Shown: piece by piece, positions 1-64,000 of the stretch
Numbering within the stretch: position 1 is the first letter of the stretch
Layout: each line of letters starts with the position of its first letter
From: Myxococcus eversor
GTDB lineage: Bacteria; Myxococcota; Myxococcia; Myxococcales; Myxococcaceae
Reading direction: 5' to 3'
DNA length: 64,000 nucleotides
Assembly: GCF_010894455.1 (NCBI RefSeq)
Contig: NZ_JAAIXY010000003.1
Coordinates: 558,001-622,000, forward strand
Notes under the pieces: model-generated
Databases searched by the model: none
What the model was told of the DNA's origin: nothing
Seen by the model: only the letters and a program-made list of their open reading frames with translations
Position numbers and translations under genes: made by a program

Positions 1-1
1 C

Positions 2-304
2 ACCTCCATCGCGCTGCCGGCGTTCATCGCGCTCTTCTCCTTCCTCGCCGGCCCCCACCAGCTGCGCATCTTCGGCGGGCTGGGGTTCTGGGGGTGGACG
101 GCCCTCTTCGTCATCGGCACGTTCATCGGCGCCGCCACGGGCCCCTACTCCAGCGAGTTGTTGACGGAGGACTTCAGCGCAACTCCAGACCCAGTGCCAG
201 CCGACGGTCCAACGTACCGGACAACCACGACGACGGAGACCGTGACTCGCGAAGTGCGCGTGGAGCGAGTGAGCCCTCCCAGCGAGCCTGTGCGCGAGGA
301 GTGA
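2..304 (+). CDS. C-terminal part of a membrane protein (5' end outside window)
   Basis: An open frame runs in from the left edge and stops at 302-304. The first 50 or so residues are hydrophobic, with two likely membrane segments (ALPAFIALFSFLAG and WTALFVIGTFIGAATG), followed by a short polar Thr/Glu/Arg-rich tail. The missing N-terminus prevents a family call. The last 131 bases overlap, in antisense, the 3' end of the convergent DUF4105 gene, so both C-terminal tails are encoded by the same DNA. Codon use in the hydrophobic part is GC3-rich, as in neighbouring genes, which supports it being real. Confidence 0.6.
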   Translation, partial: TSIALPAFIALFSFLAGPHQLRIFGGLGFWGWTALFVIGTFIGAATGPYSSELLTEDFSATPDPVPADGPTYRTTTTTETVTREVRVERVSPPSEPVREE

Positions 305-3300
305 GCAGCACGCCGAAGGGCCCCGCGCGGCCCAGGAACCACTCCACCTGGAGCCAGGCGCCCGCCTCGTGCGTGAGGCGGGCATCGCCCATCCGCCACG
401 TGGGGGCATAGGCCGCTTCCAGTCTCACCGCGTTGGCGCCGGAGCCCGGAAGGCCCGTGCGGTGCGTCAGCGACAGCCGAGGCCCCGCCGCCGGTGTCAG
501 GGCCTGCTCGCTCCAGTGCATCCGCGCGAGCCCTCCCACGCCCACCGCCGTGAAGCGCGAGAAGCGCGCCCCCGCATCCAGCACCACCAGCGCCTCCGCC
601 TGCACGGTGGCCCGGTAGGGCATGGCCCGCGCCGTGTCCGAGGCCACGCGGGCCTCCGCGCCCCACCCGAGCGAGTCCCACGCGGACTGGCGGAACTGGG
701 GCAAGTCCCGCTGCAAGGTGCGGTAGCCCACCAGCGTCATGTCCGTGGACACCACGCGCGGAGGGCCCCAGCGCGGCTCCAGTGAGAGCTCACCGTCCAG
801 GACGCGCAGCTCGCTGCTCGACTGGAAGCCATGCAGGCGCGAGTCACCCAACGCCTCCGCCATTCCCGCGGTGCGCACGCTCACCACGGGCCGCGCCGCG
901 CCCACGTCGGGGAAGTCCATGCCCACGCTCACCACCGTGCGCGCCGCGCCCGACTCGCGCAGCGCGGTGTCCGCCCACCGGGTCTCGGCCTCCACCTTGC
1001 GACGACGGTCCGCGCCCAGGAAGGCCACCGCGTCGACGTCCGCGAACACGCCGTCATTCAGCTCACCCTGGGCCTCGGTGGCCCGGATGAAGGCGGCCTC
1101 GGTGCGCTCGGCGCGGACCAGGACCTTCAGCTCCCTCGGCGTCGGCGGACGGCGGGGCGCCGTGGCCAGCGCCTCCTGGAACAGCGCCGTGCGGTCCAGC
1201 ACCGCCAGCTTCCGCTGGAGCGCGTCTTCTCGCTCGAAGACCCGCTGACGCTCGCGGATTCCCGCCTCCGCGGAGCCCTTCAGGGGCGTCTTCACCGCGA
1301 GCAACCGCTGGCGTTCGATGCGCAATCGCTCTCCCTCCAACCGGTCCAACGCCGCTCGCTCCACTCGCACCGCATGGGCGACGTAGGCGTGCAGCGTCTC
1401 GCGCACGGAGGCCCGGACCTGGGGCGATGCGGAGTCGAGCACCGCGCGCACCGTCTCCGGCAACGCTCCGTAGGCCTCGTGTCTCGTGTCGGGTTCGGGT
1501 GACTGGAGGCGCGCGTGCAGGTGGAGCAGCCGCGACAATGGGGAGGCATCGACCTGGCCCGTGAGGGATTCGAGGGTCTCTCTGCGCAGGGCGTCCGCGC
1601 GGACGGCGCGGTCTCCGGTGGACTCGAAGGCATCGGGGATGAGCTCCAGCAGGGGGCCGGCGGCGCCTTCCTTGCCCAGCACCTCCAGCTTCGCCAGCAC
1701 GTCGAGCGTCGCGGTGGGCAGGACCCACATCAAGCCGGGGGGACGCACCTGTCGCCCGTGCTCCAGGACTCCATTGAGGAGGAAGAGGAGCGCGCTCGCG
1801 CAGTTGTCGGTGAAGAAGTAGTAGCCCATGTACCCGCGTCGCTCGAGTTCCCAGATGCGCTCCAGCATCCGCTCCTCCTCGCCGCGAGTGAGGCGCAGCC
1901 GGAAGCGGCGGATGGTGCGTTGCTCCAACTCCAACGACTCGTGCGTGAGGTCGCCCATCGTCCCGGTGAGGAAGACGGTGTCGTAGCTGCCCGTCATCCC
2001 CTTCACCACGTAGCCCAGGCCCCTGGGCTCCATTCCCGTGAGCGCCACGAGTTGCACGACGCGCTCGAAGGAGGGGCCTCGCACTTGAGCGCCCTCGCTC
2101 CAGACCGGGCGCAAGAGCAGGTGACCGAAGAGGGACTCGGGCTGGCGTCCCGTGGCCGCGACCAGGAGGACCTCCACGTGGGACAGGAGGTCGAGCTCCG
2201 CCCAGGCATCGAAGGCGGGACAGGCTCCGCGCGAGCTCGGCGCGCCGAGGCCCGTGGCCTCCACCGCCTCCGCGAGGGCACGCGACTTGGAGAACTCCTG
2301 ACAGCGCACCTGCTCATCCACGGAGAGCGCGTCGTCACGCAGGGACTCCACGGGGAGGAAGAACTCCTCGGCGAAGGTCACCAGGTCGAGAGATGCGCTC
2401 CTCTGGCCCCGCTCGCGACTGAAGGCCCCGGCGTAGTGCAGGCGTGCCTTCTCCTTCCAGACCAACGGCCGCTCGAAGGGCTTCATCCATCCCGACAGGC
2501 GACGCCAGTTCGCGGACTGGCTCCACTGCCAGGCGTCGTCCCAGCGCTGCACCACCGCGTGCACCACGGCGCGGCGGCGCCACAGTTGCTCCGACTCGTC
2601 ATCCGTCAGGCGCGACAGGCGCAACGTCGCGCGACGCTCCGTGGACGGTGCGTACCGGTAGAGGTGGAAGCGGGCTCGCTCCTCGGACCAGTCTGGACGC
2701 GCGGCGGTTCCGTCACCCAGTCCCAGGGGCGCGGGCTCCGGGTGGAGGACGAACTCCAGCGGGCCTCCCGGAAAGCGGCGCATCGCCGGAGGCAAGGCGC
2801 CCAGGCCCGCCTCCACCTCACGCACCAGAAACGCGTCGTCCGAGGCGGCGCCTCGCAGCAGGACTCCGGCCCGCTCCAGGGCGTGCACGCGTTCCTTCAA
2901 GGAGCGAGAGCGCTCCGTCTCACCGCGCGTGGGAGCCTCGACCTGCGTCGTCGCTTGCTCGTCTTCACCTGGCGCTGGGTCGACCTCTGGCGCTCGAGAT
3001 GAAGCCTCGACTCGCATCGGGGCCTGCGCGCCTTCACGTGGCGAAGGGGCGACCTCTGGCGCCCGAGATGAGGCCTCGACGCGCATCGGGGCGTGCGCGC
3101 CTTCACGTGGCGAAGGTGCGACCTCTGGCACCGGCCCTTGAGGCGAAGGGGCCTGCGCGTCATCTCGCGGCCCCTCATCAGCCTCTGTCGCGGCGCCTTG
3201 CGGTGCGGCCTCCGCGCGCATCAGCGCATGCGCGTTGTATCTCGGCACCGCCGCGACCTGGAGCGTCGTACCTCGCGGAGGAACTTCATGCGCCCTGTCT

Positions 3301-3383
3301 GGCGGCGCTCCGACATCGACGGGTGCCGCCCACGCGGGCAGCGTGAACGCGAGACTCAGCAGCCACGCCGCCCGGCGGCTCAC
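174..3383 (-). CDS. DUF4105 (Lnb-like periplasmic) protein with N-terminal Pro/Ala/Glu repeats
   Basis: The protein has 1069 residues from a GTG start. Residues 1-19 are a signal peptide ending AWA. Residues about 30-150 are low complexity and hold two near-identical copies of a unit containing EVAPSPREGA and PMRVEASSRA plus a third diverged copy. The DUF4105 core follows at roughly residues 400-560, with the conserved FGHLLLRP segment (about residue 419) and the NCASALLFLL segment (about 526), whose Cys suits a cysteine-protease-like (NlpC/P60-related) fold. The family includes the N-terminal domain of lacto-N-biosidase; its biochemical role is unclear. The C-terminal 350 residues have no recognised domain. 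The start overlaps the stop of the upstream lipoprotein gene by 4 bases, so the two are probably co-translated. The 3' end overlaps the convergent gene at 2-304. Confidence 0.8.
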   Translation of the reverse strand: MSRRAAWLLSLAFTLPAWAAPVDVGAPPDRAHEVPPRGTTLQVAAVPRYNAHALMRAEAAPQGAATEADEGPRDDAQAPSPQGPVPEVAPSPREGAHAPMRVEASSRAPEVAPSPREGAQAPMRVEASSRAPEVDPAPGEDEQATTQVEAPTRGETERSRSLKERVHALERAGVLLRGAASDDAFLVREVEAGLGALPPAMRRFPGGPLEFVLHPEPAPLGLGDGTAARPDWSEERARFHLYRYAPSTERRATLRLSRLTDDESEQLWRRRAVVHAVVQRWDDAWQWSQSANWRRLSGWMKPFERPLVWKEKARLHYAGAFSRERGQRSASLDLVTFAEEFFLPVESLRDDALSVDEQVRCQEFSKSRALAEAVEATGLGAPSSRGACPAFDAWAELDLLSHVEVLLVAATGRQPESLFGHLLLRPVWSEGAQVRGPSFERVVQLVALTGMEPRGLGYVVKGMTGSYDTVFLTGTMGDLTHESLELEQRTIRRFRLRLTRGEEERMLERIWELERRGYMGYYFFTDNCASALLFLLNGVLEHGRQVRPPGLMWVLPTATLDVLAKLEVLGKEGAAGPLLELIPDAFESTGDRAVRADALRRETLESLTGQVDASPLSRLLHLHARLQSPEPDTRHEAYGALPETVRAVLDSASPQVRASVRETLHAYVAHAVRVERAALDRLEGERLRIERQRLLAVKTPLKGSAEAGIRERQRVFEREDALQRKLAVLDRTALFQEALATAPRRPPTPRELKVLVRAERTEAAFIRATEAQGELNDGVFADVDAVAFLGADRRRKVEAETRWADTALRESGAARTVVSVGMDFPDVGAARPVVSVRTAGMAEALGDSRLHGFQSSSELRVLDGELSLEPRWGPPRVVSTDMTLVGYRTLQRDLPQFRQSAWDSLGWGAEARVASDTARAMPYRATVQAEALVVLDAGARFSRFTAVGVGGLARMHWSEQALTPAAGPRLSLTHRTGLPGSGANAVRLEAAYAPTWRMGDARLTHEAGAWLQVEWFLGRAGPFGVLLTPRAQARWEGSLAPRALRESRSPSSWLSGTLDRRLALGLELR

Positions 3384-4201
3384 TCCATCACCCCCGCCGT
3401 CGCCTCCTCGTCACCATGCGCCGCGAGGAAGGCACGTCGGTCCTCGTCGAGCCGCGGATCCGCGCGCGCCAATTCACCCACCCTCGCCAACCAGGCCAGC
3501 GCCCGCTCGGGCGTCAGGGTGCGCGTGTCCGCCATCGCCAGCAGCTCCTGCCGGTTCGCTCGCAGGAGCCGCCCGAAGGTCCCCAGGTTCTCCCGACGGA
3601 TGCTCGCCGCCGACGCCAGGTCCTCCACCGTGGGCCCCGCCCCCAGCGCCAGGTCCTCCCGAAGCTGATGCGTCCGAGAGCGCAAGTACACCTGCGCCGC
3701 GCGCCCCACCTCCTCCGGGGGTGGCGGAGCCCGACGCCGCCGCTCGGCCGCCGCCACGACGCGCCAGATGACCACCCCCAACCCAATCACCGTGGCCGCC
3801 ACCGTCGTCGCCGACACCACGCGCCCGTCGTTGTTCTCGCTGTTGCTCGTCTCCGAGCGCGAGTCCTTCCCCTCCCCACCACTCTCCGACTCGCTGCTCC
3901 CCGTGTCGCTCTGCTTGCTGGAGCGCGACTCGCTGGAGCCCCCCTCTTCGGAGCTGTGGTTCGAATCCCCACTGGAGCCCGCCTCCGACTTGCTGGAGTC
4001 CCCCGACCCGTTCGACGAGTCCCCGGATCCATCCGACGAGCCATCCGACCCGGATCCATCCGAGCCCGAGCCCGAACCGTCGGAAGACCCCTCCGACGCG
4101 CTCATCCCTCCACTCCCCATCGCCCCCGGTGTCCGACAGCCCGTCACACCCAGCAGCACGGCCATTCCCAACGCAATCTTCCCGGTGTGCTTCAACGTCA
4201 T
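3380..4201 (-). CDS. Ser/Gly/Asp-rich lipoprotein with a membrane segment
   Basis: The protein has 273 residues starting at ATG 4199-4201, preceded by an AGGGGG ribosome site. An upstream in-frame start at 4261 is less likely because it would bury the signal peptide. The lipobox is LLGVTGC. Residues about 30-125 are almost wholly Ser, Gly, Asp, Glu and Asn, probably a flexible surface linker. A hydrophobic segment (VVSATTVAATVIGLGVVIW) and a basic stretch follow, then a soluble helical domain of about 110 residues with no recognised family. The stop overlaps the DUF4105 start as GTGA, indicating translational coupling and a shared role in the envelope. The function is unknown. Confidence 0.75.
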   Translation of the reverse strand: MTLKHTGKIALGMAVLLGVTGCRTPGAMGSGGMSASEGSSDGSGSGSDGSGSDGSSDGSGDSSNGSGDSSKSEAGSSGDSNHSSEEGGSSESRSSKQSDTGSSESESGGEGKDSRSETSNSENNDGRVVSATTVAATVIGLGVVIWRVVAAAERRRRAPPPPEEVGRAAQVYLRSRTHQLREDLALGAGPTVEDLASAASIRRENLGTFGRLLRANRQELLAMADTRTLTPERALAWLARVGELARADPRLDEDRRAFLAAHGDEEATAGVME

Positions 4202-4274
4202 CTCAGACACCCCCTGAATGAGCACTCGTTCGTCACGAGCGCATGGACAGACACCGCGCAATCACACGGTAGGA

Positions 4275-4291
4275 ATTCATTTGTCATGAAT
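4275..4291. promoter_or_regulatory. AT-rich dyad upstream of the lipoprotein operon
   Basis: ATTCAT and ATGAAT form perfect 6-base arms around a 5-base spacer. The site is about 75 bases upstream of the minus-strand lipoprotein start, in a local AT-rich patch. This geometry suits a dimeric regulator, but the factor is not known. Confidence 0.3.
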
Positions 4292-4363
4292 CTTATAGCC
4301 AGCGACGTGCCGGGCGCGGACGGGTGTTGTTTCGCGGCCTTGCGACCAACGCCGTGCGTCAAA

Positions 4364-4405
4364 GCGCGAAGCGGACGCGCCAGGGGTGCGTCGCGGGCTT
4401 CGCGC
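4364..4405. repeat. Long intergenic hairpin
   Basis: GCGCGAAGC (4364-4372) and GCTTCGCGC (4397-4405) are perfect 9-base arms, and inside them GACGC (4374-4378) pairs with GCGTC (4388-4392). It lies between divergent genes, so it is unlikely to be a terminator. A leader structure or a small dispersed repeat is more plausible. Confidence 0.45.
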
Positions 4406-4673
4406 CAATGTGAGGGAAATCGCGGGGTTCAAGGGCGACGCGCCGGGCATCGACTGTCGATCCCCGGCGCGCGCTCACATGAAACCTACCGCGAAAGGCC
4501 CTCCCCCCCGGTGGGCCTGCACCTCATTGTCGCGCTGTGCGCATCGCGAAATCCATGCGGGGAAGCCCTGATGTCGGCTTCCACCCGGACGCCTCAGACT
4601 TCAGGGCATGTCGCCGATAAATGCTAAACAACTCACAACTTCGACGTCCTGGTAGGATAGTGGAAGCCACTCA

Positions 4674-5822
4674 TTGCCAGCCTATACTCAGGATATCGTG
4701 ATTCGTTTGAATTCCGAGGAACAGCGTATCCTGGCGGACCTGGAAGCCCTGCTCGCAGAAGCGGAGCCGAGCTCGGAGTCCCTCCCCACGGTCCTGGGCG
4801 CACTGCGCGACACGCTCAAGGCGGAGCGCGCGGTGGCCTATGGCGTGGATGTGGGGCCTGACCGCTTCCATGTCAGTTATTCCTTCAGCTCGGGCTTTCC
4901 CCAACAGCCCGAGGTGGTCTTCGACGCGCTGGAGACCTTCCTGTCGGACCGGGAGAGTCTTTGGGGTTGGTATGATCCAGCCCGCCCCGCACCGGCCCAG
5001 CGCAACCGGGCGCTGCACTTCCGCTCGTTGCAGGAGTCGGAGGCGCGGCAGATGCCCTTGCATGACCAGCCCGCATACGAGGTGGCGCGGCGTCTGGGAT
5101 TGAATGAGGCGGAGTTGGACGCCCAGCGCGACAGGGTCAACACCCGCTCCGGCGCGGTGTACCGGCAGCTGGGCATGGAGCGCATGGCCTTCCTGCGCAC
5201 CCTGGTCTGCGAGGGGCCGTCGCTCCTGGGCTGGCTGGGGTTGGCGCGCGAGGAGCCCTTCACCGAACGCGAGCAGCGGGTGCTCCAGGCCCTGACGCCA
5301 GCGTTGCAGCGGCGGCTGAACATGGAGACGCGGCTGCGCGAGTCCGGGCTGATGTCCACCGCGCTGGAAGTGGCGATGGAGGCGCTCGGGCGCGCCGCCT
5401 GGGTGGTCAGCGGCAGTGGCCGGGTGGTGCACGCCAACAGCGCCGGCCGAGTGTGGCTGGAGCGCGGCGAGCCGGAGCTGATAGAGCAACTTCGCCGGGG
5501 CGCGCAGGGCATCCCCTGTTCGGGCCCGCTGACGCTCACGCCGCTGCGCACCACGGGCCTTCCCGCGCACTACCTGGCCATCGACACGGGCACCGCCTCC
5601 AGCGCCGCCGCGCGCGTGCAGGCCCTGGCCGCGCGCTGGTCGCTCACCGCGCGCGAGTCCGAGGTCCTCACGCACATCGTCCAGGGCGAGACGAACAAGT
5701 CCATCGCCGGCCGACTGGGCTGCGCGGAGCGCACCGTGGAGGTCCACGTCACGCACCTGCTGGCCAAGGCGCACGTGGAGAGCCGCTCGGCGCTCATCGC
5801 CCGCTTCTTCCAGACGTCCTGA
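4674..5822 (+). CDS. LuxR-family transcriptional regulator
   Basis: The protein has 382 residues from a TTG start with GGAAG 7 bases upstream; GTG at 4698 is an alternative. The C-terminal 65 residues are a typical LuxR/GerE helix-turn-helix: LTARESEVLTHIVQGETNKS followed by IAGRLGCAERTVEVHVTHLL. The N-terminal 300 residues lack a receiver domain and a phospho-acceptor aspartate. They look like a PAS/GAF-type sensory region, so it probably responds to a small ligand or protein and not to phosphorylation. It is followed after 15 bases by the metallophosphoesterase gene, possibly in the same transcript. The divergent upstream region contains a hairpin and a dyad that could be targets. Confidence 0.85.
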   Translation: MPAYTQDIVIRLNSEEQRILADLEALLAEAEPSSESLPTVLGALRDTLKAERAVAYGVDVGPDRFHVSYSFSSGFPQQPEVVFDALETFLSDRESLWGWYDPARPAPAQRNRALHFRSLQESEARQMPLHDQPAYEVARRLGLNEAELDAQRDRVNTRSGAVYRQLGMERMAFLRTLVCEGPSLLGWLGLAREEPFTEREQRVLQALTPALQRRLNMETRLRESGLMSTALEVAMEALGRAAWVVSGSGRVVHANSAGRVWLERGEPELIEQLRRGAQGIPCSGPLTLTPLRTTGLPAHYLAIDTGTASSAAARVQALAARWSLTARESEVLTHIVQGETNKSIAGRLGCAERTVEVHVTHLLAKAHVESRSALIARFFQTS

Positions 5823-5837
5823 CCCTAGAATGGGCGG

Positions 5838-7004
5838 GTGAACGACTCCCCAGACGCCCGCCTCCAGGCCGCCCACGCTCATGCCCGACAGGCGGTGGAG
5901 GCAGGTCCCCGCTCCGCGCCCGCGGACGGAGTTCCCCGCGGGCGACGGCTCGCGCTGGGTGACCCGCAGGCGGACTTCGACAAGGTCCTCGCCATCCTCG
6001 ACCACCACGGGCTCCTGGGCGCCGACGGCTGGCTGAAGCCCGACGTGCAGCTCGTCTCGGTGGGAGACCACTTCGACTGGGGCCGTCCCGAGGAGCGCAT
6101 GCACGCGGCGAACAGCGCGCTGGCGCTGGTGGCGTGGCTCGCCGCGCATCCCGCAGACCAGGTCGTCCTGATTCTGGGCAACCATGACCTGGGCCGGGTG
6201 GGAGAGCTGGCCGACTTCGACGACGCCCGCTTCGCCACCGCCCAGGCGGAAGCGGACCGCGTCTACCAGAAGGGGCAGACGGACGAGGCCGGGGAGCGCG
6301 CCTTCCTGGAGCGCTGGCCCGATGTCCCCACGGCGGAGCTGGTGGCCCGCGACTTCGGCAATTTCCTGCGGGCCCAGCGAGCCTGGGTGGAGCACCTCCT
6401 GCGCGTCCGTCGCTTTCGCACCGCGCACGCCGCGGGCCCCGGGCTGCTGGTGCTGCACGCGGGCGTCACGCACGAGGACCTGGACGTGACGGGCCTGCCT
6501 CGCGAGCGCCGCGCGGATGCGGACGCTGTCGCCCACGCGCTCAACGCGACGATGGACGCGGCGGTGGAGGCATGGACGCGGGGGCGCATAGAGGTGCCCG
6601 GACTGCACCAGCCGGGCGACGCCGCGCGAGGCGAGGGCACGGGCATCTTCTACCAGCGCCCCAGCACGAAGCCGGAGGACGCCGAGCGCACGCGACAAAC
6701 GCCGCGCCGACGCTTCGACCCTCGGAGACTTCCCCCAGGGCTCACACAGGTGGTGGGGCACACCCGCGACAAGCGTATCCGCGAGTTGATGGGCGTCACC
6801 TCGGGCGCGGCGCTCGACGGCGTGGTGCGCCACCTGGTGACGGACGGCGCGCGGGTGGACTGCGCGCACGGTGCCCCGCCGGCTACGGGCGCGGCGGAGG
6901 CGGTGCTCGTCTTCGTCGACGGCGGGATGAGCCACTGTCCCGTCGACGCGTACGAGCTGTTCGACCTGGAGCAGCGCGCCGCCGTGCGAGCAACAGCGCG
7001 CTGA
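5838..7004 (+). CDS. Calcineurin-like metallophosphoesterase
   Basis: The protein has 388 residues from a GTG start just after the LuxR gene. Metallophosphoesterase motifs are in order: GDPQAD (residues 41-46, in place of the usual GDxH), GDHFDWG (76-82), GNHD (114-117), then a downstream histidine in LLVLHAGVTHED and a final QVVGHT. The arrangement resembles Shewanella-like and other bacterial PPP-type phosphatases, which hydrolyse phosphoprotein or small phosphate esters with a two-metal centre. The first motif lacks the usual histidine, so metal binding there may be altered. No signal peptide is present, so it should be cytoplasmic. Substrate is unknown. Confidence 0.85.
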   Translation: MNDSPDARLQAAHAHARQAVEAGPRSAPADGVPRGRRLALGDPQADFDKVLAILDHHGLLGADGWLKPDVQLVSVGDHFDWGRPEERMHAANSALALVAWLAAHPADQVVLILGNHDLGRVGELADFDDARFATAQAEADRVYQKGQTDEAGERAFLERWPDVPTAELVARDFGNFLRAQRAWVEHLLRVRRFRTAHAAGPGLLVLHAGVTHEDLDVTGLPRERRADADAVAHALNATMDAAVEAWTRGRIEVPGLHQPGDAARGEGTGIFYQRPSTKPEDAERTRQTPRRRFDPRRLPPGLTQVVGHTRDKRIRELMGVTSGAALDGVVRHLVTDGARVDCAHGAPPATGAAEAVLVFVDGGMSHCPVDAYELFDLEQRAAVRATAR

Positions 7005-7013
7005 ACCCGACGG

Positions 7014-8381
7014 CTACCTCGGCGCGGGCTGCGCTTCCGCCTGGAGCCCGGCGAGCTTCTTCTCCAGGCCCTTCATCATGCGCGGCGACACCTGCGAGGC
7101 CGGCAGCGTCTTGGCATAAGCGACGGCGTCCTCCACCGTCTTCGTGGCGCTGGCGACATCCTTGCGCGCGACGTGGATGTCGACGCGGTTGGACAGCACG
7201 TTGATGCGGCGGGCGCCCTTCACGCGCTCCAGCGCACGGTCACTCGCCGCGAGCGCGTCATCCAGGCGTCCCTGCAGCCGGTACAGCGTGGCCAGCCTCG
7301 CGGGCGGGTTGTAGTCCTGGGGCAGGTCCTTCTCGCTCTGCTCCAGCGCGGCCACGGCACGCTCGGGCGTGCCCAGCTTCATCGCCGCCGACATGCGGTG
7401 CGAGTCGAAGACGGCGCGCGCCTCGGGGTTGGGTGCCTTGGCGGCCTCGGCCTCCAGGAACGCCAGCCACTCGCCCGCGAGGGCCTTCACGCCGGCCTCG
7501 TCCTTCTCCGCCTCGCGCGCGCCCACCCGCATCTCGTAGAGGCCGGAGCGGTCATCCGCCGTCATCTCGATGACCGGAGGCCCCATGGCCTCGACCACCT
7601 TGGCCTCCAGGGCCGTGCGCAGCTCCTTGCTCGCGGCCTGGTCCGGAATCGACAGCGCGCACATCAGGCCCATCATCGAGGCGTTGGCCCACGACAGCGA
7701 GCGCGGCGTGCCCGGCAGCAGCTCCAGCGCCTTCTTCGCGCACGGCTCCACCTGCTGCGCTCCATACATCGCCGTCATCAGCGACTCCACGGCACGGCCC
7801 CGGCGGTTCCAGTCCGCGGGCGCCTCGGCCAGGGCCTCCGTCAGCGTCTCCGCCGCCTCCGCCGAGCGCCCCTCGCCATAGAGCGCGTCACCGCGCGCCA
7901 AGAGCGCCTCCGCGCCGGTGATGCCACCCTTGTAGGCGCGCTCACCGTCCTCGAAGAGCTTCACGAGCTGCTCCACCGTGGCGCTGCCGGCGAAGCGCAG
8001 GAGCGGCTTCTCCTCGCGCGGGTCGATGACGTACAGCGTGGGCCAGAACTCGATGGGGAACTTCTCCTGGAAGGCCGCGTTCTGGGTCAGGTCGGTGTTC
8101 ACCTCCAACCAGACGTAGCGGTCGGCGTGGCGGGCCAGCGACTTGTCCGACAGGACATACGCCTTCATGGAGCGACAGGTGTGACACCACGGCGCCCAGA
8201 CATCGACGAAGAGGGGGATGCCCTTCGACTTCGCCTCGGCGATGGCGCGAGCGTAGTCATCCTCGATGAACGGCAGGGGAGCTCCGGCGTGCGTCGCGTC
8301 CGCGGACACGGGGGTGTTCGTGTTCGCGGCGGTGCAGGCAACGAGCCCCAGCAACAACAGGCAGGCGGCGTGGGTGCGCAT
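7014..8381 (-). CDS. Thioredoxin-domain lipoprotein with helical (TPR-like) repeats
   Basis: The protein has 455 residues from ATG 8379-8381, giving a lipoprotein signal with LGLVAC at residues 11-16. The thioredoxin domain (about residues 38-140) has the active site WCHTC with Cys66 and Cys69, followed by the cis-proline segment FWPTLYVID. It resembles the periplasmic thioredoxin-like part of DsbD. The remaining 300 residues are Ala/Leu/Glu-rich helical pairs, including a clear TPR-like unit near the end (YRLQGRLDDALAASDRALE). It is probably a lipid-anchored periplasmic thiol oxidoreductase that uses its repeats to dock a partner. It faces the convergent metallophosphoesterase gene only 9 bases away and is divergent from the GTPase. 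Confidence 0.85.
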   Translation of the reverse strand: MRTHAACLLLLGLVACTAANTNTPVSADATHAGAPLPFIEDDYARAIAEAKSKGIPLFVDVWAPWCHTCRSMKAYVLSDKSLARHADRYVWLEVNTDLTQNAAFQEKFPIEFWPTLYVIDPREEKPLLRFAGSATVEQLVKLFEDGERAYKGGITGAEALLARGDALYGEGRSAEAAETLTEALAEAPADWNRRGRAVESLMTAMYGAQQVEPCAKKALELLPGTPRSLSWANASMMGLMCALSIPDQAASKELRTALEAKVVEAMGPPVIEMTADDRSGLYEMRVGAREAEKDEAGVKALAGEWLAFLEAEAAKAPNPEARAVFDSHRMSAAMKLGTPERAVAALEQSEKDLPQDYNPPARLATLYRLQGRLDDALAASDRALERVKGARRINVLSNRVDIHVARKDVASATKTVEDAVAYAKTLPASQVSPRMMKGLEKKLAGLQAEAQPAPR

Positions 8382-8473
8382 GGCGGGGGACCCTACCGCG
8401 CCACCGCCACTCTGTCCCCCAGCGACATCCACCTCGCAAGCAACTGGGAACCCGTCCCCGCACATGCTCTGGT

Positions 8474-10234
8474 GTGAGTGAACCTCCGATGACGAGAGAC
8501 CCCTACAGCCTGCGCGAGTCCCTCGCGTCCGCCCTGGATGCCCTGCCCGCCCCCGAGCGCTTCCCGGAAGGCACGGACGCGGACCTGGCCCGTCGTCTGG
8601 CCGAGCGGCTGCGCAGGGACCTGCTCCCCCGCCTGGGCTCCGCCGACGCGCCCCTGCTGCTGGTGGCCATCGCCGGCCCCAACAACGTGGGCAAGTCCAC
8701 CCTGTTCAACGCGCTGGTGGGCGCGCCGCTGTCGCCCGCGAGGCCCGAGGGAGGACTGACGAAGCAGTGCCTCGCGGCGGCCCACCCGGAGACATGGACG
8801 GGGGCGCTGAAGGACTTCCTCACCCGCCGCTATGACACGGTGCCCGTCGCTCCGGGGGAGCTGGCGCCCGTGGACCAGCCGGGGCCGGCGGGGCGGCTGT
8901 ACCTGGTGCTCGCGGACGCGGTGCCTCGCGGGTTGCTCGTCATGGACACGCCGGACTTCGACAGCGTGTACCGGGAGAATCGCGAGCGCGCGGAGGCGCT
9001 GCTCGTCACCGTGGACGTGCTCGTATTCGTGGTGAGCCGGCAGACGTACCAGAACGCGGCGCTGGTGGACTTCCTGCGCGCCGCGGTGGGACATGGCCGG
9101 CCGTACCTGCTCGTCTACAACGAGGCGTCTCGCGAGGAGGTGGCGCGCGGGCACCTGGACAAGTTGGCCTCCGACGTGGGTCATCCACCGCTCGCGCGCT
9201 ACCTGGCGCCGCACCAGCCAGACGTCGAGGCGGGCCTGCGTCCCCTCGCGACGGAGCCGCTGGATGGGCGGCCTCCGCTCAACTCGCTTCTGGGAGAGGC
9301 CGAACACGCGCGGGAGTTGAAGGCCCGGGCGCTGGAGGCGTCACTCGCGGACGCTCGCGCGGAGCTGGAGGCGGTGGCGCGCGCGTCCACTCGCGCGGCG
9401 AGCGAGCCGGAGCGGCTGCGACAGCGACTGCGGCACGAGCTGGACGGCGTGGGCAGCGCGGCGGCGCTCAAGGCGGTGCCCGCGGACATCCTCATCGACG
9501 CCTTCCGCGATGAACTGGATGCGCGCAGCCAGTTCCACAAGTGGGTGCGGCTGCCCTTCCGGGGGCTGGCCACGGCGCTCACGTACGTGAGTCGCAAGGT
9601 GCGCCAGTCCTTCACGGGCCCTGAGCCGGAGGGCTCGGAGACGCCCACGCGCGCGGTGGACGCGACGATGACGGATGGGGTGCGGCGGCTGGTGGATGCC
9701 TTCGCGCCGGAAGTCGCCGCGTGGCGGGGAGACGCCGAGACGCGCGAGAAGCTGGCCGAGGCCTTCGGGCCCGTGACGCTGGCGAAGCTGGAGGAGCCGC
9801 TGGGCTTCGAGTCCCTGCATGCCCACTCGGCGGACCGCGCCACGCTGTACGCCTATTGCCGCGAATTGGTGGCGGGTGAGCTGCAGGGCGGCATGCGCGA
9901 GGAGCTGCTCCAGGCGCTGACGACGCTGGTGTACTCAGTGCCGTCCGGCGCGGCGGCGGTGGTGACGGTGGCCACGGGTGGATTCGGTCATGACGCGGTG
10001 GTGTGGGCGGGCACCTTGTTGTCCACGCCCCTGATGGAGCGCTTCGTGGACCTGCTGGGTGCCCAGGTGCGCGCCCGCGTCACCCGGAAGTGGGCGGATG
10101 CCCACGGCACCACGCTGGCCCATGCGCTGGAGAAGAGATTCTTCTCGGACGTGCTGGGTCAACTGGACGGGCTGGCGGAGGATTGGAACCGGACCGCCGC
10201 GCGGCTGGAAGCGACGCGAGCCGAGCTGTCCTGA
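8474..10234 (+). CDS. Dynamin-like GTPase with a C-terminal membrane segment
   Basis: The protein has 586 residues from GTG 8474 (ATG 8489 is possible; neither has a good ribosome site). The G1 motif is GPNNVGKS at residues 68-75 and the G3 motif is DTPDFDS. A later YNEAS sits where NKxD is expected, so the G4 motif is unusual. A central charged helical region follows, then a hydrophobic stretch (SGAAAVVTVATGGF) and further helices. This plan matches bacterial dynamin/YfjP-type GTPases that act at membranes. A second GTPase of similar layout lies at 33918. A hairpin begins at the stop codon and probably ends transcription. Confidence 0.8.
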   Translation: MSEPPMTRDPYSLRESLASALDALPAPERFPEGTDADLARRLAERLRRDLLPRLGSADAPLLLVAIAGPNNVGKSTLFNALVGAPLSPARPEGGLTKQCLAAAHPETWTGALKDFLTRRYDTVPVAPGELAPVDQPGPAGRLYLVLADAVPRGLLVMDTPDFDSVYRENRERAEALLVTVDVLVFVVSRQTYQNAALVDFLRAAVGHGRPYLLVYNEASREEVARGHLDKLASDVGHPPLARYLAPHQPDVEAGLRPLATEPLDGRPPLNSLLGEAEHARELKARALEASLADARAELEAVARASTRAASEPERLRQRLRHELDGVGSAAALKAVPADILIDAFRDELDARSQFHKWVRLPFRGLATALTYVSRKVRQSFTGPEPEGSETPTRAVDATMTDGVRRLVDAFAPEVAAWRGDAETREKLAEAFGPVTLAKLEEPLGFESLHAHSADRATLYAYCRELVAGELQGGMREELLQALTTLVYSVPSGAAAVVTVATGGFGHDAVVWAGTLLSTPLMERFVDLLGAQVRARVTRKWADAHGTTLAHALEKRFFSDVLGQLDGLAEDWNRTAARLEATRAELS

Positions 10235-10258
10235 CGGCTGGCGGGGAGGCGAGCCGTC
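10233..10258 (+). terminator. Hairpin at the end of the GTPase gene
   Basis: GACGGCT (10233-10239) and AGCCGTC (10252-10258) are perfect 7-base arms; the left arm overlaps the TGA stop. A pyrimidine-rich tail follows, without a T run. Confidence 0.5.
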
Positions 10259-10385
10259 GTCTTCCCGTCCCCGTGAGCGGTGAGGCGTACGCACCGAGAC
10301 ATCGAGGCGAGGTCACGCGGACCATCAGGATGGTCGATATTCGGCCCGTGCGTGTGCGGCGACAATGCGCCATGCTGGGAGCGTC

Positions 10386-11456
10386 ATGAATGGCTCGGAC
10401 TCCGGCGCACCGGGCTCCCCACCTCCCGTCCTTTCCTTCCGCCACCTGCTGACCGACGCTGTCAGTACGTTCCTGGACGAAGCGGGGATGACGTGCGCGC
10501 AGACGGCCGACTCCCTCGGCGAGCTCATCGTCACGCTGTCGCGCTACCGCGAGGAAGGCGCGCCCCTGTTCCCCATGGCGTTCATCGGGGACGACCTGGG
10601 GCAGATGCTCGCGCTGCTGGGCGGGCATGACCCCATCGCCATCGGAATCGGGCCTCGTTCGCGGGCCACCGTCCAGCGGGCGCTCAAGCAGTGCGCGCCG
10701 CTGGGACAGGGCCGGTGGTGGGCGCTGTATCTGCTGAGGGTGCCGGAGGGTTTCGCCTACGGCGTGTTCCGCACGGACCCGTTTCCGCTCGCGGAGTCAC
10801 CGCTGGAGCGGCTGCGACGGACGGAGGAGCCTCAGGCGGGTGTGGTGGGCGTGCTCCAGCTCGCGGACAACATGCTGGAGCTGCGCGCGGGCGGCGGGCT
10901 GTGCCGGCACGTGTACCTGTCAGGTGCTCGCGTGGAGGGCGCTTCGCCTCCCGCGGTGCTGAACGAGCTGGCGGAGGCCATCACCGACGGCGTGGCGAGC
11001 GCCAGCCTGGAGCGAGCGCGGGGGTTCTTCCGGCGGGTGCTCTTCGAAGTGATGCAGTCGTCCCATGGGGCCCTGGTGGCGGTGCTGCCCCGGGAGCGCG
11101 CGGGCTCCACGCTCTTCGTGGACGGCATCATCCTGCCGCGCCCGCTGGATATCGTGGCGCTGCTGGACCGCTATCACGCGGACCCCACCGACGCGGCGGC
11201 CACGGCGGTGCGCGCCACCGGGCAGTTGCTGCGCGGGATGATGGCGACGGACGGAATCACCGTGCTGCGCGCGGATGGCTGCATCGTCGGCTACAACATC
11301 TTCGTGCGACACCCGGAGTCGCTCACGCATCAGCCCTCGGTCGTCGGCGGAGCGCGTCGGCGCACGTACGAGGTGCTGGGCGCCGCCGTGGGAACCGAGC
11401 TGACCGCCGCGTTCATCCGCTCCCAGGACGGTGACGCGGCCTGCCGCCGCGCATGA
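10386..11456 (+). CDS. DisA-fold (diadenylate-cyclase-like) sensor protein
   Basis: The protein has 356 residues from ATG 10386, which has GGGAG just upstream; ATG 10365 is also in frame but lacks a site. The last 90 residues resemble the DisA/CdaA nucleotidyl cyclase fold. The strand TDGITVLRADGCI (residues 288-300) carries DGC where cyclases have DGA, and GGARRRTYE (321-329) sits where they have GTRHRxAE. The final strand is AAFIRSQDGD. These changes suggest either an altered cyclase or a ligand-binding derivative of the kind called DACN sensor domains. The N-terminal 200 residues have no recognised family. No signal peptide or membrane segment is present. Function is inferred from fold only. 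Confidence 0.6.
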   Translation: MNGSDSGAPGSPPPVLSFRHLLTDAVSTFLDEAGMTCAQTADSLGELIVTLSRYREEGAPLFPMAFIGDDLGQMLALLGGHDPIAIGIGPRSRATVQRALKQCAPLGQGRWWALYLLRVPEGFAYGVFRTDPFPLAESPLERLRRTEEPQAGVVGVLQLADNMLELRAGGGLCRHVYLSGARVEGASPPAVLNELAEAITDGVASASLERARGFFRRVLFEVMQSSHGALVAVLPRERAGSTLFVDGIILPRPLDIVALLDRYHADPTDAAATAVRATGQLLRGMMATDGITVLRADGCIVGYNIFVRHPESLTHQPSVVGGARRRTYEVLGAAVGTELTAAFIRSQDGDAACRRA

Positions 11457-11706
11457 GTGCGGTGACGAGATTCAGCAGGTCGGTCTCCGGGGTGACTGGA
11501 ATGACGTCCCGCGTCTCGTAGGAGTCCCGCGCACACGCCATGAGGACGGGCTTTCCGAGCTGTTCCGGATAACTGATATAGCCGTGTGTCGACAGGGGTA
11601 CGGGTTTGCCGTCAGAAGCCCGACGTGCCACGTCACCAAGCGCGTCTGACGCCCAGATGGCCTGAGAATTGAGTTTGTCAGGGGCTTCCCGCATGCTGGC
11701 GCCGCC

Positions 11707-13950
11707 TTGAAATCCCCCTTGTTCCGCATCGCGCGATTCGCGCTCGCTTCCCTGGCCGTGTGCCTTGTGGCTTCCCCCGCACGGGGACAGAAGCTCGCAG
11801 ACGTCATCGTCGCCGGCCCTCCGATTGCCCCCGCGCTGAGCGGAGCCGGGCAAGGCATGTGCGTCGCCTCCAACGTGTGGACGCGAAACGCCAATGAGTT
11901 CCCGCAGACGCGCGGCACGTACCTCGACGTCATCAATGGGTACATCGAGGAACCCGTCAGCAAGCAGAACCGCGTCACGACCGTGTTGCGGACGGACTTC
12001 GACCTGTCCAACAACCTCAACGACGGCCGCACGCTGAGCTACGGCGACTTCCTGAATGCAGTCCCTTCGCCTGGGTGCTCCACGGGTGGATGTAGCTTCA
12101 ACGTCATCAACGATGGCGACGCGTTCACGCCGTTCGTCTCACGCTTCCGCGGTTACCTGAACATCAAGAGCGACTCCGTAGGTCAGCCGCTGCATCTCGG
12201 CTTCTACGTGGACGATGCCGTCAGCCTCGTCATCTATGACCGGGTGCAGTCCTATACCGTCATCAACCGGCCGCCCCAGCTCGGGTTGCCGACGTGGCGG
12301 ACCACGAACTCCGTCACGTTCGCCGCCGCAGGCCTCTACGCCGTGGAGATCATCTACGCGCAGGTCAGTGAGCACGCAGCCCTTGAGCTGTCGATGCGCC
12401 AAGGGGCCTTCACGGACTTCGAGCGCGCCGCCAACCAGCCGCCGATCATCAACCTGTACAGCTCCGGCTTCCAGTTGCTCCAGCCCGCGCAGTTCTTCCA
12501 GACGGAGAACGGCCTCCCCTCCTTCTCGACGGACCCCAACCGCTGCGAGCAGTGCAGCCGCGCCAACGTCAACTCCCCCAACAACGGCGGCTGTGCCTCC
12601 TACTTCCACTGCAACGCCGCGGCCCTGTGCGCGCCCTGTGACTCCGCCCTCTTCTGCGGCTCTTCCTGCTCGCCCTGCGGTCAGTCCTCGCCCTACTGCG
12701 CCAACATCAACGGCAACACGCAATGCGTGCAGTGCACGGATGATGGCCAGTGCCCCAACGGCCGCTGTGACTTGAGTGACAACACCTGCCGTGGCTGCAA
12801 CGGCGATGACGACTGCCCCAACGGCCGCTGCGACTTGAGCGACAACACCTGCCGTGGCTGCAACGACGACGAGGACTGTCCGTCCACCGGCCGCTGTGAC
12901 CTCGGGACGAACCAGTGCTCGGGTTGCAACGACGACGCGGACTGCCCGGGCGCCGTGTGCGACGAGCCCACCGCCACCTGCGTCCCCTGCACCGACGACG
13001 AGCACTGCCCCAATGGCCAGGTCTGCGCGACCGACATCCACCAGTGCCGTGAGTGCAACGACGATTCGCAGTGCGAGCGTGGCGAGGTCTGCACCAACAA
13101 CCAGTGCCTCCCCTGCGCCACCAATGACTCCTGCGCTGGCAACTCCTGCAACTGCTGCCCCAATGGAACCCAGTGCGCGGCGCTGACGCCCGGTGGCTCG
13201 CCCTCCTGCGTCGAGTGCACCACCGATGCCCAGTGCGGCGAGGGCCAGAAGTGCGATCCTCTCAACGGCACCTGCGTCACCACGCTGCCCGAGTGCAACA
13301 CCGCCGACGCCTGCGGCCCCGCCTGCGCCAAGTGCCCCGGTGAGCGCCCCTTCTGCCTCGACGGCGAGGTCTGCGTTCAGTGCCGCACCGACCTGGAATG
13401 TAGCGACGGCCAGTTCTGTCTCAGCGGCGAGTGCAGCTCCTGCACCACCGACCGTCACTGCGGCTCGCGCTGCGAGGCCTGCGAGACGGACGCGCCCTTC
13501 TGTCTGTCGGACGGCTCGGTCCAGAACAGCACCTGCGTCGGCTGCCGGAGCAATGAGGACTGCGGCAGCGGCCAGTGCAATGCGACGACTCGCACCTGTG
13601 AGAACGCCGGCGCCTGCGCGGTGACGTGTGACGCGGGCCTCGTCTGCGACGGTGAAGCCTGCGTCCAGTGCTTCGCCGATGCGCACTGCCCCTGCGGCGG
13701 CACCTGCGACCTCACCAACAACACCTGCTCCTCCTCGTGCGAGGACAGCGGCGACTGCCTCGGCGTGCAGCACTGCTCGGCCAAGACGCAGGAATGCGAG
13801 CGCGGCCGACGCAAGCCCGGCACCGACCCGCAGGGCGGCGCCTTCTGCTGCGGCACCGCCGCCGATGCCACTCCGGCCGGCAGCGCCACCATCCTCGTCC
13901 TGCTCGCCGCGGGCCTCCTGCTCCTCCGCTCCCAGCGCCGCGTCCGATGA
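11707..13950 (+). CDS. traA: TraA outer-membrane-exchange receptor
   Basis: The protein has 747 residues from a TTG start and a signal peptide ending at about residue 27 (SPARG). Residues about 130-235 form a PA14-like lectin domain (LGFYVDDAVSLVIYD). Residues about 278-684 are cysteine-rich tandem repeats of the type CPNGRCDLSDNTCRGC. The tail (from residue 710) has a GAFCCG motif, a hydrophobic helix and a final RSQRRVR, which is a MYXO-CTERM sorting signal. In Myxococcus xanthus TraA is a polymorphic surface receptor that pairs with like alleles on kin and, with TraB, drives fusion and exchange of outer-membrane lipids and proteins. The stop overlaps the traB start by ATGA. The TTG start is the least certain point. 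Confidence 0.92.
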   Translation: MKSPLFRIARFALASLAVCLVASPARGQKLADVIVAGPPIAPALSGAGQGMCVASNVWTRNANEFPQTRGTYLDVINGYIEEPVSKQNRVTTVLRTDFDLSNNLNDGRTLSYGDFLNAVPSPGCSTGGCSFNVINDGDAFTPFVSRFRGYLNIKSDSVGQPLHLGFYVDDAVSLVIYDRVQSYTVINRPPQLGLPTWRTTNSVTFAAAGLYAVEIIYAQVSEHAALELSMRQGAFTDFERAANQPPIINLYSSGFQLLQPAQFFQTENGLPSFSTDPNRCEQCSRANVNSPNNGGCASYFHCNAAALCAPCDSALFCGSSCSPCGQSSPYCANINGNTQCVQCTDDGQCPNGRCDLSDNTCRGCNGDDDCPNGRCDLSDNTCRGCNDDEDCPSTGRCDLGTNQCSGCNDDADCPGAVCDEPTATCVPCTDDEHCPNGQVCATDIHQCRECNDDSQCERGEVCTNNQCLPCATNDSCAGNSCNCCPNGTQCAALTPGGSPSCVECTTDAQCGEGQKCDPLNGTCVTTLPECNTADACGPACAKCPGERPFCLDGEVCVQCRTDLECSDGQFCLSGECSSCTTDRHCGSRCEACETDAPFCLSDGSVQNSTCVGCRSNEDCGSGQCNATTRTCENAGACAVTCDAGLVCDGEACVQCFADAHCPCGGTCDLTNNTCSSSCEDSGDCLGVQHCSAKTQECERGRRKPGTDPQGGAFCCGTAADATPAGSATILVLLAAGLLLLRSQRRVR

Positions 13951-15578
13951 AACCCTTCCACCTCCCGCTCCTCCTCCTGGCGCTCGGAGGGGCCAGTGTC
14001 GCCTCCGCACAGCCGGACGCCCGCTTCGACGTGCAGTTGTTCCGCCCGTCCGCGGCGCCGCAGGACCTGGTCGTCGTCACCCAGTCCCGGCCGCTGTCCC
14101 ACATGTCCGTGGCCTTCGGCCCGTACTTCAGCTACTCGCTCAACCCGCTCACGCTGGTGCCCGAGGGAGGAGACCTCGAGAAGATCAGCCTGGTCGGCAA
14201 CCGCCTCCAGCTCGACGTCATGGTCATGGTGGGCCTGTTCGACTGGGGCGAGATTGGCGTGGACCTGCCGCTCATCCTCGCGCAGGGCGGACAGAACCTG
14301 GAGGTCATCGGCACCGAGGGAAGCGTGGAGAGCTTCGTGCTCGGGGACCTGCGCCTCTCCGGCAAGGTGGCCATCCCGGGTCTTCGCCGTCCCGCCGAGG
14401 GCAAGGGCTGGGGCGCCGCGCTGACGCTCAACGTGTCCTTCCCCACGGGCGCGCAGGACGCGTTCGCTGGAGACGGCGAGCTGACGTGGGCCCCCGGGCT
14501 CGTGCTCGACTACCGCTTCGGCAACGGCATCCTGCTGGCGTTCAACGGCGGCTTCTGGAAGCGGCCGGACCGCGTGTTCGACGGCGTGGCGCTGGGGGAC
14601 ATGGCGCCCTTTGGCCTGGGCACCGAGGTGCCCATCCTCCGAGGCAGCGGCATCACCGCGCTCGCCATGGTGAACGGCGCGGTGGGACTGAAGAAGGCGC
14701 CTGGGACGGAGCGGCAGGTTCCCGCGGAGCTGCTCATCGGCCTGCGCTGGTACAGCTCCACCGGCGTGACGTTCACCTTCGGCGGAGGCGCGGGCTGTGG
14801 ATGCTCGCTCGCGTCGCCCACGCTGAGCTTCTTCACGTCCATCATCTGGATTCCAGCGAAGACGCGCGAGTGGGAGGCGCTGGAGCGCTTCAAGGAGCCG
14901 CCCGAGCCGGCGCCGCCTCCTCCTCCTCTGGTGGACCCGGATGGCGACTCGGTGATTGGCGTGGGCGACAAGTGCCCGGATGTGGCCGGCCCCGTGGAGA
15001 ACGCGGGCTGCCCGGACACGGACCGCGACGGCGACGGTACGGTGGACCGGCTCGACAGGTGCCCGGACCAGCCGGCCGGAAGCCGGGGCCGCGATGGATG
15101 TCCGCTCGCGCGCCGCGACGGGAACAAGATTGTCATCCTGGAGCAGGTGAACTTCGCCACGGACCAGGACGTCATCCTCTCCGAGTCCTTCCCGATTCTG
15201 GAGGAGGTCGCCCGGGTGATGAATGAGAACCCGGAGATGGACCGGGTGCTGGTGGAGGGCCACACGGACGCTCGCGCGAGTGATGCGTACAACCTGGAGC
15301 TGTCGCGTCGGCGTGCGTCCAGCGTGATGCGCTTCCTCGTCCAGAGCGGCGTGGCGGCGGAGCGGGTGTGCTCACAGGGCTTCGGCCGCAGCCGGCCGCT
15401 GTCCGACAACGCGACGGAAGAAGGCATGGCGCTCAACCGCCGCGTCGAGTTCACCATCCAACCGCCCAGCGAGGGCCCACGTCCGCCCTGCCCCGAGGAC
15501 CCGTCCGACAAGAAGGGCAAGCGCCCCTCGCGGACGAAGGCACCGGGTCCGAAGGCCAGTCCCGCGCCGAAGCCGTAG
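13947..15578 (+). CDS. traB: TraB, OmpA-domain partner of TraA
   Basis: The protein has 543 residues and starts within the traA stop codon (ATGA), so it is translationally coupled. A signal peptide (ends ASVASA) is followed by about 300 residues of beta-rich sequence that may form an outer-membrane barrel. Acidic thrombospondin-type-3-like repeats (DPDGDSVIGVGDKCPD; DTDRDGDGTVDRLDRCPD) span about 328-390. An OmpA C-terminal domain at about 400-505 has the peptidoglycan-binding segment EGHTDARASDAYNLELSRRR. A basic, Pro/Lys-rich tail ends the protein. In M. xanthus TraB is required with TraA in both donor and recipient for outer-membrane exchange. Paired hairpins follow the stop. Confidence 0.92.
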   Translation: MKPFHLPLLLLALGGASVASAQPDARFDVQLFRPSAAPQDLVVVTQSRPLSHMSVAFGPYFSYSLNPLTLVPEGGDLEKISLVGNRLQLDVMVMVGLFDWGEIGVDLPLILAQGGQNLEVIGTEGSVESFVLGDLRLSGKVAIPGLRRPAEGKGWGAALTLNVSFPTGAQDAFAGDGELTWAPGLVLDYRFGNGILLAFNGGFWKRPDRVFDGVALGDMAPFGLGTEVPILRGSGITALAMVNGAVGLKKAPGTERQVPAELLIGLRWYSSTGVTFTFGGGAGCGCSLASPTLSFFTSIIWIPAKTREWEALERFKEPPEPAPPPPPLVDPDGDSVIGVGDKCPDVAGPVENAGCPDTDRDGDGTVDRLDRCPDQPAGSRGRDGCPLARRDGNKIVILEQVNFATDQDVILSESFPILEEVARVMNENPEMDRVLVEGHTDARASDAYNLELSRRRASSVMRFLVQSGVAAERVCSQGFGRSRPLSDNATEEGMALNRRVEFTIQPPSEGPRPPCPEDPSDKKGKRPSRTKAPGPKASPAPKP

Positions 15579-15606
15579 GCGCGGTCTTCAGGCAGCGTCC
15601 TCGGCT

Positions 15607-15633
15607 CGCCGCACTGATGTTCTCAGTGCGGCG
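15607..15633. terminator. Hairpin 1, bidirectional terminator candidate
   Basis: A perfect 11-base stem (15607-15617 with 15623-15633) closes a TGTTC loop 29 bases after the traB stop. No T run follows. It could serve traAB and the opposing lipoprotein gene. Confidence 0.55.
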
Positions 15634-15665
15634 CATTGCGCCCACCAGGCAGCGTTTGCGGCTTG

Positions 15666-15690
15666 CCGCGCTGAGACATCCTCAGCGTGG
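15666..15690. terminator. Hairpin 2, terminator candidate
   Basis: A 10-base stem with one G-T pair (15666-15675 with 15681-15690) closes an ACATC loop. It is the second unit of the tandem pair. Confidence 0.5.
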
Positions 15691-15805
15691 TGCCGGGTCT
15701 CAAGGAAGCATCGTCCGCGCACCCCGCCAGAGCCTCAGGCGCGGCGCCTTCAACCCACAGGCGTAAGCAGCGGCCCGCACCACCGAAGCAGGCACCTCAC
15801 CGCCA

Positions 15806-16639
15806 CTACGGAACGACGAACTCCGCGGCGGAGCGGCGGCGGCCCGCGACGACGGAGACTACGGCGCGACCCGAGCCCACCGCCGTCACCCGGCCGTCCT
15901 TGGACACCGACACCACGGCGGCATCCGACGAGAACCACTCCAGCGGCACACTGTCGAGCACCGCGCCGTTGCGGTTGAAGGCCCGCGCCAGGAGCAACAC
16001 CGACTGACCCGGACGCGCGAACTGATGGTGGGTGAGGTTGAGCCCCAGACGCGCGAAGTCCGCCGGCACCACCTGGACAGCGAGGTGTCGAGCCAGGTGC
16101 CCCAGGTTGGCGCTCACCGTGGCCGAGCCGGGCTTCACCGCCACCACCTGCCCGTCCTCCACCCGCGCCACCGTTTCGTCCGACGAGCGGAACTCCGGTG
16201 TGACGTCCTGAAGCGACGCGCCCTGCTCATTGCGCGCCACCACGCGCATCTTGATGGTGCGCCCCACCTCCAGGAAATCGGCCCCCGGCGCGCGCACGTC
16301 GAGCGAGTTCAGGATGACCAGGTCCAACGGCAGGGCCTCACGCACCTTGCCCCCCGTCACACCGATGATGGTCTTCCCGGACTTGCGCACCGTCACCACG
16401 CCGTCCTGCACCAGCGCCACATCCGTCGCGGAGCTGGTCCACCGCAGCTTCGGCTCGGACATGCGCTGGCCCTCGGCATCGAGGACCGTGTAGTCCAGCT
16501 TCACGTTCTGCCCCGGCGTGCGCAGGAACTTCGACTCCAGCGGCTGGAACGTCAGCGACTCGGGCGACGGCCCACATGCGCCCAGCAAGCCGAGCGCGAG
16601 AACAACGACGGAACGAAATAGGAGGCGCGGCGTCTTCAC
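15806..16639 (-). CDS. Ig-like (BIG2-type) lipoprotein
   Basis: The protein has 277 residues from GTG 16637-16639, which gives a compact lipoprotein signal (MKTPRLLFRS... with lipobox LLGAC). TTG at 16657 is an alternative. Three modules of about 80 residues follow, each with the bacterial Ig-like pattern of a hydrophobic strand, then SSD..VA.V..G.V.AV..G.A.VSA (clearest around FRSSDETVARVEDGQVVAVK and WFSSDAAVVSVSKDGRVTAV). Such domains usually mediate adhesion or spacing at the cell surface. It is the last gene of the minus-strand cluster that begins with the large kinase, but a 158-base gap precedes it, so it may have its own promoter. Confidence 0.75.
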   Translation of the reverse strand: MKTPRLLFRSVVVLALGLLGACGPSPESLTFQPLESKFLRTPGQNVKLDYTVLDAEGQRMSEPKLRWTSSATDVALVQDGVVTVRKSGKTIIGVTGGKVREALPLDLVILNSLDVRAPGADFLEVGRTIKMRVVARNEQGASLQDVTPEFRSSDETVARVEDGQVVAVKPGSATVSANLGHLARHLAVQVVPADFARLGLNLTHHQFARPGQSVLLLARAFNRNGAVLDSVPLEWFSSDAAVVSVSKDGRVTAVGSGRAVVSVVAGRRRSAAEFVVP

Positions 16640-16797
16640 GGCGGCGGAGACAGACAACGAAGCGGGGTGGGAGTGACGCCCATTTTAACCACGCCCATCG
16701 CTCCACGTGTGAACCCCTGAGACCTTCTTCTCACCGCCTCCGCGCACGGTGCCGTCCGCAAGGCACTCGTCCAGACAGGCGGTATCCGCCCGGCTCC

Positions 16798-18147
16798 TCA
16801 GGAGAAGAGGAAGTGCGGGACGTTGAAGTCACTCTCGGTGGAATCGAGGGACGCGACGATGTTGAGCCGCTGACCGGGCTCCGCGAGGTCGACCACGTAG
16901 TCCGCCTTGGTCTTCCCGGCCCCCTGGATGACCCGGACTCGGGGTCTGGCTGCCTGCGCCGAATCCGTGGGCACATCCATCACCACGCCCAGCTGCCCGC
17001 CCGACAGGCGCACCAGCGTCCCCACCGGATAGAAGCCGGCCACCGCGGTGAAGAGGCGGACGACCCTCGGGTCGAACCGGGTGCCGGCCCGGTGGGTGAT
17101 GAGCCGCAGCGCCGTGTCCGGTGCCAACCCCGGATGAGGCGGCGCGGGGAACGTCAGCAGGTCGAAGGCACAGGGCACCGCCAGGAGCCGTCCCGCCATC
17201 CCCACCGGACGCTGGACGGGTCCACTCCAGGCCGGCTGGAGACAGTCGTGCGCGGCGACGACTCGCTCCAGCCGGCTGGTGTCCAGCGGACGCTGCAACA
17301 GCCGGAGCGCCGTCTTCAAGGGCCCCCGCCGCGCCAGCAGCTCATGGGAGGCGCGGTCGAACTCCTGCTCCGGCGCGAGCGTGGTGGTGCCCCGCCCCAA
17401 ATCATGGAACAGCCCGCTGAGGGCCAGGTCCAGTTGCTGCGCGCGAGACAGCCCCATCCGACGCGCCATCAACAGCGCCAGCACCGCCACCGCCGCGCCG
17501 TGCTGCCCACCGTCCACGTCCGTCCGGCGAAAGCGGGTGAGGCCCACCAGGAGCGACTCATGCCCCACGGAAGACTCGGCCAGCCGCAACAGCACGCGGC
17601 GGAAGCGCTCCACGCGCACCTGCCCTCCCGTGCTGATGACGTGCTTGAGCAGGACGACGAGCCGCGCGTAGTAGCGCAGCATCACCTCGCGCGGCGTCAG
17701 GACGTGCGTGGAGGACAACACGTCGCGCAGGCGGATGGGCCCCAGCTTCTCCTGGAGGATGGCCTGGGGCTTCTGCGCGCGCCGGTGCTTCTGGAACGCG
17801 ACGAGGAAGGCGCGCAGGTGCTCGCGACGCAGCCCCGAGCCGAACGAAATCTCCTGCACCTGGAGGTGCTCCAGATAGCGCCTCAGCGAGACGGCCATCT
17901 CCAGATGTTCCTCGCCCAGCTTCATCCTCGAGCCATTGAGGAACGGGATTCCGCCCACGCACTGCAGCTCCACGGACTTCTGTCCCCGCAGCTCCGCGTC
18001 CAGCAGCGTGCCCAGCTCCTCGAGTGCCTCCTTCACGCCCGCGTTGTCCACGTCGTGCAGGGACACCGTGTTCAGACACCGTACGACGAGGCCCATGAGC
18101 CTCGGCCCCACCAGTGCCGCGTCCTCCCGTGTCGTCGCCGTCGCCAT
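16798..18147 (-). CDS. Degenerate HD-GYP domain protein
   Basis: The protein has 449 residues. The central part resembles HD-GYP phosphodiesterases, with the helix DLALSGLFHDLGRG supplying an HD pair, and the C-terminal segment YPVGTLVRLSGGQLGVVMDV is a hallmark of that family. The HHExxDGxGYP loop is replaced by VVAAHDCLQPAWSGP, so the dinuclear metal site looks incomplete and cyclic-di-GMP hydrolysis is doubtful. The N-terminal 200 residues are helical and unrecognised. It starts 34 bases after the HEAT-repeat gene, probably in one operon with it and the kinase. A role as a nucleotide sensor or scaffold is inferred. Confidence 0.75.
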   Translation of the reverse strand: MATATTREDAALVGPRLMGLVVRCLNTVSLHDVDNAGVKEALEELGTLLDAELRGQKSVELQCVGGIPFLNGSRMKLGEEHLEMAVSLRRYLEHLQVQEISFGSGLRREHLRAFLVAFQKHRRAQKPQAILQEKLGPIRLRDVLSSTHVLTPREVMLRYYARLVVLLKHVISTGGQVRVERFRRVLLRLAESSVGHESLLVGLTRFRRTDVDGGQHGAAVAVLALLMARRMGLSRAQQLDLALSGLFHDLGRGTTTLAPEQEFDRASHELLARRGPLKTALRLLQRPLDTSRLERVVAAHDCLQPAWSGPVQRPVGMAGRLLAVPCAFDLLTFPAPPHPGLAPDTALRLITHRAGTRFDPRVVRLFTAVAGFYPVGTLVRLSGGQLGVVMDVPTDSAQAARPRVRVIQGAGKTKADYVVDLAEPGQRLNIVASLDSTESDFNVPHFLFS

Positions 18148-18181
18148 GTCTCCGCGTTCCCCCGACGTCTCGTCCGTGGCT

Positions 18182-19924
18182 TCAGCCCACCGGGGCCAGC
18201 TGCGCCAGCGCTTCCCGACACGCCTGCTTCAAGTTGCGCGGCGCGAAGAGCTTGTTCGCCACCGCCTCCAGCAACGGCCGGGCCCTCGGGTCTCCGAGGA
18301 TGCCGATGCAGCGCGCGCAGTGCGCCTTCAGCTCGGTGTCCAGTTCTCGCTCGAAGGCGGAGCGCAACGCCGCGCCAGCGATGGGCCCGCCCAGGTCCGC
18401 GAGCGCGCGCAGCACCGCCATGCGTTCGCGAGCCTCCATCTTCGCGTCGAGCCGGGACACCAGCGGCCCCACCGCGGCCTCCACGCCATGGCGCACCAGC
18501 AACACCAGCGCCGCGCCGCGCACCCCCGCCGCCGGGTCCGCCAGCAGCTTCAGGAGCGGCGAGCGCTGGACCTCCACGTCCCGAGGACTCAGCCGGGACA
18601 GCAGCGACGCGCGCACCTCCGGTTTGGGATGGCCCAGCAGCGCCGCCGTCAGGGGCATCGCCTCGGGCCCTCCCTCGCGCAGGAACTGCACCCAGTCCAG
18701 GTCCGCCTCACCCAGCGACGAGGCCCGCGTCACCAGCACGCTCAGCGAGATTCCCCGGCGCACGAGCAGCTTCGCCAGCGCCCCTCGGGCCTCGGGCGAG
18801 GCCAATTCGAAGAGCAGGTCCGTGGCGCCCTGGAGCGTGTCACGCGGCAACGCGCTCAACAGCTCCAACACCCGCAGCAGCACGCCCGGCTGGGCGGCGG
18901 CCTGCGCCAGCGCGAAGCGCATCTTCTCCCGGAAGAACAGCCGCGTGACGGCATAGAGGTCCGGCGCGCGCGCCCCGGCGGCCCGGGCATCCTTCGTCAT
19001 GCCCTGCACCACCTGCGACAGCTCCGCCCAGCGGCCATGCGAGACGAGCCCGGAGAGCAGCTCCTCCATCCACGCCAGGAGCTCTCCGCGCTCCTCCTCC
19101 TGGCACACCGCGAGCAGACCCCACACCACCCACAGGCCCCGCTCGTGCACGCCTTCGCCGCCCCGCTCGCGCTCCAGCAAGGCCCGCAGCTCCGCCACCT
19201 CCGTGTCGCTGGCGCCCGCGAAGGCCGGCGCTCCCGAGCGCACCAGGTCCTGAGCGCTGACGGGGGCCAGCACCTCCGCCTCCAGTCGCGCCAACCACTC
19301 GTCATGTCCCACGGGACGACGACGGCCGGAGCCCGAGGCCTGGCGCCGCGTCAGCTCCGCGAAGAGCTGCTCCTCGCGCTCGGCCAGCTGCGCCTCGGCC
19401 TGCGCGGACTCACCCGTCTCCGTCGACGCGGGCACCTCCGCGACGACCAGCTCGATGTCCTCGAAGCCGTGCTCCCAGAACCACGTGTAGAAGTCGTACT
19501 CCGGAGGCAGCGTGCGCTGCAGCGCGCGGTGCCACATGCCCAGGAAGGCGCCCAGCTCCTCCGCCTCCAACCCCGGCTGCAGCAACACCTCCTGGACGCC
19601 CTCCAGGAACAGCGGCCGCGTCACCGAGTCCTTCGCCGACGTCGACTCCACCAGCACCACGTCGCCGAGGAGCAGCACGGTGGAGCGCACGTGCAGCACC
19701 ACCGCCTCGCTCGTCACCTCGTGATAGCGGCGCACCGCCTCACTCAAGCGCTGTTGGACCTCCACCAGCGCCGCATGCCCTTCCGCGTAGAAGCGATAGG
19801 CGCCCAGCACCTTGTTCAGCGCGTGGCCCACCTCCGTCGCGGCTTCCTCTGGCGAGAGCGCGGGCGCCCCCACCGGACTCGGGGTCGCTGGCTGGCCTCT
19901 GGATGCGGGAGTCGGAGCGGGCAT
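18182..19924 (-). CDS. HEAT-repeat-like signalling protein
   Basis: The protein has 580 residues from ATG 19922-19924 (a TTG at 19933 with AGGA at suitable spacing is an alternative). The N-terminal part is Pro/Ala-rich and then helical. The C-terminal half is built of HEAT-like repeats, for example LLGHPKPEVRASLLSRLSP and LADPAAGVRGAALVLLVRHG, ending with the pattern DPRARPLLEAVANKLF. No catalytic motif or signal peptide was found. It lies between the kinase and the HD-GYP-like gene on the same strand with short gaps, so it is probably a scaffold or adaptor in that pathway. Confidence 0.7.
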   Translation of the reverse strand: MPAPTPASRGQPATPSPVGAPALSPEEAATEVGHALNKVLGAYRFYAEGHAALVEVQQRLSEAVRRYHEVTSEAVVLHVRSTVLLLGDVVLVESTSAKDSVTRPLFLEGVQEVLLQPGLEAEELGAFLGMWHRALQRTLPPEYDFYTWFWEHGFEDIELVVAEVPASTETGESAQAEAQLAEREEQLFAELTRRQASGSGRRRPVGHDEWLARLEAEVLAPVSAQDLVRSGAPAFAGASDTEVAELRALLERERGGEGVHERGLWVVWGLLAVCQEEERGELLAWMEELLSGLVSHGRWAELSQVVQGMTKDARAAGARAPDLYAVTRLFFREKMRFALAQAAAQPGVLLRVLELLSALPRDTLQGATDLLFELASPEARGALAKLLVRRGISLSVLVTRASSLGEADLDWVQFLREGGPEAMPLTAALLGHPKPEVRASLLSRLSPRDVEVQRSPLLKLLADPAAGVRGAALVLLVRHGVEAAVGPLVSRLDAKMEARERMAVLRALADLGGPIAGAALRSAFERELDTELKAHCARCIGILGDPRARPLLEAVANKLFAPRNLKQACREALAQLAPVG

Positions 19925-19997
19925 GGCTGGCAATGCATTGAATTCCTGGCGGAACACTAAAGCCAGAATCCAAGCACCGCCAAATGAACGTTGCCTT

Positions 19998-22900
19998 TCA
20001 CAGACGAGGCGCGGTGGCCCCCAACGCCCCCAGGGCCTGGGTCGCCAGGGCTTCTCCCTCGCGCCACCCAGCGAGTCGGGCGCGCTCCCGGGCCCGCTCC
20101 AATCGCTCACGTGCCTCGTCGACCCGGCCCCCCGCGCCGAGCAGCCGCCCCACGTTGTAATGGATGCGCGCTGCCTCCTGGGCATCGCCCCCCTGCTCGG
20201 CCAGGACGAGCGCTCTCTCCAGCTCGACGAGCGCCGCCGCGTGCTCCCCGGAGAGGACTCGCAGGCCCGCGAGGTTGGAGAGGGCACGGGCCTGACCCAC
20301 GACATGTCCCGTGGCGCGAGCCTGCTCGGAGGCATGGGTGAAGCTGGTGCGAGCCTTCTCCGGCTGCTGGAGTCGAAGCTGGAGACGACCCAGCAGGTTG
20401 AGGTGCTCCCAGTAGAAGTCAGACGCGCGAGCGGGACGCCCGCCCATGCGCTGGAAGGATTGTGTCAGCAATTCCACAGCTCCGGCGACGTCCCCCCGGG
20501 CCTCGCGAGCACGGGCCTGCTCGCCCAGCACCCACGCGAGGACCTCCGGGTCCGCCGCGGCGGCGGTGCGAATCGCCACCAGGCGCGCTTCGGCGGCGGC
20601 GACACGGCCAAGCTTCAGGTCCGCGGCCGCGACACGGCGCACCACCTCCGCGCGCGCGGCGGGGGACTCGGTGTCGGGCAGCTTCTCCAGCCAGGGCGCG
20701 GCGAGCGGCTCCACGGCCGTGGGGTCCACCTGCGTCAGACACGTGCACGCTCGCGTCAGCATGCCGAGCTGCCACAGCCGCGAGGTGGACGTCGCACCCG
20801 GGGCATCTCCCATCGCCCGGCGGAAGTAGTCAGAGGCCGCGCGCCACTCACCTCGCGCGGAGAGTCGCTCACCAGCGCGCTCACACGCCGCGGCGGCGTT
20901 GGGCGCGGCGGCGGCGACCAGATGGTCGGCCACGCGAACCTCGCGCGCGGGCTCGGCGGCGAAGGCGTCCTGCCCCAGCGCCTCCGCCAACTCCTGGTGC
21001 GAGCGGCGCAGCGCGCTCGCCGGCAACCGCTCCAGCAACACCTGACGCGACAGCTCCTGCGTGAAGCGCAGACAGCCCGGCCGATCCGCCACCTCCGCGA
21101 GCCAGCCATCCGCGACCAGCAGCTCCGCCGCGTCCTCGACGGCGTCCTCTGCCGGCAGGGACGCGCGCACCAGCGAAGAGGAGAAGACGGAGCCCTCGAC
21201 AGCGGCACGTGAGAGGAAGCGCTGGAGCTGCGGTGGCAGCAGGTCCAGGCGGGCCCCCAGCGCGAGGCCGAGGCTGTCGGGCAGCGTCGCTTCCCCGAGG
21301 GGCGCCGTGGCCTGCCAGGAACCACCGAGGCGCTGCACGGCGCCGCGCTCGACCAGGGCGCGCATCAACTCCAAGGCGAAGGAGGGATTGCCCTGGGCAC
21401 GCTCGACGACGAGCTTCTCCACCTCCGCGCCTGGAAGCGCCCCGAAGGCAGTGCCCAACAGGGCCCGCAACTCCGGCCGAGGCATTCCCTCCAGCGCGGA
21501 GAGCGGCAGCGGAGCGAGCGCGACGGGAAGCACATCAGGCGCCGTCGTGGCGACCAGGCCTACCCGCGAGCCCGGCGCGCTCAGCAGCGCCACGAGCAGC
21601 TCCAGCGAGGCCACGTCCGCGTGGTGCACATCATCCACGAGCAGCAGCACGCCACCGGGACGCGCCGCGCGCAGCAGCGTCTCCGTCACCGCCGCGTCTC
21701 CGGCCTGGAGCTGTCCCGACGGCCCGCCATGAGACAGCCTCCGCCACAGCGCGGAGACCTCCTGCGCGGAGAGCCCCAACGCACCGAGTGGCTGAAGTGG
21801 CGCGCCCTCCGGGACCGGACCCAACGCGCGCGCCAGTCCCGTGAGCACCGAGCGCATCAAGCCCATCGCCCCCGCGCCGCGCAGGTCCTCCGCGCTGGTC
21901 CGCACCACGCGCAGCGAAGCCACGTGGGACGCGCTCTCCGCCACGGCCTCCAGCAGTCGGCTCTTGCCCACGCCGGCCGCACCCGCGAAGAGCCTGGCGC
22001 CTCCCTGCCCCGCTCGCACCGAGTCCACCACGGCCCGCGCCGCCGCCAGCGCGTCCGAGCGCCCCACGAAGGGCACTCCACGCACCACGCCGCCCAGGGC
22101 CTCCACGCGCCACGCCGCGCCCGACGACAGCGTTCGCTCCGCGCCGAAGCGAACCCCTTCCTCCAGCAGCGCCTTCGCCGCCGCTCCCGCGAGCACCTCG
22201 CCTGGTGACGCCGCCTGCGCCAGCGCGGCGGACCGCTCCAGCCCCGCGCCCGTCACCCGCCAGGGCACGCGCCCACCGCCGCCACTCACCAGCACCGCGT
22301 CGAACTCCAGGCCCGCCCGAGACACAGGCGAGGGAGTCAACCCCAGGGTCTCCACCGCGCGCAGCAACTCCAGGACACAGCGCACCGCGCGCAGCGGGTC
22401 GTCGCGACGCGACACCGGCAGGCCGAAGGCGAGGCTCCAGCGGGACTCGGTGAGCTGCACCACCTCCGCCTCGTGTCGCTCGGCGATGGAGGCGACGAGG
22501 TCGAGAAGCTGCCCCACCGCCTCCATGCCCTCCTCCGGCCCCAGCGCTTGCCGCAGCGCCTCCGCGCCCTCCACCTCCACCGTGACGATGACGAGCTTGC
22601 GCCGGAGCGCGCCCGCCTCTCGCCCTCGCATCCTCACCGTGGCATCCGGAGACGCGGCGTCGAGCCCCTGGGCCTGCGGTGTCGGCGCGGTGGCGGTGGG
22701 GACGTGCAGTTCGGTTGGAGGAGCCTCCGCGTCGATGAGGTGTCCGGAGGTGACCTCGGACACCTCCGAGACGGGCGCCGCCATTCCGGTGAGCCTGCTT
22801 CGCGTCTGGGGCCCGGAGGGAGTGTTGAGCGCGCTGCCGCAGTGAGGACAGAAGCGACTGGTGCCGCTGGTGGACTGGCCGCACCGGGGGCACGTCACGC

Positions 22901-23903
22901 TGGAGCCCGCCGCACGCGGCAAGAGACTGCCGAGGCCCACGCTCGACTCGCGCATCCTCGCGCGGACCAACTCGCCCACCAGGCGCTCGGTCGTCGCGGC
23001 GACGCCGTCCTCGGACTTTCGGGGGCTCTCATCCAGGTACTGCTGGAGCGCGCGGGCCACGTCGGCGCAACGCTCGAAGCGCTGCTCGCGCGGCTTGGCC
23101 AGCATGCGCAGGATGATGTTGTCCAAGAGCGGGGAGACGCCGTCGACGAGCATCGACGGCTTGAGCGCGGGAGTCAGCGCGACACGCCGCATCGCCTCCG
23201 CGGGATTGTCCGTCTCCACCAGCGGCCGGTGCGTCACCAGCTCCCACAACACCACGCCGAGCGCATACTGGTCGCTGCGTCCGTCGAGCGGCTGGTTTCG
23301 CACCTGCTCGGGCGACATGTAGCGCAGCTTGCCCTTGAGGATGCCGGTGCGCGTGCGGGTGGAGCGGTTGCTCGCCTTGGCCACGCCGAAGTCCACCACC
23401 TTCGTCACGCCATCCAGCCGCACCATGATGTTCTGCGGACTGATGTCGCGGTGGACCAGGTCCAGCGGCACGCCCTGCGCGTCCACGGCCTGATGCGCAT
23501 GGTCCAACCCGAGCGCGGCGTCACGGATGATTTCCGCGCACACCGCCGGACTCAGCGCCGCGCCAGCACGCACCGCCGCGCGAGCCAGCCGCCCCAGGTT
23601 CTCGCCTTCGATGTACTCCATGGCGATGTAGAAGGTTCCCTCCCACTCGCCGACCTCGAACACGGAGACGACGTTGGGATGGTTGAGGCGCCCCGCCACG
23701 CGCGCCTCGTCCAGGAACATCTCCAGCGAGCCTTCCTGCTCCAGCAGGTCCGGCAACAGGTTCTTGAGGATGACGGCCCGCTCGAAGCCGCTGACGCCCA
23801 CCTGACGCGCCAGGAAGATTTCGCCCATGCCTCCCACGGCAAGCCGGCTCAGCACCGCATAGCGGCCGAAGACGAGGGGAACCGAGCCACTGGCGGACAT
23901 CAT
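19998..23903 (-). CDS. Ser/Thr protein kinase fused to cyclase-like, ATPase and TPR modules
   Basis: The protein has about 1301 residues. GAGGAAG lies just before two successive ATGs (23903, 23900), which are better than the GTG at 23912. The kinase domain (1-290) has glycine loop AVGGMGE, lysine in AVILK, HRD in LVHRDISPQN and DFG in VVDFGVAKA, so it should be active. A zinc ribbon follows (CPRC and CPHC near 340-358). Residues about 435-610 resemble a class III nucleotide cyclase but lack obvious metal-binding aspartates. A large STAND-type ATPase starts near 615 with Walker A GAAGVGKS (about 643) and LLLVDDVHH. The C-terminal 350 residues are TPR-like. The plan matches myxobacterial kinase-AAA-TPR regulators. 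Confidence 0.88.
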   Translation of the reverse strand: MMSASGSVPLVFGRYAVLSRLAVGGMGEIFLARQVGVSGFERAVILKNLLPDLLEQEGSLEMFLDEARVAGRLNHPNVVSVFEVGEWEGTFYIAMEYIEGENLGRLARAAVRAGAALSPAVCAEIIRDAALGLDHAHQAVDAQGVPLDLVHRDISPQNIMVRLDGVTKVVDFGVAKASNRSTRTRTGILKGKLRYMSPEQVRNQPLDGRSDQYALGVVLWELVTHRPLVETDNPAEAMRRVALTPALKPSMLVDGVSPLLDNIILRMLAKPREQRFERCADVARALQQYLDESPRKSEDGVAATTERLVGELVRARMRESSVGLGSLLPRAAGSSVTCPRCGQSTSGTSRFCPHCGSALNTPSGPQTRSRLTGMAAPVSEVSEVTSGHLIDAEAPPTELHVPTATAPTPQAQGLDAASPDATVRMRGREAGALRRKLVIVTVEVEGAEALRQALGPEEGMEAVGQLLDLVASIAERHEAEVVQLTESRWSLAFGLPVSRRDDPLRAVRCVLELLRAVETLGLTPSPVSRAGLEFDAVLVSGGGGRVPWRVTGAGLERSAALAQAASPGEVLAGAAAKALLEEGVRFGAERTLSSGAAWRVEALGGVVRGVPFVGRSDALAAARAVVDSVRAGQGGARLFAGAAGVGKSRLLEAVAESASHVASLRVVRTSAEDLRGAGAMGLMRSVLTGLARALGPVPEGAPLQPLGALGLSAQEVSALWRRLSHGGPSGQLQAGDAAVTETLLRAARPGGVLLLVDDVHHADVASLELLVALLSAPGSRVGLVATTAPDVLPVALAPLPLSALEGMPRPELRALLGTAFGALPGAEVEKLVVERAQGNPSFALELMRALVERGAVQRLGGSWQATAPLGEATLPDSLGLALGARLDLLPPQLQRFLSRAAVEGSVFSSSLVRASLPAEDAVEDAAELLVADGWLAEVADRPGCLRFTQELSRQVLLERLPASALRRSHQELAEALGQDAFAAEPAREVRVADHLVAAAAPNAAAACERAGERLSARGEWRAASDYFRRAMGDAPGATSTSRLWQLGMLTRACTCLTQVDPTAVEPLAAPWLEKLPDTESPAARAEVVRRVAAADLKLGRVAAAEARLVAIRTAAAADPEVLAWVLGEQARAREARGDVAGAVELLTQSFQRMGGRPARASDFYWEHLNLLGRLQLRLQQPEKARTSFTHASEQARATGHVVGQARALSNLAGLRVLSGEHAAALVELERALVLAEQGGDAQEAARIHYNVGRLLGAGGRVDEARERLERARERARLAGWREGEALATQALGALGATAPRL

Positions 23904-23984
23904 CTTCCTCACACCGTAGTCAGTGGCCCCGGGCTCCCGCCAGTTTCCATTGCCCCCTGCGGGACATCAGCCACCGGGTGTCAT

Positions 23985-25913
23985 TTACCCCCCCGACGCG
24001 AGCCATCTCAAGCGCGGGATGCTGCCCGTGGGGCGAGGCCCCGGAGCCAGGGCCAGCGGCTGGACGTAGAGCCCGCGCCGCGCTCGCGTCCACCACGCCC
24101 CCGTGCGCCGACGCTCGTCCAGCCCCGTCATCCGGTAGTCGTGAAGCACCGCGCGAACCTGCCGGGGCGGCGCGTCCGGGAAGGGATTGCGCGCGAGCAG
24201 TCCCAGCACCTCGGGAGCGCCCTCCAGCAGTCGCGCCAGGAAGGCGATGAACCAGCTCGGCGGCGAGGAGAGCGCGGCGAACCACATCTGCCAGTCGAGG
24301 CGAGGTTGATGCGGAGCCACCTGCCTCGGCGGCTGGTCGACGTCACCCACCTTGTAGCGGAAGCCATAGGGCTCCCAGTGCACGCCGTCGTTGGAGCCCT
24401 CGACGACGATTTCCGGCCGCTCCACCGTCATCACGCTGAAGAGGCCATAGCGATTCACCGAGCGCAGCGGACGCACGCGGCCGTGCAGCCATGTCAGGGG
24501 ACGCAGGACGCGCTCGGGGAGGCGGGCACCTCGCTCGAAGCGCAGGAGGATGTCGGCGGCGCCGAGCACCAGGAACGGCATGAGCAGGAGATTGCTCCAG
24601 GAGGTTCGTGAGCGCGACGCAGGTGGGCTCTCGGGGAGAAATGGGAGCAGCCGTCGCAGGGCCGCGTCGTCCAGCAGCCACACGCCCAGCACCAGGGACT
24701 GGAGATTGAAGAAGCCGTAGTTGCCGGTGGCGACGATGGCGGCCTGCAACGCGGAGAAGGCCCCGAAGGCGAGCTGCCTCGGTCGACGGGGGGCGAAGAC
24801 GAGGAAGGGCACCGCGGCCTCCAACGCGAGCACCATCGCAGTGGAGGTCTTCTGGAGTCCCTCGGGCAGGTGGTGCGCGTACCAGCCGCCGCGCGTGGGA
24901 AGGGGGGCCGTCTCGTAATAGTGCCGACAGGCCGTCAGCTCGCGCCACGTCCTGTCCCCTGACTGCCACTTGCTGATGCCCGAGCCGAAGTAGAGCCGGA
25001 ACACGAGCAGCCGGAAGAGGAACACCTCCAACGCGCCTGGCGACTCTGGCCCGAGGCCTGGTCGAAGTCCTCGTGGAGCGGTGAGCGCGGACAGGAGGCC
25101 CATCTCCAGCAACAGGACGTCCCACTGGAACGAGAGGAACTCCCGACCCACGGCCGCGTAGGAGAGGTACAGGCCCCACAGCAGCGCCAGCGCGCTCCGG
25201 GGCGCCGCGTTGAAGATGACCGCGAGGGACAGGAGCTGTCCCACCGTGCAGCCCCGCGTGAGCGCCTTGTCGGAAGCGCCGAACCAGAACACCGTAGGCA
25301 ATTGACGCCAGCGCTCGCGAGCAGGTGCTGCTTGCTTCCGCTCCTGGCTGACCAGGTCCTTCACGGGACGGATGCCTCGCGAGCCGAACAGCCCCAGCAC
25401 CTGTCCTCGCAGCGAAGTGAAGGCGATGAGGAACGTGCCTCCCATCAACCGGAGGAAGACCCAGCGCACCTGACGGAAGTCACGCGGTGCCACGGTGCGC
25501 CCGAAGAGCCAGCGGTCCACTCTCGACGCCGTGCGACGGTTGCGGGCGATGACGCCGTAGACGCGCTGGGAGAGGCCCAGCACTCCGGGCAGCAACCCCA
25601 GCCTCGCCGCGCCGCGCGTCAGCCAGCGGGGCGACCGGCCAAGCGCGCGGAAGACCGCCTCCGCGCCCTGCGACACGCGGCCCGAAGGCTCCACGAGCTG
25701 AGTGGCGCGACGCATGTCCCGCCTCGGAATGCCGAGCAGCAGGAGGAGCCAGCGGCGACCTGGGAGGAAACGGACACGGCCTTCGGTGCTTTGCGCCCAG
25801 CGCGCCACCCAGCGGCGACAGAAGCCGCAATCGGCGTCGTAGAGCAGCAGCGGCGACGGACGCGTGAGTCGCCCGAAGGCGGAGACACGCGCGTGCGTGT
25901 GTAGACCCACCAT
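23985..25913 (-). CDS. DCC (DUF393) domain fused to lipase maturation factor family protein
   Basis: The protein has 642 residues. The first 120 carry a DCC/DUF393 thiol-oxidoreductase-like domain with LLYDADCGFC (CxxC-like pair) and a following arginine-rich helix. The rest matches the lipase maturation factor family: a set of hydrophobic segments, FWFGASDKALTRGC, SFQWDVLLLEMG, FGSGISKWQSGDRTW and the terminal YKVGDVDQPPRQVAPHQPRLDWQMWF segment. Animal LMF1 helps fold lipases in the ER; bacterial members are uncharacterised membrane proteins. Fusion to a DCC domain suggests a thiol-linked folding or repair role at the membrane. It is divergent from the beta-lactamase-fold gene at 26059. Confidence 0.85.
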   Translation of the reverse strand: MVGLHTHARVSAFGRLTRPSPLLLYDADCGFCRRWVARWAQSTEGRVRFLPGRRWLLLLLGIPRRDMRRATQLVEPSGRVSQGAEAVFRALGRSPRWLTRGAARLGLLPGVLGLSQRVYGVIARNRRTASRVDRWLFGRTVAPRDFRQVRWVFLRLMGGTFLIAFTSLRGQVLGLFGSRGIRPVKDLVSQERKQAAPARERWRQLPTVFWFGASDKALTRGCTVGQLLSLAVIFNAAPRSALALLWGLYLSYAAVGREFLSFQWDVLLLEMGLLSALTAPRGLRPGLGPESPGALEVFLFRLLVFRLYFGSGISKWQSGDRTWRELTACRHYYETAPLPTRGGWYAHHLPEGLQKTSTAMVLALEAAVPFLVFAPRRPRQLAFGAFSALQAAIVATGNYGFFNLQSLVLGVWLLDDAALRRLLPFLPESPPASRSRTSWSNLLLMPFLVLGAADILLRFERGARLPERVLRPLTWLHGRVRPLRSVNRYGLFSVMTVERPEIVVEGSNDGVHWEPYGFRYKVGDVDQPPRQVAPHQPRLDWQMWFAALSSPPSWFIAFLARLLEGAPEVLGLLARNPFPDAPPRQVRAVLHDYRMTGLDERRRTGAWWTRARRGLYVQPLALAPGPRPTGSIPRLRWLASGG

Positions 25914-26058
25914 GGCTGAAGCATGGGGGCGGCGGGTGGAGATGGCTGCCCCCGCGCACGGAGGCGGTGGTCGCTCCAGGGCCGGGGCGCCGGGCGAGCA
26001 AGCTCGAAGGCACGTGGGAGCCCCTGGACATCGAAGCGGGGTGCCTAGCTTTCACGGC

Positions 26059-26715
26059 ATGAGCGAGCCGAAGGGGAAGGCAAAGCAGTTGGTCGAGGTG
26101 GCGCCTGGCATCCACCACTGGACCCTGAACGACAACCGCATTGGCGGCACGCGCAGCGATGCCTACGCGGTGGTGGATGTCGATGGGGCGGTCATCCTCA
26201 TCGACCCGCTGCCCATCGAGGAGGCGAAGCTGCGGGAGCTGGGAGACATCACCGCCATCGTGCTGACGGCGGGAAATCACCAGCGCTCCGCCTGGAGGTT
26301 CCGCAAGGCCTTCGGCGCGCCGGTGTGGGCTCCGGAGAATGCCTACGGCCTGGAGGACAAGCCCGACTTCATCTACGTGGCGGGCGACACGCTCCCGGGA
26401 GGTCTGCTCCCCTTCCACACGCCGGGTCCCGCAGTGGCCATGTACACGCTGTGGATGCAGAAGCATCCGCGCGGCATCGCCTTCATCTCCGACCTGCTGA
26501 CCCACGAGGGAGACGGCACGCCGGAGTTCATCCCCAGCGAGTACCAGGACGAGCCCCTTCGCACCCGGCAGAGCGTCCAGCGCATCCTGGACCACCTGGC
26601 CGTCGTGGACATCGTCTGCTTCGCGCACGGGGAGCCCATCCTCTCGGATGGCGCGAGCGCGCTGCGGCGTGCATTGCAGGAAGACATGGACACTCCCGCC
26701 GCGCCGTCGCCATAG
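26059..26715 (+). CDS. Metallo-beta-lactamase-fold protein with degenerate metal site
   Basis: The protein has 218 residues from ATG 26059. The order of strands fits the metallo-beta-lactamase fold: VVDVDGAVILIDPLP, ITAIVLTAGNHQRSAWRF, LPFHTPGPAVAMYTL, IAFISDLLTHEG and the final VCFAHGEPIL. The signature HxHxDH is replaced by TAGNHQRSA, leaving only one histidine, so the usual binuclear zinc site is probably incomplete. The FAHGEPI ending is typical of a group of short MBL-like hydrolases of unknown substrate. It is cytoplasmic (no signal). The gap that follows separates it from the effector operon. Confidence 0.75.
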   Translation: MSEPKGKAKQLVEVAPGIHHWTLNDNRIGGTRSDAYAVVDVDGAVILIDPLPIEEAKLRELGDITAIVLTAGNHQRSAWRFRKAFGAPVWAPENAYGLEDKPDFIYVAGDTLPGGLLPFHTPGPAVAMYTLWMQKHPRGIAFISDLLTHEGDGTPEFIPSEYQDEPLRTRQSVQRILDHLAVVDIVCFAHGEPILSDGASALRRALQEDMDTPAAPSP

Positions 26716-27104
26716 GCATCAGCGTCAGGGTGCATTCCAGAGGGACTTCTCAAGGTCCGCGTTGTCCTCACCCTGGACAACTTCGTCTTCCAGGTGTGCT
26801 CTCCCAGGTGCATCCGCACCACCTGACAGTCCCCATCCTCAGAGGGTGCTTCCAGGCCGAGCCAGTACGGCATGAGCGTCAGGGGAGCAGTTCGTCCATG
26901 GCTCAGGCCCATTCCTTGGAATGGTTGCACAGTCAATCATCCCTGCCAATCGCTGCCTTTTGAGAAGCTGGAAGGCCTCGGGCGCCATGCTATATATGTG
27001 GCGCAAAGAAAAGGCAGCCCTGAACGCCGCTTGCATCGAACCCTCATCAGGCTGAGGGTTCCGAGATGGGGCTGAATCGACTCACGACAAGAAGAGAGGC
27101 TCGA
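26716..27104. other. Intergenic region before the effector operon
   Basis: This 389-base stretch holds no convincing gene. It is locally less GC-rich than its surroundings, with TATATATG at 26991-26998. It probably carries the promoter of the operon starting at 27105. No recognisable sigma-54 element was found. Confidence 0.5.
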
Positions 27105-28154
27105 ATGAGCGTCGGCGGCGCAGCCGCGAACCTTACCCCTTTCGCATTAACAACCTGCTTCCAGTATGACATTGACGACACACAGAAGCTTGTTGTCTGC
27201 GTTGCAGGAAGGTTCCTTCTTCCACCACCGGGAGACTCCCGACCAGAGCCGCTCGCAATTCACGAGGAGCAGAGACCTCCTCCAATGGCCGATGTGCATT
27301 GGGGCAACCCCGCACATACCAGCGTGAGATATGCGGGACAAGGCGTCGTCCGCCGACAGGGAGCCGAGATCTACCTGCAAGGAAGTGCCTGGGCGGTCCG
27401 TGGCCCGGCCGTCGCTGTGCCTACCCGGATTCGCGTGGGGTCGTGTGAAAAGTCAGTCGAAGTGATTGGAGACCGCTTCTGGCGGCGAGGATTCCTGGGC
27501 CTGACCCCCAGCAGTCCCGCACCCTTCGAACAGATGCCGCTGCGCTATGAACGGGCATTTGGCGGTTCGATTCATGGCGACGACGGCGCGCTCGTCGCTC
27601 ATGAAGCGCGCAATCCCACGGGGCGAGGTTTCTATACGCGTGAGCGAATGTCGCTCGACAAACCGCTCCACAACCTGCGGAAGCCCGGGGAGCAGACTCC
27701 CGCGTGGGACACTCCAAGTCAGCCATGGGGGTACGGCCCCATCCCTCCTGCATGGCAACCGCGATTGGGGTTTGCTGGGACCTATGATTCGCGATGGATG
27801 GCCGAGCGGCTTCCTTTGTGGCCTCGGGACTTGGACCTCCGCTTCTTCCTGGCGGCCGCGCCTGGCATGTCGCTCCCGGCGCCGTTGCAGGGCGACGAGC
27901 CCGTCGCGCTCGAAGGCTTCTCACCAGACGGAGTGTTCCGATTCAACCTGCCCAGCTATCGAATTCTCTCGAAGAGCGAGTACACGGATCGTGTTGTACG
28001 AGGGGCGCTGGCACTCGACGGAGTGCTGTTCGAACCTGAAGAGGGGGTCGTCACGCTGTACTGGCGACGTGTCGTACCACTCGGCCACGGCCGGAAGGCC
28101 CACCTGCATACCTCCGTGCGACTTCTCGAGCCCTGGGAGGAAGGCCTCTCATGA
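27105..28154 (+). CDS. DUF2169 protein, type VI secretion-associated
   Basis: The protein has 349 residues from ATG 27105, with AGAGG 6 bases upstream. It matches the DUF2169 family: the N-terminal PFALTTCFQYD and VVCVAGRFLL strands, the WGNPAHTSVRYAG segment, MPLRYERAFGG, and the later PQ/RLGFAGTYDSRWMAERLPLWPRDLD and SLPAPLQGDEPVALEGF. DUF2169 proteins sit beside PAAR-like and effector genes in type VI secretion loci of many proteobacteria and are thought to be cargo adaptors or chaperones; this is inferred from context. It is the first gene of a five-gene operon and its stop overlaps the next start by ATGA. Confidence 0.88.
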   Translation: MSVGGAAANLTPFALTTCFQYDIDDTQKLVVCVAGRFLLPPPGDSRPEPLAIHEEQRPPPMADVHWGNPAHTSVRYAGQGVVRRQGAEIYLQGSAWAVRGPAVAVPTRIRVGSCEKSVEVIGDRFWRRGFLGLTPSSPAPFEQMPLRYERAFGGSIHGDDGALVAHEARNPTGRGFYTRERMSLDKPLHNLRKPGEQTPAWDTPSQPWGYGPIPPAWQPRLGFAGTYDSRWMAERLPLWPRDLDLRFFLAAAPGMSLPAPLQGDEPVALEGFSPDGVFRFNLPSYRILSKSEYTDRVVRGALALDGVLFEPEEGVVTLYWRRVVPLGHGRKAHLHTSVRLLEPWEEGLS

Positions 28155-29242
28155 GTCAGGGGAACCAGGGGTTGGCCACGTCCATTGCCGTGACATCCAT
28201 GGGGATATGTACGCCTCTTGGACTGTCGGCCGCGGCAACACATGCCGCGTTGCGGGCGAGACTGGTGTCGTTCTGGCTGACATCAAGCCAGGGGAATTCC
28301 ACGGACCCCATCCGCGTATCATCTCTTACGCTCCTTCAAGAGGACTTGCCCCGCTTCGAGCGGATGGCAGCCATGTCTGACTGGGCCTTGGAGGATTTGA
28401 AGCTGCCCGTCTCCCTGGGAGGCGGGACAAGAACGGCGCTGGCATTGGTGCTGCCAGAGGGCCGTGACGGGCCAGGGGTCCAAGTGGAGGAATTCGTGGC
28501 CCGGTGGCTGAACGAGCTTCGGAAGCGTCTACCAGCCGCGCGAGGACCCGTGCGTGTCTTCCAACAAGGCCGCAGTGGGTTCTTCTTCGCGATGGAGCAC
28601 GCAGCCTCCCTGCTGTCGAGGCGTGAGTGCCAAGAGGTCATCATCGGCGCCGTCGATTCCCTGTGCGCGCCAGAGATGCTCCGTCATCTTCAGCGCGAAG
28701 GTCGGGTCCTCCGGCCTGACGGCAACGACACGATTCCAGGTGAAGGCGCCGCGGTCGTACTGCTCGAACGGAGGCCTTCCCGGGAAGAGAAGGCTTCCGA
28801 AGTGCTCGGGTGGGTTCGTGGGGCCGTGACGGCGCAGGAGCCTCATTACTTTCTCCAGGAGGCGCCAAACTCGGGGCAGGCCTTGTCCTCGGTGTTCCGT
28901 CAATTGCGCGAACGCTGTCCTGAGCGTGCCGAACTCCTCTACACCTGCGAGACGGGCGAGACCTTCTGGGTCGCCGAGCTGTCCATGGCATATCTGAGGA
29001 ACATCCCCTTGATGCCAGAGCCCTTCGTTCGGACTCTCGCGGCCTCGTCCTTCGGAGACCTTGGCGCTGCCGCTGGGGGTGTCATGCTGGGAATGGGACT
29101 GCTCTCTCTCGCCCGTCTACGGCACCCGGCACCCGGCGCTCCTCCACATCTCCTGGTGTATGGCTCGGCGGACCACGGTCAGGTGGGCGGCTGCTTGATG
29201 CAAGCAGGCCCCATGAGTCGCAGGTTCACGGAACTCTCATGA
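28151..29242 (+). CDS. Ketosynthase-fold protein lacking the catalytic cysteine
   Basis: The protein has 363 residues. It resembles the thiolase fold of beta-ketoacyl synthases: VTSMGICTPLG near the start, GAVDSL and PGEGAAVVLLERR in the middle, and a glycine-rich SSFGDLGAAAGGVMLGMGLL near the end. In ketosynthases the nucleophile lies in a TACSSS-like turn; here the equivalent is QQGRSGFFFAMEHAA (residues 138-152) with no cysteine. It is therefore unlikely to condense acyl chains and is not part of a polyketide cluster. Similar genes occur in type VI effector modules next to DUF2169 and DUF4150 genes. It overlaps both neighbours by 4 bases, so it is probably a structural or chaperone subunit. 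Confidence 0.75.
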   Translation: MSQGNQGLATSIAVTSMGICTPLGLSAAATHAALRARLVSFWLTSSQGNSTDPIRVSSLTLLQEDLPRFERMAAMSDWALEDLKLPVSLGGGTRTALALVLPEGRDGPGVQVEEFVARWLNELRKRLPAARGPVRVFQQGRSGFFFAMEHAASLLSRRECQEVIIGAVDSLCAPEMLRHLQREGRVLRPDGNDTIPGEGAAVVLLERRPSREEKASEVLGWVRGAVTAQEPHYFLQEAPNSGQALSSVFRQLRERCPERAELLYTCETGETFWVAELSMAYLRNIPLMPEPFVRTLAASSFGDLGAAAGGVMLGMGLLSLARLRHPAPGAPPHLLVYGSADHGQVGGCLMQAGPMSRRFTELS

Positions 29243-30132
29243 CGAAGACCTTTGTCGACAAAAAGAGCGTCGTCCATGCCGGCGATGGTCTCCAGTTCGT
29301 CGCCATGGCGCCTGATGTCTGCAAGACTCCATCACCCGGAGGACCTGTCCCGGTTCCCTATCCCAATCTCGCGGTGTCAAGCGACCTCTCCCAAGGATCG
29401 AAGAGTGTTGAAATCGAGGGGAATGCCGTCGCGCTCGAGGACTCGTTCCTGAAGAAGAGCACAGGTGACGAAGGTGGCACGGCTGGGGGAGGGCTCGCAT
29501 CGAGCAAGATCCAAGGCAAGTTGACATGGTTGCTCTTCAGCATGTCGGTCAAGTTCGAGGGAAAAGGAGTCGTCCGATTCATGGACGACGGCATGCACAA
29601 TGGGAATGCTGGCAATACCCCTGGCAAGAACATGGGGTATCCCGGGCATGACGACAAGACTGGCGAGATTGTGTGCGACAACTGTGGCAAGCCACTGGCC
29701 AGCCCCGGGCATCCCCAATTGAAGGGCTCGACCGAGTCCTTTCGCAGTGCCGAGCAGGTCCGTGGGCGAACAACCGCGGCGGTGGTGGTGAAATGCAAGA
29801 AGGGCAGTTCGGCATTCAGCGGGGTCGCGGGAGATCTCCGCTCCTCGTTGACTCCAGACAACTTCGCCCAAAAGGCAGTCAACTTCAAGCACAAGACCCC
29901 CATCCCCTCCACAGGACCGGCGGACAGGAATCCCGCCGGGAACTGCGCCGAGCAGAAGGCCTTGTTCCAGGCGTTCGAGAAAGGGGCGTTTCCCGTGGGC
30001 ATGGGATGCGAGGCGAGCATGACGGTCCTGCGAGAGACCCAGAATGGGAAAAGCGCTGTTCCGTCGTGTGATACGTGTAAACGGGTTCTGACCTCGATGC
30101 TGTGCGAGAACGCGCCCAAGGGCCGGGGATGA
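29239..30132 (+). CDS. PAAR-like (DUF4150) protein with C-terminal deaminase-fold toxin
   Basis: The protein has 297 residues. Residues about 1-130 match DUF4150: PDVCKTPSPGGPVPVPYPN, VEIEGNAVALEDS, STGDEGGT and VKFEGKGVVRF. DUF4150 caps the spike of type VI systems and carries toxins at its C-terminus. A linker with a CDNC pair (147-150) follows. The last 130 residues show the order of a cytidine-deaminase-like fold: a strand TTAAVVVKC, then NCAEQKAL with Cys236 as zinc ligand and Glu238 as the catalytic acid, then VPSCDTC with Cys277 and Cys280 completing the zinc site. Polymorphic toxins of this superfamily deaminate DNA, RNA or nucleotides; the substrate here is unknown. It overlaps the next gene by ATGA. 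Confidence 0.8.
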   Translation: MTKTFVDKKSVVHAGDGLQFVAMAPDVCKTPSPGGPVPVPYPNLAVSSDLSQGSKSVEIEGNAVALEDSFLKKSTGDEGGTAGGGLASSKIQGKLTWLLFSMSVKFEGKGVVRFMDDGMHNGNAGNTPGKNMGYPGHDDKTGEIVCDNCGKPLASPGHPQLKGSTESFRSAEQVRGRTTAAVVVKCKKGSSAFSGVAGDLRSSLTPDNFAQKAVNFKHKTPIPSTGPADRNPAGNCAEQKALFQAFEKGAFPVGMGCEASMTVLRETQNGKSAVPSCDTCKRVLTSMLCENAPKGRG

Positions 30133-30938
30133 ATCGGATGGGGACGAACCAGCCTGTGACGGAGTGGACTCGCGAGATGGACGAGTTGATCCGCTATTGC
30201 GACCAGTATGCTCAAGGGTTCTCGCGGAAGCTCGTCGGAGCCAACGAGCACGACATCGCGCGTGTCGAGGAGAAGGTGGGTCGCCCGCTAGCGCCCGAGC
30301 ACAGAGCTTTTCTTTCGCGGATGGGACGGACTCCGACTGACAATCTGGGGGAGTTCCTCAAGAGCGTCGAGTTCGGGGTGGAGGCGATCGTCCGGTTCTA
30401 TTCGGAGCCCCCTGTGCCGGTGCCCCCGGATGCAACCTACGTATGGACCCTGGATTTCGACAACGAGATGTTCTTGCGGCTTCAAGAAGAGGCTGGGGCG
30501 CATCCCCTGATCGCGTACTCATGGTCAGTAGATTCAGAGACGGGAAGGTTCACGAACGACGCTCGACAAGAGCACATGATTGCCCGGTCTTTGTTTCAAT
30601 ATCTCTACCGAGAAGCCGTTCTCAGGATTCGTGTGGCCACGATGGGACACCATGCCGAGTTTCGAGCTCGAAGCCCTGGGGAGGGTCTGGGCGAAGGTGA
30701 TGCCGCGAGAAACGCGCGACGCAGTCGCTTCCGGACTGTCTCCGGGAATCTGGGCTGTCACCCGGTCCCCTACGTTGAGGGCAAGCAGGTCTTCTTCGAG
30801 CGACCCGGTGCAGTGCTGATGCTCTTCACGGAAGAAGTGGCGAGCGACAGCATCCACGTCCATGCCGATGACAGCCGAGAGTTCGCGAGACTCTGCGCCA
30901 TCGTGGATGACCACCTCGATGTCGAGCGGTGGTCTTGA
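30129..30938 (+). CDS. SUKH (SMI1/KNR4-like) immunity protein candidate
   Basis: The protein has 269 residues and starts inside the stop of the toxin gene (ATGA). The segment DIARVEEKVGRPLAPEHRAF (about residues 42-61) followed by LSRM is the typical SUKH opening helix and loop. The EFLKSVEFGVEAIVRFYSE region fits the next strand and helix. SUKH proteins are common immunity proteins against nuclease and deaminase toxins of contact-dependent systems. The protein is longer than a single SUKH domain (about 150 residues); the C-terminal 120 residues (from MGHHAEFRAR) have no recognised family and may be a second domain. Immunity is inferred from position and fold. Confidence 0.72.
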   Translation: MNRMGTNQPVTEWTREMDELIRYCDQYAQGFSRKLVGANEHDIARVEEKVGRPLAPEHRAFLSRMGRTPTDNLGEFLKSVEFGVEAIVRFYSEPPVPVPPDATYVWTLDFDNEMFLRLQEEAGAHPLIAYSWSVDSETGRFTNDARQEHMIARSLFQYLYREAVLRIRVATMGHHAEFRARSPGEGLGEGDAARNARRSRFRTVSGNLGCHPVPYVEGKQVFFERPGAVLMLFTEEVASDSIHVHADDSREFARLCAIVDDHLDVERWS

Positions 30939-30939
30939 G

Positions 30940-32175
30940 GTGCCTCGTCCTATCGCACATATCCTTGAACAGCATGTCGGGGAGGTCGCCTTCTTGTGGG
31001 AGCAGCGCCGGGACATCCTCACGGCGCCCCACTATCGACTGAAAGATTTGCTCAACTTCGACGAGCGGCTTCAGGCGAACCTGGAGGGCCTCTGCCTCGC
31101 GGGTGATGACGGGTGGGCTCTCTGCGAGGAGGCGCTCTCCGAAGCAGAAGACGCAGGAGTCGTTTTCGCTGCGACGGTGACGGCGCTCGTTCATCGCCAC
31201 ACGGAACGACTCGGTGCGCTTTTCGCTCGGGTAGACCAAACTCCCGCGATTTCATGCGCCGTGACGTCCGCCTTGGCGTGGGTACCATCTTCTGTCGCTC
31301 GTGGCCCTGCCCTGGAGTTGCTTAGCGCAGTGGAGCCCTCGTTGCGACGAATCGGAATTGCCGCTGCCGCGCGTCATCGGCTGGAGTGCGGTCGCTTGCT
31401 GGAGGCGTTGCTGGATGATGAGGCTCTCCTCGTACGTGCCCGTGCGTTGCGCGCGGTTGTCGAGTTGAAGCGCCGCGAGCTGCTTCCCACGATTGCCCAG
31501 CATCTTCGGGCGTCCGACGATGCGTGCCGATTCTGGGCGGCGACCTCGGCCGTCCTGTTGGGTGAGCGGTCCACGGCGCTCGAGTGTGTCGAGGCGTTCG
31601 CCGCCATTCCTGGCAACTATCAACAACTGGCGCTGCGCGTGTCGCTCCGGGCAACCGGGCTTGCGCGTGCTCGTGAGCAGGTACGGAAGCTGCGCGAAAA
31701 CTCGGCCCCGCGCCGCACGGTGGTGGAAGCGGTAGGGAGCGCTGGCGACATCGCGGAGTTGCCATGGCTGCTCAGCCTTGCCGAGGACCCGAAGTGGTGT
31801 CGGCCCGCGGCAGAGGCTGTCTCGCTCGTGACGGGAGTGAACCTTGAGAGGGAGGGACTGTCGGCCCAGCCTGCCAGGGGAGCGCGGGATGACGAGCCCG
31901 TTGACGACGAGGGCGAAGACGAGACGAAGCACCCTGATGCACATCTTCCGGTTCCGGATCCGGCGAAGTTGTCCCAGTGGTATCGCACGAACGAATCGCG
32001 GTTCGCGAAGCACACGAAGTACTTCATGGGACGACTCCTCTCCAGTGAAGGGTGCTTGGAGGTGATTCGTCTGGGGACTCAACGGCAGCGCATTGCCGCA
32101 TCCATTCAAGCGTGCTTGCTCGACTCGCGCGCGGGGCTCCTGGATTGGCGAGCGCCGGCCTGGCGTCAGACTTGA
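30940..32175 (+). CDS. TIGR02270-like helical-repeat protein of the effector operon
   Basis: The protein has 411 residues from GTG 30940, one base after the SUKH stop and preceded by GGTGG; ATG 30919, overlapping the SUKH gene, is an alternative. The N-terminus (ILEQHVGEVAFLWEQRRDIL, then YRLKDLLNFDERLQANLEGL) matches TIGR02270 proteins. Further on are HEAT-like units such as LLDDEALLVRARALRAVVEL and HLRASDDACRFWAATSAVLL. TIGR02270 genes recur in type VI-associated loci together with DUF2169 and DUF4150 genes, but their biochemical role is unknown. The acidic stretch DDEPVDDEGEDE separates the repeats from a short C-terminal domain. Confidence 0.75.
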   Translation: MPRPIAHILEQHVGEVAFLWEQRRDILTAPHYRLKDLLNFDERLQANLEGLCLAGDDGWALCEEALSEAEDAGVVFAATVTALVHRHTERLGALFARVDQTPAISCAVTSALAWVPSSVARGPALELLSAVEPSLRRIGIAAAARHRLECGRLLEALLDDEALLVRARALRAVVELKRRELLPTIAQHLRASDDACRFWAATSAVLLGERSTALECVEAFAAIPGNYQQLALRVSLRATGLARAREQVRKLRENSAPRRTVVEAVGSAGDIAELPWLLSLAEDPKWCRPAAEAVSLVTGVNLEREGLSAQPARGARDDEPVDDEGEDETKHPDAHLPVPDPAKLSQWYRTNESRFAKHTKYFMGRLLSSEGCLEVIRLGTQRQRIAASIQACLLDSRAGLLDWRAPAWRQT

Positions 32176-32220
32176 GTCAGTCTGTCGAGCGCTTGCGGCC
32201 ATGTACTGCGACTCGGTGTC

Positions 32221-33030
32221 TCAACAATCCGTTGCGGTACAGCCCTCGCGCACCAGCACGTGGCCCTTCTGGACACCGGGAGGGACGAGGTACAACGCCT
32301 CGCCCGCCTCCGCGCGGTCCAGCAGCGCGCTCAGTGCCGGCAGGTCCGTGACGGCGATGCGCCGCGTGGGCTCCAGAGACAGTCGACGCTCCATCGCCTC
32401 CGCCACACACGCCCCATCGGACAGGTCCGTCTCGTAGACGAAGGTCCGCTCGCCGTACTCGTGTCCTCCAGGCACACGCCCCACCAGTCGCAAGGGCCCC
32501 AGTCTCGCGTGGACACGAACACTCGGGTTGTCCCACTGCGCCACGCCGCGCAGCCGCGTCGCTCGCAGCATGCACAAGGTCAGTGCCTTCACCCAGGCGC
32601 CCGCGCCCGTCCCCGGCAGGAAGCTCAGCAGCGACACGCCGATGAACAACCCCGACGTCATCGACGGTGCCGCGTAGTACGCCGCGCCGATGGCCGGCGC
32701 CTCGTCCGCGAGCTCCAAGTGCGCGCGCAGCTCCGACTTCAACATCCGCGCGGGACAGCGCAGCAACCCAATCGCTCCCGGCATCAGGTACAGGTCCGAC
32801 AACACCCAACGCGGCACACCAATCCCCCTGAAGGCGAACTGGTTCAGCGCCAGGTATTGCTTCGCCAACTCCAGATTCCGCTCGGCGGGCAGATACGTCG
32901 CCGGCAACCCCAGCGGTGACAGGTCCATCGCCTCCGCGTGCTCCCCCGCCCCCAGCGCCATCAGCGACACGCCCGGATGCGCGGAGAAGAATGCCTCGGC
33001 CTGCCTCGCCAGTGCCTCGGTGTCACGCAT
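32221..33030 (-). CDS. Unknown protein paired with the pentein-fold enzyme
   Basis: The protein has 269 residues from ATG 33028-33030. It overlaps the stop of the upstream pentein-family gene by 8 bases, so the two are translated together. No signal peptide is present; the middle has a glycine/alanine-rich hydrophobic stretch (SGLFIGVSLLSFLPGTGAGA) that may be a membrane-associating or buried helix. No family was recognised. Its fixed overlap with an amidinotransferase/deiminase-like enzyme suggests a joint substrate or pathway. Confidence 0.65.
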   Translation of the reverse strand: MRDTEALARQAEAFFSAHPGVSLMALGAGEHAEAMDLSPLGLPATYLPAERNLELAKQYLALNQFAFRGIGVPRWVLSDLYLMPGAIGLLRCPARMLKSELRAHLELADEAPAIGAAYYAAPSMTSGLFIGVSLLSFLPGTGAGAWVKALTLCMLRATRLRGVAQWDNPSVRVHARLGPLRLVGRVPGGHEYGERTFVYETDLSDGACVAEAMERRLSLEPTRRIAVTDLPALSALLDRAEAGEALYLVPPGVQKGHVLVREGCTATDC

Positions 33031-33919
33031 CGGCTTCGATGTCCTTCGCCACGGCTGACAGCCTCGCCTCGTCCGGAATCCGCACCGCGCCGTCCTCCAC
33101 CCACGCGCGCGACACGAGGCAGCGAGAAGAACCCCCACCCTTCTCACACAGCTCGCTCATGTCGAGCGACACCACGCCCATCCCCAGCGCCTCCACCCGC
33201 GCCTTCACCGCCTCCGGCACCACGGAGGGCGCGAGCAAGTCCCGCCCCACCGGCAACCCGTTGGTGGCATAGCGACGAATCTCGTCCTCCGTCACCGTGA
33301 GCAACCGCTCCTCACCGAACCGCTCGAGCAGCCGCGCATGCGACTCCGCGGCGATGACCTCCGGACACACCAACATCCGGTCCACGGCGGGCAACGGCAG
33401 CAGCGCCATGTTGCCGTGGAACGCGGGCTCGCGGACCTGCACACGCACCACCTCGCCCGGAAGCCAACGTGACGCGGCCTCCAGCCCGTCCAACGTCGTG
33501 CGTCCGCCCCAGAACAGCAGCGTGGCCCCGTCGAAGTGCGCCACGTCTCCATGGGCCTCCCAGATGCCCACGTCCGGCTCCACCACCTCGAACCCCATGC
33601 GCCGCGCCAACGCGGCCCAGTGCTCCTTCTCCGCCTGACGGTGCGCGCTCATCATCCGAGGCAACACGAACCACGGCGCCGCACCCGAGCGCGCCACCAC
33701 CTGTCCGCACTCCGCCGCGTACGGCATGCCCGTCAGCAACTCCGACGGCGAAGACAGCGCCACCACCGTGCCGCCCCGTGCCTCGATGGCCCGCGCCAAC
33801 GTCAGCCACTCGCGCCGGGCCTTGGGCGCATCCACCTGCCCCGCCTCGCGACTGCGGAAGTTGTTCCGCCCGCGCAGCGCCCAGCCTCGCCCCGGGGGCG
33901 ACATGAGGAAGAGTTCCAT
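33023..33919 (-). CDS. Pentein-fold enzyme (arginine deiminase/amidinotransferase family)
   Basis: The protein has 298 residues from ATG 33917-33919, with GGAGG upstream. The catalytic set of guanidino-group-modifying enzymes is complete: Glu121 and Asp125 in GIWEAHGDVAHF, His169 in EPAFHGNMALL and the nucleophile Cys267 in GGGSSRCLV. Length fits dimethylarginine dimethylaminohydrolase or short amidinotransferases better than arginine deiminase (about 400). The substrate is not deducible. Its start codon shares two bases with the start codon of the divergent GTPase gene. It is coupled to the unknown gene at 32221-33030. Confidence 0.8.
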   Translation of the reverse strand: MELFLMSPPGRGWALRGRNNFRSREAGQVDAPKARREWLTLARAIEARGGTVVALSSPSELLTGMPYAAECGQVVARSGAAPWFVLPRMMSAHRQAEKEHWAALARRMGFEVVEPDVGIWEAHGDVAHFDGATLLFWGGRTTLDGLEAASRWLPGEVVRVQVREPAFHGNMALLPLPAVDRMLVCPEVIAAESHARLLERFGEERLLTVTEDEIRRYATNGLPVGRDLLAPSVVPEAVKARVEALGMGVVSLDMSELCEKGGGSSRCLVSRAWVEDGAVRIPDEARLSAVAKDIEADA

Positions 33920-35744
33920 GACCCCTCCGCTTCTACCCTTCCCCCACGGAGGACCGCCACCGCACCCCCGTCCATTGAACGCTGGCGCACGCCTCGTCAC
34001 ATTCGCGCTGGCCCTCGACGCGACGCCGGGACAGGCTGCCCCACACGTGGACGAGACGAGCCTCCCTGAACCCGATGCCCTGCGGTCCCTCTTGAAGACC
34101 GCCCTGGAACTGCCACCGCTCCAGCCACATGCGGCGCGGTTCGAGCGCCTCGTGGACGACTACGCGCGCGGCGTCGCGAGCAGGGACGCTCCCCTCGGTG
34201 TCGCGCTCGTAGGCGCCACCGGCGCGGGAAAGTCCACCCTCCTCAACGCCCTGGCCGGACAGTCCCTCTCCCGCGAAGGCGTGGACCGCCCCACCAGCAC
34301 CGCCGCCACCGTCTTCGCCCCCGAAGGCGCCGCGGCGGACACCCTCGCGCAGACGGGCGCCCGCGTGGCGCGGTACGTGCCAGGCCCCCAGGCCCTCTGG
34401 GGCGGACAGGTGTTCATCGACACCCCCGACCTCAACAGCGTGGCCACCACCCATCGCGACGTCGCTCGCGCCGCGCTGGAGCGCGCGGACGTGGCGCTCG
34501 TCGTCATGCATCGGGGCAGCGTGGCCGAGGCCACCCAGGTGGAGTTCCTCGCGGAGTTCGCCCGCCGCCGCGCGCTCGTCTTCATCCTCAACTTCGCGGA
34601 CGAGCTGTCGCCCGAGTCTCGCGAGACGCTCAAGGCCCAGGTGCGCCGCGTCGCCGCCGAGCAGTTCGGCCTCCCCGCCCAGGACGTGCCCGTCTTCGCC
34701 ATCAGCGCACTGGCCGCCAAGGAAGGCCGCGACGTGTCCGGCGAGTTCGGCCCGCTCCTCTTCCACCTGCGAGGACTCGCCACCCAGGCCATCGCCGCGC
34801 GCGTGCGCCGTGGCAATGCCATGGGCGCGCTCGACGAAGTGTCAGCGCGCGTGAAGGCCGCGCTCGACGAAACGGACGCACTGCTCGCGCGCACCCGCAC
34901 GGCCCTGGACTCCGGACTGGCGAAGGCGTCCGACGGCTTGCGCGAGGACTTCGACGCGCGGCTCCGACTCGCACACGGCCACCTGGCGGCGGAGGTGCGA
35001 CGACAGGCGGGAGGACGCTTCTGGGGCCCCGCCGCGTGGGGCCTTCGCTTCTCCGTGTGGGGCGCGAGCGGCCTGGGCGCGGCGGCGCTGGTGGGCCGAC
35101 GCAGCCTGCCCGCGGGACTCGCGGTGGCGGCGGCCTCCACGGTGGTGGACGCGGTGCGGGGACACACCCGCGCGCGCGCCGCCGAGAGCGCGGTGATTGA
35201 GCCCTTCGAGGACGACTTCGGCGTGGAGTCCGCCGCGCGCACGGCGTTGGCGGAAGCCCGCAGCATCGCGCGCGCCGGAGGCCTGGAGCCTTCGCTGCTC
35301 GGCGTGCCGGACGTGGAGACGATGTTGGAGGAGGTGCGCGCGGCGCGGGCCGCCGCGTGGCGCTACACGGCGACGACGGGCGTGGCGGAAGCAGTCGCGA
35401 GGTGGTGGCGCACCGCGCGCTGGCTGGTGCTGCCACTCATCAACCTGCCGCTGCTCGTGCTGCTGGGACACGTGGGCTACCGCGTGGTGCGCGCCTACGT
35501 GGAGGGCCCCTTGTTGCCGCTGGACTACTTCGTCAACGCGGGAGCCCTCTTCACGCTGCTCGCGGGCGCGGGCGCGATGCTGGCCTCAGCGAGTCTCGCT
35601 GGGGCCGCTCGCCGTGCTGGCGCTGGCGGGCGCACGCGCTTCGTCGAGGCCCTGGCCACCCTGGGCGGGCGGCTGGGAGAGGCCGTCGATGATGGCCTTC
35701 GCCCCGGGCGGGAGGCCGCGCGGCGCATCCTGGCGCTCCGGTGA
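33918..35744 (+). CDS. Second dynamin-like GTPase with C-terminal membrane helices
   Basis: The protein has 608 residues from ATG 33918, preceded by GAGGAAGAG; ATG 33903 is also in frame. The G1 motif is GATGAGKS (99-106), G3 is DTPDLNS, and FILNFADE occupies the position of G4. Hydrophobic segments appear in the middle (LPAGLAVAAAS) and near the end (WLVLPLINLPLLVLLGHVGY and AGALFTLLAGAGAMLASASL). This matches membrane-remodelling bacterial GTPases. The last 159 bases overlap the M23 peptidase gene in antisense. The gene at 8474 is a distant relative of similar layout. Confidence 0.8.
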   Translation: MTPPLLPFPHGGPPPHPRPLNAGARLVTFALALDATPGQAAPHVDETSLPEPDALRSLLKTALELPPLQPHAARFERLVDDYARGVASRDAPLGVALVGATGAGKSTLLNALAGQSLSREGVDRPTSTAATVFAPEGAAADTLAQTGARVARYVPGPQALWGGQVFIDTPDLNSVATTHRDVARAALERADVALVVMHRGSVAEATQVEFLAEFARRRALVFILNFADELSPESRETLKAQVRRVAAEQFGLPAQDVPVFAISALAAKEGRDVSGEFGPLLFHLRGLATQAIAARVRRGNAMGALDEVSARVKAALDETDALLARTRTALDSGLAKASDGLREDFDARLRLAHGHLAAEVRRQAGGRFWGPAAWGLRFSVWGASGLGAAALVGRRSLPAGLAVAAASTVVDAVRGHTRARAAESAVIEPFEDDFGVESAARTALAEARSIARAGGLEPSLLGVPDVETMLEEVRAARAAAWRYTATTGVAEAVARWWRTARWLVLPLINLPLLVLLGHVGYRVVRAYVEGPLLPLDYFVNAGALFTLLAGAGAMLASASLAGAARRAGAGGRTRFVEALATLGGRLGEAVDDGLRPGREAARRILALR

Positions 35745-36380
35745 GATGGACACCACCGGCTGGCCCGGCGTGTGCGCGCCCTCCGAAGCGGCCATGAGCG
35801 TGTCGCGACTGGAGTCACGGCAGATGGGCGCGGCCACGCGCGTCTCGCGCACCGGGTCTCCATAGCCAGCGATGCGCGCGGGCACGGACGGGTTGTTCCA
35901 ACCCTTGCCCACCTCACGCGCCACCTTGAAGTGCAGGTGCGCGCCGCACGCCCAACCCGTGGAGCCGGAGAAGCCGATGAGCTGCCCCTCCTTCACTGTC
36001 TCGCCGGGCTTCACCACCACGGCGTTGAAGTGCAGGTACTGCGTCTCCAGCCCGTCCCCATGCGAGAGGACGACGTAGTTGGCGTAGGGCGCGAACTTCT
36101 CGTCACACCCGCCCTTCGTGCTGTCACCCCGCGCCAGCCGCACCACACCTTCACGCGCGGCGACGATGGGCGTGCCTTCCGGCATCCGGAAGTCCCACGC
36201 ATACGTGTCGTTGTGTTGGTGACTGCCTGTGTCGTGCCCCTGGCTCACGGTGTGGATGCGTCCACACGCGAACGGGACGCCGACCTCGGGCATGTCGCCC
36301 AGAGGAGAGGCAATCGAGTTGGTAGCCGCTGGCGCCGTGGCCAGGAGGGAGCCGACAAGGAGAGCGGAGGAAAGGTTCAT
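35586..36380 (-). CDS. M23-family metallopeptidase (LytM-like), exported
   Basis: The protein has 264 residues from ATG 36378-36380 and a signal peptide (VGSLLATAPA). The M23 core is at about 40-190: first zinc ligands in QHNDTYAWDF, the strand NYVVLSHGDGLETQYLHF, and the final pair in CGAHLHFKVA. Members cleave peptidoglycan cross-bridges or act as septal regulators. A disordered Pro/Ser/Gly-rich tail follows the domain and is encoded by DNA that also codes, on the other strand, for the end of the GTPase. No good ribosome site was seen upstream of the start. Confidence 0.85.
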   Translation of the reverse strand: MNLSSALLVGSLLATAPAATNSIASPLGDMPEVGVPFACGRIHTVSQGHDTGSHQHNDTYAWDFRMPEGTPIVAAREGVVRLARGDSTKGGCDEKFAPYANYVVLSHGDGLETQYLHFNAVVVKPGETVKEGQLIGFSGSTGWACGAHLHFKVAREVGKGWNNPSVPARIAGYGDPVRETRVAAPICRDSSRDTLMAASEGAHTPGQPVVSISPERQDAPRGLPPGAKAIIDGLSQPPAQGGQGLDEARAPASASTASGPSETR

Positions 36381-36723
36381 ATCGGGCCGGCGGACAACGG
36401 AGACAAGTAGCGGGGGTATTTCCCTGCGCAATTATCTCGCGGTCTCAAGGCCTATCACCAGGGACCCCATGGCCCGTCCGCTCGTCCGTGGGGCCTGGAG
36501 CCCTCGCTGTCGAGCGGGCGAATCGCCTTCAGCGAACGGGCCCCTGTCTCCTCGCCCGCTCGCCGGCCCACCGCGAAAGTGCCCAGGCGAGCCTCATCAG
36601 GACGGAGTGGCCCTCGTGTCTCACCTGTGCCTCCGAGGGTGGCACCGTGGATCACCCCTGCTCACCAGCGGCCGCCACATAGTGACTGGTCACTCACTAA
36701 CATCGGCGTTATGCTTCTCCCAG
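36381..36723. other. Intergenic region upstream of the TetR gene
   Basis: No gene was recognised here. It must hold the promoters of the divergent M23 and TetR genes. Apart from the dyad at 36681-36694, no structured element stood out. Confidence 0.5.
36681..36694. promoter_or_regulatory. TetR-type operator candidate
   Basis: AGTGAC and GTCACT are perfect 6-base arms around a TG centre, followed by a further CACT half. The site ends 30 bases before the TetR start, typical of autoregulation. Confidence 0.5.
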
Positions 36724-37398
36724 ATGGCCGTGAAGAGCGCATCCCCCATTGAAGGGCCACCCCGCCCTCCCCGCCGCACGCAGCAGGAGCGCCGCGAGAC
36801 GACGCGCCGCAAGCTGTTGGACGCCACCATCGCCACGTTGGTGGACCTGGGACACGCGCGCCTGACGACGGTGGAGGTCGCGAAGCGAGCGGGCGTGTCG
36901 CAGGGCGCGCTCTTCACGCACTTCGACACGAAGGAGGAGCTGCTCGCCGCGGCGGTGGAGCACCTCTTCCCGCGCATCATCCAGGACTACCTGGCGGGAG
37001 TCGGCGCGAGGCCGTCGAGCAAGGACCGCATCGCCTCCGCGGTGGACATGTTGTGGGCCGCGTACCAGCGGCCGGAGCTTCAAGCCGCCATCGAGCTGTA
37101 TGTGGCCGCGCGCACGGACACGGGGCTCCAGGTGGCGCTGGCCGCGGTGGATGGGCCCCACCGGGAGAACCTGCACCGGGTGGCGCGTGAGCTGTTCCCC
37201 GAGGCGGCGACCGCCTACCCGGAGTTCGACTCCGTGGTGGAGCTGGCGCTGGACGCCGTGCAGGGCGCGGCCGTCGGAGGAAGCGCGAGGCCGGATGACC
37301 CGGCCCACCGCCGCATGCTGGATGCCCTCACCCGCTTCATGCGCAGTGCCTTCTCTCCATCCGCGACTCGTCGCCCGCGCCAACGTCACCGCTCCTGA
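36724..37398 (+). CDS. TetR-family transcriptional regulator
   Basis: The protein has 224 residues from ATG 36724. The DNA-binding helix-turn-helix is at about residues 25-70: RRKLLDATIATLVDLGHARL followed by VAKRAGVSQGALFTHFDTKE, a standard TetR pattern. The C-terminal 150 residues form the ligand-binding helical domain, which does not identify the inducer. The next gene, a sterol-desaturase-type hydroxylase, starts 21 bases downstream on the same strand, so the two are likely co-transcribed and the regulator probably controls membrane-lipid modification. Confidence 0.88.
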   Translation: MAVKSASPIEGPPRPPRRTQQERRETTRRKLLDATIATLVDLGHARLTTVEVAKRAGVSQGALFTHFDTKEELLAAAVEHLFPRIIQDYLAGVGARPSSKDRIASAVDMLWAAYQRPELQAAIELYVAARTDTGLQVALAAVDGPHRENLHRVARELFPEAATAYPEFDSVVELALDAVQGAAVGGSARPDDPAHRRMLDALTRFMRSAFSPSATRRPRQRHRS

Positions 37399-37419
37399 GT
37401 CTCACGAAGGAGGTGTCCC

Positions 37420-38319
<900 letters not shown>

Positions 38320-38340
38320 GGTGAAGCCCCGCCAGGGGTG

Positions 38341-38366
38341 CCCCTGACTCCCTGGGGAGTGAGGGG
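38341..38366 (+). terminator. Terminator hairpin after the hydroxylase gene
   Basis: CCCCT-G-ACTCCC pairs with GGGAGT-G-AGGGG around a TG turn, leaving one G-G mismatch in the stem. It begins 22 bases after the stop. No T run follows. Confidence 0.6.
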
Positions 38367-38499
38367 TGTTGAGCACTGCGCCCTCTCCGGGTGTCGAGTC
38401 CTCGCGCCGCACGCGTGTTCGGCTTCCCTCACGCGAGCGGAGGCGCTAAGCCAGCCGCCTGTTTTTTCGCGCGAGCAACCCCAAGGAGGAGGACGAGTC

Positions 38500-40089
38500 A
38501 TGACCGAGCGTGAGCTGTGGGAGCGGTACCAGCGGTATCTGAGTGTCGTCCCGTCGCTGGGGTTCTCCCTCGACGTCTCGCGCATGGGCTTCGCCGCGGA
38601 CTTCCTGGAGCGGATGCAGCCGCGCCTGGAGGAGGCCTTCACCCGGATGGAGGCGCTGGAGAAGGGCGCCATCGCCAACCCGGATGAGAACCGCCGCGTG
38701 GGCCACTACTGGCTGCGCGCGCCCGAGCTGGCCCCGGAGCCGGCGCTGGCCAAGGACATCACCGACACCGTGGCCGCCGTGCACGCCTTCGCGCGCGACG
38801 TGCACGAGGGGAAGCTGAAGCCGCAGAAGGCATCGCGCTTCACCCACCTGCTCCTGGTGGGCATCGGCGGCTCGGCGCTCGGGCCGCAGTTGGTGGCGGA
38901 CGCGCTGACGTCGCGGGACGACAAGCTGACCGTGTCCTTCTTCGACAACACGGACCCGGATGGAATGGACCGGGCGCTCGCGCAGCTCGGGGCCCGACTG
39001 GCCGAGACGCTGACGGTGGTCATCAGCAAGTCCGGCGGCACGAAGGAGACGCGCAACGGCATGCTGGAGGCCGAGCGCGCCTATGTGGAGCAGGGGCTCA
39101 CCTTCAGCAAGCACGCGGTGGCCGTCACGGGCGCGGGCAGTGAGCTGGACGCGCACGCGAAGAAGCAGGGCTGGCTGCGCACCTTCCCGATGTGGGACTG
39201 GGTTGGCGGACGCACGTCGGTGATGTCGGCGGTGGGCCTGTTGCCCGCGCGGCTCCAGGGCCTGGACATCGACGCGATGCTGGCGGGCGCCCGGGAGATG
39301 GACGTGGCGACGCGGCAGCGGGACGCGGTGAAGAACCCGGCGGCGCTGCTCGCGCTGATGTGGTTCCACGCGGGCGACGGCAAGGGCCTGAAGGACATGG
39401 TCATCCTGCCGTACAAGGACCGCCTGCTCCTGATGTCGCGCTACCTCCAGCAGCTCGTCATGGAGTCGCTGGGCAAGGAGAAGGACCTGGACGGCAAGGT
39501 GGTGAACCAGGGCATCGCCGTCTACGGGAACAAGGGCTCCACGGACCAGCACGCGTACGTGCAGCAGCTCCGCGAGGGCGTGCCGAACTTCTTCGCCACC
39601 TTCATCGAGGTGCTGAAGGACCGCGACGGCGAGTCCATGGAGGTGGAGCGCGGAATCACGAGTGGGGACTACCTGCTTGGCTTCCTCTTGGGCACGCGCC
39701 GCGCGCTGTTCGAGAAGGGCCGCGAGTCCCTCACCCTCACCGTCCCGGACGTGAGCCCGCGCACGGTGGGCGCGCTGATTGCCCTCTATGAGCGCGCGGT
39801 GGGCCTGTACGCGAGCCTCGTGCACATCAACGCGTACCACCAGCCGGGCGTGGAGGCGGGCAAGAAGGCGGCCACGAGCGTGCTGGACATCCAGAAGAAG
39901 CTCACGGCGCGGCTCCTGGATGCGCGGGCCTCGGCACGCACGGCCGAGCAGCTCGCCAACGACATCGGCCAGCCCGACGAGGTGGAGACGGTGTTCAAGG
40001 TGCTGGAGCACCTGGCCGCCAACCCGGGGCGCGGCGTGCAGCGCTCGGGTGGCGCGAGCCCCTTGGAGGCTCGCTTCCAGGTGAAGTGA
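38500..40089 (+). CDS. pgi: Glucose-6-phosphate isomerase
   Basis: The protein has 529 residues from ATG 38500, preceded by AAGGAGGAGG. It interconverts glucose-6-phosphate and fructose-6-phosphate in glycolysis. Family signatures are [19 protein letters not shown] (substrate phosphate loop) and [20 protein letters not shown], with the later segment [20 protein letters not shown] that supplies catalytic His/Gln, and the terminal [14 protein letters not shown] and [14 protein letters not shown]. The length fits the bacterial short form. It stands alone, with terminator-like hairpins on both sides. Confidence 0.95.
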
Positions 40090-40105
40090 GCCTCACCGCG
40101 GCCGG

Positions 40106-40129
40106 GCCCGGCGTGATTCAGCGCCGGGC
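40106..40129 (+). terminator. Terminator hairpin after pgi
   Basis: GCCCGGCG (40106-40113) and CGCCGGGC (40122-40129) are perfect 8-base arms around an 8-base loop, 17 bases after the pgi stop. Confidence 0.6.
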
Positions 40130-40143
40130 TCTCGCGTATCGCT

Positions 40144-40248
40144 TCAGCCCACGCACCAGAGGCGACGTGCCTCCTCGGCGATGAGGTCCGGGTACTCCTC
40201 GGGGAAGAAGAGCTTCGCTCGGGGCCGCGCGCGGGTGAAGCGGCTCAT
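40144..40248 (-). CDS. Small 34-residue ORF coupled to the LysR gene
   Basis: The frame starts with ATG inside the LysR stop (ATGA overlap) and ends at 40144. It encodes a basic N-terminus and a tail with FFPEEYPDLIAEEARRLW. No family was recognised. The precise coupling is the main support; it could instead be a remnant of a longer gene. Confidence 0.3.
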   Translation of the reverse strand: MSRFTRARPRAKLFFPEEYPDLIAEEARRLWCVG

Positions 40249-41147
40249 CGCGACGCCGCCTCCGTCCCGGCGAGCCCCGCCTTCTCCCTCCGACACAGGT
40301 CCGCCACCCAGTCCGAAGCCGCGCGCACACGCGGGCTGCGCTGCAAGTCCTTGTGGAACGTCAGCCACAAGGGCCGCTTCGCCACGACTCCCGCGCCCAC
40401 CCGCGTCAACCGAGGGTCTCTCCCTCCCGAGAGACACGGCAGCAGCGCGACGCCCAGACTCGCCGCCGCCGCTTCCCGCAGCACCGCGGTGCTGTTGCTC
40501 TGGAGCAGTCTCCGCCCGCCCGCCGTCAGGCGCTTCAGCTCCGCGGACTCCTCCCCGGACGTGAGGGCCGTGCGGTAGACGAGCACCGTGTGCTCGCGGA
40601 AGTCCCCCGGCCGGGGAGCACCCCGACGACGCAGGTAGCCGCGCGCGGCGTACAAGGCAAAGGCAATCTCGCCGACCTTGCGCACCACCAGCGCATCGCC
40701 TTGGGGCGGCGTCAACCGCAGCGCCAGGTCCGCGTCACCGCGCTGGAGGTCCACCACGTCCGTGCCCACCACCAGCTCCAGGTTCAGCCCGGGGTGGCGC
40801 GTGTGCAGCTCGCCCAGGTGCGCGGCGAGCAGGGCCTGCGCCAGGTACTCCGTGGCCGCGAGGCGGACAGTGCCCTCCGCCTTCGTCTCTCCGGAGACGG
40901 AGTCATGGAGCAACCGGAGCGAGTCCTCCATCTCCCGCGCCCGCGCCACCACCGCCTCGGCCTCCTCGGTGAGACCCAACGTGCGCGAGCCTCGCAGCAC
41001 CAGCCGCGTGCCCAACGCCTTCTCCAGCGCCGACAGCCGCCGGCCCACCGTGGTCGCATCCACCCGCAGCTCACGGGCCGCCCCGGCGAGCGAGCCCTGG
41101 CGTGCCACGGAGAGGAGGTAGCGCAGGTCGTCCCATCGCATATCCAT
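40245..41147 (-). CDS. LysR-family transcriptional regulator
   Basis: The protein has 300 residues. The winged helix is at the N-terminus: LRYLLSVARQGSLAGAAREL, VDATTVGRRLSALEKALG, then TRLVLRG and the linker helix. The C-terminal co-inducer domain begins about residue 90. It is divergent from an alpha/beta hydrolase gene, separated by 111 bases, and a dyad at 41159-41175 lies just upstream of its start. The usual LysR arrangement suggests it regulates the hydrolase and itself. The effector is unknown. Confidence 0.88.
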   Translation of the reverse strand: MDMRWDDLRYLLSVARQGSLAGAARELRVDATTVGRRLSALEKALGTRLVLRGSRTLGLTEEAEAVVARAREMEDSLRLLHDSVSGETKAEGTVRLAATEYLAQALLAAHLGELHTRHPGLNLELVVGTDVVDLQRGDADLALRLTPPQGDALVVRKVGEIAFALYAARGYLRRRGAPRPGDFREHTVLVYRTALTSGEESAELKRLTAGGRRLLQSNSTAVLREAAAASLGVALLPCLSGGRDPRLTRVGAGVVAKRPLWLTFHKDLQRSPRVRAASDWVADLCRREKAGLAGTEAASR

Positions 41148-41158
41148 GCCTGCAATGG

Positions 41159-41175
41159 TGCAGCAAAGCCCTGCA
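41159..41175. promoter_or_regulatory. LysR-type dyad candidate
   Basis: TGCAG and CTGCA are perfect arms around a 7-base spacer, 11 bases upstream of the LysR start, within the divergent intergenic region. Confidence 0.4.
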
Positions 41176-41258
41176 TTCCCGCAGCACTTCCGGCGCTATC
41201 TCGGAGCCTGGAAGCGGCGGCACTCTTGGCGGCCCCGCGCGAACGACAGGAGAACGCG

Positions 41259-42233
41259 ATGTCCATGTCTCATGCGACGGCGCTGGAGCAAGACACGGTC
41301 CCCTCGGTGCGGAGCATCCCGCAGGAGGACAGGTTGACGGCGGCCACCCAGGCTTCGAGCCCGGGCGTCCCCTTTCGACTCAAGGCCCAGGACGGCTACA
41401 CGCTGTCCGCCACCCTCTTCCCGCACGAAGGAGCGGAGGTCGGCGCGGTGGTGCTCGTCGTGGGCGCCACGGGAGCGAAGCAGCGGTACTACTCGCGCTT
41501 CGCGGCCTTCCTCGCGCGCCGGGGCTTTCCCACCGTCACCTTCGACTACCGAGGCATCGGTGGCTCGCGCCCGGACTCCTTCGAGGGCTTCGGCGCGCAC
41601 ATGGAGGACTGGGGGAGCCAGGACCTCGCGGGCGCCATCGCCACGATGCGAGAGCGCTTCCCGGGCCGCCGCCTGCTGATGGTGGGCCACAGCGTGGGCG
41701 GCCAGTTGCTCGGGCTGGCGGAGAACGCGCGCGAGGTGTCAGCGCTGCTGAGCGTGGCTGCGGGCTCCGGCTACTACAAGCTGTTTCCCCAGCGGCTGCG
41801 CATGGCGCTCAACTGGCGCGTGTTCACCCCCGTGTTGATTCGGGCCTTCGGCAAGCTGCCGGGGTGGGCGGGAACGGCGGAGGACCTGCCGGCGGGCGTG
41901 GCCGAGCAGTGGGCGCGCTGGTGCCTGTCTCCGAACTACCTGCTCAGCGAGGGCGGTGAGTCGCGCCGCGAGGCCTTCGCGTCGCTGTACCTGCCGCTGC
42001 GGGCCTACAGCTTCGCGGATGACCCCATCGCCTCGAAGGCCGCCGTGGAGCACCTGCTGTCGTTCTACGCGGACGCGCTGGTGGAGCACCGCCGGGTGAC
42101 GCCCCAGCAGGTGGGCCAGCCCATCGGCCACTTCGGTTTCTTCCGCGAGAGCTTCCGCGACACGCTGTGGGAAGACGCCGTCGAGTGGCTCGCCATCCAG
42201 GCGCTCACCCCGCGCCCCGCCAACCCTCGGTAA
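41259..42233 (+). CDS. Alpha/beta hydrolase
   Basis: The protein has 324 residues from ATG 41259 with AGGAG upstream. An alpha/beta hydrolase core is evident: a glycine-rich oxyanion region (VVLVVGATGAKQRYYSRFAAF), the strand VTFDYRGIGGS, and the nucleophile elbow GHSVG with its serine at about residue 146. A C-terminal GHFGFF offers the catalytic histidine. No signal peptide was found. Esterase or thioesterase-like activity is inferred. It is divergent from the LysR gene, its likely regulator. Confidence 0.85.
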   Translation: MSMSHATALEQDTVPSVRSIPQEDRLTAATQASSPGVPFRLKAQDGYTLSATLFPHEGAEVGAVVLVVGATGAKQRYYSRFAAFLARRGFPTVTFDYRGIGGSRPDSFEGFGAHMEDWGSQDLAGAIATMRERFPGRRLLMVGHSVGGQLLGLAENAREVSALLSVAAGSGYYKLFPQRLRMALNWRVFTPVLIRAFGKLPGWAGTAEDLPAGVAEQWARWCLSPNYLLSEGGESRREAFASLYLPLRAYSFADDPIASKAAVEHLLSFYADALVEHRRVTPQQVGQPIGHFGFFRESFRDTLWEDAVEWLAIQALTPRPANPR

Positions 42234-42305
42234 CCGTGTAGGCCATCCATCAGGTGTCCCACGGACGGCGGTCGCGCCCGGCTCACCTGAAGTAGAACCG
42301 GCGCC

Positions 42306-43076
42306 ATGGAACTGGAGCTCAGAGGCAAGGCGGCCCTCGTCACCGGCAGCAGTCGGGGCATCGGACGGGCCACGGTGGCGGCGCTGGCCCGTGAGGGTGC
42401 ACGGGTGTGTCTCAGCGCGCGGGGCGCGGAGACCCTGGAGACCGCCGCGAAGGAGCTGCGCGCGGCGGGCGCGGACGTGGCCACCGTCGTCGCGGACGTG
42501 GCCACCCAGGCTGGCGCCGTGGCGGCGGTGGATGCGGCGGTGCGCGCGTTCGGCACGCTCGACATCCTGGTGAACAACGTGGGCGGCAGCGGCGGCGCGG
42601 GCTCGTTCGACGCGGCCACGGTGGAGCAGTGGAGCGCGGTGATGGACCGCAACCTGATGTCCGCCGTGTGGTGCAGCCAGCGCGCGGTGGAGGTCATGCG
42701 CGCGAAGGGCGGTGGCACCATCATCCACATCAACTCCATCTACGGCCGCGAGTACGCCGCCAGCGCGCCCTACACCACGGCGAAGGCGGGCCTCACCGCG
42801 CTCACCAAGGAGATGGCGGTGGACCTCGCGCGCCACCGCATCCGCGTCAACGGCGTGGCGCCCGGCTCCATCCTCTTCCCCGGGGGGAGCTGGGACAAAC
42901 GCCAGAAGGCGGACCCGGACAAGGTCGCGAAGATGGTGAAGGACGAGCTGCCCTGGGGTCGCTTCGGCTCGCCCGAAGAGGTGGCGGACGTGGTGGCCTT
43001 CCTCTGCTCGGAGCGCGCCCGCTGGGTGACGGGGGCCACGCTCCCCGTGGACGGCGGACAGGGCCGCGCCTTCTGA
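42306..43076 (+). CDS. Short-chain dehydrogenase/reductase (FabG-like)
   Basis: The protein has 256 residues. The cofactor motif is TGSSRGIG at residues 14-21; NNVGG and the catalytic Ser-Tyr-Lys set (HINSIYG and YTTAKAG) are intact, and the terminal DGG of the family is present (LPVDGGQ). It should be an active NAD(P)H-dependent oxidoreductase of the FabG type. The substrate is not deducible. It is separate from the alpha/beta hydrolase by 72 bases. Confidence 0.9.
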   Translation: MELELRGKAALVTGSSRGIGRATVAALAREGARVCLSARGAETLETAAKELRAAGADVATVVADVATQAGAVAAVDAAVRAFGTLDILVNNVGGSGGAGSFDAATVEQWSAVMDRNLMSAVWCSQRAVEVMRAKGGGTIIHINSIYGREYAASAPYTTAKAGLTALTKEMAVDLARHRIRVNGVAPGSILFPGGSWDKRQKADPDKVAKMVKDELPWGRFGSPEEVADVVAFLCSERARWVTGATLPVDGGQGRAF

Positions 43077-43131
43077 ACGGCCCCCTGGGTCCGGGCTCCT
43101 CCACGGGCTGGCGCCAGCCGGACGCCATGCT

Positions 43132-43671
43132 ATGGAGGGCCCTCCCCTGGGGTCTGATTTGCTGAAGCTCTACAAGAAGGAAGGCGACAGCCTCCGTTTC
43201 TGGGAGGTCTGGGTGCATGAGGGCGTGCTCACCACGCACTGGGGCACCGTGGGCGAAGTGGGCGAACAGAAGGACACGCCCCTCCCTCCGGAAGAGGACC
43301 CCGACTTCGCCATCGCCGACGCCGCCGGCCCGCTCATCGAACAGGACTACGACGAGCCCGAGCCCGACGCGATGGCCACGCTCATCGTCCAGTACCCCAT
43401 CGAGGGCAAGGGCACCGGCCATGACGTGGAGAAGCGCGTCGCCGTCGAGGAACTGCTCACCGACGCGCTCGGCTGGACGGGCAACGGCGAAGTGGAGGGC
43501 GGCGAGCTGCGCGACGGCCACCTGCGCGTCCACTGCCAGGTGATGCACGCCGAGGCCGCCGTCCGCACCGTGCTTCAGGCCCTCGACTCCGAGGACCTCG
43601 TCGATGACGTCAGCGTGCTCGTGGCCAATGGCGACGAAGAGCCTCGCCTCATCTGGCCCACGACGCCCTGA
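43132..43671 (+). CDS. WGR-domain-like protein
   Basis: The protein has 179 residues from ATG 43132 (TTG 43159 is also possible). The N-terminal segment SLRFWEVWVHEGVLTTHWGT followed by VGEVGE resembles the WGR domain, named for its Trp-Gly-Arg core; here it is WGT. The C-terminal part (DVEKRVAVEELLTDALGWTG) is a ferredoxin-like alpha/beta domain. WGR domains occur in PARPs and MolR regulators, where they bind nucleic acid. The function here is unknown. A terminator with a T tail follows. Confidence 0.65.
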   Translation: MEGPPLGSDLLKLYKKEGDSLRFWEVWVHEGVLTTHWGTVGEVGEQKDTPLPPEEDPDFAIADAAGPLIEQDYDEPEPDAMATLIVQYPIEGKGTGHDVEKRVAVEELLTDALGWTGNGEVEGGELRDGHLRVHCQVMHAEAAVRTVLQALDSEDLVDDVSVLVANGDEEPRLIWPTTP

Positions 43672-43688
43672 GCGCCACGTCGCACGAG

Positions 43689-43723
43689 GGACAGCTCCGG
43701 AGCAAAGGAGCCGTCCCCCTTTT
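43689..43723 (+). terminator. Intrinsic terminator after the WGR-like gene
   Basis: GGACAGCTCC (43689-43698) pairs with GGAGCCGTCC (43707-43716), one mismatch, followed by CCCTTTT at 43717-43723. Confidence 0.7.
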
Positions 43724-43737
43724 CATCGAGAGAGACT

Positions 43738-44136
43738 TCAGGCCCCCACGGGATGCGCGACGGGCGTGGCCTCCACGCCAGCCGACAGGCGGTGCCAGAG
43801 CTGGTGCGAGGTGAGCGCCAGCGTCAGGACGACGATGGGCGCGACAGCCGTGCCCACCGGGTCCCCCATCGCGATGTGCGACACCGCCGCCGCGATGAAG
43901 TCGATGACGAAGCCCGCGTAAGCCCACTCGCGCAACGTGCGGGGCACGGGGGCCCACAGCGCGACCACACCCAGCAGCTTGGCGATGCCGAGCATGTTCC
44001 GGAAGTAGTCCGGGTAGCCCAGGTGCTCGAACGCCAGGACCATGTTCGGCGCCGCGCTCAGATACAGGAAGGCGGAGACCGAAGCCGACAGTGATACCAG
44101 CCCGGTGACAACCCAATACGCGACTTTCAGTTTCAT
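43738..44136 (-). CDS. DoxX-like small membrane protein
   Basis: The protein has 132 residues from ATG 44134-44136 with GGAGG upstream. It has four hydrophobic segments and the DoxX-type conserved LGYPDYFRNMLGIAKLLGVVA. DoxX-like proteins are quinone-linked or redox-associated inner-membrane proteins. The downstream terminator of the opposing gene lies just after its stop. Confidence 0.75.
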   Translation of the reverse strand: MKLKVAYWVVTGLVSLSASVSAFLYLSAAPNMVLAFEHLGYPDYFRNMLGIAKLLGVVALWAPVPRTLREWAYAGFVIDFIAAAVSHIAMGDPVGTAVAPIVVLTLALTSHQLWHRLSAGVEATPVAHPVGA

Positions 44137-44197
44137 GCTCACGCCTCCAAGGACCCGTATGGGCTGACGAGCAGCCCCCCACCCGAGACGATACGTT

Positions 44198-46990
44198 TTA
44201 CAAATCCGCGGTCGCAAGCGGGCCACTCTGACCCGCCCCCTCGCCCTCGACGAACCTGCGGCCATCATTCGCCAGGTCCGGCCTGCGCCCCCTGTCCAAC
44301 TCGTCCCGGTCCAGCATCCCGTCCTCGTCCTGGTCCAAGCCGATGCGTCGCTCGGAGCCCTTGGGCACCACGGTGTACGTCAGCTCCGAGCCGGGCCGGG
44401 CCCCCGCCAGCAGCAGGAACGCGCCCACCTTCTCCGAGGCCCGGTCCGACTGGAACACCCCGCCGCCCAGGTAGGCGAAGCCGCGCGCCTCACCGGAGCG
44501 GCGCCCCTTCACCACCAGGCCCACCTTGCCCTGCTCCGCCAGGGACATGAACTGCAACACCCGGGCGAGCTCGGAGGGCGTGGCCGTCGTCAACGTCACC
44601 TGCTGGCCCACCGCCGCGTGCGAGTCCTTGCTGTCCGGCCCTGGCGGCAAGAACATGTCCGTGGCCGAACCGCGCGGCAGCTCCGAGCCCGAGAACGACA
44701 GCAGCAGCGCGACGAGGTCCGCCACCTCCTGGTCGCTCTCCGGATTGAAGGTCGGCTCGGTGATGAAGCGCGCCAGCGAGTCCACGCTGCCGTCATGGAT
44801 GAAGGCGAAGCCCGAGAGGCTCTCCTTCTGCGTCAACTCCATGCCCACCTTCTCGTAGACGTTGCGAAGCTGCGGCACCTTGAGCGTGACGTTGGTGCTG
44901 CCGTCGGTGGAGACAAGCGCGTGGTGCGACTCGCCCATGGCGCCCTTCGGCATGGGCATCCACATGGCGCCGGTCCACTGCATGTCGACGGCGAGGCCCG
45001 ACGGGAAGGTGTGGCACGTGTTGCACGCGAAGAGGCCCTGCGCGAGCAGGCGCGGCGGACGGAATATCGCCATGCCCCGCGTCGCGTCGCCATTGGGCAG
45101 CGGCTGGCCCGCGGGCGCGAAGCGGCCCGTCGTGTAATGGCCCGGCAGCGGCAGGTTCCGGGGCAGCGAGTTGTCCAGGTTGCGGAACGGGTTGGGCGGG
45201 AAGGTGAGCGTCGCGAGGAACGAGCGCAGCTCCTTCATCTCCCGCGTCGTGAGCTGGGCATCGTCGCCCTGGAGTCCCTCGAAGGCGGGGTTGAACTCCT
45301 CCAGGCTCGCGCGGTCTCCGCGCCAGTGCAGCGGCTCCTTGCCGATGATGTCCTGGAGTGTCTGCGTCGTCATGGGCCCCTTCATCGGGTGCCACGCCTC
45401 GAAGGGCGGCAGCGGCAGGCCCATGCCCAGGTTCTGCCCGGCCAGTGACTTCACCGTGCCCGTCGGGTCGCCCAAGTCCCACGCCAGCCGGTCCATGCGC
45501 CCGTCGATGTGGCACGACGCGCAGGCCACGTGGCCCAGGCCCGACGTCTTGTGCGTGTCGTAGAGGTGCTTGCGGCCCGCCTTGAGGGACTCGGGCGTCG
45601 GGTCGAAGAACGCCACCCGCGACAGCTCCTTGAGGCGGTCTGTGCTCAGCACGGAGATGCTCGCGCCGAAGCGGTTGAGCACGTAGAGCCTGTCACGCGA
45701 GTCGTCGAAGACGATGCCCGTGGGCCCCTCGCCCACCTCCGCCTGTGCCAGCCGCGCGCCGCCCAGGCCCACCGCCACCACGTTGTTGGAGCCCATGCCC
45801 GTCACGAAGGCCCGCGTGCCGCGCGAGTTCCAGGCGATGCCGCGCGGGTCTCCCACCGACAGGTTCCGCACGGACTGGGGCACCGTGGGCGTGGCGTAGT
45901 TGAGGTGCGGGTTGAGGTCATGCACCGAGGATGACGAAGGCCGGCGCGGGTCCACCACTGCCATCAACACGCGCAGGAAGCGCCCGTTGACGTTCGGCTC
46001 GAAGCGCACCTCGTTGCGCGCGTCGGTGCCCACCACGGTGACGGAGCCGGAGGGATGCACGGCCAGCGCCATGTTCGCGTTCATCAGCCGCGTGGCGTAG
46101 CTGACGTCGAGCGACGCCGTGTCGATGATGGCCAAATCGCGGTCCGGCAGGTCCCAGCCCCTGAGGCGACCGGAGGCGGCGGCGTTCGACCCGCTCACCA
46201 GGTTCGTCCAGTCCGCGAGGTTGTCGTCCAGCCACTGGCCGCGCGCCGTCTTGCGCACGATGAGGCCCACGGGAGGAGGCGGCGGGTTGGCGGGATTGAG
46301 CGCGGGGAAGAAGGAGGAGCCCGCGTTGGGCGGCGGGTTGATACCGCCATAGGGGCCGCGCGTGTCGCTCACGGCGTTGGGCGGATAGGCGTCCGGAATC
46401 AGCGAACCACCACCGAGGATGGTGCTGCCGTTGCCGGACTCGAAGATAGCCGCGTAGACGTAGCGGCCGTCGGGGCTCACCGCGAGCGAGCGCGGGTCCT
46501 CGCCCTTCAGGGTGATGCGCTGGGGCGTCGCGTCGGGACGGCGCGGGTCCACCACCAGCACGCGGTTGACCTGGGAGCAGGTGATGAAGGCCCGCTCCGG
46601 GCGTCCCGCGAAGACGACGTCCGCGGGCTCGTCATCCGTATGGATGGTGGCCGTCACGGTGCCGCGTCTCAGGTCGACGATGCTCACGCTGTCGGAGATG
46701 TGGTTCACCACCCACGCCTCGGAGTTGCCGCGAGCCCGCACCGACACGGGGTCCAGGCCCACGGGGATGGAGGCCACCAGCTCCAGCCCCCGTCGCGACG
46801 TCACGTCGAACACCATCAGCCGGTTGTCGGCGGTGTTCACCGCCAGCAGCAAATTGCCGTCAGGAGTCAGGTCCAGCGGGTGGACATGAGGGTCCTCCCA
46901 GTTCACGAATGATTCACCGGCTTGAGACATCCGGGGGAGCAGGAGCGAGGTGAAGCACAGCAGCAAGACCGCGCGTCGGACGACACCCAT
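44198..46990 (-). CDS. Secreted beta-propeller protein with two haem c motifs
   Basis: The protein has 930 residues from ATG 46988-46990 with GGAGG 9 bases upstream, and a signal peptide ending SQA. The first half has YVTN-type propeller blades (PDGNLLLAVNTADNRLMVFD; ISDSVSIVDLRRGTVTATI; SPDGRYVYAAI). The second half holds two CxxCH haem c sites, CASCH (about 490) and CNTCH (about 657), arranged as in di-haem peroxidase-like proteins. The end includes an EF-hand-like DQDEDGMLDRDELDRG calcium site. This combination suggests a periplasmic redox enzyme. The electron partner is unknown. Confidence 0.82.
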   Translation of the reverse strand: MGVVRRAVLLLCFTSLLLPRMSQAGESFVNWEDPHVHPLDLTPDGNLLLAVNTADNRLMVFDVTSRRGLELVASIPVGLDPVSVRARGNSEAWVVNHISDSVSIVDLRRGTVTATIHTDDEPADVVFAGRPERAFITCSQVNRVLVVDPRRPDATPQRITLKGEDPRSLAVSPDGRYVYAAIFESGNGSTILGGGSLIPDAYPPNAVSDTRGPYGGINPPPNAGSSFFPALNPANPPPPPVGLIVRKTARGQWLDDNLADWTNLVSGSNAAASGRLRGWDLPDRDLAIIDTASLDVSYATRLMNANMALAVHPSGSVTVVGTDARNEVRFEPNVNGRFLRVLMAVVDPRRPSSSSVHDLNPHLNYATPTVPQSVRNLSVGDPRGIAWNSRGTRAFVTGMGSNNVVAVGLGGARLAQAEVGEGPTGIVFDDSRDRLYVLNRFGASISVLSTDRLKELSRVAFFDPTPESLKAGRKHLYDTHKTSGLGHVACASCHIDGRMDRLAWDLGDPTGTVKSLAGQNLGMGLPLPPFEAWHPMKGPMTTQTLQDIIGKEPLHWRGDRASLEEFNPAFEGLQGDDAQLTTREMKELRSFLATLTFPPNPFRNLDNSLPRNLPLPGHYTTGRFAPAGQPLPNGDATRGMAIFRPPRLLAQGLFACNTCHTFPSGLAVDMQWTGAMWMPMPKGAMGESHHALVSTDGSTNVTLKVPQLRNVYEKVGMELTQKESLSGFAFIHDGSVDSLARFITEPTFNPESDQEVADLVALLLSFSGSELPRGSATDMFLPPGPDSKDSHAAVGQQVTLTTATPSELARVLQFMSLAEQGKVGLVVKGRRSGEARGFAYLGGGVFQSDRASEKVGAFLLLAGARPGSELTYTVVPKGSERRIGLDQDEDGMLDRDELDRGRRPDLANDGRRFVEGEGAGQSGPLATADL

Positions 46991-47292
46991 ATCGGCGACC
47001 TCCACGTCAGGAAGAAGCGGTGCTTCTCACTGTCTTGCATGTATCAACGCCGCGGATGCAACTCCTTGCGTGTAAAAAATCCAATTCCTACATCTACCCC
47101 TGCGGGGTGCTTCCTCTCGGGAATCAAAGATTCGAGCGGCCTGGAAAACGACTCGGAGCGTCACACACCCCAAGCAAAGGCAGACACACAAGTCCCTTTA
47201 CCCACGCCAAAGCGGACAGAACCGCGACACCCAAAAATGCGAGCGCCACGCAAGAAACCGCCCGCATGGCGTTGCAGGTGCCGCGCTCCGCC

Positions 47293-47313
47293 GAGACAGG
47301 ATTTTTCTGTCTC
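47293..47313 (-). terminator. Hairpin with T-rich loop
   Basis: GAGACAG (47293-47299) and CTGTCTC (47307-47313) are perfect 7-base arms around a GATTTTT loop. It follows the larger hairpin in the direction of the minus-strand gene. Confidence 0.45.
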
Positions 47314-47328
47314 AAGGCGTCGCAGCCT

Positions 47329-47363
47329 GTGCCCAGGAAGAACGGAGCCTCTTCCCTGGGCAC
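47329..47363 (-). terminator. Terminator hairpin after the Tat-protein gene
   Basis: GTGCCCAGGAAGA (47329-47341) pairs with the 14-base right arm ending at 47363, with one bulged C, around an 8-base loop. It lies 80 bases past the stop of the minus-strand gene. Confidence 0.6.
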
Positions 47364-47442
47364 AACCTCACGATGAGGCTGGCCCGCGCTGAAGCACGGC
47401 CAGGAGAGCGCCCGGACGCCGAGCGCGGTTCACTCCGCGTGT

Positions 47443-48093
47443 TCAGCGAGTCAGGTTGATGGTCTGCACGTCATCCTTGAGGTTCACGGTCCGCATCCCC
47501 AAAGAGCGATCACCGATTCTCTGGTTCCACGAACAGGAATCGAAGCTGGCCGCTGGCGCGAAGATGCTGAAGTCGGAGCCAGTCCAGAAAGCGCCGTCAG
47601 CGGCTTCAGCGAAGTAGTAGGCCAACCGATAACCTGTGTTGAGGACGTACACCGACTGGTTGAGGTCGAACGACCACCAGCCCCGCGTCCCCCAATCTCC
47701 CCGTCCAGCACAGGTGGCTGGGGAGTGGAACGAGATGCAGAGGCGGATTCGAGGCCCGTAGCTGTTGCGGAAGTGCAGCTGCAGCGCAACGCCCTGCGCG
47801 CTCGCCTCCAAGGGGGCGGGGTAGATGACCTGCCGCGATGGGGCGAGTCCCGGAGACTCGTTCACGAGGTTGAGTTCGGCGAGTTCGCTTCCTCGGGGGT
47901 GATGAAGCGCACCCTCGTGCGAGGTCGGAGCACCGAACGCATTGAGCAGCTCGGGCGCGGGGACGCCGCCGCTCATGGCCCACCCAGCCTCCGCTGCCTT
48001 CGTGGTGAGGAGGTTGCCCGCGCCCATGCCCAGCAGCGCGCCCGCGCGAAGAAACCTTCGTCGATTCATCGACGCCTTATCGGATTGGCTCAC
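47443..48093 (-). CDS. Tat-exported protein of unknown function
   Basis: The protein has 216 residues from GTG 48091-48093 with AAAGGA upstream (ATG 48069 is also possible). The N-terminus has a Tat motif MNRRRFLRAGALLGMG. The mature protein is beta-rich, with Trp-rich stretches (GRGDWGTRGWWSFDLNQS) and three cysteines that may form disulfides. The pattern recalls small secreted lectin-like or DUF1036-type domains, but this was not established. It is expected in the periplasm or outside the cell. Confidence 0.65.
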   Translation of the reverse strand: MSQSDKASMNRRRFLRAGALLGMGAGNLLTTKAAEAGWAMSGGVPAPELLNAFGAPTSHEGALHHPRGSELAELNLVNESPGLAPSRQVIYPAPLEASAQGVALQLHFRNSYGPRIRLCISFHSPATCAGRGDWGTRGWWSFDLNQSVYVLNTGYRLAYYFAEAADGAFWTGSDFSIFAPAASFDSCSWNQRIGDRSLGMRTVNLKDDVQTINLTR

Positions 48094-48307
48094 AACGGTC
48101 CTTTCTCGGTTCGAACGGCGCCCACCTCAATGGCTTACATCATGGAGAGCCGTCAAACAGGACCCCACACCGCGACAGGGCTTTGCCCATAACCAGACAA
48201 GTCCCGATGCCACACCTCACCAGGCGAAGGCCTGGCTCGCCCCTTCTCAAACATATACACCCACAACAGAAGCCAGTCGGGAGCGCAGGACTCAGGCCCA
48301 AGGGCCT

Positions 48308-48421
48308 GGGATGGACGTGCCGTCGGGCCTGGGGCGGAACACCCGGGACGGGGCAGTGCGATGGAAGGAATCACCGTCAGCGCTCCCACCACAAGCGCGA
48401 CGAGCAGCAGGCGCTGAGTCG
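48308..48421 (-). pseudogene. Relic of the cydB 3' end
   Basis: About 115 bases match the last part of cydB (49920-50035) at roughly 80-85% identity by eye. The minus-strand reading VGALTVIPSIAL matches VGAVTVIPSIAL of CydB, after which small indels break the frame. The intact cydB lies 1.5 kb away in the same orientation. Confidence 0.7.
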
Positions 48422-48569
48422 TGGAGCTTGCTTCCCCATCGAGACGCTCCTCAAGCTGCGCTACATCAAGAGCGCGCTCAACACACTGAGTCCCATCTCC
48501 GACTCAGGGGTGGTGCGGAAGCATCCGGAGCTGGCCGACTGGCTTCAACTCCGGAGTCGCCTGCCCTGA
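48418..48569 (+). pseudogene. Coding remnant, C-terminal fragment of an unknown protein
   Basis: An open segment with GC3-rich codons encodes about 50 residues, including IETLLKLRYIKSALN and HPELADWLQLRSRL, and ends at 48569. It has no start of its own and follows directly on the cydB relic, so it looks like a 3' fragment of a lost gene. Confidence 0.4.
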
Positions 48570-48606
48570 CATCAGCGGTAGCGATCACGCCCACGTCAGG
48601 GAAGCG

Positions 48607-49845
48607 TCACGGCGTTCCACATGCGGGCATGCCCGGGAACACGGCGTAGCTCCGGGTACACCCCACATCTCGCACGGCGATGGCGCGAGCCCGGGCGTCG
48701 TAGGTCTCCAGCGCCGTGGACAGCTCGTTGACGAGCGCCGTCCTCAGCGCGAGCGTCTGGCTGTTCGGCCCTGATGCGACACCTCGCGCCGTGGCGAACT
48801 CGAGCAGGGCGTCGAACACCTCACCCAGCGTGGCCGTGGTGGTCTGCTCGCGCGCCGGCAGCGCGGAGAAGTCGACGCCCGTCTCCCAGACGTGACGCAG
48901 CACGTGCATCGTCTGGACGCACTCGGCGTTGGACATGTCGATGGTGAAGGTCCGCTGCGGCCCGAGCGGCCCGTAGCTCGACGACGCATCCGTGCAGACG
49001 TGATGCGAGATTCGGTCCGCCAGGGCGTGCAGAAAGATGCCCGCGCGGGCCTCGAACGCATACGTGCCGATGTACGCATCGAAACCGGTGGATAAGGTGC
49101 CCGTCCCCACGTCCATCACCTGCGGCCCCGTCGTGGAGTTGATGGGCACCGCGACGGGCCCCACCGCCGCCACACTGCCCGAGATGGCCCCCGGCTCGCC
49201 GGAGAACGCATAGCAGCCAGTGCCCAGGGCATAACCCCCGTTGGCGATGGGCGTCGTCAGGCCACCCGTGCAGCCTCGCCCGGAGCCCTGACCCTGGAGC
49301 ACCCACGCGCGCAGGTTGGCGAGCAGCACCTCGTCCACGTCCGTCGTGTCCGGATGCAGCCCGTCCACCGTGGCATCCGGGTGCATCGCCCCACCGTTGC
49401 GAGGGGTGACGAAGTGGAACAACACGCCACCCTGGTCGAAGTTGCCCCGGTTCACCCCGGAGATGGACTTCGTGGTGCGCGCCACGCTGTCCGACACCGC
49501 GCCGCCATTCAGCGTCCGGGGCGTGAAGGTGGACAGGTCCGTCGCCTGGTCATAGGCGGCAATCCAGTACGCACTGACGGAATCAAAGCCCACCGCCTGC
49601 GCCAACAGATAGGTGGCGTCCGCGTGGATGAGGCTGCGCGCCCCATTCGACTGGCCCTTCGCGGTCGCCGCCGCATTCAACGCCGCCGACTTGCACGCCA
49701 TGGAGGCGTCACCCGGCGCGCACCCCGCGGGAAGCGGCTGACAGTTGAGCGGAGCACCGCCCGACGTCGCGTAACAGAGGTCCTCACCGAAACCGAGGCT
49801 CGCGGAGGAGACCAACAAGGAAGCCAGCAGGAGGGGTCTTTTCAT
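48607..49845 (-). CDS. Secreted protein of unknown function
   Basis: The protein has 412 residues and a signal peptide (MKRPLLLASLLVSSASLG). The mature part has six or more cysteines and is rich in Ala, Thr and Gly. The helix AGIFLHALADRISHHVCTDA and an earlier cluster of acidic residues could bind metal, and the fold might be helical like zinc-dependent phospholipase C, but this is speculative. It sits between cydB and the cydB relic. No paralogue is present in the window. Confidence 0.7.
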   Translation of the reverse strand: MKRPLLLASLLVSSASLGFGEDLCYATSGGAPLNCQPLPAGCAPGDASMACKSAALNAAATAKGQSNGARSLIHADATYLLAQAVGFDSVSAYWIAAYDQATDLSTFTPRTLNGGAVSDSVARTTKSISGVNRGNFDQGGVLFHFVTPRNGGAMHPDATVDGLHPDTTDVDEVLLANLRAWVLQGQGSGRGCTGGLTTPIANGGYALGTGCYAFSGEPGAISGSVAAVGPVAVPINSTTGPQVMDVGTGTLSTGFDAYIGTYAFEARAGIFLHALADRISHHVCTDASSSYGPLGPQRTFTIDMSNAECVQTMHVLRHVWETGVDFSALPAREQTTTATLGEVFDALLEFATARGVASGPNSQTLALRTALVNELSTALETYDARARAIAVRDVGCTRSYAVFPGMPACGTP

Positions 49846-49905
49846 GCCTCCAGGAACACGCTCCGGAAATCCTGGTTGCGGGGCTTCTCGCTGACTTCGA
49901 GCGCG

Positions 49906-50931
49906 TCAGTGTCCGGAGTCCATGGTGGACGCGCCGTCGGGCCTGGGGCGGAACACTCGGAACAACAGCGCGATGGATGGAATCACCGTCACGGCACCCA
50001 CCGCGAGCGCGATGAGCAACAGGCGCTGCGTCGCGGGCCCCGCCGCCGCGCCTTGCAGCGTCACGTCCGGCACCACCAGATAGGGATACTGGGACGCCGC
50101 CCAACCCAGGACGATGAGCCCGGCCTGGAACGCCGCCGCCAACCGCGCCCACTGGAAGCGATGCGTCCACAACAGGGCGAACGCCGTCACCGCCGCCACT
50201 CCTGTCGCCCCATGCAGCGCCAGCGCGAAGGGCGAGCGCGACAACCCCTCCCACACCCGAGGCGCCCCCTCGCGCGCGAGCAACAAGACAACGAGCGCCG
50301 CCACGAACACGGCCACTCCCGCCCCGAGCGCGCGCTTCCGGAAGTCCTCACGCAGCTCCGCTCCAGACGCCTCGTGCGTGAGGAACACCGCCGCCAGGAA
50401 GGCGAAGAGCGCCAGCGCCAGCACGCCCACCGCCCAGGCGAAGGGCGACAGCCACGACGCGAAGAAGCCGCTCACCACCACCCTGCCCTCCACGCGGATG
50501 GAGCCGCTCGCCACCGCGCCCACGCACATGCCCAACAGCAGCGGCGCGACGATGCTCGCCCCGCTGAACACCAGGCCCCACTGTCGCTGCGCGGCGTCTC
50601 CCCGCATGTCGTAGGTGCGGAAGGTGAAGGCCGCGCCTCGGAAGACGATGCCCAGCAGCAGCAACGTCAGCGGCACATGCAGCGCCACGCTGAGCGTCGC
50701 GAAGGCGCGAGGAAACCCCGCGAACAACAGCACCACGCCCAGGATGAGCCAGATGTGATTCACCTCCCACACCGGGCCCATGGCGCGGGCGATGAGCGCC
50801 CGCTGCTCCGCCTTGCGCGGACCGAAGGCCAGGAGGTCCCACACCCCGCCACCGAAGTCCGCGCCACCAAACAGCGCGTAGAGCACGAACGACCCCGCCA
50901 GCACGAAGCCCAGCACCGCCTCAGTGGACAT
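49906..50931 (-). CDS. cydB: Cytochrome bd quinol oxidase subunit II
   Basis: The protein has 341 residues with eight or nine hydrophobic segments, as expected for CydB. Typical features are FVLYALFGGADFGGGVWDLL at the N-terminus, EVNHIWLILGVVLLFAGFP and YPYLVVPDVTLQ. With CydA it forms the bd-type quinol oxidase, a terminal oxidase of high oxygen affinity. It overlaps the end of cydA by 11 bases, so the two are translated together. Confidence 0.95.
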   Translation of the reverse strand: MSTEAVLGFVLAGSFVLYALFGGADFGGGVWDLLAFGPRKAEQRALIARAMGPVWEVNHIWLILGVVLLFAGFPRAFATLSVALHVPLTLLLLGIVFRGAAFTFRTYDMRGDAAQRQWGLVFSGASIVAPLLLGMCVGAVASGSIRVEGRVVVSGFFASWLSPFAWAVGVLALALFAFLAAVFLTHEASGAELREDFRKRALGAGVAVFVAALVVLLLAREGAPRVWEGLSRSPFALALHGATGVAAVTAFALLWTHRFQWARLAAAFQAGLIVLGWAASQYPYLVVPDVTLQGAAAGPATQRLLLIALAVGAVTVIPSIALLFRVFRPRPDGASTMDSGH

Positions 50932-52273
50932 GCGCCTCGCCTCCCTTCGCGTCAGGCCCCTTCGGCTCGCGGTCCGGCAGCGTGTCCGCCACCTGCCGCT
51001 TCAACAGCGCCACCACCACCACGCCCAGGAACAGATACACGACGGTGAACGTCCAGAACGGCGCGGCCAGGTGAGGCACCGGCGTCACCGCGTCCGCCGT
51101 GCGCATCACACCCCGGACAATCCACGGCTGCCGTCCCCACTCGGTGACGAGCCACCCCGCCTCCAACGCCACCAGCCCGAGCGGCCCCGACACCAGCCAC
51201 GCCCACATCATCTTCCGCCCCGATGGCCACGCCTTCCTGCGCCACCGGTACCCGAGCGTCACCAGCGCCAGCAAGGCCATCGCGCTGCCCGTGCCCACCA
51301 TCACCTGGAAGGCCATGTGCACCTTCGCCACCGGCGGCCACGTGTCGCGAGGGAACTCGTTGAGTCCCTTTACCTCCGCGTCCGGGTCGCCAAACGCGAG
51401 GATGGACAGGCCGTTGGGGATGTCCAACGCATGCGAGACAGTCCTCGTCTCCACGTCGGGAAACCCACCCACCCGCAAGGGCGCGCCGCGCTCCGTCTCG
51501 AACTGCCCCTCCATCGCCGCCAGCTTCACCGGCTGCGCCTTCGCCACGTGCTTGGCGGACAGGTCTCCGACGACGGGCTGGAGCAGCGCGGTGACACACG
51601 CGAGCGGCAGCGCCACCGACAGCGCCTTGCGATGGAAGGCCGAGCCCGGATGGCGCAGGAGCACGAAGGCGTGGATGCCCGCCATCGCGAACGCGCTCGC
51701 CTGATAGCAGGAGAGCAGCACGTGCGACGTCTGGGTGAGCCAGCCCGGGCTGAACATCGCCTTCAGCGGTTCGATATCCGTGGGCCCATGCGGCGTGGCC
51801 ACGAAGCCCGACGGGTCATTCATGAACACGTTGACCAGCGTGACGAAGAACGCGCTGGCCGCGCCGCTCACCGCCACCATGACACCGGAGAACAGGTGCA
51901 GCCCCGGCGACACCCGCTCGCGGCCGTACAGATAGATGCCCAGGAAGATGGCCTCGGTGAAGAACGCCACGCCCTCCAGGCTGAAGGGCAGGCCAATCAC
52001 CTCGCCGTACTGGCCCATGAACTCCGGCCACAGCAGGCCCAGCTCGAACGACAACACCGTCCCGCTCACCGCGCCCACCGCGAAGAGGATGGCCGTCCCC
52101 TTCGCCAGCTTCTGGCTCAACTTCCGGTAGTCGGAGTCTCCCGTGCGCCGCGCCTTCCAGTCACTCAGCACCATGAGCACTGGCAACGCCACGCCCGCCG
52201 CCGCGAACACGATGTGGAACGCGAGCGACAGGCCCATCTGCGCCCGCGCATAGAGCAGGTCCGTCATGGACAT
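50921..52273 (-). CDS. cydA: Cytochrome bd quinol oxidase subunit I
   Basis: The protein has 450 residues, close to the short Q-loop type (E. coli CydA is 522). Start is ATG 52271-52273 or two codons later. Conserved segments include RAQMGLSLAFHIVFAAAGV with the haem ligand histidine, GWLTQTSHVLLSCYQA with the second ligand, and the quinol-site sequence TEWGRQPWIVRGVMRT. It oxidises quinol and reduces oxygen to water at the cytoplasmic membrane and tolerates nitric oxide. The 39-base gap upstream contains an NsrR-like half-site. Confidence 0.95.
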   Translation of the reverse strand: MSMTDLLYARAQMGLSLAFHIVFAAAGVALPVLMVLSDWKARRTGDSDYRKLSQKLAKGTAILFAVGAVSGTVLSFELGLLWPEFMGQYGEVIGLPFSLEGVAFFTEAIFLGIYLYGRERVSPGLHLFSGVMVAVSGAASAFFVTLVNVFMNDPSGFVATPHGPTDIEPLKAMFSPGWLTQTSHVLLSCYQASAFAMAGIHAFVLLRHPGSAFHRKALSVALPLACVTALLQPVVGDLSAKHVAKAQPVKLAAMEGQFETERGAPLRVGGFPDVETRTVSHALDIPNGLSILAFGDPDAEVKGLNEFPRDTWPPVAKVHMAFQVMVGTGSAMALLALVTLGYRWRRKAWPSGRKMMWAWLVSGPLGLVALEAGWLVTEWGRQPWIVRGVMRTADAVTPVPHLAAPFWTFTVVYLFLGVVVVALLKRQVADTLPDREPKGPDAKGGEAHVH

Positions 52274-52276
52274 CAG

Positions 52277-52304
52277 AATGCATTATGTCCATTTGCTTCG
52301 CATT
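52277..52304. promoter_or_regulatory. NsrR-like half-site upstream of cydA
   Basis: AATGCATTAT (52277-52286) shares the ATGCATT core of the perfect NsrR box at 56975-56991, and a GCATT occurs at 52300-52304. It is less complete than the site upstream of the haemoglobin gene. Confidence 0.3.
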
Positions 52305-52312
52305 AAGAGATT

Positions 52313-52822
52313 CTACTCCTCCAGCAAAGCGGGGCTCGGGGCCTGACGGGCGGGCACGAGCGACTTCACGGAGTTCTTCGCCACGGCGGTGGCCAGCGTG
52401 GTGGCGAAGATGAGGACGAGCTTGCGGCCCAGCTCGGCGCCCACGGGGCGTTGGTCCGCGCTGGAGGCCAGCCGGTCCGGATGCTCCCACGCCCGCTGGA
52501 GCGCCTTGCGTCGCTTCTTGCGCAGCACCTCTCCGCGGTGGCGGGAGCGGTAGATGGCCAGGCCCACGCCCGCGCCCACCAGCACCATGGCCACGGCGCC
52601 CGCGGCCACCAGCGCGCCGGAGTGCTGCTTCGCCTGATAGCGGACATCGAGGATGCGCCCGCGCCGCCGGTCCAGCTCCTCCAGCGTCAACAGGAGCTCA
52701 TCCCGGATGCGGTCCGCCGTCTGCTCCACCTGCTTGCGGTCATCCATGCCCCGGGTGATGCGGTGGTCGACGTGACGGTGACGCTCCGCCAGTTCGTTGC
52801 CCCCTCGGCCGTTGCCGTTCAT
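52313..52822 (-). CDS. Small membrane protein with DUF3618-like N-terminus
   Basis: The protein has 169 residues from ATG 52820-52822. The N-terminal helix RKQVEQTADRIRDELLLTLE resembles DUF3618. It has a membrane segment (GALVAAGAVAMVLVGAGVG) and a second hydrophobic segment (LVLIFATTLATAVA). Its start overlaps the stop of the phage-holin-like gene by ATGA. The pair is a common small-membrane-protein operon in bacteria, of unclear function. It is not obviously related to cydAB, which follows in the same direction. Confidence 0.7.
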   Translation of the reverse strand: MNGNGRGGNELAERHRHVDHRITRGMDDRKQVEQTADRIRDELLLTLEELDRRRGRILDVRYQAKQHSGALVAAGAVAMVLVGAGVGLAIYRSRHRGEVLRKKRRKALQRAWEHPDRLASSADQRPVGAELGRKLVLIFATTLATAVAKNSVKSLVPARQAPSPALLEE

Positions 52823-53223
52823 TGCAGCGTCTCCCGTGTGAGCTGGTAGTCGAGCTTCAGGCGCTCCTGCGTGTGCGTCAGCGGCTTCTTGGGCACCCGC
52901 TTGCTTCCCAGGAAGAGCATCCCGCCGGCGATGGCGAGCAGCACCACACCCACCAGCAGCACGCCGAGGGCCGCGCCCAGGGGCAGGGCCAGGCCCAGCG
53001 CCACGAAGAGCACCGCCAGCGACGTGAGGGCCAGCACCGCGCCCGCGCCGATGAGGATGCCCGCGGTGCGCGCGGCCTTCAGCTCGTCGCGAAGCTCCTT
53101 CTTGGCGTGCAGCACCTCGGCTCGCACCAACAGGCGTGTCTCCGCCAGGGCATGCCGGATGAGCTCCGTCGTGGAGAGCGACTCCAGTTGGCTCCGTTCC
53201 AGGCGTTCCGATTCGAGGTCCAC
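52819..53223 (-). CDS. Phage holin superfamily III-like (DUF1469) membrane protein
   Basis: The protein has 134 residues from GTG 53221-53223. An amphipathic N-terminal helix (STTELIRHALAETRLLVRAE) is followed by two membrane helices (AGILIGAGAVLALTSLAVLF and LGVLLVGVVLLAIAGGMLFL) and a basic tail. This matches the DUF1469/holin-III family, which despite the name is usually chromosomal and unrelated to lysis. It is translationally coupled to the DUF3618-like gene. Confidence 0.75.
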   Translation of the reverse strand: MDLESERLERSQLESLSTTELIRHALAETRLLVRAEVLHAKKELRDELKAARTAGILIGAGAVLALTSLAVLFVALGLALPLGAALGVLLVGVVLLAIAGGMLFLGSKRVPKKPLTHTQERLKLDYQLTRETLQ

Positions 53224-53399
53224 GACTCACGTCTCCCGCGCTCTGAGGAGGGGGACTCCCGGGTGCGCGCCCGTCCGCTCGGCCGGCACCTGGCCCCGCT
53301 CCTCCGGACAAGGTGGGCAGGGCGAACGAGCGCGCAAAGCCCACCTGGAAGTGCAGGACCGGCCCGCCTGGTCGGCTGCCTGGGGAGACTCGCGAGGGG

Positions 53400-54428
53400 C
53401 TAGCGGCGGCGCTGGTGCGCCAGGGCCGTGGCCAGCGTCTCGCGCACCTGGTGGGCCCGGAACAGCCGGTCCGCGGTGTCCACCAGGTTGTCCATGTACA
53501 GCACCTGCTTGCGCAGTCGCGCGGGGAGCGCGCGCGTGCCCAGGTGCGCGCCCAGCAACGCGCCCGTCAGCGCCGCCGCGACGTCCGCTTCTCCGCCGCA
53601 GCGCAGCACCAGCGCCACCGCCTCGCGGAAATCGTGGGGCACCTTCAGCGCGGCGTACAGCGACGTGAGCAGCACGGGCACCACGTGCGAGGGCAGCCCG
53701 TCCACGCCCTTCAGCTCGCTGGGGGGCACGCCCACCTTGCGAAGCTGCGACAGCGCGCGCGCGGTGTCCCACGTCAGGAGCCGGGGCAGGTGCCGCAGCT
53801 CCTCGGCCAGCCCCTTGTCGTGCACGGCGGCCGTCAGCGACACCTGCTCGCAGAAGGCCGCGGGCGTCAGCGGCTCCTCCTCCATGCCCAGCGCGGCGGC
53901 CTGCGCGAAGGCGGCGGCGGCGGCGGCGCAGACCGGGTCCTTGTGGGTGATGACGGTGAGCACGCCCGCGTCATGCGGCAGGCGCGCGCGCTGACCGCTC
54001 TCCAGGAGGCCCACCACCAGCGAGCGGCTGAGCACCGACGGGCAGCGAGTCCCCAGGGGCGCGCCCGCGCTCATCCACGGCGTGCCGCTGGCGAGCCGCT
54101 GGAGCGACTCCGCGAGGCTGCGAGGCGGCTGGAGGATGATGCCCTCCTGCCACAGCCACGCCAGGTGCGCCGCCGCGCTGCGCCCGTCCACGCGGCCCTC
54201 GCGGATGACGCTCTCCGCCGCCGCGAGCAAGAGCTGCGTGTCGTCGCTGAACTGGCCCTTGGCGAACTTCCCTCTCGGCCGGGGCGCGAAGTCCTCGGCG
54301 AGCCCTGGCAGCCGCGCGAGGCTCGCGGGAGGAATGCCGCGCAGCGGAAAGCCGAGCGCATCACCTATGGCGAGCCCCACGAACGCCGCTTGGAACCTGT
54401 CCTGGCGCTCGGAGGGAGTCAGCGGCAT
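53400..54428 (-). CDS. ADP-ribosylglycohydrolase family protein
   Basis: The protein has 342 residues. DraG-family signatures are GLAIGDALGFP near the N-terminus, FSDDTQLLLA (metal-binding Asp pair) and a C-terminal glycine/Asp loop. The last is RCGGEADVAAALTGALLGA, where the family usually has GGDTDTxAA, so one metal ligand (Asp to Glu/Ala) is altered. Family members remove ADP-ribose from proteins such as arginine-modified nitrogenase reductase. Activity here is uncertain because of the change. Confidence 0.85.
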   Translation of the reverse strand: MPLTPSERQDRFQAAFVGLAIGDALGFPLRGIPPASLARLPGLAEDFAPRPRGKFAKGQFSDDTQLLLAAAESVIREGRVDGRSAAAHLAWLWQEGIILQPPRSLAESLQRLASGTPWMSAGAPLGTRCPSVLSRSLVVGLLESGQRARLPHDAGVLTVITHKDPVCAAAAAAFAQAAALGMEEEPLTPAAFCEQVSLTAAVHDKGLAEELRHLPRLLTWDTARALSQLRKVGVPPSELKGVDGLPSHVVPVLLTSLYAALKVPHDFREAVALVLRCGGEADVAAALTGALLGAHLGTRALPARLRKQVLYMDNLVDTADRLFRAHQVRETLATALAHQRRR

Positions 54429-54841
54429 GGATTCGAGGAGATTAACCGAGGCTCAGGGCTGGACGGACAGGGAGAAGCGCGCGAATCGCGTGAAACGCGC
54501 GCGGCTTCCGACGAAATGACACGCGTGGGGACTTGACTCGCGGAGGAGGACGGCACCCGCGTGTTTCACGCGAACGACTTCCGCTCCGTACACCAGGACG
54601 CCCGCCGTCATCACCGTCCACCCTCCTTGCCTCGTGCCCCCCGAGTCGTCACACGCGGGGGTGGGCTGACTATCGCAACCAGCACGCGCGCGGCAAGCCC
54701 GAGCACCAGCATGCATTCGCGCACCTGCACGCGTGTCCAACTCCGGAAGCTTCAGCGCGTCCGCTCACACGGAGCGCATGGCGCACGAGGACCGCGCAGG
54801 TGGCAGCCCCACGCGGGAGTCGGCACACGCGCCGTCACGCG
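54429..54841. other. Intergenic region with an inverted repeat pair
   Basis: No gene was recognised. Two 16-base sequences in inverted orientation (54486-54501 and 54558-54573) differ at one position. The rest shows no structure. Confidence 0.5.
54486..54573. repeat. 16-base inverted repeat pair
   Basis: TCGCGTGAAACGCGCG at 54486-54501 and the reverse complement of 54558-54573 (TCGCGTGAAACACGCG) match at 15 of 16 positions, 56 bases apart. The second copy is itself an inverted repeat with a TTT centre. Confidence 0.4.
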
Positions 54842-55102
54842 TCACGCGTCGTCGCGGCCCAGGTTGACGACGGCCTGCAAGCGCGCCAGCACCGCCTCCG
54901 CGCCCTGGTGCAGGTGTGTCCCGTCCCAGAGTGCGGGTGTGGAGTGGCCGCCACGCAGCGTCCAGTCCAGCTCGGCTTCCGCGTACACGAGGTTGCGGAA
55001 GACAATGCGGTCCTCCAGCGCGTGGTCGACGATGTAGAGGCGCGCCACGGCGGAGGGCTTGTCGGCGATGCGGTGGAACAACTCGAGCGGAGCAGAGGTC
55101 AT
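54842..55102 (-). CDS. Thioredoxin/glutaredoxin-fold small protein
   Basis: The protein has 86 residues. A strand-helix order resembling glutaredoxin is visible: RLYIVDHALEDRIVFRN, then GGHSTPALWDGTHLHQGAEA with the TP cis-proline turn, but no CxxC active site. It is the last gene of the nitric-oxide response operon: its ATG overlaps the NsrR stop. It could be a binding partner for the reductase or haemoglobin. Confidence 0.6.
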   Translation of the reverse strand: MTSAPLELFHRIADKPSAVARLYIVDHALEDRIVFRNLVYAEAELDWTLRGGHSTPALWDGTHLHQGAEAVLARLQAVVNLGRDDA

Positions 55103-55545
55103 GGCGCCGTCACGGGAAGGAAGAGGTCGGCCAAATCCTTGCGGGAGCGGCCGACCAGGTCCGCCAGTGTGTACCGGTCCAGCACGGCGAGGAAGGCCTC
55201 ACGTGCCTCGGACAACACGCCCTTGAGCCCACAGGCCGGAGCGATGGGGCACGTGTTCGTCTCGCGGTTGAAGCACTCCACCAGCTCGAAGTCCGGCTCC
55301 GCCGCGCGCAGCACCTTGCCCACGGAGATGTCCTTGGTGGGGCGTGCCAGCGTGACGCCACCGGAGCGCCCCGCTTTGACTTCCACGAAGCCCTCGCCCG
55401 ACAGCGTCTGCACCACCCGCACCAGGTGGTGCTTGGAGATGCCGTACGCATCCGCCAGCTCCTGGGTGGAGGCGAGCCTTCCGGGGCGGGCGGCGAGGTA
55501 GAGCAGGACGCGCAGCGAGTAGTCGGCGTGGAGGGTGAGGTGCAC
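55099..55545 (-). CDS. nsrR: NsrR, Rrf2-family nitric-oxide-sensing repressor
   Basis: The protein has 148 residues from GTG 55543-55545, which gives the standard MHLTLHADYSLRVLLYL N-terminus. The winged helix is ISKHHLVRVVQTLSG. Three cysteines, Cys91, Cys99 and Cys105, match the iron-sulphur ligands of NsrR, and Asp8 matches the fourth ligand described for Streptomyces NsrR. NsrR binds DNA as a [4Fe-4S] dimer and is inactivated by nitric oxide. It lies inside the operon it should control, 2 bases after the reductase gene, and a matching operator precedes the operon. Confidence 0.88.
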   Translation of the reverse strand: MHLTLHADYSLRVLLYLAARPGRLASTQELADAYGISKHHLVRVVQTLSGEGFVEVKAGRSGGVTLARPTKDISVGKVLRAAEPDFELVECFNRETNTCPIAPACGLKGVLSEAREAFLAVLDRYTLADLVGRSRKDLADLFLPVTAP

Positions 55546-55547
55546 GG

Positions 55548-56537
55548 TCAGCGGGCTCCGACGGGCTCCACCCGAGGAGCGCTCGGCAGGAAGGCATCCG
55601 CGTGGAGGTCCTTCAGCGAGAGTCCCGAGAGGAAGAGCTTCTTGCGCAGGGATAACACCATTCCGGAATCGCCGCAGAGCCACGCGCGGAAGCCCACCGG
55701 CTTCGGGCACTCCGCGCGGATGAGCACGTCGAGCGCTCCCTCGGCCACGTCGCGGCTGCCGCCCGTCAACACGCCAGGCCTGTAGTGGAAACCCGAATGT
55801 CGCGCGGCCAGCTCACGCAGCGCGTCCATCAAGTAGAGCCCCTCGGGCGTGCGCGCGCCGTGGAAGAGCCAGATGGGTCCGGTGTGCCCCGACTCCAGCG
55901 CGTCCCGGGCGATACCGTAGAGGGGCGCAAGCCCCGTGCCGGTGCCCGCCAACAGCAGCGGCTGTTCGGGACGGCCGGAAACGTAGAAGCAATTCCCCGC
56001 CGGACCCTGCACGGCCAGGGTGTCACCGATGCGTGCCTCACTGGCGAGCCAGCCGCTCATCGCGCCGCCTGGCACCAGGCGCACGTGCAGCTCCAGCAGG
56101 CCCTCGCGCGGCAGGCTCGCCAGCGAGTAGCTGCGGGCCAGCCCATCCTCCCGCAACAGCGACACGTACTGCCCCGCCCGATAGTCGAAGGGCGCGGCGG
56201 TGGACAGGCACACGCGCAGCACGCTTTCGGACAAGAGCGTCAGCGACTCGAGACGCGCGGGCACACGCAGCGCGTCCGCGCCCGCCACCTCCAGCTCCGT
56301 GCCCACGATGGGCTTGCAGACACATGCGAGGAAGTAGCCCTGCGTGCGCAGCGTGTCCTTCAGCCCCACGCGCGCGGCCTCCGGGATTTCGCCAGACAAC
56401 GCGCGCATGAGGCAGGACTGACAGGCTCCGGCGCGGCATGCGTTCGGCACGGCCACGCCCTGCCGCAAGAGCCCGTCCAGCACGCTCTCCTCGGACTCCA
56501 GCGGATACCACCGCGACTCGTGCTTCACCCGGGCCAT
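55548..56537 (-). CDS. 2Fe-2S ferredoxin-NAD(P)H oxidoreductase, haemoglobin partner
   Basis: The protein has 329 residues. The N-terminal ferredoxin domain has the plant-type cluster motif CRAGACQSC (Cys34, Cys39, Cys42) with the fourth cysteine in LACVCK (72 or 74). The FAD domain has RSYSLAS, and the NAD domain starts GTGTGLAPLYG. This class IC reductase layout matches methane monooxygenase reductases and flavohaemoglobin reductase halves. Next to the truncated haemoglobin gene it probably supplies electrons to reduce the haem for NO dioxygenation. Confidence 0.88.
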   Translation of the reverse strand: MARVKHESRWYPLESEESVLDGLLRQGVAVPNACRAGACQSCLMRALSGEIPEAARVGLKDTLRTQGYFLACVCKPIVGTELEVAGADALRVPARLESLTLLSESVLRVCLSTAAPFDYRAGQYVSLLREDGLARSYSLASLPREGLLELHVRLVPGGAMSGWLASEARIGDTLAVQGPAGNCFYVSGRPEQPLLLAGTGTGLAPLYGIARDALESGHTGPIWLFHGARTPEGLYLMDALRELAARHSGFHYRPGVLTGGSRDVAEGALDVLIRAECPKPVGFRAWLCGDSGMVLSLRKKLFLSGLSLKDLHADAFLPSAPRVEPVGAR

Positions 56538-56555
56538 GGCGCGCCTCCCCTTGCT

Positions 56556-56939
56556 TCAGCGGTTGAGCACGTCCGCGCGAGCCCCTCCGGCGATGGCGAG
56601 CACGCGTGCCACCAGCGGCGCGGGCACGTTGAGCTCCTCCAGCGTCGCGCGCAGGTGCTCCACCACCGCGTCGAAGTGCGTCTCGTTCAGCCCGCGCGTC
56701 ACCAGGGGCGCATGACCCGCGCGCATGTCCTTGCCCGAGTAGTTCGACGGCCCGCCCGTCACCATCGTCAGGAACGCCTTCTGCTTCGCGGCCTGGCGCT
56801 CCATGTCCACGTCCTCGAAGAAGTGGCTGATGCGGTCGTCCGACAACACCTTCCGGTAGAACACGTCCACCGCCGCCGCCATCGCCGGCTCTCCGCCAAT
56901 CTGCTCGTACACGCTCTTCTCGTGCGCCACCGTGCTCAT
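56556..56939 (-). CDS. Group 1 truncated haemoglobin
   Basis: The protein has 127 residues, the usual length of trHbN. Signatures are YEQIGGEPAM at the start, FY at helix B (VFYRKVL), and DMRAGHAPL containing the proximal histidine. Such globins detoxify nitric oxide by dioxygenation when reduced. It is the first gene of an operon with a reductase, NsrR and a thioredoxin-fold protein, and an NsrR operator is centred about 44 bases upstream of its start. Confidence 0.88.
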   Translation of the reverse strand: MSTVAHEKSVYEQIGGEPAMAAAVDVFYRKVLSDDRISHFFEDVDMERQAAKQKAFLTMVTGGPSNYSGKDMRAGHAPLVTRGLNETHFDAVVEHLRATLEELNVPAPLVARVLAIAGGARADVLNR

Positions 56940-56974
56940 CTCGGTCCGCCCCTTTCGCCCGCTCGGGCATAAAG

Positions 56975-56991
56975 ATGCATTTCAAATGCAT
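56975..56991. promoter_or_regulatory. NsrR operator
   Basis: ATGCATTT and AAATGCAT form perfect 8-base arms about C56983, preceded by AAG at 56972-56974. This matches the left 20 bases of the NsrR consensus (AAGATGCATTT-N-AAATGCAT). It lies upstream of the haemoglobin operon encoding NsrR. Confidence 0.8.
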
Positions 56992-57078
56992 TGATTCGAG
57001 CGTAACGTCAACTCCGGTGGGACAAGGCTGTTGAATCAACGGAATCAGGCGGCCCCTGGGGGCACCGTCGCGGGGGCG

Positions 57079-57708
57079 TCATGTCTCCGCGCGGAAGTTG
57101 CGGCCCATGGTCGCGCTGGTGCCGACGTAGTGGCGGAACACGTAGAGCAGGGGCAGCCAGCGCTCGACGTCGATGTGCTGCGTGCCCGGCACGGTGACGG
57201 ACTCGTGGGCGTGGACGCGGGTGACGCGCAACTCGGCGATGACGAAGGACGGCTCGGGCGCGTCGAGCGTGGGCGTGGAGGGGTGCGCGGACAGGAGCAC
57301 GGCCTCGAGTTGAAGAGGACACTCGGCCACGCGGGGCGGAGCGACGGTGTCCGAGGGCACGGGGGTGAAGCCCGCGCGCTCGAACTTGCGGGGCTCGTGT
57401 TGATAGCCCATGGCGCGCTTCTTCTCCGGCACGGGGAAGCGGCCCGTGGTGGGCGCGAGGCGCTCGACCTGTGGCCACAAGGACGCGGAGGGAAGATTCA
57501 CCACGGCCTCCCGCGTGCGCTCCAGGTTCACCAGGCCCTGGCCAGATTGGCCCAACCCGAGCACCAGCCGATCATCCAGCGCCCACGCGGAGGACAGCGG
57601 CGTCAGATTGGGCGAGCCGTCTTCTTGAAGGGTGCTCAAGAGCACCACCGGCGTCCCGAAGTAGAGGATGCGGGGCGTAATCACACGGTGTCTCGTCGGC
57701 TCGGTCAT
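57079..57708 (-). CDS. Flavin reductase-like (FMN-binding split barrel) protein
   Basis: The protein has 209 residues. The N-terminal part resembles the flavin reductase-like domain: FGTPVVLLSTLQEDGSPNLT followed by PLSSAW and LVLGLG, then the segment VNLPSASLWPQVERL. Such proteins bind FMN and are often oxidoreductases or flavin:NADH reductases. It is separate from the haemoglobin operon (own direction, 140-base gap), but the shared redox theme is noted. The upstream region carries a tandem repeat. Confidence 0.75.
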   Translation of the reverse strand: MTEPTRHRVITPRILYFGTPVVLLSTLQEDGSPNLTPLSSAWALDDRLVLGLGQSGQGLVNLERTREAVVNLPSASLWPQVERLAPTTGRFPVPEKKRAMGYQHEPRKFERAGFTPVPSDTVAPPRVAECPLQLEAVLLSAHPSTPTLDAPEPSFVIAELRVTRVHAHESVTVPGTQHIDVERWLPLLYVFRHYVGTSATMGRNFRAET

Positions 57709-58086
57709 GCCCGCGTCCTAGAGCTCAGGTGATGCGAGAAGCTTCGCTGCCCACCGAAGCGTCCACGCGACAGGTCCACCGCCTCGCATGCCTCACGACG
57801 CGCGGGGAGCGCCCACCTGCATCGGCACCTGCCGAAACGTCGACTCGACAGGTTCGCCGCCTCGCGAGCCTCACGACACGCGAGTCGACTCCCCACCATG
57901 AAACGTCTGCGCGACAGTCCCGCCGCCTCACGACGCGCGAGTCGCTCCCACCTGCTTCGGCATGTGCCGAAACGTCGAAGCGACAGGCCCACCGCCTCGC
58001 GAGCTTCAAGACTCGCGAGTCGACCACCCGCGATGCTTCGGCGTACAACGAAACGTCCTGGTACGCTCCGCGCTCAAGCTCCCCCC
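57709..58086. other. Region of degenerate tandem repeats between divergent genes
   Basis: This interval lies between the flavin-reductase-like gene and the ArsR-like gene. Most of it (57756-58060) is repeats, described separately. No convincing intact coding region was found; open frames exist on both strands because of the repeat composition. Confidence 0.55.
57756..58060. repeat. Four-and-a-half-copy tandem repeat
   Basis: Copies begin GAAACGTC (GAAGCGTC in the first) at 57756, 57834, 57900, 57969 and 58050. Each continues with CGACAGG, CCGCCTC and a CGCGAG-containing palindrome; GACTCGCGAGTC in the fourth copy is a perfect 12-base palindrome. Spacings are 78, 66, 69 and 81 bases, all multiples of three. 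Confidence 0.7.
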
Positions 58087-58764
58087 ATGCCCCATCCCAT
58101 CGACCTCGCCCTCACCGCCTCGCTCATCGGAGACGCCACGCGCGCGGGCATGCTCTCGCGCCTGCTCGAAGGTCCCGCGCGCACAGCGGGAGAGCTCGCA
58201 CGCGAAGCGGGCATCTCCCCGCAGACGGCGAGCGGGCACCTGGCGAAGCTCCTCGAAGGAAACCTGGTCCGCGTGGAGGTACAGGGTCGGCACCGCTACT
58301 ACCGGCTCGCCAACCCCGACGTCGCGCGCGCCCTGGAGGCACTCAGCCTGCTCGTGCCCACGCGAGTGGCGCCCGTGCGCGTCCCGGAGCCGCTGCGCTT
58401 CGCGCGCACCTGCTACGACCACCTGGCGGGCACGCTCGGTGTCGCGATGGCCGAGGGCCTGGAGCAACGCGGCCTGCTCGAGTCCAGCGAGGACACCTAC
58501 GCGCTCACGCCCTCAGGCGAGCGCTTCGTGGCGAAGTGGGGCGTGGACCTGGAGGAGCTGTCCCAGGGCCGCCGAGCCTTCGCGCGCCGCTGCCTGGACT
58601 GGAGCGAGCGCCGCGCCCACGTCGGTGGGGCGCTGGGCGCCGCGCTGGCGGAGCGCCTCTTCGCGCTGCGCTGGATTGCGCGCCGGCCCGAGGGCCGCGG
58701 AGTGCGGCTCACCGTCGAGGGCCGGCGGGGCTTCGAGAAGTCGCTGGGGCTGTCCTGGCCCTGA
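58087..58764 (+). CDS. ArsR-like winged-helix regulator
   Basis: The protein has 225 residues from ATG 58087, which lacks a clear ribosome site. Residues 1-80 form a winged helix: LTASLIGDATRAGMLSRLLE, GELAREAGISPQTASGHLAK and the wing LVRVEVQGRHRYYRLAN. The C-terminal half has a second helical domain with no recognised ligand site and no cysteine metal motif. It may sense a small molecule. The upstream repeats may be its operator array. Confidence 0.8.
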   Translation: MPHPIDLALTASLIGDATRAGMLSRLLEGPARTAGELAREAGISPQTASGHLAKLLEGNLVRVEVQGRHRYYRLANPDVARALEALSLLVPTRVAPVRVPEPLRFARTCYDHLAGTLGVAMAEGLEQRGLLESSEDTYALTPSGERFVAKWGVDLEELSQGRRAFARRCLDWSERRAHVGGALGAALAERLFALRWIARRPEGRGVRLTVEGRRGFEKSLGLSWP

Positions 58765-58779
58765 AGCCAGGACGCTGAC

Positions 58780-59193
58780 TCAGCCCCGGGCGCCCGTGGA
58801 CGCGGCGCCGATGCGGGCCGCCTCGCGACGCACCGTGGCCTGCTCCAGCTCGTAGCGGGCGTCCTCGGAGGACAGGCCCTTGAGGCGCTCCTGCGCGTCG
58901 GACAGGCGCTTGCGCGCACCCTCCACGTCGATGCCGGACACGTGCTCCGCGGCGTCCGCCAGCACCAGCACCTTGTCGTTGGCCACTTCCACGAAGCCGC
59001 CGGCGACGAAGTACGCGTCGCGCTTGCCGGCGTCGATGAGCGTCAGCGGGCCCGGCTCCATCAGCGACAGGAAGGGGGTGTGCCCCGGCCGCACGCCAAA
59101 CAGACCCTTGCCGCCGGGCACGATGGCCTCGTCGGCCTGCACCGACAGGATGCGCTTCTCGGGGGTGACAATCTCCACAGTCAGCTTGGCCAT
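58780..59193 (-). CDS. atpC: ATP synthase epsilon subunit
   Basis: The protein has 137 residues from ATG 59191-59193. It has the epsilon beta-sandwich (LTVEIVTPEKRILSVQADEA, FGVRPGHTPFLSLMEPGPLT) and the two C-terminal helices. It is the rotor-stalk subunit of F1 and regulates ATP hydrolysis. It lies after an unrelated gene that separates it from atpD. Confidence 0.93.
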   Translation of the reverse strand: MAKLTVEIVTPEKRILSVQADEAIVPGGKGLFGVRPGHTPFLSLMEPGPLTLIDAGKRDAYFVAGGFVEVANDKVLVLADAAEHVSGIDVEGARKRLSDAQERLKGLSSEDARYELEQATVRREAARIGAASTGARG

Positions 59194-59215
59194 GAGGCTC
59201 CTCGCACTACCCAAA

Positions 59216-59785
59216 TCAGAAATGGAGCTGCTGGGTGGTTCCACCCACCGGCTCGAACTCCACCACCCCGCCGTCCGTCAGCCGAGGCCCCTTGCCAGGG
59301 ATGCCGAGCGTGCCCTCCACCCACTTCAAGTGGTGGGTCATCTGGCGCACCTCGGTGAGCTGCTTCGCGGGAACCAGGTCCGTCAGCCGCCGCTCCAGGA
59401 CGCGCTGCCCGTCGCGGCCATACTGCCCCGCCACCAGCACGTTCACGGCCCAGCCCGGAGGACCCTTGGGCTTCTTCGCCTTGCCCCGCCTCGGCGCCGG
59501 CTCTTCCTTCGCCTTCCCCTTCTCCACCAGGGGCCACAGCACCCAGACGCGCTCGCCGTCGTTGGAGACGAAGTAGTAGTCGTCCACCGTCCCCAGGCAC
59601 TGCTCCAGCTGCCAGACGGGTCCGCTCTCCTTCGTCACCTCGAGCCGGCACTTGCCCGGGCCGCCGTCCACCATGCGCACGCTGTACAAGCCGTTGGCGC
59701 TCACCCGGGCCCGTCCCTTTCGCTCCTCCGCGACGGCGGGGAGCGACAGGACGGTGAGGAACAGGACGAGCGCCGCGTGACGCAT
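59216..59785 (-). CDS. Secreted protein of unknown function inserted between atpD and atpC
   Basis: The protein has 189 residues from ATG 59783-59785 with GAGG 5 bases upstream, and a signal peptide ending AVA. A beta-rich region has WQLEQCLGTVDDYYFVSNDG, followed by a basic Lys/Pro stretch (RRGKAKKPKGPPG) and a C-terminal domain with VEGTLGIPGKGPRL. Two cysteines may form a disulfide. It was not recognised as any family. It sits 31 bases after atpD and 22 before atpC, so it may be co-transcribed with them. Confidence 0.7.
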   Translation of the reverse strand: MRHAALVLFLTVLSLPAVAEERKGRARVSANGLYSVRMVDGGPGKCRLEVTKESGPVWQLEQCLGTVDDYYFVSNDGERVWVLWPLVEKGKAKEEPAPRRGKAKKPKGPPGWAVNVLVAGQYGRDGQRVLERRLTDLVPAKQLTEVRQMTHHLKWVEGTLGIPGKGPRLTDGGVVEFEPVGGTTQQLHF

Positions 59786-59816
59786 GGTCACCTCGGAAAG
59801 CGGGTGGATACCGAGT

Positions 59817-61343
<1,527 letters not shown>

Positions 61344-61435
61344 TTACCGGGGGCCTCCCCCAGAATCAAGCCTCCCGGGGACCTGACCGGTAAGTCCCGC
61401 TTAGCGGATCCACGCCCCCGGCGCCAACCCCCCGG

Positions 61436-62233
61436 CTACTTCCCGTCCACCTGATAGACGAGCGGCAGGTTGCCCTTCGAGCCGCCGCCCACCACCACCA
61501 CCTTGGCGTTGGGGCTGGAGGCGAGCTTCTCCGTGGCCTCGATGCCCTTGAAGCGCAGGTACTCCTCGGTGAGGCCCTGGCGGACGATGTTCTGGTACTT
61601 CGCGATGCCCTCGGCTTCGATCTGCCGGCGCTCGGCCTCCTGGCGCTCCTTGTCCAGGGTGAAGCGCATCTTCTGGCTGCGCTGCTCCTCGGCGAGCTTG
61701 TCGGCGATGGCCTCCCGGATGGCGGCCGGCAGGGTGACGTCCCGGACGAGGATGGCCTCCACGACGACGTGCTTGCCCTGCAGGGCCCGCGTCACCTCGT
61801 CCTGGATCTCCTTCTCAATCTGCTCGCGCCTGGTGGAGTAGATCTCCTCCGGCGCGTACCGGCCGAACACCTTGCGCGCCTCCGAGCGGGCGATGGGGGC
61901 GATGAGGATGTCCGCGTAGCGGGGGCCCGTCTGCGTGTGCAGCTCGAAGAGCTTCGTCGGGTCCACCCGGTAGCGCACGCTGGAGTCCACCTTCAAATCC
62001 AGGCCGTTGTTGGAGAGCACGCTCAGCTCGTCCTTCATCTCCTGGACGCGCAAGTCATAGGTGATGAGCGACTTGCCCGGCCTGAGCACGTGCAGGCCCT
62101 CGCCATAGGGCTCGCGCTGGGTGCCGCTGCCGAAGGAGTCGAAGCCGATGCCTCCGTGGCCACTGGACACCGTCTCACAGGCACACCCACTGATGCACAA
62201 GAGTCCCAGCACCACCCACAGTCGCTGCTTCAC
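61436..62233 (-). CDS. SPFH/prohibitin-family lipoprotein
   Basis: The protein has 265 residues from GTG 62231-62233, preceded by GAGGAGG; the lipobox is LCISGC. The SPFH domain (residues about 30-170) has LDLKVDSSVRYRVDPTKLFE, ARSEARKVFGRYAPEEIYST, RREQIEKEI and HVVVEAILVRDVTLPAAI, typical of prohibitins. A coiled-coil rich in Arg/Glu (LAEEQRSQKMRFTLDKERQE) follows. Prohibitin-like proteins organise membrane proteins or assist respiratory and ATP synthase complexes, so its position between atpG and atpD may be meaningful. Confidence 0.87.
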   Translation of the reverse strand: MKQRLWVVLGLLCISGCACETVSSGHGGIGFDSFGSGTQREPYGEGLHVLRPGKSLITYDLRVQEMKDELSVLSNNGLDLKVDSSVRYRVDPTKLFELHTQTGPRYADILIAPIARSEARKVFGRYAPEEIYSTRREQIEKEIQDEVTRALQGKHVVVEAILVRDVTLPAAIREAIADKLAEEQRSQKMRFTLDKERQEAERRQIEAEGIAKYQNIVRQGLTEEYLRFKGIEATEKLASSPNAKVVVVGGGSKGNLPLVYQVDGK

Positions 62234-62286
62234 GAGGTCCTCCTCACGCGAGCCCACACGCACTCGAGGACGCCTTTAAACGCGAA

Positions 62287-62315
62287 GGGCCCGCACCCAA
62301 AAATGGGGCGGGCCC
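62287..62315 (-). terminator. Hairpin after atpG
   Basis: GGGCCCGC (62287-62294) and GCGGGCCC (62308-62315) are perfect 8-base arms with a partly paired loop holding AAAAAT. It separates atpG from the SPFH gene. Confidence 0.6.
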
Positions 62316-62343
62316 GAAGGCGCTGCGGACAGGAGGCGAAGGA

Positions 62344-63225
<882 letters not shown>

Positions 63226-63450
63226 GGGACGGAGGACTCCTGTGGGACGTTCTGCCCAGGTGCGCCCGGGTGGGAGCAAGGCAGTCTGACGGCGGGGCCC
63301 CCTATATAAGCGGGCCGCAGGCCGGTCAACGGCAGTCCTGCCGGGGCTTTCCCGACACGCGGCCCGGGTGCTCCCGCAAGCTCCGGCGGAGGGCTGCCGG
63401 GCGGGCACCCCCGGCTGTCGGTGGCGTGCGAACCCCTTACCTTCCAGGGC

Positions 63451-63882
63451 ATGGCCTCGACCGTCGCCTCCGGTGGACCCCTGCTCATCGTCGAGGACGA
63501 CGTGGATATCCGCGAGGCGCTCCAGGGCTACCTGGAGCTCCAGGGCTACGAGGTCCGCGTGGCGGGTGACGGCCGGGAGGCGCTGGCGCACCTGGCGGGC
63601 CCGGTGCCTCCCTGCCTCATCCTGCTGGACATGGGGCTGCCCGTGCTGGACGGCCACCGGGTGCTGACGGCGCGTGGGACGGACCCGGCGCTCTCCAGGG
63701 TCCCGGTGGTCATCCTGTCGGCGGAGACGGCGGACATGAGCCCTCGAGACAGGGCGGTGTACGCGGCGAGCCAGGGCGTGGCGGCCTTCCTGCCCAAGCC
63801 GGTGGACCCCAGGCGGCTCCTGGAGACGCTGCGGCGGCTGTTGCCGGGGCTGGCCGCTCCCCAGGCGGACGCGCCCCTTTGA
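63451..63882 (+). CDS. Single-domain response regulator (REC only)
   Basis: The protein has 143 residues from ATG 63451. It is a complete receiver domain: acidic pocket LLIVEDDVD, phospho-acceptor Asp in [12 protein letters not shown], the conserved Ser in VILSAE and Lys in FLPKPVD. No output domain is attached, so it should work as a phospho-relay or protein-interaction switch. It is divergent from atpG, sharing a 225-base promoter region. Confidence 0.88.
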
Positions 63883-63960
63883 CGCAGGCAGTCCACACGG
63901 GGCTTTGCCAGGGCGGTGGGTCGTAACAGAATGGCGCCTGGAGCGGTGGTTCCAGGGTCC

Positions 63961-64000
63961 ATGAAGCCAACCCGAGCGAGCGGTATCTGGGCGCGCAGGG
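63961..64000 (+). CDS. Possible start of a gene cut by the window edge
   Basis: ATG 63961 opens a frame to the window end, preceded by AGGG. Only 13 residues are visible ([13 protein letters not shown]), too few for a family call. Confidence 0.3.

Follow-up and report, generated by a model that had tools for sequence, protein, structure and literature searches.

Do a truncated haemoglobin and a separate ferredoxin-type reductase, encoded side by side in Myxococcus eversor together with an NsrR-type regulator, form a nitric oxide (NO) detoxification system that controls itself? The original prediction, made from the sequence alone, answered in the affirmative and described the two enzyme genes, with nsrR as the third gene, behind an NsrR box. 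The window, that is the whole analysed stretch of 64,000 nucleotides, contains the following features that bear on this question, given in the order of reading on the minus strand:

57006-57011, minus strand: -35-like hexamer TTGACG, suggested by conservation
56972-56994, minus strand: predicted NsrR operator, TCAATGCATTTGAAATGCATCTT as the minus-strand read, from pattern search and conservation
56556-56939, minus strand: group 1 truncated haemoglobin (GlbN-like), 127 aa, from PF01152 and PDB matches
55548-56537, minus strand: BenC-type NAD(P)H reductase, 329 aa, with the order Fer2 - FAD_binding_6 - NAD_binding_1
55099-55545, minus strand: NsrR-type Rrf2 repressor, 148 aa, GTG start, from PF02082 and the cluster ligands Asp8, Cys91, Cys99 and Cys105
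54842-55102, minus strand: 86-aa protein of predicted thioredoxin/glutaredoxin fold, from the predicted structure, with no Pfam or NCBIfam match

The union of the truncated globin, the separate reductase and the NsrR-type third gene in one unit is borne out by the coordinates, the domains and the common minus strand: 18 nt separate the globin and reductase genes and 2 nt the reductase and regulator genes, and the regulator and the fourth gene overlap by 4 nt (ATGA). The range first given, 54842-56991, holds for the genes, but the fourth co-oriented gene at 54842-55102 went unmentioned; the NsrR box announced in front is present, but it reaches 56994, 3 nt beyond the end of that range. Downstream on the same strand lie a gene of the ADP-ribosylglycohydrolase family (53400-54428, about 410 nt from the operon) and the gene of a cytochrome bd oxidase subunit I (450 aa, 50921-52273, about 2.6 kb from the operon), cytochrome bd oxidases being often NO-resistant.

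The globin scored 69.3 bits against PF01152 (cut-off 21, E 4.4e-19), and its best PDB match was the cyanoglobin 2hz2 (E 3e-35), cyanoglobin and group 1 chains being the top matches; by both the domain cut-off and the nearest structures it belongs to the group 1 truncated haemoglobins. TyrB10, PheCD1, GlnE7, GlnE11 and HisF8 are invariant in all 28 first-set loci; at E10, 27 of these loci, the window's own included, have Lys and one has Arg, the position names (B10, CD1, E7, E10, E11, F8) being presumed from the usual globin numbering. The residues expected of a group 1 truncated haemoglobin (HisF8, TyrB10, PheCD1 and polar E7/E11) are all in place. A second PF01152 globin is encoded elsewhere in the genome (contig 57, L039), beside a TetR-like frame recognised by eye. 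The model of 3-on-3 globins, PF00042, found no match in the own genome, with 3 of 14 control genomes matching, and none in 60 of the 61 genomes searched; a genome without a PF00042 globin is thus without flavohaemoglobin, as far as this model sees. As to other NO-related genes, RIC/YtfE was not found in the genome by a search in which control genomes matched, and in the NnrS search no control genome matched.

The reductase carries the motifs C-X4-C-X2-C...C, RxYS and GTGTG-type, the N-terminal 2Fe-2S domain and the Fer2-FAD-NAD order that mark the BenC type, with P450 reductase and BenC as the nearest PDB structures and with all matches to NCBIfam equivalogs under the curated cut-off. To our knowledge, flavohaemoglobin has no 2Fe-2S domain. 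The designation of the pair as a split flavohaemoglobin therefore fails as a claim of family, the globin being of the 2-on-2 PF01152 type, PF00042 being without match in the genome and the reductase having the extra 2Fe-2S domain; the functional analogy to flavohaemoglobin is supported.

The spread of the arrangement was followed in two sets of loci, whose flanks were searched with four models. The first set comprised 28 loci, from 27 genomes of the window's genus (the own one included) and one genome of another genus in the family, and all four genes stand in the same order in 28 of 28, these loci being kin and hence not independent. The regulator was matched at E 1e-15 in 31 of 61 genomes, including 1 of the 10 that represent the family's other genera. 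Three of these 31 matches (G048, G052 and G056) were set aside as distant Rrf2 genes, and the two of their loci that were analysed (L031 and L032) gave no globin or reductase match. In the wider scan, 17 reductases served as queries against genome contigs, and the best 80 of 102 relatives were used, some of the records being genomes already in the first set. The globin gene directly precedes the reductase gene in 46 of the best 80 (of 102) loci; the other 34 of the best 80, mostly actinobacterial and distant, gave no globin match. Behind the globin-reductase pair, 32 of the 46 loci have nsrR in the same orientation, and in the remaining 14 it is on the other strand (3), not seen (8) or beyond a contig end that comes too early (3). 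By record title the taxa are Myxococcus, Pyxidicoccus, Corallococcus, Archangium, Citreicoccus, Neptuniibacter, Motiliproteus and Chthonomonas, and, for metagenome-assembled genomes (MAGs), Acidobacteria, other Myxococcota and beta- and gammaproteobacterial lineages; the three-gene form with nsrR occurs in Myxococcaceae, Acidobacteria and Proteobacteria. One record titled Comamonas sp. KCTC 72670 (L057) holds a Myxococcus-type operon whose reductase is 78% identical, the title being probably a mislabel. Two Neptuniibacter loci (L083, 3242-3988; L087, 2880-3650) have tandem truncated globin genes before the reductase gene, and no nsrR was found near them.

This adjacency bears on the reading in which the globin is a carrier or sensor of NO or O2 and the reductase serves another oxygenase, the two being co-regulated without direct electron transfer. 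Such a division of labour would suit the BenC/P450-reductase type of the reductase, since its known relatives supply electrons to oxygenases and P450s; however, globin and reductase genes are neighbours in 46 loci across several phyla, counted from the best 80 of 102, which makes it unlikely. A transfer of electrons from the reductase to the globin remains the preferred reading of the pair.

The third gene product scored 127.5 bits against the Rrf2 domain PF02082 (cut-off 30), and its closest PDB relative is the NsrR of Streptomyces coelicolor. The NCBIfam equivalog model of NsrR, NF008240, gave 125.0 bits, under its cut-off of 182, and the RirA model slightly more, 131.9 bits, also under its cut-off (193); the score below the NF008240 cut-off rules out the NCBIfam equivalog name in its strict sense but leaves the role untouched. 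The [4Fe-4S] cluster of NsrR is described as held by three Cys and Asp8 (PMC5411485), and Asp8 and three Cys are present in 64 of 64 aligned regulator rows (35 from the loci of the wider reductase scan, 28 from the first set and the S. coelicolor NsrR reference). Three Rrf2 paralogues of the own genome were aligned with them: L043 has Asp8 and the three Cys, L042 has Glu at position 8, and in L044 the region of residue 8 is missing. As the paralogue L043 shares them, the ligands alone do not prove the name NsrR, for which the operator is the stronger argument.

The box AAGATGCATTTCAAATGCATTGA at 56972-56994 has a perfect core and ends 32 nt upstream of the globin start. The consensus operator of NsrR is given as gATGyAT-N5-ATrCATc (PMC1274295), and it is found here ahead of the putative target genes. 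Against the pattern AAGATGCATTTNAAATGCATNTT the box has 2 mismatches, and sites of this type occurred at a mean of 0.00 in the shuffled window (100 shuffles). With two or fewer mismatches to the box core, this box is the single site in the whole 11.4-Mb genome. A looser genome-wide search gave 21 sites against 2 with the backward control; 19 of the 21 carry two mismatches, and the one other site with one mismatch (L033) lies inside a 274-codon open reading frame and was dropped as probably due to chance. A box-like palindrome precedes the globin start by 28-41 nt in 28 of 28 myxobacterial loci, with scores of 16-23 out of 23 and a mean of 20.1, compared with 11.7 in single-base shuffles (0.18% of them at 16 or above). 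In L030, the one locus that comes from a different genus of the family, there are apparently two tandem NsrR boxes in the sequence upstream of the globin gene, at about position 98 (by eye).

In 21 of the 28 loci a TTGAC element precedes the box at a constant distance of 11 nt; in 2 the distance is 16 nt, and in the other 5 the element was not found. With TTGACG and a 17-nt spacer, the -10 position would be CATTTG at 56983-56988, inside the box, and this conservation points to a promoter whose -10 element probably lies within the operator. The generic scan for sigma-70 promoters and terminators, run over 54300-57150, found neither.

The relaxed form of the box, NTGYAT-N5-ATRCAN, which was chosen after inspection of the upstream sequences, occurs at 31 sites in the 46 globin-reductase loci (373,932 nt in all), and all 31 are near the globin start, within 190-nt windows that together make up 8,740 nt of this length. 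It is present in 27 of the 32 loci whose operon includes nsrR (not found in 5), in 3 of the 3 loci cut by a contig end, and in 0 of the 11 loci where nsrR was not seen or is on the other strand, so that box and nsrR occur together (27/32 vs 0/11, Fisher p 8e-7, kinship ignored). Several acidobacterial loci (within L069-L074) have a TTGCAT-type half-site replacing ATGCAT; another altered form of the NsrR box is reported from Neisseria (PMC1274295). Two Myxococcota MAG loci with an NsrR-like gene on the opposite strand, L091 (upstream of 1301) and L092 (upstream of 3546), have different palindromes before the globin gene, AAGTGGTACTCATCATACCACTT and AAGTAGTATCCACGATACCACTT respectively, which suggests a separate operator for that branch of regulators.

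It is unlikely that the regulator is instead a RirA- or RisR-like sensor of iron or Fe-S clusters, with the operon answering to iron or redox state and the globin handling oxygen or peroxide: the slightly higher RirA score and the ligand-bearing paralogue L043 agree with it, as do the shifting roles of Rrf2 proteins, a putative NsrR homologue of Streptomyces venezuelae being reported to represent a novel type within the Rrf2 family (PMC5015018) and the RisR of M. xanthus being described as a closer relative of E. coli NsrR than of IscR (PMC9973013), but the operator follows the NsrR consensus, unlike the core GAC-N7-GTC given for RisR (PMC9973013), the closest solved relative is an NsrR and all four cluster ligands are kept.

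The fourth gene was found in 28 of 28 first-set loci and also in Archangium records, with no match in the Corallococcus and Citreicoccus loci, and is therefore regarded as accessory. Sequence searches with it gave chance-level matches only. The best of its five AlphaFold2 models had a pLDDT of 81.9 (the other four 44-76, and three of the five below 50), for which Foldseek returned glutaredoxins, NrdH-redoxins and N-domains of GST (best E 2.4e-3) and VIA-align Z values of 10.3-11.6 among the matches listed. The predicted fold is thus the bab-abba one of thioredoxin/glutaredoxin; an active-site cysteine was sought among 16 members, and no Cys was invariant or nearly so.

Taken together, the locus is with high confidence read as an NsrR-repressed, NO-induced detoxification operon, and an autoregulated two-component NO dioxygenase is very probably the best reading, in which we infer the NO response, the autoregulation and the electron transfer. 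Without NO, dimeric [4Fe-4S] NsrR would sit on the box, over the presumed -10 element, and block transcription; NO would destroy the cluster and the operon would be transcribed. Electrons from NAD(P)H would reach the haem of the truncated globin by way of the FAD and the 2Fe-2S cluster in the reductase; with its haem as Fe(II)-O2, the globin would convert NO to nitrate and would then be reduced again. NsrR made together with the enzymes would regain its cluster and close the operon again after NO is gone, the negative feedback expected from the position of nsrR within its own operon, and the fourth protein may act as an accessory factor, dispensable in some lineages. A wider proposal is tentative, and rather doubtful as a whole: that this would be a self-limiting, portable NO dioxygenase cassette replacing flavohaemoglobin in myxobacteria and Acidobacteria, as the sole NsrR target there, to which Myxococcus and Archangium would have added a thioredoxin-fold protein that tunes either the globin or the way in which NsrR regains its cluster.

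If the reading is true, aerobic predatory soil bacteria without flavohaemoglobin probably have in this operon their main defence against NO. Its two proteins would also make a clean system in which to ask which reductase supplies electrons to a truncated haemoglobin, a question on which the data are described as suggestive (Gardner, PMC3820574). The literature search, which covered few subscription journals, yielded no paper recognised as dealing with the myxobacterial glbN-reductase-nsrR operon, nor a recognised report of the three-gene form with internal nsrR in myxobacteria and Acidobacteria.

Among known systems, HbN (glbN) of Mycobacterium tuberculosis is likewise a group 1 truncated globin with the role of NO dioxygenase; its E7 residue is Leu, Gln being found in the globin here, and we know of no dedicated reductase gene adjoining it. 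The oxygenase reductases of the BenC, MmoC and T4MO types have the Fer2-FAD-NAD order and the motifs in common with the present reductase, whose gene, unlike theirs, adjoins a globin gene rather than an oxygenase gene, and whose matched equivalog models stay under cut-off. Hmp is a single fused polypeptide whose globin part is 3-on-3 and which has no 2Fe-2S domain; in contrast, the globin encoded here is 2-on-2, the reductase is a protein of its own with a 2Fe-2S domain, and the fusion of PF00042 to a FAD/NAD reductase that defines Hmp is absent. In many bacteria, such as Bacillus, Streptomyces and many Proteobacteria, nsrR is described as clustering with hmp (PMC1274295), and the likeness to that arrangement, so far as it is described there, extends to the regulator type, the box, the presumed function of NO dioxygenase and the placing of the regulator gene beside its target. 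In Legionella, the glbN-lpg2536 operon was predicted to be the sole NsrR target, and its products may oxidise NO like Hmp (Rodionov et al. 2005, PMC1274295); Gardner (2012, PMC3820574) restates this prediction and favours FNR-like partners for truncated globins. The operon of L. pneumophila, as described (PMC1274295), resembles the present one in a cyanoglobin-type globin followed by a ferredoxin reductase, in the NsrR site, in having no hmp and in the proposed role, and it differs, by that description, in having two genes, whereas nsrR and the fourth gene lie inside the operon here. Thus, both halves of the finding, glbN-reductase under NsrR and nsrR beside hmp, have precedent, and the finding is real, well conserved and largely expected; what is added here is the widespread three-gene form with internal nsrR, the conserved operator and the accessory fourth gene.
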